Position numbers and translations under genes: made by a program. Under the pieces are notes generated by a model. It made no database searches. It was given only the letters and a program-made list of their open reading frames with translations, and had not been told where the DNA came from. A stretch of 64,000 bases of DNA from Thermosipho sp. (in: thermotogales) (lineage in GTDB: Bacteria > Thermotogota > Thermotogae > Thermotogales > Fervidobacteriaceae): the NCBI GenBank assembly GCA_030153605.1, contig JASKLO010000005.1, positions 1 through 64,000 on the forward strand. The letters run 5' to 3'. Below, one piece after another: positions 1 through 64,000 of this stretch (position 1 is its first letter; every line of letters starts with the position of its first letter).

Positions 1-985
1 GAATTGGAATATTAAATCCTTTGTCGTAAGCCCATAATTTAATTTGCTCTTCAACAACAGGTTCAAGTTCTTCGACTATTAAAACTTTTTCAAGACCTTC
101 TAAGAATTCTTCGACAAGGTCAAATGGAACAGGAAAAGGAGTTCCGAGTTTTAAGATTTTTACATTATCTATATTTAACCAAGATAGTGCCTCTTTTACA
201 TATGCATAAGAGAGACCAGATGCTATAATTCCAATTTTTCCATTTCCTTCAATTTTATTAAATGGAGAATTTGAAAATTCCTTCCTTATTTTTTCGATAT
301 TTTCAAGAATTTTAGGATGGAATGTTCTAGAATGAGCAGGTATATCTACAAATCTTTGAGGGTTTTTTTCAAAAGTTCCAAACCTTCTTGTTTTATTTAC
401 TATTTCTTCTGGAAGTTCACCTAGAATGACATCTCCTCTCATATGAGAAGAACGTGTAGTGGTTCTTAAGATTATCATATGTTTGTATTTTTCACTTAAT
501 TCAAAAGCATATTTTGTCATATCTTTTGCTTCCTGAACACTCACTGGTTCTAAAACGGGAACATTTGCAAATTTAGCAAAAACTCTTGTATCTTGTTCGT
601 TTTGGGAGGACCACATACTTGGATCATCTGCAACCATTACTACAAATCCACCTTCGACTCCCATTCCAACTGCGCTCATAAAGGTGTCTGCTGCAACATT
701 TAATCCGACATGTTTCATTGCTGTCATACTTCGTAACCCACTCCAAGCAGCAGAAAGAGCTGTTTCAAAAGCTACTTTTTCATTTGTGGAATATTCCACA
801 TAAACTCCTGCATCTTTTGCAACAGCCGCCATAGTGTCTGTTAGCTCAGAACTAGGAGTTCCGGGATAAGCAGCAAAAACAGCAATACCTGCTTCTAATG
901 CACCCCTTGCAATTGCATGATTTCCCAAAAGTAATATTTTTTCGTTTGGTTTATTCAAAAGTACTAAATCAGTGACTTTGGCCAT
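1..985 (-). CDS. iorA: Indolepyruvate ferredoxin oxidoreductase alpha subunit, 5' part (3' end lies beyond the window edge)
   Basis: Own translation of the minus strand: MAKVTDLVLLNKPNEKILLLGNHAIARGALEAGIAVFAAYPGTPSSELTDTMA...; open to position 1; absent from ORF track because it has no stop in the window. Confidence 0.88.
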   Translation of the reverse strand, partial: MAKVTDLVLLNKPNEKILLLGNHAIARGALEAGIAVFAAYPGTPSSELTDTMAAVAKDAGVYVEYSTNEKVAFETALSAAWSGLRSMTAMKHVGLNVAADTFMSAVGMGVEGGFVVMVADDPSMWSSQNEQDTRVFAKFANVPVLEPVSVQEAKDMTKYAFELSEKYKHMIILRTTTRSSHMRGDVILGELPEEIVNKTRRFGTFEKNPQRFVDIPAHSRTFHPKILENIEKIRKEFSNSPFNKIEGNGKIGIIASGLSYAYVKEALSWLNIDNVKILKLGTPFPVPFDLVEEFLEGLEKVLIVEELEPVVEEQIKLWAYDKGFNIPI

Positions 986-1257
986 TTTATCACTCCTATA
1001 TGTAAATTTTGATTATACATCTATATTTTCCTATAATTTTTAAACTAAATCAAATGTGGTTTAATTATATGGAAGATTTTTTGAAGTAATTAAAAAGGAT
1101 TTCCGCTTTTAAACTTAATTTTTTAAAAGAAAATATTGTTACAAATTCAATATAATGTGCAAAGAAGATAACACAGAAATTTATAGTTATTTTAACAAGT
1201 AAATGTAATAAATAGTTGTATAATTGTGAGTGGATGCCTACCCACGGGGGTGTTTAA

Positions 1258-2538
1258 ATGGACATAGAAAAAATAATTGCACTTTTGATCGTTATTCTGG
1301 CATACTATTACATAATTTTTGGTAAAAAATACAAGGCACCTATTGTTTTTGGCCTTGCTTTAATTGTTGCTGCTTTAAGATTGGTTGAAGGTTTGGAACC
1401 GGATAACATTAGTAAAGTAGTGGATTTTAACACCCTTGGGCTTTTAGCAGGTATGACTGTAATTGTTGAGTTTTTGAAAAAAACGGGATTATTTCAGTTT
1501 CTTTCGATAAGGATAATTAAAATTGGTGGAAAAAGATTTTTCTGGACAGTGGTTGGTTTAATGGCTTTAGTAGCTGTTGCATCTGCGTTTCTTGATAATT
1601 TAGTAACCATTATTTTAATTGCTCCTATGATTTTTTTGATTAGTGATACTTTGGGTCTTGATCCAGTGCCATTTTTAATTTTAACAATTATAATTGACAA
1701 CATCGGTGGAATGTCAACTTTAATTGGTAGCCCTTTAAACCTGGTATTGGGATCGGTTAGTGGACTTGGATTTAACGATTTCATTAGAAATATGGGACTT
1801 ATTACGATTATAAGTTTTGTTGTAGTATTATTAATGTTCAAAAAATACACAAAGGTAAACAAACAAATTTTAGATAGACTTGAAAGCCTTAGAAATGTAG
1901 ATGAAAGAAAAGCAATAGTGGAACCAAAATCATTAAAATTTACACTTTCCATTTTTTTAGTTGTAATTTTCTTATTTGCTCTTCATAATGTTGTGGAAAT
2001 CGATTTGTCATTTATAGCATTACTTGGAGCGGTAGCTGTTATGTTGTATCATAAAAAAGAGTTTAACGATATTTCAAGTGAGATAGATTGGGATACACTG
2101 TTTTTTTATGCAGGCCTTTACATTTTATCTTATGCACTTGAAGAGATTGGAATTACGAAAATGTTGGCGGGAATGTTTATGCCATTGGTTGATCATAAGT
2201 TGCTTGCTACTTTTGCTATATTTGGATTTGTTTCAATATCTATTCCTTGGCTTAGTGCAGTACCTGGAACATTAATCATTGCTCCGGTTGTTAAAGTATT
2301 AATAAGTAATGGATTTTCCCCTCAATTTTGGTGGATTTACGGAGTTAGTGCAAATTTAGCAACAAATTTAACACCACTTGGCGCAGTACAAAATATTGTA
2401 GGTATTAATCTTTTATCTAAACAAATTGGCAGAAATTTTGGTTTTGGTGAATATATGAAATGGGCTTTTAAGCCTTATCTGATAACATCTTTAATTGGAT
2501 TGGGTTATGCCTTAATTAAAGTTTATATTGGAGGTTAA
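1258..2538 (+). CDS. SLC13/ArsB/NhaD-type ion transporter (permease)
   Basis: 426 aa polytopic protein with DNLVTIILIAPM and NLTPLGAVQNIVG motifs typical of the ArsB/NhaD permease superfamily. Confidence 0.8.
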   Translation: MDIEKIIALLIVILAYYYIIFGKKYKAPIVFGLALIVAALRLVEGLEPDNISKVVDFNTLGLLAGMTVIVEFLKKTGLFQFLSIRIIKIGGKRFFWTVVGLMALVAVASAFLDNLVTIILIAPMIFLISDTLGLDPVPFLILTIIIDNIGGMSTLIGSPLNLVLGSVSGLGFNDFIRNMGLITIISFVVVLLMFKKYTKVNKQILDRLESLRNVDERKAIVEPKSLKFTLSIFLVVIFLFALHNVVEIDLSFIALLGAVAVMLYHKKEFNDISSEIDWDTLFFYAGLYILSYALEEIGITKMLAGMFMPLVDHKLLATFAIFGFVSISIPWLSAVPGTLIIAPVVKVLISNGFSPQFWWIYGVSANLATNLTPLGAVQNIVGINLLSKQIGRNFGFGEYMKWAFKPYLITSLIGLGYALIKVYIGG

Positions 2539-2540
2539 AC

Positions 2541-3638
2541 ATGAAATGTAGGGGATGTGGAGTAGAACTCCAAACTATTGATCCAGAAAAACCCGGATAT
2601 ATTCCAGAGCATGTTCTTGAAACAGAAGATGAGCCATTATGTCAAAGATGTTATAGAATTGAACATTATGGAAAATTAACTATACCTATTGAAGAAGAAT
2701 TATTTCTTCACAAAATTGAAGATATAACAAAAGATTTTAGAAAGATTCTTTATGTTATAGATCTAACTGATTTCGAAGGAACTTTTAGAAATGAAATAAT
2801 GGATTATTTGAGAGAAAAAGAAGTTTTTTATGCTATAACCAAGTTTGATTTAATGCCGAGATCACTTAGTTCTATTGAAGTTCAAGAGTGGCTTAAAGTA
2901 AGGTTGAATACTGATTCAGAACACATATTCTTGACTAGCAGTAGAAATGGATTTGGATTAAAAAAACTTGAAAAGTTTTTAAAATCTCTCAAAGAAGATA
3001 TACTTGTTATAGGTGTTACAAACGTTGGAAAATCTTCGTTAATTTCTAAATTTACTGATTCTTCACCTACAATTTCACCATTTCCTGGAACCACTTTAGG
3101 AATATTAAAAAGAAAAATTAAGGGTTCTAAATATTATATTATTGATACTCCTGGAATTTTAACAAATGACAGAGTTATTGATCTTCTTACACCAGAGTGT
3201 CAGGCCAAAATTTTAAATACAAATCAATTAACTAGAAAGACTTATAAATTATCAGATGATAGGGCAATATTGATAGGGGCATACTGTAAAATAGAATTAG
3301 AATATGATTCAGAATATTTGCCCATATTTCAGATTTTTGCACCAAAAAATGTGAAATTTCATGAAACAAAAAAGGAAAAAGCGGATGAATTAATGAGAGA
3401 AAGAGCAGGAGATTTACTCATTCCACCTTGTAAAAAAGATGAAATGAAGGATATAGAATGGAAAGAACAAGAATTTAATTTAAATGAAGAAAAAGAATTG
3501 GTTATATTTGGTCTTGCTTTTATAAACGTTAAGAGAGGACCTTTTAAAATGAAGTTGAAAATTCCAAAGGATGTAAATGTTGTTGTTAGAAATAGATTAT
3601 TAAAACCGCAAAGAGGAGGTAAAAAGCATGAAAGTTAA
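2541..3638 (+). CDS. yqeH: Ribosome biogenesis GTPase YqeH-like
   Basis: N-terminal CxxC...CxRC zinc motif plus circularly permuted GTPase motifs (TKFD, GVTNVGKSSL, DTPG). Confidence 0.88.
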   Translation: MKCRGCGVELQTIDPEKPGYIPEHVLETEDEPLCQRCYRIEHYGKLTIPIEEELFLHKIEDITKDFRKILYVIDLTDFEGTFRNEIMDYLREKEVFYAITKFDLMPRSLSSIEVQEWLKVRLNTDSEHIFLTSSRNGFGLKKLEKFLKSLKEDILVIGVTNVGKSSLISKFTDSSPTISPFPGTTLGILKRKIKGSKYYIIDTPGILTNDRVIDLLTPECQAKILNTNQLTRKTYKLSDDRAILIGAYCKIELEYDSEYLPIFQIFAPKNVKFHETKKEKADELMRERAGDLLIPPCKKDEMKDIEWKEQEFNLNEEKELVIFGLAFINVKRGPFKMKLKIPKDVNVVVRNRLLKPQRGGKKHES

Positions 3639-4218
3639 AGAACCAGGTATTGTAGCAGGAGTAAGTAACAGACATGTTCATCTTTCAAGGGAAGATGTTG
3701 AAATACTTTTTGGCAAAGGGTATAATTTAACTCCCATTAAAGATTTAGGTCAACCAGGACAGTTTGCTTGTCAGGAAACTGTTATTATCGCTGGCCCTAA
3801 AGGGGCAATAGAAAAGGTTAGAGTTTTAGGTCCCGAAAGAAAAGAAACTCAAATTGAAATATCTTTAACTGATGCATTTAAACTTGGAGTGATGCCGCCT
3901 GTTAGAGATTCTGGGGATTTAGAAGGAACACCCGGTATAGTAATTATTGGTCCCAAGGGTAGTGTTATAAAAGATAAAGGAGTTATAATTGCTAAAAGAC
4001 ATATTCATATGCATACAAAAGATGCTGAAAAGTATGGAGTAAAAGATAAAGATATAGTAAAGGTTATTGTTGATAAACCAGGTAGAAGAGTTATATTTGA
4101 TGATGTACTTATAAGAGTTAGTGAAAAATATGCTTTGGAATTTCATGTGGATACAGATGAAGCAAATGCGGCTTTATTAAAAACAGGAGATGTTGTATAC
4201 ATTCTTGATGAAGAATGA
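3628..4218 (+). CDS. pduL: PduL-type phosphate acyltransferase (phosphate propanoyltransferase family)
   Basis: SNRHVHLS and AKRHIHMH histidine motifs of the PduL family. Confidence 0.88.
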   Translation: MKVKEPGIVAGVSNRHVHLSREDVEILFGKGYNLTPIKDLGQPGQFACQETVIIAGPKGAIEKVRVLGPERKETQIEISLTDAFKLGVMPPVRDSGDLEGTPGIVIIGPKGSVIKDKGVIIAKRHIHMHTKDAEKYGVKDKDIVKVIVDKPGRRVIFDDVLIRVSEKYALEFHVDTDEANAALLKTGDVVYILDEE

Positions 4219-4270
4219 TTTGTGTTAAAATTGAATCGTAGCATACTTGTTGATTGAAGGAGGGAAAGAA

Positions 4271-5092
4271 ATGAAAGAATACATTGAAAGGGTAAATAAA
4301 GCAGTTGAATTTTTAAAGTCTAAACTAGAAGCAACACCAAAAGTTGCAATAGTTTTGGGATCAGGATTACATGGAATTGCTGAAAGTGTAGAAAATCCAT
4401 TAAGAATTTCCTACAAAGATATTCCGGGCTTTCCTGTATCAACAGCCCCTGGACACAAAGGAGAACTTATTTTTGGAAAACTTAATGGTAAAGATGTTAT
4501 GTTAATGAACGGAAGATTCCATTATTATGAAGGATACGATATGAAAACAGTAACTTTTCCAATAAGAGTCATGCAGCTTTTGGGTGTGGAAGTTTTGGTA
4601 GTAACAAATGCAGCAGGTGGAATGAATCCAGATTTTGAAATAGGCAGACCTATGTTTATTACTGATCATATAAACATGATGGGTGATAATCCTTTAATTG
4701 GTCCAAATGTGGATGAATGGGGACCAAGATTTCCGGATATGTCAAACGCATATGATAAGGAATTAAGAAATAAGGCTGTAAATATAGCAAAGAAATTAAA
4801 CATACCATTTTATGAAGGGGTTTATGTTGCGGTTGCAGGTCCAAATTTTGAAACTCCCGCTGAATTAAAAATGCTTAGATGGATGGGTGCTGATGCAGTA
4901 GGAATGTCAACTGTTCCTGAAGTAATTGTTGCAAATCATGGTGGAATTAAAGTTTTAGGTATTTCTGCTATTACAGACAAGGCTGTTCATGAAGATCTTA
5001 AACCTCTTACAGCAGAAGAAGTTCTAGAAGTTGCAAATAGAACAGGAGAAATGATGGTTAGAATTATTTCTGAATTTGTAAAAGAATTATAA
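4271..5092 (+). CDS. Purine nucleoside phosphorylase
   Basis: VLGSGLHG, GRFHYYEGY, VTNAAGG, GPNFETPAE, MSTVPE motifs; start moved from 4247 to the ATG preceded by GGAGGG. Confidence 0.9.
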   Translation: MKEYIERVNKAVEFLKSKLEATPKVAIVLGSGLHGIAESVENPLRISYKDIPGFPVSTAPGHKGELIFGKLNGKDVMLMNGRFHYYEGYDMKTVTFPIRVMQLLGVEVLVVTNAAGGMNPDFEIGRPMFITDHINMMGDNPLIGPNVDEWGPRFPDMSNAYDKELRNKAVNIAKKLNIPFYEGVYVAVAGPNFETPAELKMLRWMGADAVGMSTVPEVIVANHGGIKVLGISAITDKAVHEDLKPLTAEEVLEVANRTGEMMVRIISEFVKEL

Positions 5093-5171
5093 TATTTGAG
5101 CAAGATTAATTGTCTTTTTAAGTGGTTTGATTTATTTTTTAAGGGGTAAAAAAAATAAATTTTAACTTTTT

Positions 5172-5194
5172 GGCTTCGGGAAAAATCCGAAGCC
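5172..5194 (+). terminator. Rho-independent terminator-like hairpin after purine nucleoside phosphorylase
   Basis: GGCTTCGG-GAAAAAT-CCGAAGCC followed by ATATTTTTT. Confidence 0.75.
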
Positions 5195-5268
5195 ATATTT
5201 TTTAGATCATCTAGCTGCAAAATAAGGTTAATAAAAATACAAATTTGGTTAACGAAAATCTTTGATCT

Positions 5269-5802
5269 TTATTCTAAACTTAACCCTAAAATAAATTCTT
5301 TGTTTGGAATATTTTTAGGAAGGATGAAATTTCCGAAGGAAGTTTTTAAGGTAATAAAATTTTTTGAGTTTTCAAACGAAATTTCCATTTTATATGGACC
5401 AAGGTAATTTGTACCCTTTTTTCTTCCACTACCAGAAACTTCTCTTTTGATTAATATACTATCGCTGTTTTTATTTTTTAAGATTTGATAAGTTACTTTC
5501 TTGTTTTTTCCATCTACATTTTCATAAAAGAAAAACTTTTTTGAATTAACAAAATGTATTTCTGAAATCCCTCGGTTATAAAAATCATGACGAATGTAGT
5601 TGATAATATGAAAAACACTTAAAGATTGAGTGTAATCTTTTTTTAATTCAAAATACCAATCGATTGTTGCATCAAAAATAAAAAAGATTGAAAATGTAAT
5701 TTCAAGTGCTAAAACAAAAACAATTAGAAATTCTATGTATGAAATTCCCCCTACCCCCCGGTCCTTACAAATTAAATTTTTCTTTTGGCGCTTTATCTTT
5801 TG
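5269..5802 (-). CDS. Type IV pilin/pseudopilin-like protein; start codon unclear (open region given; mature part ends at 5269)
   Basis: Minus-strand frame reads ..[64 protein letters not shown]...FILGLSLE*; G/IxxxE plus hydrophobic helix matches a prepilin N-terminus; no ATG/GTG/TTG before the motif. Confidence 0.6.
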
Positions 5803-6193
5803 CTATTTTGTCAAGAACACCATTAACAAATTTTCCGCTATTTTCTGTTCCATATGTTTTTCCAAGTTCAATTATTTCATCAATAGTAACTTCAATAGGA
5901 ACATCTGGGACATATATAAGCTCATAAGTTCCCAAACGTAAAAGGTTTCTATCTACCACAGAAAGTCTGTCAAGTTCCCAGTTTTCAAGGTGCTTTTGTA
6001 TAATTTCATCGATTTCAATAATTTTATTTTTAATTCCTGCAACATAGTCAAAAGCTTGTTTTCTTATTTTTTCGTCTTTCAATTTGTTTAGTTCATTTTC
6101 AGCAATTTTTTCTAGGTCAACATCTGATTGAAAGTCCCACTGAAAAAGTGTTTTAAAAATGTATTCTCTCATTCTGTGGCGTCTAGTTGCCAA
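5765..6193 (-). CDS. nusB: Transcription antitermination protein NusB
   Basis: 142 aa; [17 protein letters not shown] ... [18 protein letters not shown] ... [25 protein letters not shown]. Confidence 0.92.
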
Positions 6194-6538
6194 TTAAACT
6201 TCCTCCTCTTCCTCTTTAGGAGCTTCTAGCTTTTCTACTACATCTACTACAGTTACATTAACTGCAGACACTGGTATTTCTGTCATTCTTTGAATATTTT
6301 CAGAAATATTCTTCATAATTCTTTTTCCGAATTCTACAATGCTTTTTCCATATGGAGCTACTGTTTTCACATAAACAATAACACTATCATCAGGTGTTCT
6401 TTCAATTTCAATATTCTTTTTAAGTTTTTTTGCTTCCTTTTCATCAGGATTTAATTCTAAAATTTCTAAAAAACTTCTAAATGCTATTTCTTTTAAAACA
6501 TCATCACTAATATTTATGTTTCCTTGTTCGAATTCCAT
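6194..6538 (-). CDS. Asp23/Gls24 family envelope stress protein
   Basis: NISDDVLKEIAFRSF ... YGKSIVEFGKRIMKNISENIQRMT ... VSAVNVTVVDV. Confidence 0.8.
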   Translation of the reverse strand: MEFEQGNINISDDVLKEIAFRSFLEILELNPDEKEAKKLKKNIEIERTPDDSVIVYVKTVAPYGKSIVEFGKRIMKNISENIQRMTEIPVSAVNVTVVDVVEKLEAPKEEEEEV

Positions 6539-6552
6539 ACTTACACCTCCTT

Positions 6553-7110
6553 TTAGGCTCTTTCAATATATTCACCTGTTCGAGTATCTACTCTTACTTT
6601 TTGGCCTACTTCAACAAAGAAAGGAACAGTAATTTTTAAACCAGTTTCAAGGACTGCAGGTTTTCCACCACCAGAAACTGTATCACCTTTAAAACCTGGT
6701 TCTGTTTCTACAACCTCCAAAACAACACTTGTGGGGAGTTGAATACCAATAGGTTTTCCATCGTGCATAATTAAGTCAACTTCTGTATTTTCTACAAGAT
6801 AATTTTTTTCGTCTTCAATTTCGTGAGCAGGTATTCCATATTGTTCAAATGTTTCATTATCCATGAAATAATACATTTCACCATCGTTGTATATATAAGT
6901 AGCTTTTCTAAATGTGACTTCTGCTTCTTCAACTTTTTCACCGCTGTTGAAATTAACTTCTCTTATTAAACCAGTTGAAAGGTTTTTTAATTTTGTTCTA
7001 ATTAATCCAGAACCTCTAGCTCTAAAATGTTTATTAACATCTACAACTCTGTAGATTTCTCCGTCGTACTTTATATACATACCTTTAGACAATGCACCAA
7101 CATCAATCAT
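6553..7110 (-). CDS. efp: Elongation factor P
   Basis: 185 aa full-length EF-P with [16 protein letters not shown] and [20 protein letters not shown] motifs. Confidence 0.95.
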
Positions 7111-7131
7111 TAGTACACCTCCTGTAAAAAC

Positions 7132-7740
7132 TTAGTCATATTTTCTAGTTAACAAATCAGACACAGGAATATTATCAACAAATACTTCTTTCCTTATTGA
7201 TAAATAGACTTGTTTGGAAAGTTGATAAGGATTAAATAGATTCCCTTTATCAATTATATAGTTTAACACAATGTAATCTTTTTTTTCAAACAATTCAACA
7301 TTATCCAAGACACTCAATGGAATTATTTTTACGCCTCTTTTTGTTTTCTTTTCAATTGATTTATCCAATTCTAGATGAAAAGGTTTTTTTATAATTAATG
7401 AAAATTGATATCTGTTTATCTTAGAAAGATCCGTTATTTTGTTAAAAACTTTTCGTATCCTTAAAAATTTTGGTTGTACTTTTTCAATGTTTTTGTATAT
7501 TTGCAAAGGATCGTATATTTCTTCAAAACAAACTTTGAAATAAAACGCTAAATCGATTACCCCTGTAGGAACGGGATCAATATAAGAAAACTTTGGTTTA
7601 GGATGAAATCCTTCAGTGTAGCAAAGAGATAATTTGCTACGTCTGAAAGTTCTTTCAATCATTGTAATTGTATCAAGTGCCGAAATATATCTAAATAATC
7701 CAATTTTTTTGAAAAGTATAATATATTCTTTACTCACCAA
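7132..7740 (-). CDS. TIGR03936/DUF2344 family (radical SAM-associated) protein
   Basis: FKKIGLFRYISALDTITMIERTFRRSKLSLCYTEGFHPKPKFSYIDPVPTG. Confidence 0.75.
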   Translation of the reverse strand: MVSKEYIILFKKIGLFRYISALDTITMIERTFRRSKLSLCYTEGFHPKPKFSYIDPVPTGVIDLAFYFKVCFEEIYDPLQIYKNIEKVQPKFLRIRKVFNKITDLSKINRYQFSLIIKKPFHLELDKSIEKKTKRGVKIIPLSVLDNVELFEKKDYIVLNYIIDKGNLFNPYQLSKQVYLSIRKEVFVDNIPVSDLLTRKYD

Positions 7741-8482
7741 TCTCCACCTTTAAAGCAATTACTTTTCCAGTTTTCATATCTGGAACGTAAAGAATTTTTG
7801 CCGAAGAATCATAGTATATATCAGCAGGTGATGTTAATTTATCAAATTCACCAACTTTTTTCCAATCTTTGTAAACTAACACATTTCCAGATTTAAAACC
7901 AGAGACAAAGAAAATATCATTTTCTTTATCATATACAATGCCATCACCAAAATTTATTTCCTGTAATGTGAAGGTTTCTAAAATCTTTTTACCGTCACTT
8001 TTATAAACAACTGCAGGATTTGTAAATGAAATTATATAAAGATATTCCCCATCTGTTGTTATACCGTTGGGTCTTGAAACGGTAAGAACTGGCTCTAATA
8101 TTTCATTTTTAAAAATATACACCATATCCGCATAAGTATCAGTGACGTATAAATCTCCTTTATATCTAACTATATCGTTTAAATATTTTGCCAAACCACT
8201 TTCTGCGGTATAATTTTTAAAGTTTGAATTTGAAGTATCGTACATAATAAGCCTATCGTTTTCTGCAATCCAGAGTATATTATCCTCTAAAAGAATTCCT
8301 TTTGGATCAACTAATTTAAAAAATTCCTCAGTTTTGTCTTTGTTTTGGAAAATCATGCTTCCATCAGCTTCATATAATTCGCCCATTTGAGAAATGAAGT
8401 ATCCTCCATTTCCATCCAAAGCAATGCTTTCTGGACCTAATAATCCCCAAATTGTAAATAAAATACTAAGTAATACCGTCAT
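7730..8482 (-). CDS. Putative secreted NHL/SMP-30-like beta-propeller protein
   Basis: Signal-like N-terminus and repeated propeller-like blades (GDLYVTDTYADMVYIF, RPNGITTDGEYLYIISF, SPADIYYDSSAKILYVPD). Confidence 0.6.
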   Translation of the reverse strand: MTVLLSILFTIWGLLGPESIALDGNGGYFISQMGELYEADGSMIFQNKDKTEEFFKLVDPKGILLEDNILWIAENDRLIMYDTSNSNFKNYTAESGLAKYLNDIVRYKGDLYVTDTYADMVYIFKNEILEPVLTVSRPNGITTDGEYLYIISFTNPAVVYKSDGKKILETFTLQEINFGDGIVYDKENDIFFVSGFKSGNVLVYKDWKKVGEFDKLTSPADIYYDSSAKILYVPDMKTGKVIALKVEIGE

Positions 8483-8484
8483 AA

Positions 8485-9195
8485 TTATCCCCCCAAATAT
8501 ACTTCTTTAACAATTTTATCGTTTAAAACCTTTTCTGGTTCTCCATTTGCTATTATTTCCCCTTTGTGAATAACGTACAATCTATCAACTACATTCTTTA
8601 ATGCGTCTACACTATGATCTGTAATAATTACACCTAAACCTCTCTCCTTTAATAATAATACCATTTTTTGGATCTCTTTTACAGTTTTTGGATCAATTCC
8701 AACAAAAGGTTCATCTAATAGCAAAAATTTAGGAGATAAAGTCATCATTCTAGCTAGTTCTAATCTCCTTTTTTCCCCGCCAGAAAGTTCAAAAGCAAAT
8801 TGATCCTTTAAATCATAAATCCCAAATTCTTTTAACAAATTTTCAATTTTTGAGTTGATTATATCCTTGTTTTTTTTCTCGTGGAACTCAAGAATTAATT
8901 TTAGGTTGTTATACACTGAAAGTTCACGAAAAACTGATGTCTCCTGCTGCAAATAGGTAATTCCCATTAGGGATCTTTTGTGTATTGGAAGATTTGTAAC
9001 TTCCTTATTGTCAAAAAATACCTTGCCCTTGGTAGGTATTACAACTCCAAGTATTATATTAAATAAAGTGGTCTTACCTGAGCCATTTGGCCCAAGTAAG
9101 CCCACAATTTCACCTTTATTTACGTATAAATTTACTCCTTTTAAAACGGTTTTTCTTCCAAATTTTTTTACCACATTTTCACATGTGATTTTCAT
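8485..9195 (-). CDS. lptB: LptB-like ABC transporter ATP-binding protein
   Basis: Walker A GPNGSGKTT, signature LSGGEKRRLELARM, Walker B LLLDEPFVGIDP; LptB-like ITYLQQETSVFRELSVYNNL. Confidence 0.82.
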   Translation of the reverse strand: MKITCENVVKKFGRKTVLKGVNLYVNKGEIVGLLGPNGSGKTTLFNIILGVVIPTKGKVFFDNKEVTNLPIHKRSLMGITYLQQETSVFRELSVYNNLKLILEFHEKKNKDIINSKIENLLKEFGIYDLKDQFAFELSGGEKRRLELARMMTLSPKFLLLDEPFVGIDPKTVKEIQKMVLLLKERGLGVIITDHSVDALKNVVDRLYVIHKGEIIANGEPEKVLNDKIVKEVYLGG

Positions 9196-9196
9196 A

Positions 9197-9682
9197 TTAT
9201 TGTCCAGAATTCAAAAATTCAATGAACTTTGCTGTAACATCATATTCAGGACTACCGTATGACATTGATTTGCTATTAAACACAAAATCATATCCCATAA
9301 TTTCTGCAAATTGTGCAATCTTTGTTAAAATTTCCTGTTCAATTTCACTAAACTTTGTTTGATATTCATCGTTTAAAATTTGGTTATATTGTTGCTGTTT
9401 TTGAACATATTCCCGAGTTTTAGCATCAATTTCTTCCTGAGAAGCTCCACTTTCTTTTAATTTTTGAATTTCGGAGGCAAGTTCATTTAATTTTTTTGCG
9501 TAAAATTGATAATCTTCCTGATATTTTGCTTGAAGATCGATCCATTTATCATATGATTGAAGAACCTTTGTGGAATCAATATATGCTAGTTTTGGAAATT
9601 GAGCGGAATCACTTCCAGCGAATAACAAAACAAAAGAAAATAAAAGTCCTAGAGCAATGGAAAGCATACCTAACTTTTTCAT
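9197..9682 (-). CDS. OmpH/Skp family periplasmic chaperone
   Basis: Signal peptide, AYIDSTKVLQSY, coiled-coil body, IAQFAEIMGYDFVFN. Confidence 0.82.
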   Translation of the reverse strand: MKKLGMLSIALGLLFSFVLLFAGSDSAQFPKLAYIDSTKVLQSYDKWIDLQAKYQEDYQFYAKKLNELASEIQKLKESGASQEEIDAKTREYVQKQQQYNQILNDEYQTKFSEIEQEILTKIAQFAEIMGYDFVFNSKSMSYGSPEYDVTAKFIEFLNSGQ

Positions 9683-9693
9683 AAATACACCTC

Positions 9694-11250
9694 CTAGTTT
9701 TTAGCCTTAGCCTTTGAAACTATAGATCTTTTTCCTCTTCCTCTTTTTTTGAAAACAGAAAGAATTATTTCTGCTTCTTTGTATGGAACTGTAATAAATG
9801 AAAATTTATCAAGTACTAAAACATCCTGAATAACATTTCTACTTATTCCCGTATTTTCAACAATAAAGTTAATCAATTCATTTTTAGTCATTCCAGAATT
9901 CTTACCTTTTGCTACAAAAAGGCGTACTTTTGATTTTAGATTTTTAGGCCTATGCGAAATAGCTTCATATGAATTTGGATCCAATCCTTTAAATGCTTTA
10001 AATAATAACTTTGCTACAAGTTCTTTACTTTCTTCGTGAGATAAAAGTTCTTCAGCAAGTTTGTAATAAATTTCATTTAACTGAATTTTCTTATTAAGTA
10101 TTTCTTCTTTTATTTTTTGAGCCTTTGACTCAATAATTTGTTCAATGGAAGGTATCTTCCCTTCTTTAATTTTCGCATTAGAAAATTTTCTAATTTTAAA
10201 TAATTGACTGTATTCTCTTGGTGTAACAAATGTAATTGCTATTCCTTCTTTTCCTGCCCTTCCAGTTCTTCCAATCCTGTGGACATAATGCTCAGGATTA
10301 AGCGGAATTGAATAGTTAATAACATGGGTTAATCCTTCTATATCTATTCCTCTAGCGGCAACATCTGTAGCAACTAAAATGTTTGTTTTTTTCTCTTTAA
10401 ATTTTCTCAAAACACGCTCTCTTTGATATTGAGAAAAATCACCGTGCAAAGCTTCTGCGTCGTATCCTCTTTCAATTAGTTTACTAGAAACTTTATCAAC
10501 TTCCAGTTTTGTTCTACAAAATACGAGACCATAAAAATCTTCTTCAAGATCAATTATTCTACAAAGTACTTCAAATTTATCACTTTCATTTACTTCAATA
10601 TAAATTTGTTCAGTCAAGTTTGTTGTTAATTCCTTATCTACAATTTTAATTACTTCATAATTTTTCACATACTTTTTTGCTAAAGAAATTATTCTTTGTG
10701 GGATAGTAGCAGAAAACATTAAGAAAAATTTATCTTGTGGGGTGTTTTTTAATATTTTCTCCACATCTTCGATAAAACCCATATCAAGCATTTCGTCTGC
10801 TTCATCTAAAATAAAGTAAGAAACATTAGAAATATCGAGAGTCTTTCTATCAATATGATCTAAAACTCTTCCAGGGGTTCCAACTACAATATCTACGCCT
10901 CTTTTTAAATGCTTAATTTGATGGCTTATTGACTGTCCTCCATAAACCGGTAAAACTTTTAGTCTCTTCTTTTTTAAGGAATTAATTTCTTCTGAAACTT
11001 GTAGTGCAAGTTCTCTTGTCGGAGTTAGGATTATAGCTTGGACGTATCCTTTTGGTTCTAAAAGTTCAACCAAAGGTATTCCAAAAGAAGCCGTTTTACC
11101 TGTTCCCGTTTTTGCCTGAACAACCAGATTCTTTTCTTTCTTCAATAGAATAGGAATTACTTTCTCCTGAACAAGGGTGGGTTTTTCAAACCCTTTTTCG
11201 TTAATCGCTTTTAATACATCTTTACTTAAGTTAAAATCTTCAAAATTCAC
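9694..11250 (-). CDS. DEAD-box RNA helicase
   Basis: AKTGTGKTASFG, PTRELALQ, DEADEMLDMGF, SATIP, HRIGRTGRAG; DbpA/CsdA-like C-terminal RNA-binding region. Confidence 0.94.
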   Translation of the reverse strand: MNFEDFNLSKDVLKAINEKGFEKPTLVQEKVIPILLKKEKNLVVQAKTGTGKTASFGIPLVELLEPKGYVQAIILTPTRELALQVSEEINSLKKKRLKVLPVYGGQSISHQIKHLKRGVDIVVGTPGRVLDHIDRKTLDISNVSYFILDEADEMLDMGFIEDVEKILKNTPQDKFFLMFSATIPQRIISLAKKYVKNYEVIKIVDKELTTNLTEQIYIEVNESDKFEVLCRIIDLEEDFYGLVFCRTKLEVDKVSSKLIERGYDAEALHGDFSQYQRERVLRKFKEKKTNILVATDVAARGIDIEGLTHVINYSIPLNPEHYVHRIGRTGRAGKEGIAITFVTPREYSQLFKIRKFSNAKIKEGKIPSIEQIIESKAQKIKEEILNKKIQLNEIYYKLAEELLSHEESKELVAKLLFKAFKGLDPNSYEAISHRPKNLKSKVRLFVAKGKNSGMTKNELINFIVENTGISRNVIQDVLVLDKFSFITVPYKEAEIILSVFKKRGRGKRSIVSKAKAKN

Positions 11251-11744
11251 TTAGTTTCCTCCAATCTCATCTTCGAAATTTTGGCAAGCTCAGGAGCAAG
11301 TTGTTTTCTAATATTTGTTGGCAGATGATCAATAAAGAGGATACCATCTAAGTGGTCTCTTTCATGTTGAACAATTCGCGCAGAATAACCTTCAAACAAC
11401 TGCTCATGAATCTTTCCATATTCATCTTGATATCTTAATTTTATCCATTTATATCTTAGTACATCAGCAAAAATTCCTGGTAGGCTTAAACACCCTTCTT
11501 CGCCCAATTCTTTTTCTTCAGAATGATCAATAATTTCTGGGTTAACAATTATCATGGGGCCGTTCCCATCATCCATTGCAAAAAAACGAAGGGAGATACC
11601 AACTTGAGGGGCGGCAAGCCCAACTCCATCATCTAAGTACATTGTTTTTAAAAATTCTTCTTTTATACTTTGTATATAATCAAAATCAGAAACTTCTTTA
11701 GCTTTTTTTCTTAAAATAGGATCACCAAACAATCTTATTTTCAT
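11247..11744 (-). CDS. def: Peptide deformylase
   Basis: GVGLAAPQVG, EEGCLSLPG, QHERDHLDGILFID motifs. Confidence 0.95.
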   Translation of the reverse strand: MKIRLFGDPILRKKAKEVSDFDYIQSIKEEFLKTMYLDDGVGLAAPQVGISLRFFAMDDGNGPMIIVNPEIIDHSEEKELGEEGCLSLPGIFADVLRYKWIKLRYQDEYGKIHEQLFEGYSARIVQHERDHLDGILFIDHLPTNIRKQLAPELAKISKMRLEETK

Positions 11745-12492
11745 TGTACTTTTCCTCCAATTTTTTTAAATACTCTTCGTTGGTCATGAAAAGAGAAATT
11801 GGAGTAACAGAAACATAGTTTTCTTTTAAAACCTTATAATCTGCTTTGGGATCTGGGTCGTTTTCAACTATATTTCCCATCATCCAATAATAATCACTTC
11901 CTGATGGATCAACTCTCTTTTCGAAATAATCCTCATACCTTCTTTTACTTTGCCTTGTTAATTTCCAGCCTTTAAGTTTTTCGTATGGCACAGATGGAAC
12001 ATTTATGTTCAATGCCGAAAATCTAGGAATCGATTTAATGTCAAATTCTTTTAAAAATTTGAGGATAAATTTTGCGGCTGTTTCATACATTGGGTTTTTA
12101 AAATCATAACTTGAAACGGCAATAGAAGGAATTCCAGCAATGGCACCTTCAAGAGCACCGCTTACAGTTCCAGAATAAATTACATCAGTTCCAAGATTGT
12201 TTCCTCTATTTATACCACTTATAACTAGGTCTGGTTTTTGACCTAAAACTACATCAATTCCAATTTTTACACAATCTGCAGGTGTTCCTGAAACAGAATA
12301 TATTTCAAACGGCTCTTTAATATCAACTTTTCTGAGCCATAGTGGGAATCGTATGGTAATCGCATGTCCTACAGCGCTTTGTTCAGTTTCAGGTGCTACA
12401 ACAGTAACATCGTGTTCCTTACTTAAAAATCTTGCAAGGCACAAGATTCCGTCAGCAGTAACTCCATCATCATTTGTTACAAGTATCTTCAC
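11722..12492 (-). CDS. surE: 5'-nucleotidase SurE
   Basis: MKILVTNDDGVTADGI, SGTPADCVKIGI, SGINRGNNLGTDVIYSGTVSGA. Confidence 0.95.
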   Translation of the reverse strand: MKILVTNDDGVTADGILCLARFLSKEHDVTVVAPETEQSAVGHAITIRFPLWLRKVDIKEPFEIYSVSGTPADCVKIGIDVVLGQKPDLVISGINRGNNLGTDVIYSGTVSGALEGAIAGIPSIAVSSYDFKNPMYETAAKFILKFLKEFDIKSIPRFSALNINVPSVPYEKLKGWKLTRQSKRRYEDYFEKRVDPSGSDYYWMMGNIVENDPDPKADYKVLKENYVSVTPISLFMTNEEYLKKLEEKYNENKIVW

Positions 12493-12512
12493 TGTTTCAC
12501 CTCTTACTTTTG

Positions 12513-13328
12513 TTACTTTTCAACAATTTTAGCAATTTTTTCTGCTAATTTTCTGAATTCTTCCTCTATTTCAGTTTCTCTTAAATATAAAGTTATTGGT
12601 TTTCCTTCGTCAGCATATTTAGCGGCTTTTGGATCAAGTGGGATCTTAGCTAATAATTCAGTGTTGTATTCTTTTGCTAAGAGTTCTCCACCACCACTAC
12701 CAAATATTTCGATTTTTTCTCCACATTTTGGACATTTAACATAGGACATATTTTCGACTATTCCTATAAGCTTTTGGTTCATTGAATGAACAAAGTCAAT
12801 TGATCTTCTCACATCATCCAGCGCAACTTTTTGAGGAGTTGTAACTATAATTACTCCATCACTAGTTCCAAGAGTTTGGAACAAACTTAAAGCTTCATCG
12901 CCTGTTCCAGGTGGTAAATCAAAAATAAGATAATCTAGTTCTCCCCATTTTGTGTCTCCTAAAAATTGTTTTATAGCTGAGTGTTTAAGAGGCCCTCTCC
13001 ATATAACTGCTTTTCCGCCTTCGACAAGCATACCAATTGATAAAGCTTTTAAATTTGGCAGAATTTCTGCAGGGACCATTTCGTCATCTTCAACAGTAGG
13101 ATACTTTTCACCAAGCATTCTTACAATATTGGGGCCGTGAATATCAAGGTCAAGAAGCCCAACCTTATAACCACTTTCAGCTAAAGCTGTAGCAAGATTC
13201 ACCGCAACTGTGGTCTTGCCAACGCCACCTTTGCCGCTTAATACTGCTATTTTATGTTTGATTTTACTCATCTTTTCTTTTACTTTGTTTTGTTCATTGT
13301 TTAAATTAAATTGTGGATTTGGCATCAT
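12513..13328 (-). CDS. Mrp/NBP35-type Fe-S cluster carrier ATPase
   Basis: [37 protein letters not shown], CxxC (KCPKCG). Confidence 0.92.
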
Positions 13329-13466
13329 CTCACCTCCATATATTTCTTTTTTAAAATTATATCACATACTAATTTGCTGTATATGTATAAATAATGAACT
13401 TTGTGTCAAGAAATAGAATAAAAATAAGAATTGTGATAAACTACCTATGTAGAAGGGAGGGAAATT

Positions 13467-13892
13467 ATGAACAAAAGTAAAGTTTCAAAAGGACTTGGAT
13501 ACTTATTTTCAGTAGCTTCAACCTTCCCATTTGTTGTACCAGTTTTGTTAACATTGATTATTTTAATTACAAGAGGAAAATTTTTGTACGATTTTATGAT
13601 GCCTGCTGAACTTATTTTATTTACAATTTTAGCTGCATTAGGTATTATTGTCTTAGAAATAATTGACAAAAAAGCATTTTCTGAATACAAAAAGTTGGTA
13701 GTATATCTTTCCTTATCGATTATTAACTTCATAGGAGCAAACGTATATGCCTATTTCACAGGTCTTGCTCACGGAGATACGGAATTAGAAGGCATACACT
13801 TGTTTTTTATTGTGATTTTCGTTATTTTGTGGCATCTTTTTGCAATACTAGTTTCTATTGAATGTTTTAAATTAACAAAAAAATTAACATGA
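13467..13892 (+). CDS. Hypothetical four-helix membrane protein
   Basis: 141 aa ORF with GGAGGG RBS and several hydrophobic helices; no family recognised. Confidence 0.65.
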   Translation: MNKSKVSKGLGYLFSVASTFPFVVPVLLTLIILITRGKFLYDFMMPAELILFTILAALGIIVLEIIDKKAFSEYKKLVVYLSLSIINFIGANVYAYFTGLAHGDTELEGIHLFFIVIFVILWHLFAILVSIECFKLTKKLT

Positions 13893-13904
13893 GGTGATTT
13901 TGTT

Positions 13905-15650
13905 TTGATTATTCTTAATGGCCTTACAATTTCATTCCCTGGAAAAACCTTATTATCAGATATAAATTTAAATATATCTGATAAAGATAGAGTTGCTCTA
14001 ATTGGCAAAAATGGTTCAGGAAAAACCACACTTTTAAAGGCAATTGCTGGTATTTTTAAAGATTATACCGGAAATATTTTTACTTCTGGAAAGATTTTGT
14101 ATCTCGATCAATTTAGAAGTTTTGATGAAAAGACTCCTTTTGATTATTATATGAAAGTAGCCGATACTCCAGAAAAAGAAAGAATGGTTAGAAGTATTTT
14201 AAAAGGGTTAGGATTCGAAGAACAAGATTGGTATCGTGATGTTTCTACTTTCAGTGGGGGTGAAAAAACAAGGCTTCATATTGGGAGAATTTTCCTAGAA
14301 AGTCCTGATTTTGTCCTTTTAGATGAACCTACCAATTTTTTGGATATTTCAGGCATACACTTTCTGAAAAATTTATTAAGGAATTTTAATGGTGGCTATA
14401 TCATAATTTCTCATGACAGGAGTTTTCTTAGAGATACTTGTGAAAGATTTTTAGAAATAAACAACGAAAAAATCTGGGATTTTAATATGAGGTACGATAA
14501 TTATATTGAAGAAAGAAAGAATCTTTTATTACATCAAGAAAGGGAACTGAAAAATAGGGTTAGAGAAATTGAACGATTAAAAACAATTATTGAAAGATAC
14601 AGAAAATGGGGGCGAGAGAAATCAATTAAACAAGCAAAAAGTAAAGAAAAAAGGCTCCAAAAAATGCTTGAGGAACTTGAAAACACCACAGTTTTTGTTG
14701 AGAACGAGGCAGATAAAGTAGTGAAAATTCCAGAGCCAGAACCTACTGGTTATATTGTTTTAGAAGTTAAAAATCTTGGTTTTTTAAATGTAATAAGAGA
14801 CGTATCATTTACAATATATAACGGGGAGAAAGTTGCAATTATGGGACCTAACGGAAGTGGGAAAACCTCTATATTGAAAATGATTAGCGGAACACTTGAA
14901 GGACAGGGTATCGTAAAATTTGGGCACAATGTAAAACCAGTCTTTTTGGAACAATTTGTTGAAAATCTTGATCCTGATAACACGGTTTTTGAAGAAATAT
15001 CATCTGAGATGGAAATGGAACCTGATTACGTTATTAGAGCATATGCAGGAAGATTTGGTTTTAAGGGTGAAGATGTTTTTAAAATGGTTTCAGAGTTGAG
15101 TGGTGGAGAAAAACAGATACTAGCACTTTCGAAAGTTCTTCTAAAAAAACCAAATTTATTAATACTAGATGAACCAACTAATCATATGGATCTAGAAACA
15201 GTAGAAATTCTCGAAAACGCATTAAAGGAATTTAAAGGTGCAGTTTTACTTGTTTCACACGACGAGGAATTAATTAGAAATGTTTGTAATAGATTTTTGG
15301 CAATAAAGGACAGAACAATAAAGGAAATTTCGTCTGTTGACGAATATGATATGCCAAGTGAAAAAAATATTGAAGTAAAAAAGAATAATTCTGAATATGA
15401 AGTAAGAAAAAAAGTAAAAAATCAAATAAAAAAATTTAGAAATCAGATTACAGAATTAGAAGAGAAAGAAAAAAGCCTTTCTGTAGAATTGGAAAAGATT
15501 GAAAAAGAGTTATTAAAAGTAGGGTCTGATTACGTAAAAGCAATGGAATTAACACAGAAAAAAGAATATTTAGAAGAAGAAATTTTAAATATTTTACAAG
15601 AAATAGAAAATTTAAAAAATCAGCTCGAAGATTTATCAAAAATTTTATAA
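13905..15650 (+). CDS. ABC-F family ATPase
   Basis: Two ABC modules (GKNGSGKTTLLKAI / GPNGSGKTSILKMI) with linker and C-terminal coiled coil; TTG start. Confidence 0.9.
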   Translation: MIILNGLTISFPGKTLLSDINLNISDKDRVALIGKNGSGKTTLLKAIAGIFKDYTGNIFTSGKILYLDQFRSFDEKTPFDYYMKVADTPEKERMVRSILKGLGFEEQDWYRDVSTFSGGEKTRLHIGRIFLESPDFVLLDEPTNFLDISGIHFLKNLLRNFNGGYIIISHDRSFLRDTCERFLEINNEKIWDFNMRYDNYIEERKNLLLHQERELKNRVREIERLKTIIERYRKWGREKSIKQAKSKEKRLQKMLEELENTTVFVENEADKVVKIPEPEPTGYIVLEVKNLGFLNVIRDVSFTIYNGEKVAIMGPNGSGKTSILKMISGTLEGQGIVKFGHNVKPVFLEQFVENLDPDNTVFEEISSEMEMEPDYVIRAYAGRFGFKGEDVFKMVSELSGGEKQILALSKVLLKKPNLLILDEPTNHMDLETVEILENALKEFKGAVLLVSHDEELIRNVCNRFLAIKDRTIKEISSVDEYDMPSEKNIEVKKNNSEYEVRKKVKNQIKKFRNQITELEEKEKSLSVELEKIEKELLKVGSDYVKAMELTQKKEYLEEEILNILQEIENLKNQLEDLSKIL

Positions 15651-16982
15651 TCCTTCAACTACATTTTTAATCCATTTTTTACTTTTGAATCTTAAAGTGA
15701 GAATAATAGATTTAGCTATTTCATCTGTCATTGTCAAGAGTAACACTAAAGGAAAGCTTAGTTTTAATATCAGCCCTCCGAATGCAGCAAGTGGCACACC
15801 AAGAAGCCAAAGAGTTGATGCTTCAACTAAGAAAGAAAATCTTGTATCTCCACCTGCCCTTAAAAATCCTACTATGTTGAGACCATTGTATACTTTTAGA
15901 GGTACAAATCCCAGTGATATTGCCATTGAAATGATAACCAAATTTTTAACTTCTTCTGAGACATTAAATAAATTTATAGAAAAAATTGTGCCAATGTAAG
16001 TTGCAATTGCTGAAATTATTGCAACAATTTCAGTAAGGATTATAATCTTTTTAGAAATATGAAAAGCTTCATCGAATTTTTTTGCTCCAAGATAATTTCC
16101 TATTATTACAGATGCTGCATTAGCAAGAGAAAATGTAAATGCCCATGCAAAACCTTCGATAGTTCCCATTATATTTCTAGCAGCAATTACTTTTGTACTC
16201 ATATGAGCGTAGATAACAGAGTACATTGTAAATCCAAGAGACCATGCAAATTCGTTGGCAATAGTTGGAAGTGTATAATGAAGAAAGCGTTTTACAAATG
16301 TTGAATTTAGCATTTTTATATGTTTTAAATTAAATCTACCTGGAAGATCTTTTATTTTCATTATCAAAAGAAGGAAAACTAGGCCTATTATTCTTGAAAT
16401 TACAGTTGCAATAGCGGCACCTGTTATTCCAAGCCTTGGAAAACCAAGTTTACCAAAAATAAGTATGTAATTCAAAAATACATTTGATGAAAGTTCTATT
16501 ATAGTTACATACATTGGAATATGTGCTTTGTGAACACTACGTAGGACAAATGAAAATACCATAGATATAGAAAAAATTGGGAACGAGAAAGATATAATCT
16601 TTAGATATTTTACACCCTCGGTAATTACATTTGGATCTGGAGAGAAAAACCGCATTACTAGAGCAGGAAAAAATAAGGTTAAAACGAAGAATGGTAATGA
16701 AATAATTAGTCCAAATAATACTGTTAATGCTGTAGATTTTGAAATACCGTTTAAATCATATTTTCCCCAAAATTGTGCAAAAAATATTGCTCCACCAGAA
16801 ACAAGGCCAAATAAAACTATATTATAAAAAAAGAAAAATTGATTTGACAGACCAACAGAGGCGATAGCAATTTCGCCAAGTCTTCCAATCATTAAGGTGT
16901 CTATAAAATTAACACTTGTAGCTAAGAATTGTTGTAATGCAATAGGTAAAGCAATTGAAAATAAAGTTTTATAAATTTCCAT
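15645..16982 (-). CDS. MATE family efflux transporter
   Basis: 445 aa; IALPIALQQFLATSVNFIDTLMIGRLGEIAIASVGLSNQ. Confidence 0.88.
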   Translation of the reverse strand: MEIYKTLFSIALPIALQQFLATSVNFIDTLMIGRLGEIAIASVGLSNQFFFFYNIVLFGLVSGGAIFFAQFWGKYDLNGISKSTALTVLFGLIISLPFFVLTLFFPALVMRFFSPDPNVITEGVKYLKIISFSFPIFSISMVFSFVLRSVHKAHIPMYVTIIELSSNVFLNYILIFGKLGFPRLGITGAAIATVISRIIGLVFLLLIMKIKDLPGRFNLKHIKMLNSTFVKRFLHYTLPTIANEFAWSLGFTMYSVIYAHMSTKVIAARNIMGTIEGFAWAFTFSLANAASVIIGNYLGAKKFDEAFHISKKIIILTEIVAIISAIATYIGTIFSINLFNVSEEVKNLVIISMAISLGFVPLKVYNGLNIVGFLRAGGDTRFSFLVEASTLWLLGVPLAAFGGLILKLSFPLVLLLTMTDEIAKSIILTLRFKSKKWIKNVVEGL

Positions 16983-17149
16983 ACAAAACCTCTCTCTTTA
17001 TAAAGTTAGCTTTAAAAACTATTTTACCATTAAAGTTAAAAATAAACTTAAATTAAATGTTACAAAAAGTATAGAAAACTATTTTTGCAGATAGCTTAAT
17101 TTAAAGGGTTTATAGATTAATAAAATCATTTAAGTCGAAATTCCTTAAC

Positions 17150-17705
17150 TAGGAGGTGTATGAAAAAAGATGTAAAAAAGACATTCTTAGATTATAATAT
17201 AGTTACTGCAGGTTTCAAAAAATCGAAGTTTTCAAGACAAAATGAATAATTGATTTAAGTCTTTGTATTGATTTAGGTGAGTAATTGATATATTATGCTA
17301 TATTTACAATTGATGAGTCAGATGTGAAAATGCTACAGAAATTAGGTTTTAGTAGTTAGTTAAAAACAGTTATTGCAGGAGCATGTATTATCACAAACCG
17401 AAAAAATATAAGAAAGAAAAAGTAAAAGATGATTAACAAGTATATACAAGAAATAAAATTATGACATCTATGAGTTATTGTTTCATTTATTCAATTTAGA
17501 AGAGCAAGAGAGATTATGCGAAATATTTTTTAAATTACACGACAAAGCAACTGGATTGAGATCCTGAGAAATTGGTTCCAGACGTATCAAAGAGAGTACC
17601 CATACGGAAAAACACAAACATGGATGATAGATATTTTTCTAAGACATGGGATACCGAAGTATGAGGATACAAAGATGGTTGAAAATATGTTATATTATGA
17701 AAATT
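17150..17705 (+). pseudogene. Decayed coding region(s), family not identified
   Basis: RBS-like AGGAGG then ATG reading MKKDVKKTFLDYNIVTAGFKKSKF..., followed by protein-like patches (YELLFHLFNLEEQERLCEIFFKLHDKATGLRS; NWIEILRNWFQTYQREYPYGKTQTWMIDIFLRHGIPKYEDTKMVENMLYYEN) in changing frames with stops. Confidence 0.5.
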
Positions 17706-17708
17706 GTT

Positions 17709-18104
17709 AGGAGACGATTATTTTGAAATAAAATATATTTTGAAGCCAAAGATAATAATATAAACAGGAGAATTAGATAGATTTTTTGAATTTATATGGA
17801 AAATTAGAATTCAAATCATTATGATTATGATTGAACAAGGATTACTGGATATAAAAATTTCTTAAATGAAAAATCAAACAAAACAACAGTATGTTTTGAA
17901 TATACAAAGGCAGAGGGTGAGCGGCACTATATTGTGATGACAGAATGATAACATGAAAAAGAGGAAAGCTTATATAAAAGAAGTGGAAAAACTTGAAAAA
18001 ATGGTAAATATATCTTTGTTGGAAGACTTGCTGAGTATATACACTACAATATGGATCAGGATACAGAAAAAGCAATTGAAAGATGTGAGGAGGCGAAATT
18101 ATGA
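17709..18104 (+). pseudogene. glf: UDP-galactopyranose mutase (Glf) 3' remnant
   Basis: Frame-shifting patches: GDDYFEIK; TGELDRFFEF; YGKLEFKSL; TRITGYKNFLNEKSNKTTVCFEYTKAEGERHYI (17835-17948); IFVGRLAEYIHYNMDQDTEKAIERCEEAKL* (18012-18104); internal stops. Confidence 0.75.
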
Positions 18105-19252
18105 ACATAGGAATTTTTTCTGATGTTTATTTTCCACAAAAAAACGGTGTATCAACTGCTGTTAAATTGTATAAAGAGGAAATGGAAAAATTAGGTCATA
18201 ATGTGTATCTATTTGTTCCAAAATATTCTTCCAATTATAGAAGAAATGAAAAAAATGTATTTGAATTTCCTGCTATTAAATTTCTATTTGAGAAGGAACA
18301 AAGAATTGCTATTCCTATTTCTACAGATATTTTTAAAATAAAAGATTTAAATTTGGATATTATCCATTCTCAAGATCCTTTCTCAATGGGTTTGTTTGCA
18401 GAGTTCTTATCAAAAGTTTTAAAAATAAAGCATGTTGGAACACACCATACTATGTATGAATATTACAGAAATTATCTTCCTTTGATTATACGTCCAACTC
18501 TAAAACAAACACAAAAAATGATTAAAAAATGGTGTCTAAAACTTGATAAAGTAATTGCTCCAACCAAAAATATAAAAGATTTACTTGTGAGTTATGGTGT
18601 ACCTGAAGAACACATAGTGGTTATTCCGACTGGTATTGATATTAAAAAATTTAACAAAGAAATTGAATGGAACATAAGAGAAGAATATGGAATAGATCCT
18701 GAAGATAAAGTTATTTTATTTGTTGGAAGATTAGGTCCAGAAAAAAATATTGATTTTCTCATAAGAGTATTTCATAAAGTTAATCATTTTATGCCAAATA
18801 CAAAATTTTTGATAATTGGAGATGGAATCGAAAGAGATAAACTTGAAGAACTTGTCCTTGATTTGCAAATTCAAGAAGATGTTATTTTTTCTGGAGGTCA
18901 ACCTAGAGAGAGGGTTATAGATGCATATAAACAATCTGACTTATTTGTGTTTTCTTCGTACACTGAAACACAGGGATTAGTAATTCTTGAGTCTATGGCA
19001 GCAGGTACTCCAGTAGTTGCTCTTGGAAAAATGGGAGTGCATGATATTCTTAATCATGAAAATGCCGGTGGGGTTATGATAAAAGAACTAAATGAAGACG
19101 ATTTTGTAGAAGCTATATTAAAAGTTTTAAATGACCAAGAACTTTACGAAAAACTTTCCAAAAACGCAGTTAATTTTATAAAAGAAAATTATTCAATAGA
19201 AGTCTCAGTACGAAAAATTATAGATGTTTACAAAGAACTGTTGGCAAAATAA
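18101..19252 (+). CDS. Family 4 glycosyltransferase (diacylglycerol glucosyltransferase-like)
   Basis: MNIGIFSDVYFPQKNGVSTAVKLYKEEMEKLGH; VPTGID; LFVGRLGPEKNIDFLI; SSYTETQGLVILESMAAGTPVVA. Confidence 0.9.
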   Translation: MNIGIFSDVYFPQKNGVSTAVKLYKEEMEKLGHNVYLFVPKYSSNYRRNEKNVFEFPAIKFLFEKEQRIAIPISTDIFKIKDLNLDIIHSQDPFSMGLFAEFLSKVLKIKHVGTHHTMYEYYRNYLPLIIRPTLKQTQKMIKKWCLKLDKVIAPTKNIKDLLVSYGVPEEHIVVIPTGIDIKKFNKEIEWNIREEYGIDPEDKVILFVGRLGPEKNIDFLIRVFHKVNHFMPNTKFLIIGDGIERDKLEELVLDLQIQEDVIFSGGQPRERVIDAYKQSDLFVFSSYTETQGLVILESMAAGTPVVALGKMGVHDILNHENAGGVMIKELNEDDFVEAILKVLNDQELYEKLSKNAVNFIKENYSIEVSVRKIIDVYKELLAK

Positions 19253-19643
19253 AACACTTTATTATTACCAAAAATTATTTAGTTAGTTTTTCGTTAAAAC
19301 AAATTGTTTAAGAACATATTTTTTATTGTTCGCTTAATTTTATTAATTTTATTAAAAAAACAAGGAAAAAAATAAAAGCAAAAATCTTATCTAGATGGAG
19401 AACAAGAAAAAAAGGAAGAAAGATTAAGTTTTACTAATGAATTTTAAGAAAAAGATAATGGAAAAATTTTAAGGCTAACAATTGTTTTACCTAACATAAC
19501 TTATGTGATATTTAAGATTTCTTCTCGCCATAGTCTATACGTCCTATACAATATTAACAGAAACATTACTTGGTACCTTTGAAGCAAAGCAAACACTTCA
19601 TTTGTGATGCATTGACTTTGAAATTAAAAATGAGCAAATATAT

Positions 19644-19659
19644 GATGGCAATAGCCATC
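19644..19659 (+). terminator. Terminator-like hairpin upstream of mnmG
   Basis: GATGGC-AATA-GCCATC followed by TATTTTTT. Confidence 0.5.
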
Positions 19660-19736
19660 TATTTTTTAAATATAGACATACGAAAAAGGAGTATGATATA
19701 CTTAATATAAAATATTAAAATTTAAAGAAGGAGGCC

Positions 19737-21617
19737 TTGAAAGTGTATTTTAAAAGACCCGATGATGATAAATATTTTGACGTGATTGTAGTTGGGGGGG
19801 GACATGCGGGTATAGAAGCAGCACTAGCACCTGCTCGTTTAGGGTTAAAAACTCTTTTATTAACAACCAATCCTGATAATGTTGGATGGGCGTCTTGCAA
19901 CCCTGCTATTGGGGGGCCTGCGAAGGGAATAGTTGTTAGAGAAATAGATGCTCTTGGTGGTGAAATGGCAAAAACAACCGACGAAACAATGATAAATGTG
20001 AGAATGTTAAATACAGGAAAAGGCCCTGCAGTTAGAGCTTTAAGAGCTCAGATTGATAAATATCAATATTCTCATGTTATGAAAAAAAAGCTTCAAACTC
20101 AAAAAAACTTAATTTTAAGATTTGGCCTTGTTGAAAAGTTAATTGTTGAAGACGGAAAAGTAAAGGGTGTAGTTGATTCATTTGGAATAGATTATTATGC
20201 TAAGGCTGTAATATTAACAACCGGTACTTTTTTAAGAGGAAAGATTTTTATTGGAAGGGACACCATGGAAGCTGGAAGAATGGGTGATTTTCCAGCTAAA
20301 GGATTAAGTAAGTCTCTTCAGGAAATTGGTTTTAAAATTTCTCGATTCAAAACAGGAACTCCTGCAAGGGTTTTGAAAAGCAGCATTGATTTTTCAAAAA
20401 TGGTTAGACAGGATACAGATGATACACCATGGGCATTTTCTTATTTTGATGAACCCAAAGTTTTGAATAAGGATTATCCATGCTGGTTAACTCATACCAA
20501 TCCAGAGACTCATAAAATTATAAAAGATTATCTTGTTTATTCGCCTTTATATGGAGATGTAAAATTAATACATAGTGTTGGCCCCAGATATTGCCCTTCA
20601 ATTGAAGATAAAGTAGTAAAATTTGGCAGAGATTCACACCAGGTTTTTGTTGAACCTGAAGGTAAATATACTGAAGAGTACTATTTAAACGGTTTATCTA
20701 CAAGTCTTCCATATGCAGCTCAAATACAAATGTTAAGAACTATTCCAGGTCTTGAAAATGTGGTAATTGTAAGGCCAGCATATGCAATAGAATACGATTA
20801 TATTGATCCAACTCAGTTATATCAGACCTTAGAATCAAAGATAGTTGAAGGGTTATTTTTTGCAGGACAGATTAATGGTACTAGTGGATACGAAGAAGCA
20901 GCAGGACAAGGTTTAATAGCTGGAATAAATGCATCAATGAAAATTCTTGGAGGAAAACAATTAATACTTAAAAGATCTGAAAGTTATATAGGTATATTAA
21001 TAGATGATTTAACTACAAAAGGTGTTGATGAACCATATAGATTGCTAACTTCTAGAGCAGAATATAGACTTTTGCTCAGACATGATAATGCACATTTAAG
21101 GTTAGCAAAATATGGCTATCAAGTAAGTTTAATTCCAAAATGGTTCTATGAAAAAGTACTTGCACTTGAAAAAGAAATTGAAAGACAAGTTGAAAGGTTA
21201 AAAGAGGTAAAAATAACAGTTTCTGATACAGTTAATAATATTCTTGTAAATCTTGGCTCATCACCTATTAAAGAAGGGACAAAACTTTACAATATTCTTA
21301 AAAGGCCTGAGGTAAGATATAAAGATATTAAAGAATTAGATCCTGAACCAATTTCTGATGAGGAATTGATAGAACAAATAGAAATTTTGTTAAAATATGA
21401 AGGTTATATTCAAAAAATGTTAGAAGAAGTAAGAATTTTTGAACAGTATGAAACACTTGATATTTCAAAAATTGATTTTGAAAAGGTACCAAATTTATCA
21501 ACTGAAGCACGGGAGAAACTTAAGAAAATTGCTCCAAGATCAATAGGTCAGGCGATGAGGATTCCAGGAGTTACTCCTTCCGATATTGCAAACATAATAA
21601 GTTATTTAGAAAGGTAA
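19737..21617 (+). CDS. mnmG: tRNA uridine-5-carboxymethylaminomethyl modification enzyme MnmG (GidA)
   Basis: 626 aa; [66 protein letters not shown] start with GGAGG RBS. Confidence 0.96.
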
Positions 21618-21633
21618 AAATATCAGTTTTTCT

Positions 21634-21654
21634 ATTGCCCCCAAACGGGGCAAT
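21634..21654 (+). terminator. Rho-independent terminator after mnmG
   Basis: ATTGCCCC-CAAAC-GGGGCAAT followed by TTTTTTT. Confidence 0.88.
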
Positions 21655-21705
21655 TTTTTTATAACATTACAATAATATTGTTAACCACAAATAGAGGGGT
21701 TAAAA

Positions 21706-21930
21706 GTGTTAAATCCATTTGAAAACGTCAGCTAATATATTGACGCTCCTTCAGGTGCTTTTGAATTTTTGAGTAATCCGTTAAGAATTATCGAAGTTTC
21801 AATTATGTAAGAATGGATGAAAAAACAGTGAAAGTTTTTAAAAGTTATGTTATGAAAGAAAAGATGTAAATTCTAGAGTAGGAGTATATATAGTTAATAG
21901 GATTATATAGGGTATGAAAGCAAGAAGATA
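21706..21930 (+). pseudogene. gdhA: Glutamate dehydrogenase family 5' remnant
   Basis: GTG start: VLNPFENVS*YIDAPSGAFEFLSNPLRIIEVSI, then after a 1-nt shift RMDEKTVKVFKSYV, then NSRVGVYIVNR; aligns by eye with the N-terminus of Glu/Leu/Phe/Val dehydrogenases (LEVSIPVRMDDGSVKVF.GYRVQHN.ARGPYKGGIR). Confidence 0.75.
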
Positions 21931-21940
21931 GATATAAAAG

Positions 21941-21962
21941 AAAGCTCCCAAAAGGGAGCTTT
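21941..21962 (-). terminator. Bidirectional terminator between mreB and the gdhA remnant
   Basis: AAAGCTCCC-AAAA-GGGAGCTTT flanked by A-rich and T-rich tracts. Confidence 0.88.
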
Positions 21963-21968
21963 CTTTTA

Positions 21969-22976
21969 TTATTCATATGTTGAAGCGACAAGCTCTAATA
22001 AATCTTCTTCGTCAAGAAGAATTCCCGTTCCCCTAGCCACACAAGTCATGGGGTCATCTGAGATTTTACAATTTACTCCAATTTCATCCTTTATTGCCAT
22101 ATCAATACCTCTTAAAAGTGCACCGCCACCTGTTAAAACTATTCCTTTTTCCATAATATCAGCTGATAATTCTGGAGGAGTTTTTTCAAGAACTACCTTG
22201 ATTTTTGATACAAGATTTTCTATTGTAGGTCTTAACATTTCATATACATGTTGAGATGTAATTTTATCAACTCTTGGAAGTCCAGTAACAGCATCTCTTC
22301 CCTTTATTTCCATTTCCCTATCTTCAGCTTCAGAATGAGCTTTACCAATTTTTATTTTAATTTCTTCTGCTGTTGATTCCCCAATAATTAATCCAAACAA
22401 TTTTCTAACACCTTTAACAATAATATCATCCATTGCATCTCCGGCAAGCTTTATTGAATCACCAACAACTACGCCACCAAGACTAATAACTGCTATGTCT
22501 GTGGTTCCCCCACCAATGTCAATTATCATATTTCCCTGGGGTTTTGTTACATCTATTCCCGCTCCAATTGCAGCCGCAAGTGGTTCAGAAACCACATAAA
22601 CTTTTTTTGCACCAGCATTCAGTGCGGCATCAAAAACAGCTCTTTTTTCAACTGTGGTTGTTTTGGCTGGTATTCCAATTACCATGTTTGGTTTAAATAA
22701 AAAGCCTTTGGTTACTTTTTTTATAAAAATTCTTAAAACCTCTGAAATTACAGTATAGTCGGCAATAACACCGTCTTTCATAGGCCTTATAGCCGTGACA
22801 ATATCTTCTGGTGTCTTACCAAGCATTTCCTTAGCTTCATCACCAATAGCGATAATTTTTCCGGTTTTTTTAGAAATTGCTACTACTGAAGGCTGATAAA
22901 GCACAATTCCTTTTCCTTTTTGATAAACAATAAAATTAGCTGTACCAAGGTCTATTCCTAAATCATTTTTACCCAT
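21969..22976 (-). CDS. mreB: Rod shape-determining protein MreB
   Basis: MGKNDLGIDLGTANFIVYQKGKGIVLYQPSVVAI ... IDIGGGTTDIAVISLGGVV; start moved from 23027 to 22976. Confidence 0.94.
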   Translation of the reverse strand: MGKNDLGIDLGTANFIVYQKGKGIVLYQPSVVAISKKTGKIIAIGDEAKEMLGKTPEDIVTAIRPMKDGVIADYTVISEVLRIFIKKVTKGFLFKPNMVIGIPAKTTTVEKRAVFDAALNAGAKKVYVVSEPLAAAIGAGIDVTKPQGNMIIDIGGGTTDIAVISLGGVVVGDSIKLAGDAMDDIIVKGVRKLFGLIIGESTAEEIKIKIGKAHSEAEDREMEIKGRDAVTGLPRVDKITSQHVYEMLRPTIENLVSKIKVVLEKTPPELSADIMEKGIVLTGGGALLRGIDMAIKDEIGVNCKISDDPMTCVARGTGILLDEEDLLELVASTYE

Positions 22977-23832
22977 GGATTTCTCCCCTTTCTTCAAACT
23001 TTTCAAAAACATACAGTCCGAATACAACTAATATTATACCTGAAATTAGTAATAATGTGGGTATCTGTTTAAAAATTAACGTTTCAGAAACAGCTGTGAC
23101 TACTGGTATTACATATACTGCATTAGTTGTACTTCTATCTCCCAAAGTTTCAATTGACTTATTCCAAAGAAAATATCCTAATGCCGAGCAAAAAATTCCA
23201 AGATATAAAAGTCCAAAAATAGATGATACATTGAATTTCAAATGAGGTTTGAAGAAAAAATATTCTATAAGTGAAAAAGGAATTAATGTAATAACTCCCC
23301 AAAATGTAATTTCGAAAATAGCAGTTAATGATGAATGATCTTTTAATTTTGTAATGTGATGAGTATAAAAAACCCAAGAAAATGCAGCACCAAAAGCCAG
23401 AAAATCACCTAAAGAATTTACTTTTAAATACAATTTACCATTTAGAATTACAAGAGCAACACCTATTAAAGCTATAATTGAAGCTACATATTGAACAATT
23501 TTTGTCTTTTTCTTGTGAAATAATTGAGTGAACAAAACATACCAAATTGGTGCAGTCGAAACAATCATTGCAGCGTTTGTAGGACTTGTAAGTTTTAAAG
23601 AAAAATTTTCCGCAGCAAAATAAGCAGTTATTCCCCAAAAACCAGCTAATATTTTATCCTTATTAAATAGCGATATTTTTCTTTTTTGAGGCATAAAATA
23701 AAGCACCAAAAGTGCTATTGAAAATCTAAACAAAGCTGCTATTAAGGGAGAAATATCTTTTACTACAATTTTCGTGGCAATAAATGAAAGTCCCCATAAT
23801 AAAGTAACAATTGTAAGCGGTATATATTTCAT
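22969..23832 (-). CDS. EamA/DMT family transporter
   Basis: 287 aa, two 5-TM EamA repeats (LLWGLSFIATKIVVKDISPLIAALFRF; GIFCSALGYFLWNKSIETLGDRSTT). Confidence 0.88.
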   Translation of the reverse strand: MKYIPLTIVTLLWGLSFIATKIVVKDISPLIAALFRFSIALLVLYFMPQKRKISLFNKDKILAGFWGITAYFAAENFSLKLTSPTNAAMIVSTAPIWYVLFTQLFHKKKTKIVQYVASIIALIGVALVILNGKLYLKVNSLGDFLAFGAAFSWVFYTHHITKLKDHSSLTAIFEITFWGVITLIPFSLIEYFFFKPHLKFNVSSIFGLLYLGIFCSALGYFLWNKSIETLGDRSTTNAVYVIPVVTAVSETLIFKQIPTLLLISGIILVVFGLYVFEKFEERGEIHG

Positions 23833-23833
23833 G

Positions 23834-24340
23834 TTACTCCCCCAATAAATTATTCAAAATCTCTATTATTTCATCGATACTATTTCCAATTTTGATTTCT
23901 ACAAGCCTTCTATTATCGAGAAATTTTCCATCAATTAAAACCTTCTGAACTCTATCAGTCCACCCTCCAGTTCCATTAAAAAGAATTAAATGTTTTTTGT
24001 ATGCATAAGCAGCTAGGATTTCAATTGCCGTTCCTATTTCTCCGCTAATTGAAATTATAGCATCTGCATTTCTAACTAAAACAAACGACCTCATTTGAAA
24101 ATCAAGACCAGTTTTTATTTCAAATGAATTAAATTTATTTCCTTCTTCATCAAAAGGAAGAATGCCTATTATTTTGCCGTTAACTTCATTTACGCCTTTT
24201 GCCACTTCCTCCATTATACCGTCTCTACCACCAGAAAGTACAATATATCTTTTGCCAAGTTCTCTTCCCAAATTTCTACAAGTTTCTTTTAATTTTTCAT
24301 TAATTTCACCTGAAGAGCCAATTACAGCAACATATTTCAT
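23834..24340 (-). CDS. SLOG/LOG-type nucleotide-binding protein (TIGR00725-like)
   Basis: VIGSSGEINEKL, YIVLSGGRDGIMEEVAKG, AIISISGEIGTAIEI. Confidence 0.82.
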   Translation of the reverse strand: MKYVAVIGSSGEINEKLKETCRNLGRELGKRYIVLSGGRDGIMEEVAKGVNEVNGKIIGILPFDEEGNKFNSFEIKTGLDFQMRSFVLVRNADAIISISGEIGTAIEILAAYAYKKHLILFNGTGGWTDRVQKVLIDGKFLDNRRLVEIKIGNSIDEIIEILNNLLGE

Positions 24341-24360
24341 TAAAGAGCCTCCTCTTTCAA

Positions 24361-24386
24361 AAATGCGGGGAAATATCCCCGCATTT
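24361..24386 (-). terminator. Terminator after ileS
   Basis: AAATGCGGGG-AAATAT-CCCCGCATTT perfect 10-bp stem with T tract. Confidence 0.85.
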
Positions 24387-27119
24387 TTATTTTCTTTCTC
24401 CCTTCAAGACTGCTGCACATCTTGGGCATACGTCTGGATATTGATCATCTTTACCTGTATCTTCATGATATTTCCAGCATCTCTGACATTTTTCACCATC
24501 TGCTTTTTCAACAGTTACACTAACGAGCTCTCCTTTTGTTGTGCCTTCAGCAAATTCAACTTTAGATACTATGAAAAATTCTTCTAACATTTCTTTATAT
24601 TTTTCAAGAATTGCTTGAACATTTTCATTTAAACCAGAAAGTTTGACCTTAGCATCAAGAGAATGACCAATTATATCATTGTTTCTAGCATTTTCTAAAG
24701 CTTTTAAAACATCATCTCTTACCATCAAAAGAATTGTAAAGTCTTCTAAAAGTTTTTCGTCAATCCATTCTTTGTGAATTTCAGGCCAATAATCAATGTG
24801 AACAGTTTCATATTTTTTAATAGGACTTAATTGATATGCTTCTTCTGATGTAAATACTAAAATAGGAGCCAACATTTTAATTAGAGCATCTAAAATATAA
24901 TACATTGCTGTTTGAGCTGATCTTCTATAAATTGAATCTTTAGCTTCAACGTATAATCTATCCTTTAAAATATCTAAGTATGTCGCGCTTAATTCAACTG
25001 TACAGTACCTATTTAGTAAGCTGTATACCTTTGAATATTCATAATTTTCATAGTGGTTGGTTACCTGCTCAATTAATTGTTCCAACCTTGCTAGTGCCCA
25101 CTTATCTAGTGGTAATAGCTTTTCATATGGAACAAGATCTTTTTCTGTAAAGTCACTTAAATTTCCTAGTAAATATCTAAGAGTATTTCTGATTTTTTTA
25201 TAAACTTCAACCTGCTGTTGAATTATATTTTTACCAACCCTGATGTTATCAAAGAAATCAATGCTTGCAACCCAGAGTCTTAAAATATCAGCACCAAATT
25301 TGTCAACAATATCATTTGGATCAATAACATTACCAAGGGATTTACTCATTTTCCTGCCTTGTTCGTCTTTAATAAATCCGTGAGTTACTACAGATTTGTA
25401 AGGTGCTTGTCCAGTTTTAGCAACTGACATAAATATTGAACTTTGGAACCAACCTCTGTGTTGGTCGTCGCCTTCTAAATATAAATCAACAGGGAATTTT
25501 TCTCCTTTAGATCTAATCACAGCCTCAAAAGAACATCCAGAGTCAATCCAGACATCTAGAGTATCATAAGTTTTTTCAAAATCTTCATGACCACAATTAG
25601 GACATTTTACACCTTCAGGAATTATCTCTTTTTCAGAAAGTTCAAACCATGCATCTGTTCCTTTTTCCGAAACTATATCGATAAAATTATCTATTACTTT
25701 TTCATCTATAAATACTTCACCACATTTTTTACATTTAATAGCAGGAATAGGAGTTCCCCAGACTCTTTGCCTTGAAATAGTCCAATCAGGTCTTTCTTTA
25801 ACCATAGCTGTGATTCTATTTTCTCCCCATTTTGGGTGCCATTCAACTTTTTTAATTTCTTCTAAAACTTTCTCCCTTAAATTGTTAGCATCAACAGAAA
25901 TAAACCACTGTGGAGTGGCTCTGAATATAACTGGATTTTTACATCTCCAGCAATGTGGATAACTATGTTCGATCTTTGCGACTTTTATTAAAGCTCCTAG
26001 TTTTTCTAGATCTTCAATGATTACTTTATTTGCATCCCAAATTTTTAATCCTGAATATTTTTCTGCTTCATCTGTGAAAACTCCATGTTCATCCACAGGA
26101 GAAAGAATTGGTAAATTATATTTTTTTCCTGTAAGGTAGTCTTCGGCACCATGCCCAGGAGCTGTGTGAACACAACCGGTACCATCTTCTAAAGTGACAT
26201 AGTCAGCAAGGACTATTAAGGATTCTCGATTCAAAAAAGGATGTTTTGCTTTTTTGTATTCAAGTTCCTTACCTTTAAATTTTTCAACTACGGTATATTC
26301 AATTTCTGTTTCTGCTGCAAATTTATTTAAAAGTCCTTCGGCTACAATCCAATATTCTCCGTTTACATTTATTTTTACATAATCAAAATCTGGATGAACT
26401 GCAATTGCTACATTTGCTGGTAAAGTCCAAGGTGTGGTTGTCCAAATAACAATATAGGTGTTTTCTTCATCAAGCATTTTAAATTTTACATAAATTGAAG
26501 GTGAAGAATGATCATGATATTCAACTTCAGCTTCAGCAAGCGCAGTTTTACAAGTTGGACACCAGTAAACGGGCTTGTTACCTCTATATACGTTTCCATT
26601 TTTAACAAGAGTTTTAAATATATCTAGAATATGAACTTCATATTTTGGATCAAGTGTAAGATATGGATTTTCCCAGTCTCCTCTGACTCCAAGTCTTTTA
26701 AACTGCTCTCTTTGAACGTCCACAAAATGTAAAGCAAAATCTTTACATTTTTTCCTAATATCAACAGGAGTCAATTCTTTTATTTTGTCTCCTAATTCAA
26801 CAGACACTCTATGTTCAATTGGTAAGCCATGTGTATCCCATCCTGGAACATATGGAGAATAATATCCTCTCATTGTTTTGTATCTAATAACAATATCTTT
26901 TAATATTTTATTTGTAGCTGTACCAATATGAATACTACCATTGGCATATGGAGGACCATCATGGAGAACAAATTTAGGCTTTCCTTCACGACTTTTAAGT
27001 GCAAGATGATAATCATCCATTTTTTTCCAATTTTCAAGCATTTCAGGTTCTTTTTTTGTTAAATTTGCCCTCATAGAAAAATTTGTCGAAGGCAAGTTTA
27101 ATGTTTCTTTATAATCCAT
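24387..27119 (-). CDS. ileS: Isoleucyl-tRNA synthetase
   Basis: [32 protein letters not shown]-terminal zinc motif [12 protein letters not shown]...CPRC. Confidence 0.97.
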
Positions 27120-27173
27120 TTAATCACCTCCAAATTTCTTTGAATCTATTTTAACATAATATTATAATTAAAA

Positions 27174-27195
27174 AAGGTGGCCCTCCCGCCACCTT
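27174..27195 (-). terminator. Terminator upstream of ileS, after the response regulator gene
   Basis: Minus strand AAGGTGG-CGGGAGGG-CCACCTT followed by TTTT; see finding on loop complementarity. Confidence 0.8.
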
Positions 27196-27222
27196 AATTT
27201 TAACTATGCGGGAGGGTGTATG

Positions 27223-27582
27223 TTAGCTGTTAATTAATTTTGAAATAGTATCTTTAAGTTCTGTCAAATCAGAAGTTTTTACAACATATGCATTTGCAGC
27301 CCATGAAGCGAGATCACTTTTATAATGCGAATATGCTGTTAAAATAATAATCTTTGCATCTTTTTTAATTTCTCTAATTTTTCCTGCAACTTCTAATCCA
27401 TTCATTCCGGGCATTTCAATGTCTACGGTTACAAGATCATATTCTTTTTCTTTAAATTTCTTAATGGCTTCTCCTCCATTTTTTGCTTCGTCTACTACAT
27501 ATCCAGATTCTTCAAGTTCTTCTTTTATTAATAGTCTCATATTGTCTTCATCTTCGACAACTAATATCCTCTTTTTGCTCAT
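27223..27582 (-). CDS. Stand-alone response regulator receiver-domain protein
   Basis: ILVVEDEDNMRLLIKEELEESGY, VTVDIEMPGMNGLEV, IILTAYS; no output domain. Confidence 0.92.
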   Translation of the reverse strand: MSKKRILVVEDEDNMRLLIKEELEESGYVVDEAKNGGEAIKKFKEKEYDLVTVDIEMPGMNGLEVAGKIREIKKDAKIIILTAYSHYKSDLASWAANAYVVKTSDLTELKDTISKLINS

Positions 27583-27635
27583 AAAATATCACCCCTTTCA
27601 ATGAAGAGGACTTACTAAACACATTATATCATAAT

Positions 27636-30167
27636 TTACTGATTCTTGTATAGTACATATGCTGAAATTCCATCTAAAACTAACTTTCCGGAAACTTTTT
27701 CTATTATTTCAGTTCCGGCTTTTTGAGAGTTAACAACCAAATTCCATTCGCCTTCTGGAAGTTCGTATTCAACTTGATTGATGTTTCCATTATAAATTAC
27801 CAATATATCTTTCCAACTGTCATTTCTTGCATTTCCTGTTATCATAAAAGATACTACTCTTCTTGTTTTACTATTGAATAATTTAAGGTGGTTTTTGATT
27901 TCATCTGCAGTAGTCATTCTAAAAGCAGGATGTTCTTTCCTTAATTTTATTAGTCCTTTGTAATATTCAAATACATCTAAATATTCATACTTTCTTTGAT
28001 AATCTAATCCGTTAATTGATATTGGAGCATTGTAAGAATTTTCGTTAAATTGCTTTGTTCTAGCAAAATCCTGTCCGGCATGGATAAAAGGAATTCCCTG
28101 TGATGTAAGAATTATAGCTCCTGCAAGTTTTTGAGCGTTTCTAAGCATTTCATCAGTCCATTCATGTTTGGTATCTGCTTTAGCAGCGAGATAATTTTTA
28201 TCCCATAAAGTGTGATTGTCATGACATGCAACGTAATTTATGGTTTCTTCTGGATCTGAGGCAAAACTTTTTATTCTATTATCGTAATAAATACTGCCAA
28301 CTACACCCCTTTTAACTCTTGTTTCTTTTCCAATAGCTCCAAGCAAAAATCCTTTCACTTTTGGGTCAAACACAGAGCCTCTTAAAGCATCTCTAAATTC
28401 ATCGTTGAATGCTGCAATGTGTGTCCCAGCAACATCACTTTTGCCAAATCTAATTGGTGCTCCCCAACCTCCCCAGGGTTCACCGTAAAGAATAATTGTA
28501 GGATCAATTTTGTGAACTTCTTTCTCAATTTCTAGCATAGTTTTTTTATCTATTAAACCCATTTGGTCGAATCTAAAGCCATCAACATGATATTCATTTA
28601 TCCAATAAAGTAGTGTATCAATGATATACTTCCTCATCATTGGTCTTTCTGAAGCAATAACATTTCCTACACCTGTTTCATTTAGATATGCACCTGTTTT
28701 ATCTAACCTGTAGAAATAATATGGAACAGTTTGATCAAATGGAGACAATTCACCTATACCAAATGTGTGCGGGAAAACCATGTCTAATATCACACGTATT
28801 CCTTTTTCATGGAGTTTTTGAACCATTTGTTTAACTTCATTGATTCTTACATAGGGATCATATGGATTTGTTGAGTATCTTCCCTCGGGTACAGTGAAGA
28901 GAACAGGATCGTAGCCCCAGTTATAACTTTTTTCAAAATCTTTATCTGCTTCATCACCAGTGTAAAAATCAAACATTGGAAGAATATGAACATGAGTTAC
29001 ACCAAGCTCAACAAGATGTGAAAGACCAGTTGAAACTCCACCAGGACCCTTAGTGTTTTCTTCAGTAAGTCCAATGTATGTTGCTTTATTTTTTACGCCA
29101 GAATTATCTAGTCCTGTCATATCTGCTATATGTATTTCATATATGATTGCATCTTCAAGTGCTTGCATGAAAGGTCTTACGTCTTTTTCCCAGTTTTGAG
29201 GATTTGTTTTAGAAAGGTCAATAACAGCACTTTTTGCAGAATTTTTGTAGACTGCTTTTGAGAAATAATCTATAGTTTCCCTTGTTTTTCCATAGCTTTC
29301 GAATCTATATTTGTAAAATACCCCGTCGAGATTTCCATCAACTTTTGCTTCCCAAACTCCATTTCCCATATATTTCATTTCAACAATTTCAAATGGTACC
29401 TCATCTTCTCCGTTTTTGTATAATAATACACTTGCCTTTTTTGAAACAGGAGACCAAGTTCTAAATATAGTATATTCTGGTGTGTATATATATCCAAGTT
29501 GGCCATCATAATAATATTCATCTAAAACATCCAACATATAAATAGTAGCAGGTTTAAATCCTTCTATATGTAATTGAACATTTTTTCTTAAATCGTTTTC
29601 TGTGAGTTCATCTTTAAGTGTGATTCTAATATAATTTGTTTCTGAAAGATCTGTTGGATCTGCCTTTTCAATTTTTAATACTTCTATTTCAGAATCATCA
29701 ACAGTTACTTTTATGTTTTTAAAGGTTTTTGTGTCTATAGTATTTGTGAGATACGCATCAATAATATTTTTTGATTTAGCAGCAGCAAAAAACACTCTTG
29801 GACTAGTATCTGGTTTGGTTGTATAAATTTCTTCAACGCCTTGCAAAATCCACACCTCCGCTTTTTCATTTTTTATATCAATAAATCTATCTTTTGCAAC
29901 ATCCTTCATTTGCCATTCATTAAGTCTAACTATTATTCCTACTTGTTCTAAGTCCATATCAAGTACAATTTTTGCAACAACTCCAAAATCATCTTTTTCA
30001 GTAAATTGGTAAGCTTTTCCTTCCATGGCAACAGGCTTCATAGGCCAAATCCAAAGATTCCAACCGGTATAATTGTTATCAAAACGATGGTAGTGAACAA
30101 TAATAGTTGTTTCTGCAAAAATTAGAAATGAGAGCAAAACCAAAAAGATAGTTAAATACCTTTTCAT
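27636..30167 (-). CDS. pulA: Type I pullulanase, secreted (GH13)
   Basis: Signal peptide, CBM41-like [51 protein letters not shown]. Confidence 0.93.
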
Positions 30168-30182
30168 AAAATAACCTCCTTG

Positions 30183-32195
30183 TTAATCTACATTAATTTT
30201 TAAAATACAAAAATCTCCGGGATTTAAAGTTAATTTTATAATATTTGAAGGTGAGATAATGGGTATTTCTCCTTTTTTATCCCAAATTTTTGCATTCAAA
30301 ATATTAATTTCTTTTCCTTTTGTTTTATCAACAAATACTTCAAATTCCCTTTTCCATGAAAAATCTAAATTTGCAATTATCAATATTCCCTTTTCTTCAA
30401 TCCAGTATGAATAATTTGCCAAAAAACCGTCTTGATAATTAAAGTAAACATATCTGAATTTCCCATTGAAAATGAAATCTTTATATTTTTCTCTTTCATT
30501 CATTAAATTTTTAAGAAAAGAATATAATTCTTTATCATATGTATTCCAATGAAGAACATAGTGGTCAAAGAAAGCAAGTTTAGCATAAAATTCATCGTCA
30601 GGCGGTAAAACAGTTTTTCCCCAAATAGTATTATCCAATCCTAAGTTCATTGGCTGAATTTCTCCAAGTTCTTGCCCTGAATTTATATAAGGCACACCGT
30701 TTGGTAAAAAATATAGCAAAAATGGTCCAAGATATTTAAGTTTATTTCCAAATTCTCTTGCGGCAATTCTTGGAGTATCAGGTGTTTCAGCAGATGCCAA
30801 AAATGGTAATTTCATATTAATTGAAGTTTCTTCTACTAACTTATAAAATTCCTCTCTTCTTGCAACAGAGTACCAGGTATTTCCCAAAATAGCATGATAA
30901 CCATCATTTTTAGATTTTTCATCATTATTCATTTCAAGTTCTTCTGCAATAAAAACGAAAGATGGGTCATTATCTTTTGCCTTACTAATTATCATTTCTT
31001 GAAGTTTAGAAGGAAGAGCATGTCCCATATCAATCCTTGCACCATCAATTCCAAATCTTTTCTGATAAGAAGGAATGATATCTGAAAGATAATTCCACAA
31101 TTCTAAGTTTGGAATAGAACCTGGGAATTTACTTGCTTTAATTACATCAAATAATACGTAAGGTTTTTGAGTTTCAGGCACAAACTTTTTAGCTGCGATG
31201 GGGTTATCAAGATAGAGTCGTAAAAAAGTAACATCATCCCAGGTGGGTTGGTTGTCATTCACCCAATCAGAAAATCCTGGTGGTGTTACAATGCCAAATT
31301 CTCTAATAATGTTAACTAAAATATTACCATCCATATTTTTAACTTTCTCCCATTTTACGGGGTCAATCTTATCAGGGGAATCAACGAATTTTTTTAAGTG
31401 ATTTCTAACTTCAGAATTTCTATAAATTATGTCTAAATCTTTTTCATCAGGTATTTTAAAAGGAAGTTCTTCAATTCTTGGAGGTTTATAAGTAGCTAAA
31501 TCATCAATCTTAATCCAGTAGAACCAATCCGGATGTTCTCTTATAATATCAGAATCCCTAGAAGCAGTTCTAGGAATAAAGTCTAAGATTACTCTTATTC
31601 CTAAAATATGTGCAGCTTCGACTAATGCTTTAAATTCAGTTTCAACATTAAAGTCTTCTAATAGAGGATCATGATAACTTTCATCAAGAACTAAAGGATT
31701 TTTAACAGCATAAGGTGAACCAATACTTCCCTTTTTAAATAAATTACTTGATTTACTAACAGGAAGCATATAAAGAGTATTAACATTGAAAGATTTAAGA
31801 TGCAAAAGCAAAGGAATCATTTTAAGAAATGTTCCAGCTTCTTTAAAACCTAATATATCTGTTTCTTCAAACGTTCCAAAACCTTTATGGTTGTAGGCAG
31901 CAGTCATTCTAGGAAGAGAACCATAGACAACTGACTTATTGAACCAATTAGGATTGTTTTCTCCATTTAAGATCCCTAAAGATTTTGAATAATCTTTTTT
32001 TTCAGATTTGTCTAAAATAAAAGAAATAGCTGAATAAAAAAATTCATATGGGTCTACAAATATTTTTCCTTCTTTTTCTTCTACAATATCATTAAATATC
32101 TTTTTGTGATTTTCTATCCACAATTGAGGAATTGCATAATTTCGATGTTTAGAAATTTTTGACTTTAAAAAGTCTTTAATCTCATTTAAAACCAT
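30183..32195 (-). CDS. GH13 alpha-amylase family protein
   Basis: VRVILDFIPRTASRDSD, IDGARIDMGHALP, FIAEELEMN; start moved from 32222 (TTG) to ATG at 32195 with GGAGGT. Confidence 0.88.
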   Translation of the reverse strand: MVLNEIKDFLKSKISKHRNYAIPQLWIENHKKIFNDIVEEKEGKIFVDPYEFFYSAISFILDKSEKKDYSKSLGILNGENNPNWFNKSVVYGSLPRMTAAYNHKGFGTFEETDILGFKEAGTFLKMIPLLLHLKSFNVNTLYMLPVSKSSNLFKKGSIGSPYAVKNPLVLDESYHDPLLEDFNVETEFKALVEAAHILGIRVILDFIPRTASRDSDIIREHPDWFYWIKIDDLATYKPPRIEELPFKIPDEKDLDIIYRNSEVRNHLKKFVDSPDKIDPVKWEKVKNMDGNILVNIIREFGIVTPPGFSDWVNDNQPTWDDVTFLRLYLDNPIAAKKFVPETQKPYVLFDVIKASKFPGSIPNLELWNYLSDIIPSYQKRFGIDGARIDMGHALPSKLQEMIISKAKDNDPSFVFIAEELEMNNDEKSKNDGYHAILGNTWYSVARREEFYKLVEETSINMKLPFLASAETPDTPRIAAREFGNKLKYLGPFLLYFLPNGVPYINSGQELGEIQPMNLGLDNTIWGKTVLPPDDEFYAKLAFFDHYVLHWNTYDKELYSFLKNLMNEREKYKDFIFNGKFRYVYFNYQDGFLANYSYWIEEKGILIIANLDFSWKREFEVFVDKTKGKEINILNAKIWDKKGEIPIISPSNIIKLTLNPGDFCILKINVD

Positions 32196-32207
32196 AAGAC
32201 ACCTCCG

Positions 32208-32222
32208 TTGAAACGGTTCCAA
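32208..32222. promoter_or_regulatory. LacI-family-like operator upstream of GH13 gene
   Basis: Near-perfect 15-bp palindrome TTGAAACGGTTCCAA. Confidence 0.5.
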
Positions 32223-32294
32223 ATTTGTTAAAAAAATTATAACATAGATTAAAGTATTTAAAAATAGAATTTTCAGAAAATTCCAAAATATGCC

Positions 32295-33089
32295 TTAAAT
32301 CAGAATATCTTCTTTTTCAAATATTTTTTGAGAAATAAATATAATTACAAAGCCTATTAGAATAATAAGAATGGAATTTAAAACATAAACGTTTTCATAT
32401 TTCACCGTATCTCCAAGAGAAATAAATTTGAATATTGTTAAATTTCTTATCCATTCTATTGAATTTACAGCATTTCCGAGTATATCAGCAGTAAACATTA
32501 TCAGAAAAATTCCCATGGAAGAAGAAATTGTAATTAAATTTTTTTGGAAAATGACAGAGAATAAAACTGTGAGACTTCCAAAAAATATCTCAATTACATA
32601 AAGATACAGAGAAAAACCTATAAGAATATTAGGATTATATTCGTAATGTACATATTTTCTGAAAAGGAATAGCACACTCAAGCAAAATAAAGCTGAAAAA
32701 ATAGTATAGTAAGTTAAAAGAGCAAAAACTTTTTTAACAAATAATTTTTTCCTATTTATTGGCTTAGTTAAAAGGTATTCGAGTGTTTTGGTTTCAAATT
32801 CTGAAACAAAAATGTTTGATGCAAGAATAACAGCAAAAATTCCTGCGAATATTTCAGCTGCAAACATTACTTTAGCGCTAAAAAATCCTTCTGGAGTTAT
32901 AAACTTTTCGGATATATTGAACATTTTTAGCATGAATTTTGGAAGAGAATTAATAAATTCTTGTAAAGAATCTGCATCCTCCATTATACCATCAATAAAG
33001 GGCGCAATCATACTCGAAAAAAACAATAAAACAGCGAACCAAATTAAAAAACTTTTTATGTTATGTTTTAATTCTTTTCTAAAAAGCAT
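32295..33089 (-). CDS. ABC-2 type transporter permease
   Basis: 6-TM protein; FVSEFETKTLEYLLTKPINRKKLFVKK. Confidence 0.82.
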   Translation of the reverse strand: MLFRKELKHNIKSFLIWFAVLLFFSSMIAPFIDGIMEDADSLQEFINSLPKFMLKMFNISEKFITPEGFFSAKVMFAAEIFAGIFAVILASNIFVSEFETKTLEYLLTKPINRKKLFVKKVFALLTYYTIFSALFCLSVLFLFRKYVHYEYNPNILIGFSLYLYVIEIFFGSLTVLFSVIFQKNLITISSSMGIFLIMFTADILGNAVNSIEWIRNLTIFKFISLGDTVKYENVYVLNSILIILIGFVIIFISQKIFEKEDILI

Positions 33090-33099
33090 GGAGCACCTC

Positions 33100-33900
33100 C
33101 TAAATTTTTATATCTTGCTTTTTGAAAACTAATAAAGATAAATTGATGAAAGCTAAAGAAATAAGTAAAATAACAAAAGAATTAAAATAAGAAACTTCAA
33201 TATTTTTAATAGTTTCTATAACAGGCATATAATGAAAAATGCTTATTTTTTGAAGAAATTCAGTGTTTTCAACCCCTTCTGTAACAGTTGAAGCAAAATA
33301 CATGAAAAAAACCAGACCTAAAAGCAAAGAATTTGTAAGTTTACGATCTTTAATATATAAAGACAATAAAATTCCAAGCGAAGCAAAAAATATTTCAGTT
33401 ACAAAAAGATATAAAGCAAATGCAAAGAGAACCCTATTACTATATGAAGAGCTTACAAATAATTTGAAAAATAATAATTCACTTAAAAGAAAAACAACAA
33501 AAAGAATTATAAGTTCTATTATTATTGCCAAAGTTTTATGTGTAAAAATTTTCTTTCTTGAGAAAGGTTTGACGAGCAAAAATTCGATAGTTTTAGTGTC
33601 AAATTCTCCAGCAAATAACTTTGTGGAGAGTAAAGAGCCAAAAATACCAAAAAAGATAAACATAAATGTCATTCCCTCTGAACCAAATAAACCTTCTGGC
33701 CTCGACATAATTGAAATATCCATATTGAATGCTTTTAAAAAAGCGTCGGGCATTCTTTTTAGGAAAGTTGTAAATGGAGAGTTTTGTTTGGTAATTAAAT
33801 CAGTTATAGATGCGAACATTAAATTGAATAAAGTAATTACCAAAATCCAGATAAAAAGATTCTTAAAAGTATATTTTAATTCTTTTTTTACTAGTATCAT
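33100..33900 (-). CDS. ABC-2 type transporter permease (paralogue of the previous)
   Basis: FAGEFDTKTIEFLLVKPFSRKKIFTHK; similar layout to 32295-33089. Confidence 0.82.
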   Translation of the reverse strand: MILVKKELKYTFKNLFIWILVITLFNLMFASITDLITKQNSPFTTFLKRMPDAFLKAFNMDISIMSRPEGLFGSEGMTFMFIFFGIFGSLLSTKLFAGEFDTKTIEFLLVKPFSRKKIFTHKTLAIIIELIILFVVFLLSELLFFKLFVSSSYSNRVLFAFALYLFVTEIFFASLGILLSLYIKDRKLTNSLLLGLVFFMYFASTVTEGVENTEFLQKISIFHYMPVIETIKNIEVSYFNSFVILLISLAFINLSLLVFKKQDIKI

Positions 33901-33909
33901 TTTTTCACC

Positions 33910-34766
33910 TCATTTGTATAATTCTAGGAAAATGTCTTCTAGTGCAGGACTTTTGATTTCTAGATCATTAAAATCTGTTTTTATTAAATCGTTTAAAAAT
34001 TCTTTTAATTTATTTGTTTTTATTTCAAAAACATAGATATTGTTTTTTTCAGAGTAATCATACTTTTTTAGATTATCTGAAAATTTAAGGTTGTAAACAT
34101 AAACAAGTTTTTTAGAAAAATCTCTAAGACTTTCAATTGTTCCAGATTTTACAATCACGCCGTCTTTAATCATTGCAAAGGAATCGCAAATTTTCTCTAC
34201 TTCTGAAAGAACATGTGAGGAGAATAAGATTGCGGCACCATTTTCTTTATGTCTTTTAATAAGTTCGTAAAATTTTTGTTGAACTAAAGGATCAAGTCCG
34301 TTTGTAGGTTCGTCAAGAATTAAATATTTTGGTTTATGCACTAATGCTTGTAAAATAGCAACTTTCTTTTTATTTCCAAGAGATAGATTTCTAAATTTTT
34401 TATTTAATTCTATTCCAAGTGTTTCAATTAATTCTTTTTCATATGATTTATCTATATTTTTGTAAAAGGAATTGTTAAATTCTAAAAATTCTTTACTTTC
34501 ATATCTCCATAAAAATTGACTTCCCCCGGAATATATCCGATATTTTCCTTGACTTTATCTATTTCAAATGGCATTTTAAAGTTTGAAATCAATGCTTCTC
34601 CCATATCAGGTTTTAAAAATCCCGTTAATATTCTTATTGTCGTAGTTTTTCCCGCACCATTAGGGCCAATAAGACCTAAAATTTCTCCTTCGTTTATTTC
34701 GAAGTTTACATTTTCTATTCCCCTACTTTTGCCATAATACTTCTTTAAATTTTTAACTTTAATCAT
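33910..34766 (-). pseudogene. ABC transporter ATP-binding protein interrupted by a frameshift
   Basis: N-part 34482-34766 (Walker [15 protein letters not shown]) ends MKVKNF*; the other frame continues EFNNSFYKNIDKSYEKELIETLGIELNKKFRNLSLGNKKKVAILQALVHKPKYLILDEPTNGLDP. Confidence 0.75.
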
Positions 34767-34903
34767 TTTTTGTTCCTCCTATTTTAAAATTATGATCAAT
34801 TTCATTATATCAAATTATAGCTTGAAATATAAATAAAATACTAAAATAACAAAAGAGTGATATAATTTAGTTTGAAATTGGAAAGAAATAAAAGGAGGGG
34901 ATT

Positions 34904-37900
34904 TTGTTGTTTAACGATATATTGATGCATATAACAGTTGTATTAGTTGCATTATTTGCACATCCAAAACTAACATATGAATTTAGCGTCCCTAAATATG
35001 CAATACTTACCTTGGCTATTTCTATTCTTTTTACTGTATTGTTATTCAAATGGTTAAAAGAAAAGAAAATTAGGTTTTATATATCAACCGCTCATGTTTT
35101 GTGGTTTTTGTTTGCAGTTGTTTCTATAATTTCAAGCTTTAATGTTCTAAGAGATAATCCTTTTTATTTTAGGCAGTCTTTTGATATAGCATTGTATGTT
35201 TTATTTAATGTCCTTTTAGCAATCTATTTTAGCGCCACCTATAAGGATAAAAGAAGAATAAATACTCTTTTATTCACTTTTTTGATTACCTCTTTAATAA
35301 TTTCATTAGACGCTCTCTTGAATTTTTACCTTGGTATTGATTTATTTTTGGGGAACGTTGGTGAACCATTTACAAGAGCAGCTATTAAAGCCACGGTAGG
35401 AAATGTTATTTTTACTGCTAACTATATTGATATGCTTTTGCCTATAGCACTATATTTCATATTAAGTTTTGATTTAGGAATTGAAAAACCAACGTTTATT
35501 AAGGTTTTTTCAATAAAATTGTTTGCGGCAATTACATTTATTGTTGGTCTAGTGGCTGTTGTGGTTTCGCAAACCAGATCAGAATATTTGGCAATTATTA
35601 TAATGACCGCTTTATATGTGATTTTTTATTTTGTTTGGGGAAGAAAAAAGAAAGATAAAGCATTTGAACAAATTAGAGAATCAGATGAAGAATTAGCTAA
35701 AAAATTGAAGCGTTTAACTCGTTATATTTTTGCTATAGTTTTAATACTTTCATTGTTGATTATTGTTATTTACAATACCCCAAATCCTCTTACAGGAAAC
35801 GGTAAACTAAGTATGACAAATAGATTTGCAGCGATGGCTTCTGTGTCAAGTAAAGATGAAAGATTTCTATCTTGGTTTACTTCACTGGAATTATGGGAAG
35901 ATCATAAATTGTTTGGCAGCGGGATTGGAACTTATCAACTTTTATCTATAACTAAGATGGGTGAATATTTAGATAAACATCCAGAATTGTATTATGGTTG
36001 GAATAATTTTAAAAGAGCTCATAATGACTATTTCCAGATTCTTGGTGAAACAGGTTTAGTAGGATTTATTTTAATAATTTTACTTTTATTAACTTTGGCG
36101 TATTACTTTTTTACTATTCCAAAAAGAATTGAAGATAAAGATGATTTAATACTATTTCTATCGCTATCTATTGCAGTAGTTGGTTTTGCAATTCAAAGTG
36201 TATTTAGTTTTCCAGGACATCTTCTTCCAAATGCTTTGGCAGCTACCTTTTTCGCCAGCGTAGCTGTTGGGCCATACTTTACTAAAAAAGAACTGAAAGA
36301 GTTAAAAGGTGGCTTGGCAATACTAGTTTCTATACTAGTTGTTTTATCAGTTTATACTTCTACATATCTAAGATGGAATCATTTTATTTCTGAAGTGTAT
36401 TTTAAGAGTGGTAATACCTCATATATGACTTATGTAAAAATAATGGAAGAATTACCTAAAGTTGATAGTTATATAAATCAACTTGAAAATAATTTAAAAG
36501 AACTTGAGAATTATAGTGGACAGTATTCTTATTTGAATCCACAAACATGGAAAAAACAAAAACAACAGGAATATTTACAAAAAGGTTTACCATATAACGA
36601 ACTTGATATAGAAAATCAAAGGCTTGCAGAAATAAATAAAATAAAAAGTCAAATACTTTCTCAGATTTCTCAATTAAAATCTCAAAAAGCTAAATTACCG
36701 CAATTGGCTATACAATATTATGAAAAAGCAAAGACAGAACTTATAAAAAGTGTAAGTTTAAATCATACATATGGGAAATCTTATTTTTATCTTGGAACAT
36801 TATCTGTTCAAGATTACAGATTAAATAATTTGAAAAACAATATTCAAACTCATTATAAGGAAATTTTTTCTCAAGAATTTGATGAATTTCAAAAAATTAT
36901 CTATGAAAAATACAAATATAGATGGCTTGAAAAATTAATTCCATATATTGAGAAAAACCCAGATGTACTTACTAAATTTGATTTTGCTACTATGCAAGCT
37001 CTCATCGATTCGATAGGTATTTATGAGACCTCATTACTTTCTTTTAATGAAAGGAATACATACAAAGCACTTGCAATGCGCTACCATTCCTTACATAATA
37101 TGGCCAAACAATTGTTATCTGTTTTACCGAAAGAAAGTGAGTATTACAATTATGTAAAAGAACTAGTAGTTAGGTATTTTGAAAATTATACAAAATATGT
37201 AAAAACAACAATTTATAATATGCCAGGTGGTTGGAATAGATTCCCAGATTGGAAGAATCCAGATATTTCCAAAGAAACAGCAGGCCAGGATATTTACAGA
37301 TTTTATGCTGGTATGACCTTAAAATTACAACCTCCAACAGTTATACCAGTGAGAGAGTTATTATACTGGTTAGCACATATGGAGATAAAAGCTGTTAAGT
37401 ATATGACCTTAAAAGGCGTTTGGGGTGTTCCAAATGGTGTTTTGGATTTTCTACATGCAACTGCATTTGAATATTACAAAGCAGGTCAAGAACAAGAAAC
37501 TTTATATGATTTAGAGAAATTAGCAAGATTGTATGAAGATTCATATAAGGATGCAAAAGAGCAAATACTAAAATATACAAAGAGCTTAGAAAGTACAGTT
37601 GAAAGTATAAAAGAAACTTATAAGCAAAAATTAAAAGATTTATTAGTAGAATCAAATGTACCTAATCCTGCGATAGATGTTGTCCTAAATTTGTTTGTGG
37701 AAAAAATTAACGATATTGAAGAGTCATTTAAATCATATAATTATTTAGGATTGGAAGCATCGTTTATGCAAAATCTAATGAAGACTGAATCTTCAAAATG
37801 GTTTGATCAAAGGAAGAATAACACATGGGTGGTAATTTCTGTGGAAAAACTTAATGAGTTTATTTCAAAATTAAGAGAATTGGGATTAAGTATAGAAATA

Positions 37901-38185
37901 TTACTAAAAGTAAAAGATGAGTTAAGTGGAATAATAACACCACCATCATCAGCAAATATATATGAAAGTTATTCAAGATTCATAGCACATTATGAACTTC
38001 TATTAAACGACATGAAATATATTTCCAAGAATTTAAAGGAAAAATATAACGAACTTACAGATAATATTTGGGAAGAAGTGATAAAAGATTGGAGTCAGGT
38101 TTTAATTGAAGATGGAAAGCCTATGAAAACTAAAGAAGAAATATTAGAATATTTGGATAGAATTTTGAATTTTCGGGTAGATTAA
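34904..38185 (+). CDS. O-antigen ligase/Wzy-like membrane protein with long C-terminal extracytoplasmic region
   Basis: About 11 N-terminal TM helices with RAHNDYFQILGETGLVGFILII motif; ~600 aa helical/coiled-coil C-terminal part. Confidence 0.75.
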   Translation: MLFNDILMHITVVLVALFAHPKLTYEFSVPKYAILTLAISILFTVLLFKWLKEKKIRFYISTAHVLWFLFAVVSIISSFNVLRDNPFYFRQSFDIALYVLFNVLLAIYFSATYKDKRRINTLLFTFLITSLIISLDALLNFYLGIDLFLGNVGEPFTRAAIKATVGNVIFTANYIDMLLPIALYFILSFDLGIEKPTFIKVFSIKLFAAITFIVGLVAVVVSQTRSEYLAIIIMTALYVIFYFVWGRKKKDKAFEQIRESDEELAKKLKRLTRYIFAIVLILSLLIIVIYNTPNPLTGNGKLSMTNRFAAMASVSSKDERFLSWFTSLELWEDHKLFGSGIGTYQLLSITKMGEYLDKHPELYYGWNNFKRAHNDYFQILGETGLVGFILIILLLLTLAYYFFTIPKRIEDKDDLILFLSLSIAVVGFAIQSVFSFPGHLLPNALAATFFASVAVGPYFTKKELKELKGGLAILVSILVVLSVYTSTYLRWNHFISEVYFKSGNTSYMTYVKIMEELPKVDSYINQLENNLKELENYSGQYSYLNPQTWKKQKQQEYLQKGLPYNELDIENQRLAEINKIKSQILSQISQLKSQKAKLPQLAIQYYEKAKTELIKSVSLNHTYGKSYFYLGTLSVQDYRLNNLKNNIQTHYKEIFSQEFDEFQKIIYEKYKYRWLEKLIPYIEKNPDVLTKFDFATMQALIDSIGIYETSLLSFNERNTYKALAMRYHSLHNMAKQLLSVLPKESEYYNYVKELVVRYFENYTKYVKTTIYNMPGGWNRFPDWKNPDISKETAGQDIYRFYAGMTLKLQPPTVIPVRELLYWLAHMEIKAVKYMTLKGVWGVPNGVLDFLHATAFEYYKAGQEQETLYDLEKLARLYEDSYKDAKEQILKYTKSLESTVESIKETYKQKLKDLLVESNVPNPAIDVVLNLFVEKINDIEESFKSYNYLGLEASFMQNLMKTESSKWFDQRKNNTWVVISVEKLNEFISKLRELGLSIEILLKVKDELSGIITPPSSANIYESYSRFIAHYELLLNDMKYISKNLKEKYNELTDNIWEEVIKDWSQVLIEDGKPMKTKEEILEYLDRILNFRVD

Positions 38186-38208
38186 TAAAATAGGATAAGA
38201 AAATAAAA

Positions 38209-38236
38209 ACTACCTCCCCATAAAAGGGGAGGTAGT
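38209..38236. terminator. Bidirectional terminator
   Basis: ACTACCTCCCC-ATAAAA-GGGGAGGTAGT, 11-bp perfect stem between converging genes. Confidence 0.88.
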
Positions 38237-38259
38237 TATTTTATAAGGAAAAAAGATAA

Positions 38260-39600
38260 TTAACCTCTGAGATAAATAAGATAGAGAGCAAAGAGGATTG
38301 CTAAAATCCAATTAAACCAATGTACATCTTTAGCTTTACCACTGAATGTTTTTACTATAGGATATACTATTAAACCAAGGGCAATACCATTTGCAATAGA
38401 GTAAGTTAAAGGCATGATAATCATTGTTACAAATGCTGGAAGTGCTTCTGTAATATCATCCCAGTTAACTAATTTTAATCCTTTTAACATTAATGCGCCA
38501 ACAAAAATTAGAGCAGGAGCAGTGGCCGCTGCTGGAATTGTAAGACCAAGTGGTGCAAAGAAAAGCATGAGAATCATTAAAACAGCAACAGTAACAGCAG
38601 TGAGACCTGTTCTTCCACCTTCTGCAATTCCAGTACTGCTTTCAATATATGTTGTAACAGTTGAAGTACCAAAAAGAGCACCTACTGATGTACCTACAGC
38701 GTCAGCAAGATATGCCCTATTAGCTCTTGGAAATTCTCCGTCTTTAATAAATCCGGCACTTTCAGCAAGTCCGGTAAGTGTACCAAGAGTATCAAAGAAA
38801 TCAACAAAGAAGAAAGTGAAAACTACAACCCAAAAAGTTCCTGAAGCTAAGTCGGCCCAGGAAAATTTTTCGAAAAGCTTTAAGAATGTTGGAGAAATAT
38901 CAGGTACTTTTCCAATTATTCCCTGATATTTAGTTACATCAAATATTGGAAGAGCACCTATAAATGTGGACAATAAAATACCAATTAGTATAGAGCCAGG
39001 AACTTTTAAAGCAAATAATATAGCAATTATGAAGAATCCAATAATAGCAACAAGCGCTGTAGGAGATGTTAGATCACCAAGTGTTACAAAAGTTGCAGGA
39101 TCGCTTACTACTATACCAGCACTTTTTAGACCAATGAAGGCAATAAATAAACCTATACCGGCACTTGTAGCAAGTTTAATACTTGAAGGTACTGCCTTTA
39201 CTACAAAACCTCTAACACCTGTTAAGGTTAATAATATAAATATTAAACCTTCAACAAAAACTGCCGCAAGTGCTACTCTCCAGTCAATTCCCAACTTTAA
39301 ACAAACCGTAAAAGCAAAATAAGCGTTTAAACCCATTCCAGGAGCTAATGCAAACGGATAATTTGCCCAAAGCCCCATAATGAGCGTAGCTGTAGCAGCA
39401 CCTAAGATAGTTGCTACCATGAATGCACCATAGAATTGTGCATATAGATCGCTACCTGGTGTAGCGCCTGGTATAACATTGATTAAAATGCTTGGATTGA
39501 CGAAGATGATGTAAGCCATGGTTAAGAAAGTGGTAATACCTGCAATAATCTCAGTACGTGCGTTAGTTCCGTTTTCTTTAAATTTGAAAAACTTTTCCAC
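38260..39600 (-). CDS. NCS2/AzgA-like nucleobase permease
   Basis: NGTNARTEIIAGITTFLTMAYIIFVNPSIL; NAYFAFTVC; STVTTYIESSTGIAEGGRTGLTAV. Confidence 0.93.
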   Translation of the reverse strand: MEKFFKFKENGTNARTEIIAGITTFLTMAYIIFVNPSILINVIPGATPGSDLYAQFYGAFMVATILGAATATLIMGLWANYPFALAPGMGLNAYFAFTVCLKLGIDWRVALAAVFVEGLIFILLTLTGVRGFVVKAVPSSIKLATSAGIGLFIAFIGLKSAGIVVSDPATFVTLGDLTSPTALVAIIGFFIIAILFALKVPGSILIGILLSTFIGALPIFDVTKYQGIIGKVPDISPTFLKLFEKFSWADLASGTFWVVVFTFFFVDFFDTLGTLTGLAESAGFIKDGEFPRANRAYLADAVGTSVGALFGTSTVTTYIESSTGIAEGGRTGLTAVTVAVLMILMLFFAPLGLTIPAAATAPALIFVGALMLKGLKLVNWDDITEALPAFVTMIIMPLTYSIANGIALGLIVYPIVKTFSGKAKDVHWFNWILAILFALYLIYLRG

Positions 39601-39633
39601 CTAGACCCCTCCCCTCATGAGAATTTGGAAATT

Positions 39634-39834
39634 TTATTTAATTTGAATTTTTGTTTTACGTGTAAATTCTACTAGAACCCCCTCAACAATAATATTGTCT
39701 ATATCCATATGTTCAACGAATTCAACTATCATTTCTTCAAGCTCCTTCTTTTCTTTATTTAATTCTTTAATTGTTTCTTTAACCCTTAAATATCTTTTTA
39801 ATAATTCTTCTAGTGTATTTCTTCCTTCATCCAT
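39634..39834 (-). CDS. Small hypothetical protein
   Basis: 66 aa ORF between two clear genes, coiled-coil-like N-terminal half, RBS-like GGAGGT. Confidence 0.55.
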   Translation of the reverse strand: MDEGRNTLEELLKRYLRVKETIKELNKEKKELEEMIVEFVEHMDIDNIIVEGVLVEFTRKTKIQIK

Positions 39835-39837
39835 GTT

Positions 39838-40974
39838 TTAAACCTCCGATCCTCTTTTAATTTCGAAAACAATTTTTTCAATTTCTTCTTCAGTTAATTC
39901 AGGAAAAATTGGTAAAGCAAGAGTAGTTTGAGATAATTTTTCAGAAATTGGAAGATCTCCTTTTTTGTATCCGAGATTTTTAAAACACTTTTGTAAATGT
40001 AATGGTACAGGATAATATATACTTGTTCCTATTCCTTCTTTATTCAAATGCTCTTTCACCTTTTCTCTTATTTTATTATTTTCAAACTCTACTACATATT
40101 GATGAAAAACGTGGTATTTAAAAGATTTTTTTAAAATTCTAGGATATTTAATGGATAATTTCCAATTTTCGAAATATTTAGCATATATTGAAGCTATATT
40201 TATTCTTTTTTCAGTCCACTTATCCAAGTATTTAAACTTCACATTTAGAATTGCAGCGTGTATTTCGTCTAATCTAGAATTATATCCTACTACATCATGA
40301 AAATATTTTTTCTTTGCACCATGTACTCTTAGCATTTTGGAATTTTCATATATTTTTTCATCGTTTGTTACTATCATCCCACCATCACCGTAAGTTCCAA
40401 GATTTTTAGTTGGGAAAAAAGAAAATATTGCCGCATCTCCCACACTACCACTTTTTCTTATTTCACCATTTACAATTCCCTCTGAGCCGATTGATTGTGC
40501 ACAATCTTCAAGTATTTTAATGCCATATTTTTCTTTTAAAAATAAAAGGTCTTCCAAGTTAACTGTTTGACCAAACAAATGGACTGGTATAATTCCAAAT
40601 ATTTTTTCTTTTTTTAAGACCTTTTCAACCTGGTTTAGATCAATATTATATGTTTCTTTGTCAACATCTACAAAAATTGGGACACCATTGTTTCTAACAA
40701 TAGCAGAGGCAGTTGCAAAAAAAGTATATGGAGTTGTAATAACTTTATCTCCTGATTTAATTCCCATAGCTCTTAAAGCTATTACTAGGGCATCACTACC
40801 ATTTGCAACACCTATCCCATGCTTTACGCCAATAAAATTCGCGATATTTTTTTCTAATTTTTTTACCTCTTCCCCTAAAATTACTCTTCCACTTTCTATA
40901 ACTTTATTAATTGCGCTCAAGATTTCTTCTTTTATTTCTTTATATTGCTTTGTAGAATCAAATAAAGGAATCAT
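39838..40974 (-). CDS. DegT/DnrJ/EryC1/StrS family aminotransferase
   Basis: IGVANGSDALVIALRAMGI, PVHLFGQ, EDCAQSIGS, SFFPTKNLGTYGDGGMIVTND; start at MIPLFDSTKQYK preferred. Confidence 0.92.
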   Translation of the reverse strand: MIPLFDSTKQYKEIKEEILSAINKVIESGRVILGEEVKKLEKNIANFIGVKHGIGVANGSDALVIALRAMGIKSGDKVITTPYTFFATASAIVRNNGVPIFVDVDKETYNIDLNQVEKVLKKEKIFGIIPVHLFGQTVNLEDLLFLKEKYGIKILEDCAQSIGSEGIVNGEIRKSGSVGDAAIFSFFPTKNLGTYGDGGMIVTNDEKIYENSKMLRVHGAKKKYFHDVVGYNSRLDEIHAAILNVKFKYLDKWTEKRINIASIYAKYFENWKLSIKYPRILKKSFKYHVFHQYVVEFENNKIREKVKEHLNKEGIGTSIYYPVPLHLQKCFKNLGYKKGDLPISEKLSQTTLALPIFPELTEEEIEKIVFEIKRGSEV

Positions 40975-41582
40975 CTTTTTCCCTCCCAATTACAGAAATT
41001 TTTTATTGGACAGTTTTTACAATCGGGTTTAATAGGTTTGCAAATTTTTTTGCCAAATTCAACCATAGAACCATTTAACGGTCCCCATAATTCTTTAGGA
41101 ATTAGTTTCATTAATTCAAATTCTGTTTCTTCTGGTGATTTGGTTTTAACCCATCCAAGTCTGTTTGATATTCTATGAACGTGTGTATCAACTGCAAGAG
41201 AAGGAATGCCAAAAGATACATACAAAACAATATTAGCAGTTTTTCTTCCTACCCCTGGCAAATTTAAAAGTTCGTTCAACGAAGCTGGTACTTTATCTTT
41301 ATATTTTTCATGTATAATTTTTGCAATTTCTATAATGCGTTTAGACTTTTGCTTATATAGACCGGCAGGCTTTATCAATTCATACAATTCCTCTGGTTTT
41401 GCTTTAGAAAGTTCAGAGGGATTTTTGAATTTTTCAAAAAGGTTTTTGGTAGCGATTTCAGTATTTTCATCTCTACTTCTTTGACTTAGAATAGTTGAAA
41501 TTAAAACATAAAAGGGATCTTTGTTAGAATGATCCCTTGGAAACTTTTGAATTATTATTCTTGCTACTTTTTCAATGTTCAT
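40971..41582 (-). CDS. nth: Endonuclease III
   Basis: LLNLPGVGRKTANIVL, VDTHVHRISNRLG, CKPIKPDCKNCPIKNFC Fe-S motif. Confidence 0.94.
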   Translation of the reverse strand: MNIEKVARIIIQKFPRDHSNKDPFYVLISTILSQRSRDENTEIATKNLFEKFKNPSELSKAKPEELYELIKPAGLYKQKSKRIIEIAKIIHEKYKDKVPASLNELLNLPGVGRKTANIVLYVSFGIPSLAVDTHVHRISNRLGWVKTKSPEETEFELMKLIPKELWGPLNGSMVEFGKKICKPIKPDCKNCPIKNFCNWEGKR

Positions 41583-42441
41583 ATTTTTCCTCCAGCAATT
41601 TTCTTGCTATTATTACATCATTTTTCATTTGTTCAATAAGTTCTTCTTTAGATTCAAATTTTTTTTCTTCCCGCATATAAGTTAAAAGTTCAGCATGTAT
41701 ATGTTTATTGTAAAGATTCCCTTCAAAGTCTAAAATATAAACTTCATACTTAACTTTTTTAGTATTTTCAACGGTTGGCCTCAAACCTATATTCATTAAT
41801 CCATATTTGATTTCTGGAACATAAACCCTACAAAGGTATACGCCATTTTTCGGTTCAACAAGATTTTTATCCCTTCTAATATTTGCGGTTGGGAAACCTA
41901 ATGTTCTTCCAATTTGTTTATCTTTATAAACTTTCCCATGAATTGAGTATGGTCTTCCCAATAATTCATTAGCTTTTTCAATTTCACCGTTTTTTATTAA
42001 TTTTCTAATTAATGTACTACTAATTCTTTCTCCATTAGCTTTAATGTCTTTAACTATTCTAAGCTCTATGTTTTCGCTTTTGCAAAAATTCTTCAAAGTT
42101 TCTATATTACCAGATGCATTTTTTCCAAACCTGAAGTCTTCACCGACAACTATTGCTTTAGTATCTTTAGCTATAAATTTAAAAAATTCTTCAGCTGTAA
42201 TTTCTTTAATTTTTAGAAGATCTAAAGTGTAAACAGTTCCGTACATTTCTAAAAGGCTTAATCTTTCTTCTAGTGTAATTAAAAGACCATCAAATTTTCC
42301 AAGATAGTATTCCATAGGAAAAATTATAGTAAAAATTTCAGGACTACTATTATATTTGTGAGCTAATTTTTTGAGTTCTTCAAGAATTTGGATGTGTCCC
42401 CTATGAACGCCGTCAAATACACCAATTGTTACAACTCTCAA
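41572..42441 (-). CDS. ribF: Riboflavin kinase / FAD synthetase
   Basis: GVFDGVHRGH, VVGEDFRFGKNASGN, GRTLGFPTANI. Confidence 0.94.
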   Translation of the reverse strand: MRVVTIGVFDGVHRGHIQILEELKKLAHKYNSSPEIFTIIFPMEYYLGKFDGLLITLEERLSLLEMYGTVYTLDLLKIKEITAEEFFKFIAKDTKAIVVGEDFRFGKNASGNIETLKNFCKSENIELRIVKDIKANGERISSTLIRKLIKNGEIEKANELLGRPYSIHGKVYKDKQIGRTLGFPTANIRRDKNLVEPKNGVYLCRVYVPEIKYGLMNIGLRPTVENTKKVKYEVYILDFEGNLYNKHIHAELLTYMREEKKFESKEELIEQMKNDVIIARKLLEEKYEH

Positions 42442-42470
42442 TATATCACCTCGTAAAAATTATAACATAT

Positions 42471-43286
42471 TTACTTTTTTATAAAGGAAAAGATTAAGAA
42501 AGCAAAAAAGGAGGCTAATACAATTGTGGGTCCTGGCGAAACGTCTAGATAATATGAAAGTAAAAAACCAATAGAAGCGATTATGAGATTATAGATTATA
42601 GCAAGAATAAAAACTGAGAAAAATGATCTGGACAATTTTTTTGCAAAAAGTCCGGGAATTATCAATAAAGCACCTAACAAGATGATTCCAGATATTTTTA
42701 CAATACTTACAACAGAAACTGAAATTAAAATCAAAAGAATTGTTCTAACTAGTTTTGTATTAACACCATAAAATTCAGCCATTTCCTCATCTGCCAAGAA
42801 AAATAAAATTTCATAACGGAAAAGATAAATTAAAAAAGCCATGGAAAAAATAACAAATATAAGAAACCAAACATCAGATAAGTTAACAAGCAAAATATCT
42901 CCAAACAGATAACTGGTGATATCTTGAACATAAGTAGAACTTTTAGATAGAATAATTACACCAATGGACATGAAAACGGGAAGTAACATTCCAATAGCAC
43001 TATTTTCATTTATTTTGTTTCTGTTTGAGAAAAAACTGATCAATAAAGAAAACAAAATGGCTGTTATAATTGAAATAAATCTATAATCAATATTTAGAAA
43101 TAAACCTATTGCTAAACCAGCAAAAGCAGCATGAGCTGTACCGTCTCCAATAAATTCCATTTTTTTATAAACAATTATAGGAGAAATAATAGCGGCTGCA
43201 ATACCAGATAATAAACTTGCAAAAAAGGCAATTCTCAGAAAATCATATTGAAAAATTTCATTCACCATTTTTATGCTCCTTTTCAT
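42471..43286 (-). CDS. znuB: Metal (Zn/Mn) ABC transporter permease
   Basis: YKKMEFIGDGTAHAAFAGLAIG ... SGIILLGALLIIPGLFAKKLS. Confidence 0.88.
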   Translation of the reverse strand: MKRSIKMVNEIFQYDFLRIAFFASLLSGIAAAIISPIIVYKKMEFIGDGTAHAAFAGLAIGLFLNIDYRFISIITAILFSLLISFFSNRNKINENSAIGMLLPVFMSIGVIILSKSSTYVQDITSYLFGDILLVNLSDVWFLIFVIFSMAFLIYLFRYEILFFLADEEMAEFYGVNTKLVRTILLILISVSVVSIVKISGIILLGALLIIPGLFAKKLSRSFFSVFILAIIYNLIIASIGFLLSYYLDVSPGPTIVLASFFAFLIFSFIKK

Positions 43287-43977
43287 AATGATCTTTAGCT
43301 CTTATCCACAAATCAAAATCGGGAAATAAAATTTTTAATTCGTCAGGATTAATTTTTTCGCTTGGGCCATGACAATGAAGAGTTTTATTTAAACACATTA
43401 CAGTTTTACATTTTTCAAAAACCATACCAATATCATGAGAAATCATTATTATTGTTAATTTTCTATCTGATTGAATTTTTTCTAGAAGTTCATAAAATTT
43501 TGCTTTTCCCATTTGATCTACCCCGGCCTCGGGTTCGTCTAGAATCAAAATATCAGGATCGGAAATTAATGCTCTTGCAAGAGATAACCTTTGTAGTTCT
43601 CCCCCTGACATGTTTCCAACTAAACTATTTTCTCTACCAGATAATCCAACAACTTTTAATAATTCGGGTATTTTTTCAATGTTTTTTTGATTTTTATAAG
43701 TTCCCATTAAAACAAATTGATAAGCTTTAATTGGTACTTCTCTATTAATAGATTGAAATTGTGGAACATATCCGATTGTACCTTTAACATTTATTTTACC
43801 TTCAAAATCTGTTATTTTTCCAATTAGGATTTTTACAAGAGTTGATTTTCCTGCACCATTTGGTCCAATTATTCCTACAAAATCTCCTTCGGGAATTTTA
43901 AAATTTATGTTTTTCAAAATCACCGTATCGTTGATTTTGTAGCTTAGATTTTCTACAATAATGACGTAATTATTCAT
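43258..43977 (-). CDS. znuC: Metal (Zn/Mn) ABC transporter ATP-binding protein
   Basis: GPNGAGKSTLVKILIG, MSGGELQRLSLARALI, LILDEPEAGVDQMG. Confidence 0.88.
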   Translation of the reverse strand: MNNYVIIVENLSYKINDTVILKNINFKIPEGDFVGIIGPNGAGKSTLVKILIGKITDFEGKINVKGTIGYVPQFQSINREVPIKAYQFVLMGTYKNQKNIEKIPELLKVVGLSGRENSLVGNMSGGELQRLSLARALISDPDILILDEPEAGVDQMGKAKFYELLEKIQSDRKLTIIMISHDIGMVFEKCKTVMCLNKTLHCHGPSEKINPDELKILFPDFDLWIRAKDHYEKEHKNGE

Positions 43978-44773
43978 TTGAAACCGCCTTTCTTATTTCA
44001 TTTAAATTTTTGTAGTAAAGTTCCATAAATGTTTTTGAGTCAACTCCAAGTGGGTCTAACACAAAATATTTTTTTCCAAGTTCCTTAGAAATAATTTCAA
44101 TTTCTTTGTTTGGTTGTTGAATTTCAGAAAAAATAGCTGCAATGTTTTGAGATTTAATAATATTTAAAAGTTCTTTTATACTAGTAGAAGTATTATGCCC
44201 TTCTTCTATCCAATAAATTTCAATACCAAATTCTTTAAAATAATAATAAAAACTTGGATGGTGGACAAGTATTTTTCCATTTATATTTCTTAAAACATCA
44301 AAAGATTCAAAAATAAATTTGTCTATTTCATTAATAATATTCTTAGCGTTTTCTTCAAAAAAATTTTTGTTTGCTGGATCTAAATCAGATAATTTTTGTA
44401 CAATTGCTGGAATAATATAATATTTTACAAAAAATGGATCGAGCCAAAAATGTGGATTTTCATGTTCAATTAAAATTTTAGGAATAGAATTTGAAATATA
44501 GAAAACATTATTATTGTTAAATTTATCTAAATAAGGTTCTAAATAACCATTTGCAATAATTAAGTCAGCAGAGTTTAGTAGTTTTACATCACTAACTTTT
44601 AAAGAATATATATGCGGATTAACACCAGGTTTCAATAATAAACTGACCTCGGCTTTATCCGCGACTAGTTCCTTAACAAGCAGATAATAGGGATTTATAG
44701 TACAAACAATATTTAAAGAGAAAATTGTTGAAACTAAAAAGGAAATAAAAAGTATAATAGATAATTTTTTCAC
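43970..44773 (-). CDS. znuA: Zinc ABC transporter substrate-binding protein
   Basis: Signal peptide; KPGVNPHIYSLKVSDVKLLNSADLIIANG; HFWLDP; GKILVHHPSFYYYFKEFG. Confidence 0.9.
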   Translation of the reverse strand: MKKLSIILFISFLVSTIFSLNIVCTINPYYLLVKELVADKAEVSLLLKPGVNPHIYSLKVSDVKLLNSADLIIANGYLEPYLDKFNNNNVFYISNSIPKILIEHENPHFWLDPFFVKYYIIPAIVQKLSDLDPANKNFFEENAKNIINEIDKFIFESFDVLRNINGKILVHHPSFYYYFKEFGIEIYWIEEGHNTSTSIKELLNIIKSQNIAAIFSEIQQPNKEIEIISKELGKKYFVLDPLGVDSKTFMELYYKNLNEIRKAVSNE

Positions 44774-45147
44774 TTCTTTTCATCCTCCTTACAATTTTTG
44801 CACAAACCTTTAAAGTAAAAAACATGATCAGTTATTTTGAAATTAAAGTTTTTATTGATAAATTCTTCAAGTTGTGTAGCTATACATTTGTTGAAAACTT
44901 CAATTTCACCACATTTTATACAATATAAAAAGTGATAATGTTTCTTATTTGAATAGAAATACTTTTGACCAGTATCGAATGAAACTGATTTAATAAGATT
45001 TTTATTTTCTAAAAATTTCAAAGCTCTATATACAGTTGAAAAATTTGGCTTAAAATTGTTTTTCATATAGATTTCATCAGCAGTTAAGGGTTTTTCGCTT
45101 TCTTCAATTGTTTTTAGAATTTTTTCACGCCATTTAGTAAGTACCAT
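44770..45147 (-). CDS. Fur family transcriptional regulator (probable Zur)
   Basis: NFSTVYRALKFLENKNLI, HYHFLYCIKCGEIEVF, C-terminal CKNC; start moved from 45213 to 45147. Confidence 0.88.
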   Translation of the reverse strand: MVLTKWREKILKTIEESEKPLTADEIYMKNNFKPNFSTVYRALKFLENKNLIKSVSFDTGQKYFYSNKKHYHFLYCIKCGEIEVFNKCIATQLEEFINKNFNFKITDHVFYFKGLCKNCKEDEKK

Positions 45148-45161
45148 TAATTTCACCTCGT

Positions 45162-45180
45162 AATGCAAATGATTTGCATT
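45162..45180. promoter_or_regulatory. Fur/Zur-type operator
   Basis: AATGCAAAT-G-ATTTGCATT, perfect 19-bp palindrome just upstream of the Fur-family gene. Confidence 0.75.
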
Positions 45181-45184
45181 TTCA

Positions 45185-45213
45185 ATTGTATCAATTTTTA
45201 ACAAAAAAATCAA
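45185..45213 (-). promoter_or_regulatory. Sigma-A-like promoter of the Fur-znu operon
   Basis: Minus strand TTGATT-17 nt-TACAAT. Confidence 0.65.
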
Positions 45214-45270
45214 GCTTTTTGCATATTAAGGCCTATTTATGATATAATAAAATTCGCTAGGGGGGGTTAT

Positions 45271-45669
45271 ATGCTTTTTTCCTTTGAATTAAGCACAAAA
45301 AATAGAAATGCTTTAGTAGACATTACCAGCACTGTTAAGCATTTTGTTGAAAAATCAGGTGTGGTTTCTGGCGTTTGCATAGTATATGTACCTCACACTA
45401 CTGCCGGAGTAACAATTAATGAAAATGCAGATCCTTCCGTAAAATTTGATATTGAAAATACCCTTTCTAAAATAGTTCCTCCAGACTTAAATTATTCTCA
45501 TGCTGAAGGAAATTCTGATTCTCATGTAAAATCCACTTTAGTTTCTCCATCAATTTCATTGATTATTGACAATGGAAAACTTCTTCTTGGAACATGGCAG
45601 GGTATTTACTTTTGTGAATTTGATGGTCCAAGAAGAAGGAAAGTTTATGTAAAGATAATGAAGGATTAG
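45271..45669 (+). CDS. YjbQ/UPF0047 family protein
   Basis: [22 protein letters not shown] ... [40 protein letters not shown]. Confidence 0.93.
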
Positions 45670-45679
45670 GGGGGATAAA

Positions 45680-46153
45680 TTGTTGTTTTATATAGTTGGA
45701 CTACCTGGTTCTGGGAAATCTGCAGTTGGTAAAATTTTGAAAGAAGATTTTGGGTACGATGTAATTGATTTGGACGATATATTGAAAGTTGAGCATAAAA
45801 AAAATTTCAACAGAATTCTTCGGGATAATGGTTTTAGTGGCATAAGAGCTTTTGAAGGTAAAATTTTGAAAAGATTTCGAAAGTATAGTGACAAATTTAT
45901 TGTAACTCTTGGTACTTTGTCAAATTTAGAATTATTTAATGGTAAAATTATATACATAAAAATACCAAAAGAAAAATATCTTCAGCGTATTGGAAAAATT
46001 TCAAAAAAAATTAAGCTAGCTAGAGATATATATGAAAGTGTCCATAATACATTTTCTCAAAGAGCTGATTTAGTGATTTCTTCAGAAAATAAGACAAAAT
46101 TTGAAATAGCAAAGATTATAGATGATTTCTACAGAAAAATCAAAAATAATTAA
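45680..46153 (+). CDS. Shikimate kinase-like protein
   Basis: GLPGSGKSAVGKILKEDFGYDVIDLDDIL; C-terminal half divergent. Confidence 0.7.
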   Translation: MLFYIVGLPGSGKSAVGKILKEDFGYDVIDLDDILKVEHKKNFNRILRDNGFSGIRAFEGKILKRFRKYSDKFIVTLGTLSNLELFNGKIIYIKIPKEKYLQRIGKISKKIKLARDIYESVHNTFSQRADLVISSENKTKFEIAKIIDDFYRKIKNN

Positions 46154-46288
46154 AAAAATCTTATGTTTTCTTCGTTTTTCTATATAAATCTTCAATAAAC
46201 CTTATAGATACGTGATTTGCAAAAGTTTTGCCAAAAGTGCTATATTATAAACGTATTTGATATTATCTTTTAAGAGGGAGGGAAAAGT

Positions 46289-46567
46289 ATGAGTAAAAAA
46301 GAACTTGTGAACATGGTTGCTGAGAAAGTTCCAGGATTAAAGAAAAAAGACGTTAAAGCTGTTGTTGACGCTGTATTTGAATCCATTTCTGAAGCGCTTT
46401 CTAAGGGGGAAAAGGTTCAACTTGTTGGTTTTGGTACATTTGAAGTAAGAAAAGCAGCTGCAAGAACAGGAGTAAACCCAAGAACAAGACAAAAGATTAA
46501 GATTCCTGCAAGAAAAGTTCCCAAATTCAAACCTGGTAAAGATTTAAAAGAATGCGTAAACAAATAA
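46289..46567 (+). CDS. hup: HU family DNA-binding protein
   Basis: KKELVNMVAEKVPGLKKKDVKAVVDAVFESI ... GFGTFEVRKAAARTGVNPRTRQKIKIPA. Confidence 0.96.
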   Translation: MSKKELVNMVAEKVPGLKKKDVKAVVDAVFESISEALSKGEKVQLVGFGTFEVRKAAARTGVNPRTRQKIKIPARKVPKFKPGKDLKECVNK

Positions 46568-46587
46568 GTTAAGTTGAAAGCGAAAAA

Positions 46588-46611
46588 ATGGCTCCGGATT
46601 TCCGGAGCCAT
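46588..46611 (+). terminator. Terminator after hup
   Basis: ATGGCTCCGG-ATTT-CCGGAGCCAT followed by TTTT. Confidence 0.9.
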
Positions 46612-46657
46612 TTTTATGTGAATAAAAGAGTTTTAAGTTTGAAAATAGGAGGAAAAA

Positions 46658-48022
46658 ATGGAAACAAAAGGTGTAAGAATATTGCAAGGAGATCCAAAAA
46701 AGGCCATTATAAAGCTTTCGATACCAATGATTTTTGCCATGTTGGTACAAACACTATACAATTTGGTTGATGGTATATGGGTTGCTGGATTAGGTCCAGA
46801 GTCTTTGGCTGCAATAGGTGTGTTTTTTCCAATATTTATGATAATTATTTCTATTTCATCTGGTTTAGGAGTTGGAGCAAGTTCAGTAATTTCAAGAAAA
46901 ATAGGTGAAAAGAATAAAACTAAGGCGGATATAGCCGCTTCAAATTCTATTTTTTTGGCCGTTTTTATTGGAATTGTGTTAACGATAATTTTTCTGATTT
47001 TTATAAAACCTGTCCTTGGTTTTATAGGAACTTCTGAAATTACATTTAACCTAACTCTTCAATATGCATATGTGTTATTGTTTGCTATTCCTCTTTTATT
47101 ATATAACAATACGGCTAATGGAATTTTAAGGGGCGAAGGTGATGCAACAAAAGCAATGTATGCAATTACGATTGGTGCTGTTTTAAATATTTTTTTAGAT
47201 CCCGTTTTTATATATTTATTTAAATTAGGGGTTAAAGGGGCAGCGTATGCAACCGTTGTGTCTATTTTCATTTCATCTATTTTAATTACTTATTGGTTGT
47301 TTTTCAAAAAGAATATCTATGTAAGTTTACATATAAAAGGTTTTAAATTTGATTTTGAGATCGTTAAAGATATCCTCAGAGTCGGAATACCATCTTCTAT
47401 TGCTCAAATCTCAATGTCAGTAGCAATTTTTGTGTTGAATGTGTTTGCGGTAAAAGCAGGTGGAGATTTTGGTGTAGCAGTCTTTACAAGTTCTTGGAGA
47501 ATAATTAATTTTGGTACCGTTCCACTTATTGGTATTTCAACAGCTGTAACAGCTGTAACTGGAGCTTCATATGGTCAAAAAAATGGCGAAAAATTAGAAA
47601 CGGCACATTTATTTGCAATTAAGTTTGGATTAATTATTTCAATTTTTGTGATGCTTTCCATCATGATTTTTGCCCCCTATATTGCGAAAGTATTTACTTA
47701 TGCATCTAATGGATCAAAAATTTATGATTCACTTGTAACCTCTTTAAGGATTCTCTCATTATTTTTACCTGGTGTTCCTTTTGGAATGTTTACTTCTGGA
47801 ATGTTTCAGGGAATCGGGCATGGGATAAAAAGTATGATTGTTTCTATTAATAGAACAGTCATTATGCAAGTGCTTTTTTCTTATTTGTTTGTGTTTGTGC
47901 TTAAAATAGGATTAAATGGTGTTTGGTGGGGCATTGTAGCCGGTAATGCTACATCTGCAGTTATGACCTTTATCTGGGGAAGAATAACAGTGAAAAAAAT
48001 AAAAGAAAAATTTAAAAAGTGA
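46658..48022 (+). CDS. MATE family efflux transporter
   Basis: 454 aa; IPMIFAMLVQTLYNLVDGIWVAGLGPESLAAIGVFFP; GGDFGVAVFTSSWRI. Confidence 0.92.
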   Translation: METKGVRILQGDPKKAIIKLSIPMIFAMLVQTLYNLVDGIWVAGLGPESLAAIGVFFPIFMIIISISSGLGVGASSVISRKIGEKNKTKADIAASNSIFLAVFIGIVLTIIFLIFIKPVLGFIGTSEITFNLTLQYAYVLLFAIPLLLYNNTANGILRGEGDATKAMYAITIGAVLNIFLDPVFIYLFKLGVKGAAYATVVSIFISSILITYWLFFKKNIYVSLHIKGFKFDFEIVKDILRVGIPSSIAQISMSVAIFVLNVFAVKAGGDFGVAVFTSSWRIINFGTVPLIGISTAVTAVTGASYGQKNGEKLETAHLFAIKFGLIISIFVMLSIMIFAPYIAKVFTYASNGSKIYDSLVTSLRILSLFLPGVPFGMFTSGMFQGIGHGIKSMIVSINRTVIMQVLFSYLFVFVLKIGLNGVWWGIVAGNATSAVMTFIWGRITVKKIKEKFKK

Positions 48023-48025
48023 TTT

Positions 48026-51000
48026 TTATTTTTTCAATTTTACGTTTGAGTATATTTCAAAATTCTGACAAATATCGGCAAAGTCACAAGAATTATTGTA
48101 ATTTATACATTTTTTTTCTTTTGTGGTTTTTATACTATATGCTGTTAAATCTTTTATATAATTTAAAAATGGTTTTATTTCATTATTATCACTTTCAAGT
48201 GCAATAGGAACAAAATTTCCAGAAGAAATTTTTTCTATAATTTCTACTAACCAGTTCAAGAAAAATTGATAAGAAACTTCAAAATAAGAAGTAGACTTTC
48301 CTGCACCCTTTAAAATAAGTTTGTTATCTTCCCTTTTTATAAAATAATTTTTTGGATAATCACCAGAAGTATTAAAGAAAATCAAAAATGTATCGAAATT
48401 TTCTGCTTTTATAGATTTTCTATAAACTAAATCATACAATAAAAGTTGTTCTGCATAAATTTTTTTCAAAGAGCTTTTGTAATCTATAATTGCTAATGAT
48501 TTCTTTTGAGATTCTATAATGTTTTTTTGAACTTCCTTAGAATTTTTACCTATGAAATTTGAATAATTTTTATCTAATTCGTCAATTCTATCAATTCTAA
48601 CTTCAAACTCATAATCTTTATCCTTGAATTGTAAAGAGGTTTTATACTGAGTTTCTAGTTCTTTAGTCTTTTTTCTATGGAGCTTAAATTTTCCAACTAT
48701 TTTAAGATAGCCTTCCTCAGAAAGGTTTTCAAATAAGAAATTGGAAAGTAAATTTGAATATTCATCTATTTTAATCATTTTGGGAAGAGAATATTGTGCC
48801 ATTTCATTTCTAAAAATTTCATTGTACTCTTTTTCGACTAATTTTTTTATTTCTTCTACATTTATTTCTTCTGAATTTGAAAAAAGATTTTTGTCGAAAA
48901 TTTCTTTTAGTATCCTGTGAATTAAAATTCCCTTATAGAGATATGTTTTATCTTTGCTTATTGGTTTAACTTTTGCAATTTCTCTTAAGAAAAAATAAAA
49001 TGGACAATCAACATATGACGAAATTTTACTATGGCTTAATGTTGAAATTTGGAAACTTCTTAACCATTCTTTTTCAGAACTTTTTAGAAGATTTCCTCTT
49101 TTTTGTAAAGCAGTAAAAATTTCTTTGTCTTGAATTGAGTAGATATTTTTAGGATTAGGAAGAATGTCTTCTTCTTTTTCTTGTTTAATGCTATTACAAA
49201 ATTCTTTCATGTATTGAGATGGAAGAATAGGCTCACCTTTTAAACTAGCAGTTGGATATGAAATGAAATTTTTTTCAGAGAAAATAAAGGAAAGAATAGT
49301 ATTTCTTCTTTCAATTTCTTCGATATAACTTGCGAAATTTCTTGAATTACTTTTTGTTTGTAATATTAATGGATTGATATTAAAAGAAGGATAATATGAA
49401 TCGACGAAATGTACAAAAAATTTGTATTTTTTTCCTACAAATCTAGCTGTAGATACGTCAAAAATTTCAACAGAGTTTGAATATCTTAGTGATGTTTTAT
49501 AAGTTTCTACATTTAGAAGATTGTTAAGAATTTTATAAAGTGTTTCCCACGAAACTTTTTTGTTTTTAAATAGAACAGATTTGTATTTTTGTAATTTGGT
49601 CAAAATTTCAGAAAATTTAAAAAGTGCATTAAGTTCTTTCATTATACTTTCATCGTTTAAATATTGGTCATTTTTGAATAAAGAGATATTATTGATGGTT
49701 TCTTTTGCAAAGTTTTTATACCACTCAAAGAAATCATTTTTCATGTTTTTTTCAATTGAAATTAATAAGTCAAAAGTGGTTTTAATTATTTCAGAGAAAT
49801 TTTTATATTCTTCAATTTTGTCAACTCTTTCTTGATATGTGTCATCTTCTTTAATTTGAGAAAGTTTTTCTATTTTTTCGTTAATGGGAGCCAAAAAAAT
49901 CTCTTCTATATTTTTCTCGGTTATTAAGGAAGGCTTAAGATCTATAGTTAAGAAGCCGAATTCTTTAAATAGTTCTTCTACCTGATCCATAGTAAGTTTC
50001 CTGTTAGGCACATATGGCGATTCAATTAAAGCTAGTATGTCTTCTATTTCATATCCGGAAAATATTGTTTTTAAAGGTTGAAGTAACATTTTCACTATTT
50101 TGCTTTCTGAAAGTTTAACAGTACCCGAGATATTATGAGGGATTGACATATCTTTCATTTCCTCGGATAATTGAAACATTATTTGATTGTTTGGCGCAAC
50201 AACTGCTATATCTCCAGGTTTAACACCATTAATGATGAGTCTTTTGATTTTGCCACAAATATTTTTTATTTCACTTGAAGGGTTTTTAAACGAAAACCCC
50301 TCGGTAAAAGTTTTAAGGTTTAATTTAATTGGTTTAATTTCGCCAATCTGAAAATTATTTTCTTCTAAAAACTTATATACTTCGTCAATTTCTTTGAATG
50401 CTCTATCACTAATTTTTTGCCAAACATAAAAATAAACATTTTGGCTTTTTTCAAATAATTTTTGGAGGGTTTTTCTAACAAGGGGAGTAAGATCAAAAAA
50501 ACCACTAATAACAAGTGTTTCTTTTTGATTTTCAAAAAAATCTGCGTTTTCAATATACCATTTGTATGTGGTGATAGGATCGAAAATATTTTCTGTTTTT
50601 TGAAAGAAAAGAGCAATTTCTCTTAAAAGTTCTTTTAAAAGCTTTGGCAAATTACCATCTTGATTTAAAATTGTTTCAATTTCTTTATAATAAGTTGGAA
50701 TTTGTATGTTTTCACTGTTATTTAATTCCCAAGCCTTTTCAAATAAATCAAGTATGTAATCTATTATACCTTTTGATCTTGAAACCACCCTAAGAAAATC
50801 GTAGTAACTATCTTTGTTTTTTTCTTGCGCTTTCAGTAATTCTTCAACTTTTTCTGCAATAAAAGCCTTTAAAAAATCTCTATCAAAATATACGGCATCC
50901 ATGTTATTTTTTAACAGTTTTTCTGTGACGTATTGATTTATAACCATGAAAGAATCTTTGTTTATGGTTTTTCCTAATAAAACCGCAAATTTATCAGAAA

Positions 51001-51127
51001 CTTGTCTTACATAATGACCAGTAGGCCCAATAAATAGAAAAGAGTATGGATTATAATATTTTTTGATTTCTTTTGCAAGATAGTCAAAATGATTACTATT
51101 TGGTTCGATTATAATTGTTTTTCTCAT
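48026..51127 (-). CDS. AddB-like helicase-nuclease subunit (PD-(D/E)XK)
   Basis: 1033 aa; UvrD-like fold remnants, DCPFYFFLREI ... KSLAIIDYKSS ... CINYNNSCDFADIC (Fe-S-type cysteine set); ATGA overlap with next gene. Confidence 0.8.
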   Translation of the reverse strand: MRKTIIIEPNSNHFDYLAKEIKKYYNPYSFLFIGPTGHYVRQVSDKFAVLLGKTINKDSFMVINQYVTEKLLKNNMDAVYFDRDFLKAFIAEKVEELLKAQEKNKDSYYDFLRVVSRSKGIIDYILDLFEKAWELNNSENIQIPTYYKEIETILNQDGNLPKLLKELLREIALFFQKTENIFDPITTYKWYIENADFFENQKETLVISGFFDLTPLVRKTLQKLFEKSQNVYFYVWQKISDRAFKEIDEVYKFLEENNFQIGEIKPIKLNLKTFTEGFSFKNPSSEIKNICGKIKRLIINGVKPGDIAVVAPNNQIMFQLSEEMKDMSIPHNISGTVKLSESKIVKMLLQPLKTIFSGYEIEDILALIESPYVPNRKLTMDQVEELFKEFGFLTIDLKPSLITEKNIEEIFLAPINEKIEKLSQIKEDDTYQERVDKIEEYKNFSEIIKTTFDLLISIEKNMKNDFFEWYKNFAKETINNISLFKNDQYLNDESIMKELNALFKFSEILTKLQKYKSVLFKNKKVSWETLYKILNNLLNVETYKTSLRYSNSVEIFDVSTARFVGKKYKFFVHFVDSYYPSFNINPLILQTKSNSRNFASYIEEIERRNTILSFIFSEKNFISYPTASLKGEPILPSQYMKEFCNSIKQEKEEDILPNPKNIYSIQDKEIFTALQKRGNLLKSSEKEWLRSFQISTLSHSKISSYVDCPFYFFLREIAKVKPISKDKTYLYKGILIHRILKEIFDKNLFSNSEEINVEEIKKLVEKEYNEIFRNEMAQYSLPKMIKIDEYSNLLSNFLFENLSEEGYLKIVGKFKLHRKKTKELETQYKTSLQFKDKDYEFEVRIDRIDELDKNYSNFIGKNSKEVQKNIIESQKKSLAIIDYKSSLKKIYAEQLLLYDLVYRKSIKAENFDTFLIFFNTSGDYPKNYFIKREDNKLILKGAGKSTSYFEVSYQFFLNWLVEIIEKISSGNFVPIALESDNNEIKPFLNYIKDLTAYSIKTTKEKKCINYNNSCDFADICQNFEIYSNVKLKK

Positions 51128-54100
51128 AAGATCACCTTTTCGTATTTTTCAATTTTGCTTTTAATTTCTTCTACAAAACTTTCATCAGGTGGAGCAACAT
51201 TAATTACCTCTCCAGTTTTTGTGGAAACAATCCTTCCTTCAGATACATTTCCTAAATCTTTTAATAAATACATATAAAATTTTATCTGAAAGACATATTT
51301 TTCAAGTTTTTCTTTATTATTTAAATCTGTATGTTTGAAATCAACCACATAAAAATTATTTCCTTTTTTAAAAACTTTATCGGGTATTCCAAAAAGCATA
51401 TAGTTTCGGTCTTTAAATTTGAAAGGTTTTACTAATCTCCATTCGGAAAAAATTGATGAATTTTCAAATAAATCTTCAAGTTTTTCGGAAATATTTACTT
51501 TTATAATTCCCGTTTCTTCTAAATATTTGAGTTGAGAAAGAGAATTAATTGAGGAAAGTTTTTGGTGTATTTCAGTTCCTTCGAAAGTCTCTTCAGAAAA
51601 TAAGTTGTTTAAATCATATAATTTTTCTTCTTCGTCTATTTCTCTTTCCTTTTCTTTTTCTACAAAATTATAAATGGTAGTAGGTGAAATATAAGCTTTA
51701 TAAGCAAGATTTCTCAAATCGAGAAGATTTTCCTCTGGTATTTTTTCCGAAGATATTTCAGTATGAGTTTCAAATTCTTCAATTTGAACATTTTCAAGTT
51801 CTAATATTTCAAAACTATCAGTTATTCTTTTTAATTCTTCAATTTCAGAATCAGTTAGTTTTAAGAATTTCCCTGAAATTGAGTTGACTTCAGGAAAAAT
51901 AAGTGGGATAAACATTTCGGAAGCTCTTGTTATGGCAACATATAATTTTCTTTGGAGTTCAGTTTCATCATACACATCATTAAGATAGAAAAGTTTAATT
52001 GCTTCTAATATTTCTGGATTATTTGAATTTCTAAATTCTTCCAAAAATTTTTCTAAGATATAATATCTCTTATTATTACTTGTACTGGTAAATTGAATAG
52101 TTTTCCCAGATTTATTTTCTTTTGTATCTAAAAGATCTCCTAACAATACTATTTTGAATTCAAGTCCTTTTGCAGCATGTATTGACATTAATTTAACACT
52201 ATCTGAAGTTTCATCTTCTAAAGTTGCTTCGCCTTCACTTGCCTCTGATAATTTTTGAATAAGTTTGACAAGTTCTAAAAATGAGGTTGCAACTTGGTCC
52301 ATATTTGAAGCTTCAAGAAGAAGTTTTCTAACGTTTAAAATTGCGGTTTTGTAATCTTCAAATTTTGTTAGATTTTCAAAATAATTAAGTTCTTCTATAA
52401 TTCCTTTCAGAACTTCAGTGGGCTTAATATAATATTTAAGCTCAGAGTATTTTTCAAGCACCTTTATTGATTTTGAGATTTTTTCATTTGAAAATGAAAT
52501 GTTCTTTGCAGTTTGGAATAAAGGCTCTCCATTGTTTTCTTGAACTATCTTGTAATAATCTTGGAAAGTACCTAAAACTAGTGGAGAGAAGAAAAATTGA
52601 GTAAAGAAAAAATTGTTATTTGGATTTTGAATGGCATTTAAAGTATTTAATAAAGCTTTGATTTCTAATCTTTTATAGAAATTCCTTCCACCAACTATAT
52701 AAAGTGGTATCCCATATTTTTTAAATGTTGTTGAATAAATTTCTTCGGCGTTTGATATTCTAGATCTCAGTATTGCAAAATCTTTATATGAAATAATGTG
52801 ATCATTACCATCCTTAGTTGTCAATGTTTTTCCTACAAGTTTAGAAATGATGTACGCCGCTGTTTGGGCTTCTTTTTCAATTTTACCTTCATCATTCTTG
52901 TTTTTAATAATGACATATTTAATTCTTCCGCCACTTTCTTTTTCAATTCCTGGGACTTTTCCGTCGATTTCTATTTGTGGATTAGAAATATCCATTTGAT
53001 AAAACCAGAGTTTTTCATATATATCTGGTTCAATTGCTTTGAAAACTTCATATTTTTCATTATCACCAATCAAGTGTTTATTAAATAGTTTTTCTTTTGA
53101 AATATAGTTAAAAAAACGAACGAGGTGTTTATTAGAACGATAATTATCCTGCAAAGCAAGTACTTTATAATTTTCGTTTGATTTTATTTCGAATTCTTGC
53201 TGTGTTTTTAAAAAAACAGAAACGTCTGAACCTCTAAATCTGTAAATTGATTGCTTTCTATCACCCACATAAAAAATAAAATTGTTTTTTTCATGTAATT
53301 TATCAAATAATTCTTTTTGAAGATAGTTTGTATCTTGGAATTCATCGACAATTATGTATTTGAATCTTTCAGTATATTTTCTTCTAATTTCTTCGATATC
53401 AAGAATTTCTAAAGTTTTTTCTAGAACACCTTTGAAATCGAATTCAAAATTATCAATGGTATTTCCTTCGTATATTTCTTTTGCTATAAGAGTCATAAGT
53501 TTGAAAGCAATTAAAGCTTCTGAATCATCTTTGGCAAATTTGAGTAATTTATCGGAAATAGTGGATTTTTTCATTTCAGTTCGCCAATTAACTAATGTTT
53601 CTTTTAATAAAGTTTCTACTTTATTTATATCTCCTAATTTTTCAAAAAGAGTTTTTATACCAATTTTATATTCTAGTAATTCTGAAAGTAATTTTTCAAT
53701 TTTTTCTTTTCTTCTACTTAATAAATTAGTAGTAATCTTAGTCTTTTCAAAATCAAAAAGTTCAAAAGTATATTTTAAAGTAAGATATATCGATTTTTCA
53801 ATTATCTTTTCAGACTTTATATCACTAATTATAGTAAAATTGGGATCAACGCCAATATTTAAATTCTCTTCTTTTAGTATTCTCTGGCAAAAACTATCAA
53901 TTGTTGATATTACAGCCCTTGGAAGGTTATTATTTACATTTTCCCAGTATTGAATAAGTTTTTGATTGCGAGACTTTTTGGCAGATTCTAATTTTTCTTT
54001 AACTGCTTCAATAATTCTTTCTTTCATTTCTGAAGCAGCTTTTCTTGTGAATGTAACAACAACTATTTGATCAACTATATCTGGGTAATTTACTTTTTCA

Positions 54101-54219
54101 TATTCTTCAAGAATAAAGATATAATAGTTTGTTATTGTATATGTTTTTCCTGTACCAGCTGAAGCAGAAATAAAATAATTAGCGTTAATGTTTTTTTTGA
54201 TTTCATCAAGTATTGTCAT
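51124..54219 (-). CDS. AddA-like UvrD/RecB helicase-nuclease subunit
   Basis: SASAGTGKTYTITNYY, VVTFTRKAASEMKERI, IIVDEFQDTNYLQ, GDRKQSIYRFRGSD, SIHAAKGLEFKIV, FYVVDFKHTD. Confidence 0.88.
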   Translation of the reverse strand: MTILDEIKKNINANYFISASAGTGKTYTITNYYIFILEEYEKVNYPDIVDQIVVVTFTRKAASEMKERIIEAVKEKLESAKKSRNQKLIQYWENVNNNLPRAVISTIDSFCQRILKEENLNIGVDPNFTIISDIKSEKIIEKSIYLTLKYTFELFDFEKTKITTNLLSRRKEKIEKLLSELLEYKIGIKTLFEKLGDINKVETLLKETLVNWRTEMKKSTISDKLLKFAKDDSEALIAFKLMTLIAKEIYEGNTIDNFEFDFKGVLEKTLEILDIEEIRRKYTERFKYIIVDEFQDTNYLQKELFDKLHEKNNFIFYVGDRKQSIYRFRGSDVSVFLKTQQEFEIKSNENYKVLALQDNYRSNKHLVRFFNYISKEKLFNKHLIGDNEKYEVFKAIEPDIYEKLWFYQMDISNPQIEIDGKVPGIEKESGGRIKYVIIKNKNDEGKIEKEAQTAAYIISKLVGKTLTTKDGNDHIISYKDFAILRSRISNAEEIYSTTFKKYGIPLYIVGGRNFYKRLEIKALLNTLNAIQNPNNNFFFTQFFFSPLVLGTFQDYYKIVQENNGEPLFQTAKNISFSNEKISKSIKVLEKYSELKYYIKPTEVLKGIIEELNYFENLTKFEDYKTAILNVRKLLLEASNMDQVATSFLELVKLIQKLSEASEGEATLEDETSDSVKLMSIHAAKGLEFKIVLLGDLLDTKENKSGKTIQFTSTSNNKRYYILEKFLEEFRNSNNPEILEAIKLFYLNDVYDETELQRKLYVAITRASEMFIPLIFPEVNSISGKFLKLTDSEIEELKRITDSFEILELENVQIEEFETHTEISSEKIPEENLLDLRNLAYKAYISPTTIYNFVEKEKEREIDEEEKLYDLNNLFSEETFEGTEIHQKLSSINSLSQLKYLEETGIIKVNISEKLEDLFENSSIFSEWRLVKPFKFKDRNYMLFGIPDKVFKKGNNFYVVDFKHTDLNNKEKLEKYVFQIKFYMYLLKDLGNVSEGRIVSTKTGEVINVAPPDESFVEEIKSKIEKYEKVIL

Positions 54220-54283
54220 ATTTCACTCTCCAATTGTTGAAAAAAATAAAATAAACACTTACTATCCATAAATTTATTTATTA

Positions 54284-55063
54284 TTAAATAAAAGAACCTG
54301 TGCTATATTTTATAGGAGTTAATTTTTCATTTTTTTTAGGTTTTCTGAAAATAAATAAATGTTCATGCATTATTAGGTAAAAATTGTATTTTTCAACTTG
54401 TTTTTCCCAAAATGGTGTTGATTGACAATTGTGCTGTATTTTAATGATATCTTCTTTTAAAACAAATCCGTTTTTTAAAAATAATTTCATGACATAGAAT
54501 GAAAGAGGAATATAATGTCCCCGCCTTCGAGTGTCACCAATTAAAATGGCACAATATTTGTTTTGTTTTAGAACTCTATAAAGTTCTTTAACTACCTTTT
54601 CAAATTCAAAAATAAATTTATTTAAATCAGAAATATTTGACAAATCTTGGTCAATTTGTCCATTAGAATATTTAATTATATTCAAATAGGGAGGGTGTGT
54701 AATAATTAAGTCAATCGTTTCGTCTTTTATTTCAGAAAGATTTCGTGCATCTCCTATTTTAACTATAGGTTCGTATTTATAATTTCCTTCAAAATTTAAA
54801 TTTTGTTTAGTAATTTTAACCGATTCTGGATTAATATCATATCCTATAGCTCTTCTGTTAAGTATTTTTGCTTCAATTAATGTGGTGCCACTCCCAACCA
54901 TCGGATCCAAGATTATTTCTCCTTCTTTAGAATATCTAAGGATTACATTGCGAGGGATTTGTGGAGCGAAATTCCCTCTATATTTTGAATTATGTGTTTT
55001 CCATTTTCCTCTTTCTGGGAATGACCAAACTGTAGTAATTTCTAACTTATCAAAATTATTCAT
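54284..55063 (-). CDS. Site-specific DNA-methyltransferase (second MTase of DpnII-like R-M locus)
   Basis: VWSFPERGKWKTHNSKYRGNFAPQIPRNVILRYS, ILDPMVGSGTTLIEA, DLIITHPPYLNIIKYS. Confidence 0.85.
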   Translation of the reverse strand: MNNFDKLEITTVWSFPERGKWKTHNSKYRGNFAPQIPRNVILRYSKEGEIILDPMVGSGTTLIEAKILNRRAIGYDINPESVKITKQNLNFEGNYKYEPIVKIGDARNLSEIKDETIDLIITHPPYLNIIKYSNGQIDQDLSNISDLNKFIFEFEKVVKELYRVLKQNKYCAILIGDTRRRGHYIPLSFYVMKLFLKNGFVLKEDIIKIQHNCQSTPFWEKQVEKYNFYLIMHEHLFIFRKPKKNEKLTPIKYSTGSFI

Positions 55064-55065
55064 AC

Positions 55066-55884
55066 TCAGTTCTCCTTTTTTAAAATTTCAATAAATTTTT
55101 TCAGAGTTTTTAGATTATAAATATGTTTAATATGTTGAAAAGCTTCTTTTATCTTATTTTTTGCAGATAACCATCCTTTTCCATCAGTAATCCATACAAA
55201 TTCGTAATTTCTATATTTGTTAATTTTTAATGCAATCTCAATATACGATCTAGCGATTTCATTCAATTTTGAACCTCCAACATTATAATAATTAACTTCA
55301 ATTAAATAGTGCTTTTCAGGTGTTTTTATGACATAATCAAATCGTTTTAAATCAAATCCTAAGTTTGTAATTTCTGGGAAAAGATTTGATTTCACTTCTT
55401 TTGAGAAATTTATACCATTTTTTTCGAATATATTTTCTATAATTTTTGCCATGATTTTTCCAGAACGATTTTTTCTTGCATTTGTATCAAGCCCAACTTC
55501 AATACCGAAAACGTAATCTACTAAATTTTTAATCTCTTTCTTCATAAAGACTTCTTCTAAACCTGTTTCTTTTAAATATTTATAAATTTTTTCTGGATTT
55601 TCAAAAAAGTTTTTTAAAAGTACTGTGTCCCCTTTTTCATCCAAAACTTTTGTATTTTTATCTCTAACAGCAATTAATATATTAAGAACATCAAATACAG
55701 AAGGATTTTCATTGAAAAGTTCATAAACAGCTTTCTTTAAATCTTTTTTTCCAATTAAATAATTTAATTGATGCAATTTTATTTCTATTTTAGATATTTT
55801 TTCAGTGATTTTGTCAAAATCCGTGAAGTAATTTAATGTAGCATTTGTATCTGATAATGAATTTATGAATTCATTAAAATCCAT
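55066..55884 (-). CDS. DpnII family type II restriction endonuclease
   Basis: GLDTNARKNRSGKIMAKIIE, FDYVIKTPEKHYLIEVNYYNVGGSKLNEIARSY, VWITDGKGWLSAKNKIKEAF. Confidence 0.88.
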   Translation of the reverse strand: MDFNEFINSLSDTNATLNYFTDFDKITEKISKIEIKLHQLNYLIGKKDLKKAVYELFNENPSVFDVLNILIAVRDKNTKVLDEKGDTVLLKNFFENPEKIYKYLKETGLEEVFMKKEIKNLVDYVFGIEVGLDTNARKNRSGKIMAKIIENIFEKNGINFSKEVKSNLFPEITNLGFDLKRFDYVIKTPEKHYLIEVNYYNVGGSKLNEIARSYIEIALKINKYRNYEFVWITDGKGWLSAKNKIKEAFQHIKHIYNLKTLKKFIEILKKEN

Positions 55885-55908
55885 ACACTACCTCCATACT
55901 TATTTGTT

Positions 55909-56847
55909 CTATTTATCGTAGTTTCTTATTAAAAGTTCATAAATATAACCTCGGCTATTGCCTTTAGAATTTATCATTCTTTTTGCAAGAATTCGTTCAA
56001 TTATATAATCCTTATAAAGCTCGTCAAAAAAATTATCGTTAGGATCCGTGTTTTTAGGATCAGAATTACTCAAAAGAGCTTTAGCTTTTTTTTGGGTTAT
56101 AAAATCAAAAAATTTTTTCAACCTAATTTGTTCATTGTCATCAAAAGTATTGTTAGAGTATGAAGTAAAATTTGAAGTATTGCTGAGGGGTCTGTATGGT
56201 GGGTCAATATAAACAAAAGTATTTTCATCTATAAAATTTTTACTTATTTCAAAATCTCCACAAAATATCTCGACATTTTGTAAGGCAAGAGATACATTAA
56301 TTAAGTTTTCTTCATCTAGAATTTTGGGATTTTTGTATCTTCCAAACGGAACATTAAACTCTCCTTTAGAATTTACCCTATACAAACCGTTATAGCATGT
56401 TTTATTTAAAAAAATTAATAATGCGGCTTTTTTAATTTTATTATTTTTTAATTCATTAAACTCTTTTCTCTTAGAATAATAAAGCTTTTTCCTTTCCTCG
56501 TAAGTACTCTTTTTGTATTTCTTTTCTAAAATTCTTAAGAAATTAATTAAATCATCTACGTTACTTTTTATTACTTGGTAAAGGTTAATTAGATTTTCGT
56601 TAAGATCTATTATATATGCTTTTTCTAGATTATAGTTATTCAATAAATGAAATAAAACCGCTCCGCCACCAACAAAAGGTTCAACATACTTCATTTTTTT
56701 CCCTTTCTTTAATTCTAATGGTAATCTCTTATCAATTTCGGAAAGAATTTGAGTTTTACCTCCAGCCCATTTTAAAAAAGGTTTTGCAAGTGGTTTTTGG
56801 TTTTTAATATTATTATTGAAATAGTCTTGAAACAACGTTAGTTGCAT
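55909..56847 (-). CDS. dam: Dam-type DNA adenine methyltransferase
   Basis: PFLKWAGGKTQIL, YVEPFVGGGAVLFHL, LFLNKTCYNGLYRVNSKGEFNVPFG, FVYIDPPYRPLS. Confidence 0.93.
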   Translation of the reverse strand: MQLTLFQDYFNNNIKNQKPLAKPFLKWAGGKTQILSEIDKRLPLELKKGKKMKYVEPFVGGGAVLFHLLNNYNLEKAYIIDLNENLINLYQVIKSNVDDLINFLRILEKKYKKSTYEERKKLYYSKRKEFNELKNNKIKKAALLIFLNKTCYNGLYRVNSKGEFNVPFGRYKNPKILDEENLINVSLALQNVEIFCGDFEISKNFIDENTFVYIDPPYRPLSNTSNFTSYSNNTFDDNEQIRLKKFFDFITQKKAKALLSNSDPKNTDPNDNFFDELYKDYIIERILAKRMINSKGNSRGYIYELLIRNYDK

Positions 56848-56949
56848 TATCTATCACTCCTCAAAAGTTTTTACACAATTATTATAACATTTTTGAAATG
56901 TTTAAAGTATAATTAAAGTAATACAGTATAAATAGTAGGAGGGAAAAAG

Positions 56950-57936
56950 ATGTCTATATTAGTTGCCGGAGGGGCAGGATATATTGGTTCACATGTTTGT
57001 AAAATGTTGAGTAATAAAGGATACGATGTAATTGTATATGACAATTTATCACATGGTTATAAAAGTTTTGCAAAATGGGGAGAATTTATACCTGGTGATA
57101 TTTCTGATGAACAACTTTTGGATAATGTTTTTAAGCACTACAATATTGAAGCAGTCATGCATTTTTGTGCATATATTGAGGTTGGCGAATCAGTGAAAGA
57201 TCCTCAAAAATATTATATTAATAATGTGTCAAACACAATAACACTTTTAAAAGTCATGTTGAAAAATAATATAAAAAAATTTATTTTTTCCTCAACTGCT
57301 GCGGTTTATGGCCATCCGGAACGAATACCAATAAAGGAAGATGATCCTAAAAACCCTATTAATCCATATGGTAGAAGCAAATGGATGGTTGAACAAATTT
57401 TAGAAGATTATGATAAAGCATATGGATTAAAAAGTATCCGATTTAGATATTTTAACGCTGCAGGTGCTGATGAGGAAACTGAAATAGGTGAAGCTCACAA
57501 TCCCGAAACACATCTTATACCTTTAATATTAGATGCAGCCTTGGGTGTAAGAGAGGATATTAAAATATTTGGAACAGATTACGATACAAAGGATGGAACG
57601 TGTATAAGGGATTTTATACATGTTAATGACCTTGCCGATGCTCATATTAAGGGTTTAGAATATTTGCTTGACGGAGGAGAAACAGATTATTTTAATTTGG
57701 GAAGCGGAGATGGTTATTCAGTAAGAGAAGTTATTGACGCTGTTAAAAGGGTCACAAAAACAAATTTTAAGGTAGTAGAAGCAGATAGAAGGCCTGGAGA
57801 TCCACCATATTTAATAGCTAACAGTGAAAAAGCAAGAAAAAAATTAGGTTGGAGTCCTAAATACAGCCTTGAAGAAATAATAGAAACAGCTTTTAAGTGG
57901 CATCTAAAATATAGAGGAAAAACTCAAAAAATTTAA
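56950..57936 (+). CDS. galE: UDP-glucose 4-epimerase
   Basis: GGAGYIGSHVCKML, SSTAAVYGHPE, NPYGRSKWMVEQIL, RYFNAAGAD. Confidence 0.95.
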   Translation: MSILVAGGAGYIGSHVCKMLSNKGYDVIVYDNLSHGYKSFAKWGEFIPGDISDEQLLDNVFKHYNIEAVMHFCAYIEVGESVKDPQKYYINNVSNTITLLKVMLKNNIKKFIFSSTAAVYGHPERIPIKEDDPKNPINPYGRSKWMVEQILEDYDKAYGLKSIRFRYFNAAGADEETEIGEAHNPETHLIPLILDAALGVREDIKIFGTDYDTKDGTCIRDFIHVNDLADAHIKGLEYLLDGGETDYFNLGSGDGYSVREVIDAVKRVTKTNFKVVEADRRPGDPPYLIANSEKARKKLGWSPKYSLEEIIETAFKWHLKYRGKTQKI

Positions 57937-57969
57937 CTGTGCTATAATAATTTGACAGAGGTGGAAAAT

Positions 57970-59055
57970 ATGAAGAAAGCTATTTTGTTTTTCCTATTAA
58001 TTTTAGTGACATTCTTTTACGGATATAAAGTAACTTTTATTGTATATGTTCCTGAAAATACTCCTGAAGATTCAGATATTTATATTTCAGGAAATTTCAA
58101 TAATTGGAATGTAAATGATGAAAAATTTAAATTCAAGAAAGAAGAGAATTATTATGTACTGGAAGCAGATTTAAGTGGAATAATAAAGTTTTTAATTACT
58201 AGAGGTAGTTCAGACACAATTGAAAATAGGCAAAAATACAGAATCATGAAAGTTTCAAAAGATGGAACTAAAATAACCGTGAAAGTTAAGGGGTGGAAAG
58301 ATTTGAGTGGGTCATTAGAATTAATAAAAGATTTTTATTCCCCTGAACTAGATAATAGTAGAAATATCATTGTTTACCTTCCAATGGGATATGAAAAAGA
58401 CACTTCAAAAAGTTATCCAGTTTTATATCTACATGATGGACAAAATTTATTTGATGCAAAAACTTCATTTATAGGTGTTGAATGGCAGGTTGATGAAACT
58501 TTGGACAGAATGATTTTAAATAAAGAAATAGAGCCAGTAATAGTAGTAGGTATTTATAATAATGCTGATAGACTTTCAGAATACTCTCCTTGGTATGATG
58601 AGGAATATAAAAAAGGAGGGAAAGGAGATAAATATTTAGAATTTATCGTTAACACATTAAAGCCTTATATAGATAAAAAATATCGAACTATAGAAGATAA
58701 AAATTACATAGGTGGTTCTTCAATGGGTGGTTTGATTTCTTTATATGCCGTTTCAAAATGCCCAGTATTTTCTGGAGCTATTGTGATGAGTCCTTCTCTA
58801 TTTTTTGGAAATCACGAAATTTTTAATTTTGTTGAGAAAAATCCTCCTTTAAATTCAAAAATTTATTTATATGTTGGTGGAAAAGAATCTGATAATCCAA
58901 TGTTCGTGGAAGATGTTATTAAAATGAAGGAACTTTTAGAAAGTTTGAATGTAAAAGTAAAATATTCTTTTGATCCAGATGGAGTACACAATGAAGCTTT
59001 TTGGGCAAAAAAATTTTCTGAAGCAATAAAGTGGATGTTGGAGGGCGAAAATTGA
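57970..59055 (+). CDS. Secreted alpha/beta-hydrolase esterase with N-terminal starch/glycogen-binding-like domain
   Basis: Signal peptide, DIYISGNFNNWNVNDEKFKF (CBM20/48-like), YPVLYLHDGQNLFD, GGSSMGGLIS (nucleophile Ser). Confidence 0.82.
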   Translation: MKKAILFFLLILVTFFYGYKVTFIVYVPENTPEDSDIYISGNFNNWNVNDEKFKFKKEENYYVLEADLSGIIKFLITRGSSDTIENRQKYRIMKVSKDGTKITVKVKGWKDLSGSLELIKDFYSPELDNSRNIIVYLPMGYEKDTSKSYPVLYLHDGQNLFDAKTSFIGVEWQVDETLDRMILNKEIEPVIVVGIYNNADRLSEYSPWYDEEYKKGGKGDKYLEFIVNTLKPYIDKKYRTIEDKNYIGGSSMGGLISLYAVSKCPVFSGAIVMSPSLFFGNHEIFNFVEKNPPLNSKIYLYVGGKESDNPMFVEDVIKMKELLESLNVKVKYSFDPDGVHNEAFWAKKFSEAIKWMLEGEN

Positions 59056-60302
59056 AAAAATTTTTAGTATTAATTTTAAGCTATTTAAGCATTTTGTTAT
59101 TAGCTGCACATTATGTTGAAATTGAATCTGTTTCATCAACAGGGGTAATTTTATCAGTAAAGCCCTATTATGATGCTGTTGAAAAACCTAGGGTTTATCT
59201 TTATTCACCGACAGGTTTTATTAAAGCCAAAAATATTGAGGATAATTTGTATGAATTTAAAGACGGAAAATATTCTTGGGTTATTCCAATAGTTTACGGC
59301 AAAGATACTTTAAACCATACTATAACAGGTGTTGTATCAGACGTCATCTTGGATATTCGAGAATATAAAAAGTCTATTAATTTAAAAGTCTATACTGATA
59401 CAAGAAACCTAAATTTGGTTATTAAAGTGGAAACAGATTATATAGTTTCAGATGCAAAAGTTGATGATATTCCATTAAATATTGTAAAAATCGCTGATGG
59501 ATATTTGCTAATAACAGACAAAAGAAGGAAAGAGTTTCAAAACAATTTAAATATTACTTTTTTAATGAAAAATGGAAAGAAAAAGCAATTAAATTATAAT
59601 TTGTTTACATTAAACGGTTTTACAACCTATCTACGTGGGGATTTTACACCATATGTCAAAACAATTATTGGAACACATGTTGTACAAAGAGGAGAAACAC
59701 TTTGGGAAATTGCAAATAAATATGGAGTAAGAACTGCTGATCTTCAAATTATAAATGATCTTGAAGATCCAAACAAAATTTATTCAGGAATGAAGCTCAA
59801 AATTGGAACAGTACAATTTCTTGAAGGACTTACGACCATTGTGGTTAATTTATATACTTCAAGATTGGCTGTTTATTATTCTGAAAAACTTGTTAAAGAA
59901 TTTCCTGTTGCAATAGGAAGAAGTGATGCAACACCTCCAGGGATTTATTGGATATTAGATAAGCAAATTGACCCTGCGTTGTACTGGTATGGAGAATATA
60001 TTCCACCAAGATCTCCTGTAAATGGTTTGGGGACAAGATTTTTACAATTTTCTGATCCTTCTTTTGGAATTCACGGTACAACAAAACCATGGGAAGTAGG
60101 CAGAAGAATTTCACATGGTTGTATTAGAATGTTTAATTTTGATGTTGAAACTTTAGATGCATTTGTTGATTTGGGAAGTCCTGTGATAGTTATAAAAGAC
60201 GATAGAGAATTACCCGATAATTTGTCAGATTTACCAGAATTTATCACATTTAAGAACAATCTTTTATCCAAAAAGAATGAAGAAAGTCAAACTGTGAGGT
60301 GA
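59052..60302 (+). CDS. LysM domain plus L,D-transpeptidase (YkuD) protein
   Basis: THVVQRGETLWEIANKYGVRTADLQIIN; FGIHGTTKPWEVGRRISHGCIRMFN; TTG start preferred (GGAGGG RBS, overlaps preceding stop). Confidence 0.9.
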   Translation: MKKFLVLILSYLSILLLAAHYVEIESVSSTGVILSVKPYYDAVEKPRVYLYSPTGFIKAKNIEDNLYEFKDGKYSWVIPIVYGKDTLNHTITGVVSDVILDIREYKKSINLKVYTDTRNLNLVIKVETDYIVSDAKVDDIPLNIVKIADGYLLITDKRRKEFQNNLNITFLMKNGKKKQLNYNLFTLNGFTTYLRGDFTPYVKTIIGTHVVQRGETLWEIANKYGVRTADLQIINDLEDPNKIYSGMKLKIGTVQFLEGLTTIVVNLYTSRLAVYYSEKLVKEFPVAIGRSDATPPGIYWILDKQIDPALYWYGEYIPPRSPVNGLGTRFLQFSDPSFGIHGTTKPWEVGRRISHGCIRMFNFDVETLDAFVDLGSPVIVIKDDRELPDNLSDLPEFITFKNNLLSKKNEESQTVR

Positions 60303-60306
60303 TATT

Positions 60307-60978
60307 ATGACATATTTAATTACAGGCGCAAATAGAGGAATAGGTTTGGCACTTACAAAGGAGGCATTAAAAAGAGGGAATAAGGTTATCGCTGCTACGA
60401 GAAAACCAAAAGAAGAAAATTTGATAAAATTAAAAAATAGTGGAGCTGATTTAGTTATAATGGAACTTGATGTTTCCGATTATGATTCTATAATAAGATT
60501 TTCTTCTGAACTAAAGTACGATGTAGATATACTCATAAATAACGCAGGGGTATTATATAGAGATAGGTTTCCTGAACTTGTATATGAAAATTTTATCAGC
60601 TCTTTTAAAGTAAATACTTTAGGAGCGTTATTTTTAACTCAGGAATTATATAAGAATAAGAAATTAAGACAAGGTGGAAAAATCATAAATATAGATTCTA
60701 TTCTTGGATCAATTTCAAATGCTTCTGGTACAACAAGTTACAGCTATTCAGTTTCAAAAGCAGCATTAAACATGGTTACAAAGTTATTATCTAGCTTCTT
60801 TTTGAGAGAACAAATTATTGTTTTTTCAGTACATCCGGGTTGGGTAAAAACTGATATGGGAGGTAAAGAAGCCCCAATAGAACCAGAGGATTCAGCAAAA
60901 GGGATAATTGATTTGTCAGAAAAAGTTTCTGAAACAGGAAAGTTCTATGATTTTACAGGACGAGAACTTGAGTGGTGA
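60307..60978 (+). CDS. Short-chain dehydrogenase/reductase
   Basis: LITGANRGIGLALTKEAL, LINNAGVL, SYSVSKAALNM. Confidence 0.93.
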   Translation: MTYLITGANRGIGLALTKEALKRGNKVIAATRKPKEENLIKLKNSGADLVIMELDVSDYDSIIRFSSELKYDVDILINNAGVLYRDRFPELVYENFISSFKVNTLGALFLTQELYKNKKLRQGGKIINIDSILGSISNASGTTSYSYSVSKAALNMVTKLLSSFFLREQIIVFSVHPGWVKTDMGGKEAPIEPEDSAKGIIDLSEKVSETGKFYDFTGRELEW

Positions 60979-60983
60979 GAAGA

Positions 60984-63173
60984 TCATTTGGTTTCTTTGC
61001 TTATTAATATAACTGAACTTCTTGGAGCGGCAGTATATGTAAAACCAATTTGCTCTGGTTCATCTAGGAAGTCAAATGGATATTCCTTTGAAGTATCTAC
61101 GACTCTAAACCAAGTTTTTTTGTAGAGAACAGGCAGGGTAAAATTTAGTGGTTCAGTCCATTGATTTAATATTACGAAAATGTCATTGTCAGGCTTCATA
61201 TTTTCACACATAAAATCCGTTCCACTTATCATAAAAGCAATCGAGTGAGAATGGTGTCCCCAATCTGGCTGAAAGGGTTTTACTCCATGCCAGCTTATAT
61301 CTGCTATTCCATCTCCAGTTAAATCTTTTCCTGTGAAGAAATGTTTTCTTCTTAAAGCATGGTGTGATTTTCTGAATTCAATCATTTTTTTAAAGAATCT
61401 AAAAATATCATAATGTTTTTCCTTTAAGGTCCAATCTAACCAAGTTTTTTCATTATCTAGACAATATGCATTATTATTTCCATATTGAGTTCGGTACATT
61501 TCATCTCCCATTAGAATCATTGGTGTTCCATGGGAAACCATTAAAATTGTAATAAAGTTTTTAACTTGTTGTTTTCTGATTTTGTTTATTTCAGGATTAT
61601 CAGTTTCGCCTTCGACACCGTAGTTAAAACTGAAATTTTCATCTACACCATCTCTATTATTCTCGCCGTTTTCTTCATTGTGTTTGTGGTTATAACTCAC
61701 TAAATCTCTAATTGTAAAACCATCGTGACACGTTACAAAGTTAATACTTGCATGTGGAAGTTTTTTACCATACAAATCTGGACTTCCAGTTATTCTTTTT
61801 GCAAGATCTACAATTACTCCTTCATCGCCACGCACAAATTTTCTAACAGTATCTCTATATTGACCATTCCATTCCGCCCAACCTTCAGGGAATTGTCCAA
61901 GAAAATATCCACCTGCTGCGTCCCATCCTTCAGCGATCAATTTAAGATCGTGCAAAATAGGATCTTCTGAAATATCTTTTAATAAAGATAAATCTCCCAA
62001 CCATTTTCCATCTGGTGTTCTTCCTAAAACAGCAGCAAGATCAAATCTAAAGCCGTCAACATGCATTTCAGTTGCCCAATATCTTAAACTGTCAATTATC
62101 ATTTCCTTAACAACTGGATGGTTGCAATTTAAAGTATTTCCACAACCACTGTAATTTAGATAATATCTTTTATTATTTGGATCAAGCATGTAATATATTT
62201 CATTATCAATTCCTCTGAAAGAAACAGTTGGGCCAAGTTCATTTCCTTCTCCTGTATGGTTATACACGACATCTAATATTACCTCAAATCCATTTTTGTG
62301 CAAAACTTTTACAAAATCTTTGAAAAGGAAAACCTGTTCTCCAAGTTTAAGACCAACAGAGTAATTTCCAGTTACAGCAAAAAATCCAAGAGGGTTATAA
62401 CCCCAAACATCTTTAAGTTTTTCGCCAGTTAGAGGATTTATCTTATCATTAGCGTTAAAGTTAAATTCAAAGATTGGCATTAATTCTATCGTTGTTACTC
62501 CTAATTCTTTTAAATGATCTAATTTTTCCAAAATTCCTAAAAAAGTGCCTGGGTACTTAACTTTGGATGTTGGACTCATTGTGAAGAGTCGTACGTGCAT
62601 TTCGTAAATGATAGTATCTTCCCATGGAATATGTAAATGTTTATCATCATCCCAATCATATTTTGAATCATCAATAACGATTGATTTTGCAGGATTTTTT
62701 GCAGAATCTTCTGAAGAAAATGATAAGTCTTTTAAAGGGGATTTTTTGTCATATCCATATACTGACTCAGTATCCCAATCAAAATAACTAGAAATTGCCT
62801 TAGCATATGGATCAAAAAGTAATTTGTTATGATTAAATCTTTTTCCATTTTCAGGATCATAAAGCCCATATACTCTCCAACCATAATACTGACCATGACC
62901 AACGCCATAAACATATATATGCCAAATATCGCCCGTTTTATTTCTTACTGGGTGAAGTTCAAATGTATGTGAAGGGGTTGAATCGGAATGTTTTTGGTAT
63001 AATTCTAAAACAACTTTTTCAGCATGGCGAGAGAAAAGTGCAAAATTAACCCCGGTGTCATCCGGGGTCGCACCTAATCTTGGGTATCCATTTTTTGTTT
63101 TTAATTTAACTTCTGGTCCAGGATTGTTATATTGAACAGGATAATCTGCCATATTATAGGTATACAATTTCAT
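60984..63173 (-). CDS. glgX: Glycogen debranching enzyme (GlgX/isoamylase type, GH13)
   Basis: [75 protein letters not shown]. Confidence 0.94.
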
Positions 63174-63579
63174 GTTTGAAATCAGGAACTACTTGTCTAA
63201 GCATAGCTGAAACTGCACAATATCTTTCTTGAGAAAGATTAACTGCCTTTTCGACCTTATCTTTTGGTGGTTCACCATTAAATTTGAATATATATTTTAA
63301 ATGAATTTTAGTATATACTTTAGGATGTTCTTGAGCGTTCTCATATTCGATTTCCATTTTGAATGATTCCAAATTTTCTATCACTCTCATTTTTCTTAAA
63401 AGTGATACAACATCCATTCCTGTACAACCCATTAATGAGTATAAAATAAGTTCTTTTGGTCTTGGACCAGCGTCTTTTCCACCAACAACTTCAGCAGCAT
63501 CAATTACGAGATCGTGACCAGAAGTGGTTTTAGAGAAAAATAACATCCCACTGTACCAATTCATTTCTGCCTTTGCCAT
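63154..63579 (-). CDS. OsmC family protein
   Basis: [24 protein letters not shown] ... [15 protein letters not shown]; start moved from 63618 to 63579. Confidence 0.9.
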
Positions 63580-63610
63580 AATGTTCCTCCTCTCGGTAAT
63601 ATTTATTATA

Positions 63611-64000
63611 TCACGCAATCATTTTTCCGGTCATTATTAAAATTCCAAGAATAATTAAAAATGTTCCTCCTAGAATTCTAAGAAAGATTTCCCATTTTGG
63701 TTTTCCAAAACTATATGAAATTAGTTTAGAGACAGGAATACCGATTGTCAAAAATGGTATTGAAATTCCTAAGGAATAAACAAACAATAATATTCCGCCC
63801 TTTAAGGCGCTAGAGCCTGCAGCAATTGTTAAAATTGAACCTAAAATAGGACTACTACATGGGATCCAAACAAGACCAATAGCGCCACCAAAAAGAATAC
63901 CAGTAAAAAATCCTCCACCTTTGAATTTCCAAACATTTATTTTACTTTCTTTAACAATTTGCTTTCCACTCAAATAGAAAATTGCCATTAGAATTATTAA
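63611..64000 (-). CDS. ccdA: Cytochrome c biogenesis protein CcdA-like, partial (5' end beyond window)
   Basis: [20 protein letters not shown] and following TM helices; frame stays open to position 64000. Confidence 0.8.

Follow-up and report, generated by a model that had tools for sequence, protein, structure and literature searches.

Behind nusB, on the minus strand of the 64,000-nucleotide stretch of Thermosipho sp. DNA analysed here (the window), lies an open frame that resembles a type IV pilin gene and has no ordinary place to begin. How might it be translated, and what would it make? The frame spans positions 5802-5269 (177 codons plus TAA) and follows an in-frame TAG at 5803-5805. 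Re-reading of the DNA confirmed this stop-free, start-less stretch, as a sequence-only reading had described it. No ATG, GTG or TTG occurs in frame ahead of its ISYIE motif, and the earliest canonical start is codon 138 of 177. Among stop-to-stop frames of 120 codons or more, the window has just four with no canonical start within the first 40 codons. One of the other three is part of a split ABC transporter ATP-binding gene (33910-34766, minus strand), whose protein runs from an ATG frame (34766-34482) into a second frame (34554-33910); the break, near 34490-34500, is a real or a sequencing frameshift.

We propose, with a probability of about 0.65, that the frame encodes a leaderless minor pilin resembling ComGF or GspJ, initiated at an AUU codon at mature position +1 and available for a pilus tip complex. 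The features concerned are the following:

5765-6193, minus strand: nusB, the upstream neighbour in 18/18 members of family f1
5746-5802, minus strand: remainder of the open frame 5' of the inferred start, apparently non-coding in the pilin frame
5747-5759, minus strand: G-rich Shine-Dalgarno element GGGGGGTAGGGGG, from a predicted duplex with the 16S tail
5743-5745, minus strand: putative AUU start codon, occupying mature pilin position +1, from clade codons and outgroup leaders
5269-5745, minus strand: leaderless pilin-like gene of 158 codons and a TAA stop, with a putative ATT start (5745-5743); evidence from relatives, selection, an AF2 model and 18 junctions
5731-5733, minus strand: Glu5 codon (GAA), Glu in 18/18 family f1 members
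5572-5739, minus strand: long N-terminal helix, residues 3-58, in the AF2 model
5317-5556, minus strand: beta-strand domain of eight strands, residues 64-143, in the AF2 model

The sequence-only reading had the gene overlap nusB, but only the open frame does: the nusB stop is at 5767-5765 and the inferred pilin start at 5745, leaving 19 nt between them.

The frame is conserved. A search of whole genomes with the single window sequence, a check that the sequence-only reading had proposed, found homologues in 27 of 41 relatives, and a profile search found them in 55 of the 103 genomes of the class. Within family f1 the gene is present in 18 of 20 genomes, and the two without it are only 60% and 81% complete. 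Scanning of genome contigs with the single sequence gave no match; with the alignment, two Thermosipho MAGs were matched. In pairs of genus members dN is 0.12-0.26 against a dS of 0.8-1.7 or saturated, giving a dN/dS of about 0.1-0.25 where dS can be estimated, and third codon positions change most. Given these homologues and the low dN/dS, the open frame is not a product of chance, and its conservation indicates that it is a real gene for a conserved, minor-pilin-like protein of the Thermotogota.

The identification as a type IV pilin-like gene is supported by about 20 hydrophobic residues with Glu at +5 (18/18 in family f1) and by the lollipop fold of the AF2 model (mean pLDDT 93), in which the helix carries the eight-stranded domain. 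A Foldseek search of the PDB with this model yielded no structure at E<=0.001. The window protein received no Pfam or NCBIfam assignment, and its best sequence-profile match is weak, to the helix of the pilin PilE1 (E 0.28). Relatives from the f3 and f9 lineages match nearly the full ComGF model NF041002 (for example L064, residues 4-136 to model positions 2-124 of 139, E 0.0011), but all relatives score far below its 80-bit cut-off (17-22 bits among the family relatives listed); no genome of the class passes that cut-off, and the window protein is not matched. Another relative (L078) matches the first 60 positions of the GspJ-type minor pseudopilin model TIGR01711 (E 0.0003), in the N-terminal part only and below cut-off. 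By these weak profile matches of its relatives, the closest known proteins appear to be the ComGF/GspJ minor pilins.

Unlike ComGF, the gene does not sit in a comG-type operon; it lies behind nusB in family f1 and behind housekeeping genes elsewhere. GspJ proteins carry a leader. In described Com pilins the leader ends in Ala (PMC7212644), whereas the window protein has no leader. The genome does contain a prepilin peptidase gene, which the sequence-only reading had suggested looking for, as well as genes for a platform protein and for major and minor pilins that carry ordinary leaders (for example MKMRKGFTLIE); in the contexts examined, the pilin-like gene is not adjacent to other pilin genes. 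Two Thermotoga strains are known to be naturally competent (PMC5637354).

In the mechanism that we envisage, the G-rich Shine-Dalgarno element would recruit ribosomes, probably ones just completing nusB 19 nt upstream, and initiation at AUU would put fMet where mature residue +1 was formerly encoded. The resulting protein, (Met)-SYIEF..., would resemble a mature pilin in its hydrophobic helix and in Glu5 and would not need the prepilin peptidase cut. The helix would insert into the membrane, and the protein might become part of the tip complex in a type IV or competence pilus. The weak AUU start, normally discriminated against by IF3, would hold the amount low, and such a brake would fit a minor pilin that is needed in few copies and encoded behind a housekeeping gene. 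AUU initiation, coupling to nusB, incorporation into a pilus and low expression are what we infer; control of the start by IF3 is a guess. Counting against the proposal, Met followed by Ser is expected to be removed, so Glu would sit at position 4.

Alternatively, the same leaderless, AUU-started protein may derive from a pilin but no longer serve as a pilus subunit, its helix anchoring it in the inner membrane. Peptidase processing would have gone with the leader, and no other pilin genes lie alongside in the contexts examined. In the sister family f2, moreover, an alignment read by eye shows further erosion of the N-terminus, the start falling at about -2, +2 or +4, and another residue in place of Glu5. 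We nonetheless consider this reading unlikely for family f1, where 18 of 18 members keep Glu5, the partner in pili of the adjacent subunit's N-terminal amine (PMC10191384); such strict retention would favour use in a pilus over a plain membrane anchor.

Both readings share the AUU start, and among the options that the sequence-only reading listed for the missing start, a rare ATT is the one best supported by a comparison of 5' ends, a step it had also suggested. We read 18 junctions of family f1, nine from the Thermosipho clade and nine from sister species. The codon of mature residue +1 is ATT in seven, ATC in one and ATA in one of the Thermosipho-clade species, and GTG (3), TTG (3), ATG (2) or CTG (1) in the sister species. 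In seven of these sister genes no in-frame ATG, GTG or TTG lies upstream of +1, so the NTG codon at +1 is their first usable start. In the Thermosipho clade, the window and five relatives (L008, L011, L013, L014 and L015) have no in-frame canonical start upstream, and those five have an in-frame stop 2-7 codons upstream. In three others (L009, L010 and L012) a TTG lies in frame, 11-19 or more codons ahead of +1, which counts against an AUU start. An in-frame GTA was considered as the start in the window species and rejected, as L008 has TAG there.

The sequence ahead of +1 does not behave as a prepilin leader, whose last residue is invariably Gly or Ala (PMC10191384). Residue -1 is G, E, G, E, T, N, K, N and N in the Thermosipho clade and F, L or S in the sister clade, which amounts to Gly in 2 of 18 members and Ala in none. 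With five upstream stops and no start codon, the hydrophilic leader expected of a type IV pilin is absent. The stretch at 5746-5802 shows no conservation as protein across the 18 junctions, and its length and phase relative to the nusB stop vary. In the Ile-start clade the nusB stop and +1 are 12-36 nt apart (12, 13, 16, 17, 19, 21 and 36 nt, in phase 0, 1 or 2), against 57-106 nt in the sister clade, and all three phases occur among the 18. Because residue -1 is not conserved, stops occur upstream, and distance and phase vary, the upstream sequence is apparently not read in the pilin frame. What the comparison shows is a gene lacking both a conserved leader and a canonical start, with its start position kept. 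On the strength of the sister-clade NTG codons, the upstream stops and the unconserved residue -1, the gene most likely begins at ATT 5745-5743 on the minus strand. Gene callers limited to ATG, GTG and TTG would be blind to it.

A leader might instead be made by programmed frameshifting, readthrough or slippage on the G runs, from nusB or an upstream start. The G runs do lie close to the junction, L008 has an out-of-frame ATGGGGG, and the invariant Ile codon would also fit an ordinary coding residue if a leader were made by some unknown route. This is very improbable, as the phase from the nusB stop to +1 is 0, 1 or 2 depending on the species, the G runs are of unequal length, with an interruption in L010, the gap in the window and in L009 holds no start in any frame, and the leader residues are not conserved. 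A normal start hidden by a sequencing or assembly error in the G runs is scarcely credible: homopolymers are error-prone and the window gene at 34766-33910 does have a frame break, yet the genomes of nine separate species have no canonical leader at the same place, with differing gap sequences. The +1 frameshift from the end of nusB and the indel in the G runs that the sequence-only reading had entertained are both at odds with nine genomes sharing the arrangement with variable spacing and phase. A pseudogene with a locally decayed 5' end, suggested by the absence of a canonical start codon, can be set aside, since nine genomes share the arrangement, dN is far below dS, the frame is open in all relatives, and the Shine-Dalgarno element and start position are kept.

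Returning to the AUU start, the G runs at 5754-5759 and 5747-5751 on the minus strand probably form a non-coding Shine-Dalgarno element. Its predicted duplex with the 16S tail has an energy of -10.8 kcal/mol; values in the Thermosipho clade run from -9.3 to -12.2 kcal/mol, within the range of ordinary genes of the window, and the element of L010 is GGAGGT. The Gly codons that had been taken for a G/IxxxE class III cleavage signal would then be part of this element and not a cleavage site, in line with the unconserved residue -1. The gene has the features of known AUU-started genes, namely no canonical start, a conserved Ile-type codon and a strong Shine-Dalgarno element. The infC gene of E. 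coli is an AUU/AUA-started gene with a strong nearby Shine-Dalgarno sequence. The infC, cvfC1 and ccpN genes of S. aureus and pcnB of E. coli likewise combine an isoleucine-type start with a strong nearby Shine-Dalgarno sequence (PMC13009471), and in S. aureus AUU/AUA starts with extended Shine-Dalgarno motifs were measured to give about 10-30% of AUG output (PMC13009471). None of these genes is a pilin; in the present case the start would occupy what was once the mature +1 codon, in place of a lost leader.

Elsewhere in the window, five other runs of five to seven G (at 1246, 8489, 23839, 45260 and 45669) lie 4-7 nt ahead of the ATG or TTG of an open frame, which suggests that G runs commonly act as Shine-Dalgarno sequences in this AT-rich genome. 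In four Thermosipho-genus genomes (L105, L107, L109 and L110), infC has no canonical start at the expected place and likely starts at ATT or ATC behind GGGAGGGG.

The history of the leader can be traced in the outgroups. Family f9 has an ordinary leader, MKKG|ISLIE, the f3 lineage has MHFSSG|YSLVE and one f2 member has MKKESRGG|VILIE; these leaders end exactly before the residue aligned to the window ATT. In a maximum-likelihood tree all Ile-start sequences form one clade (98/95) and all NTG sequences another (100/96), the two being joined at 99/96, and the Ile-start clade reaches down to about 39% identity. The simplest history would be a single loss of the leader in the ancestor of family f1, with the start codon shifted to +1. 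It is possible, though we would put it at somewhat below even odds, that the whole family makes a type IV pilus subunit that is already mature, bypassing the peptidase and keeping Glu5, and that AUU, AUC or AUA limits the amount via IF3 in the Thermosipho clade. Our search of a limited library (leaderless or unusual minor pilins, Thermotogota pseudopilins, Thermosipho pili) found no report of such a leaderless pilin gene. Cleavage by prepilin peptidase is regarded as the defining step for type IV pilins; if a conserved protein of this kind does begin at the mature residue, a minor subunit can evidently do without that step. A leaderless pilin would also make testable the purpose of cleavage and N-methylation, and would add a deeply conserved AUU-started gene besides infC.

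Other members of the group also vary at the N-terminus. Part of family f3 has Ser at -1 and a variable Glu5. One f3 locus (L070, genome G023, near 3460 on the minus strand) has no ATG, GTG or TTG just ahead of its APFAFSMIEV region; it has GCG where a cousin has GTG, and may start at ACG or another odd codon. Two f2 loci (L092 and L099, genomes G022 and G020) have ATA AGT at the aligned start where a cousin has ATG AGT; a GTG lies a few codons upstream, making their start uncertain.
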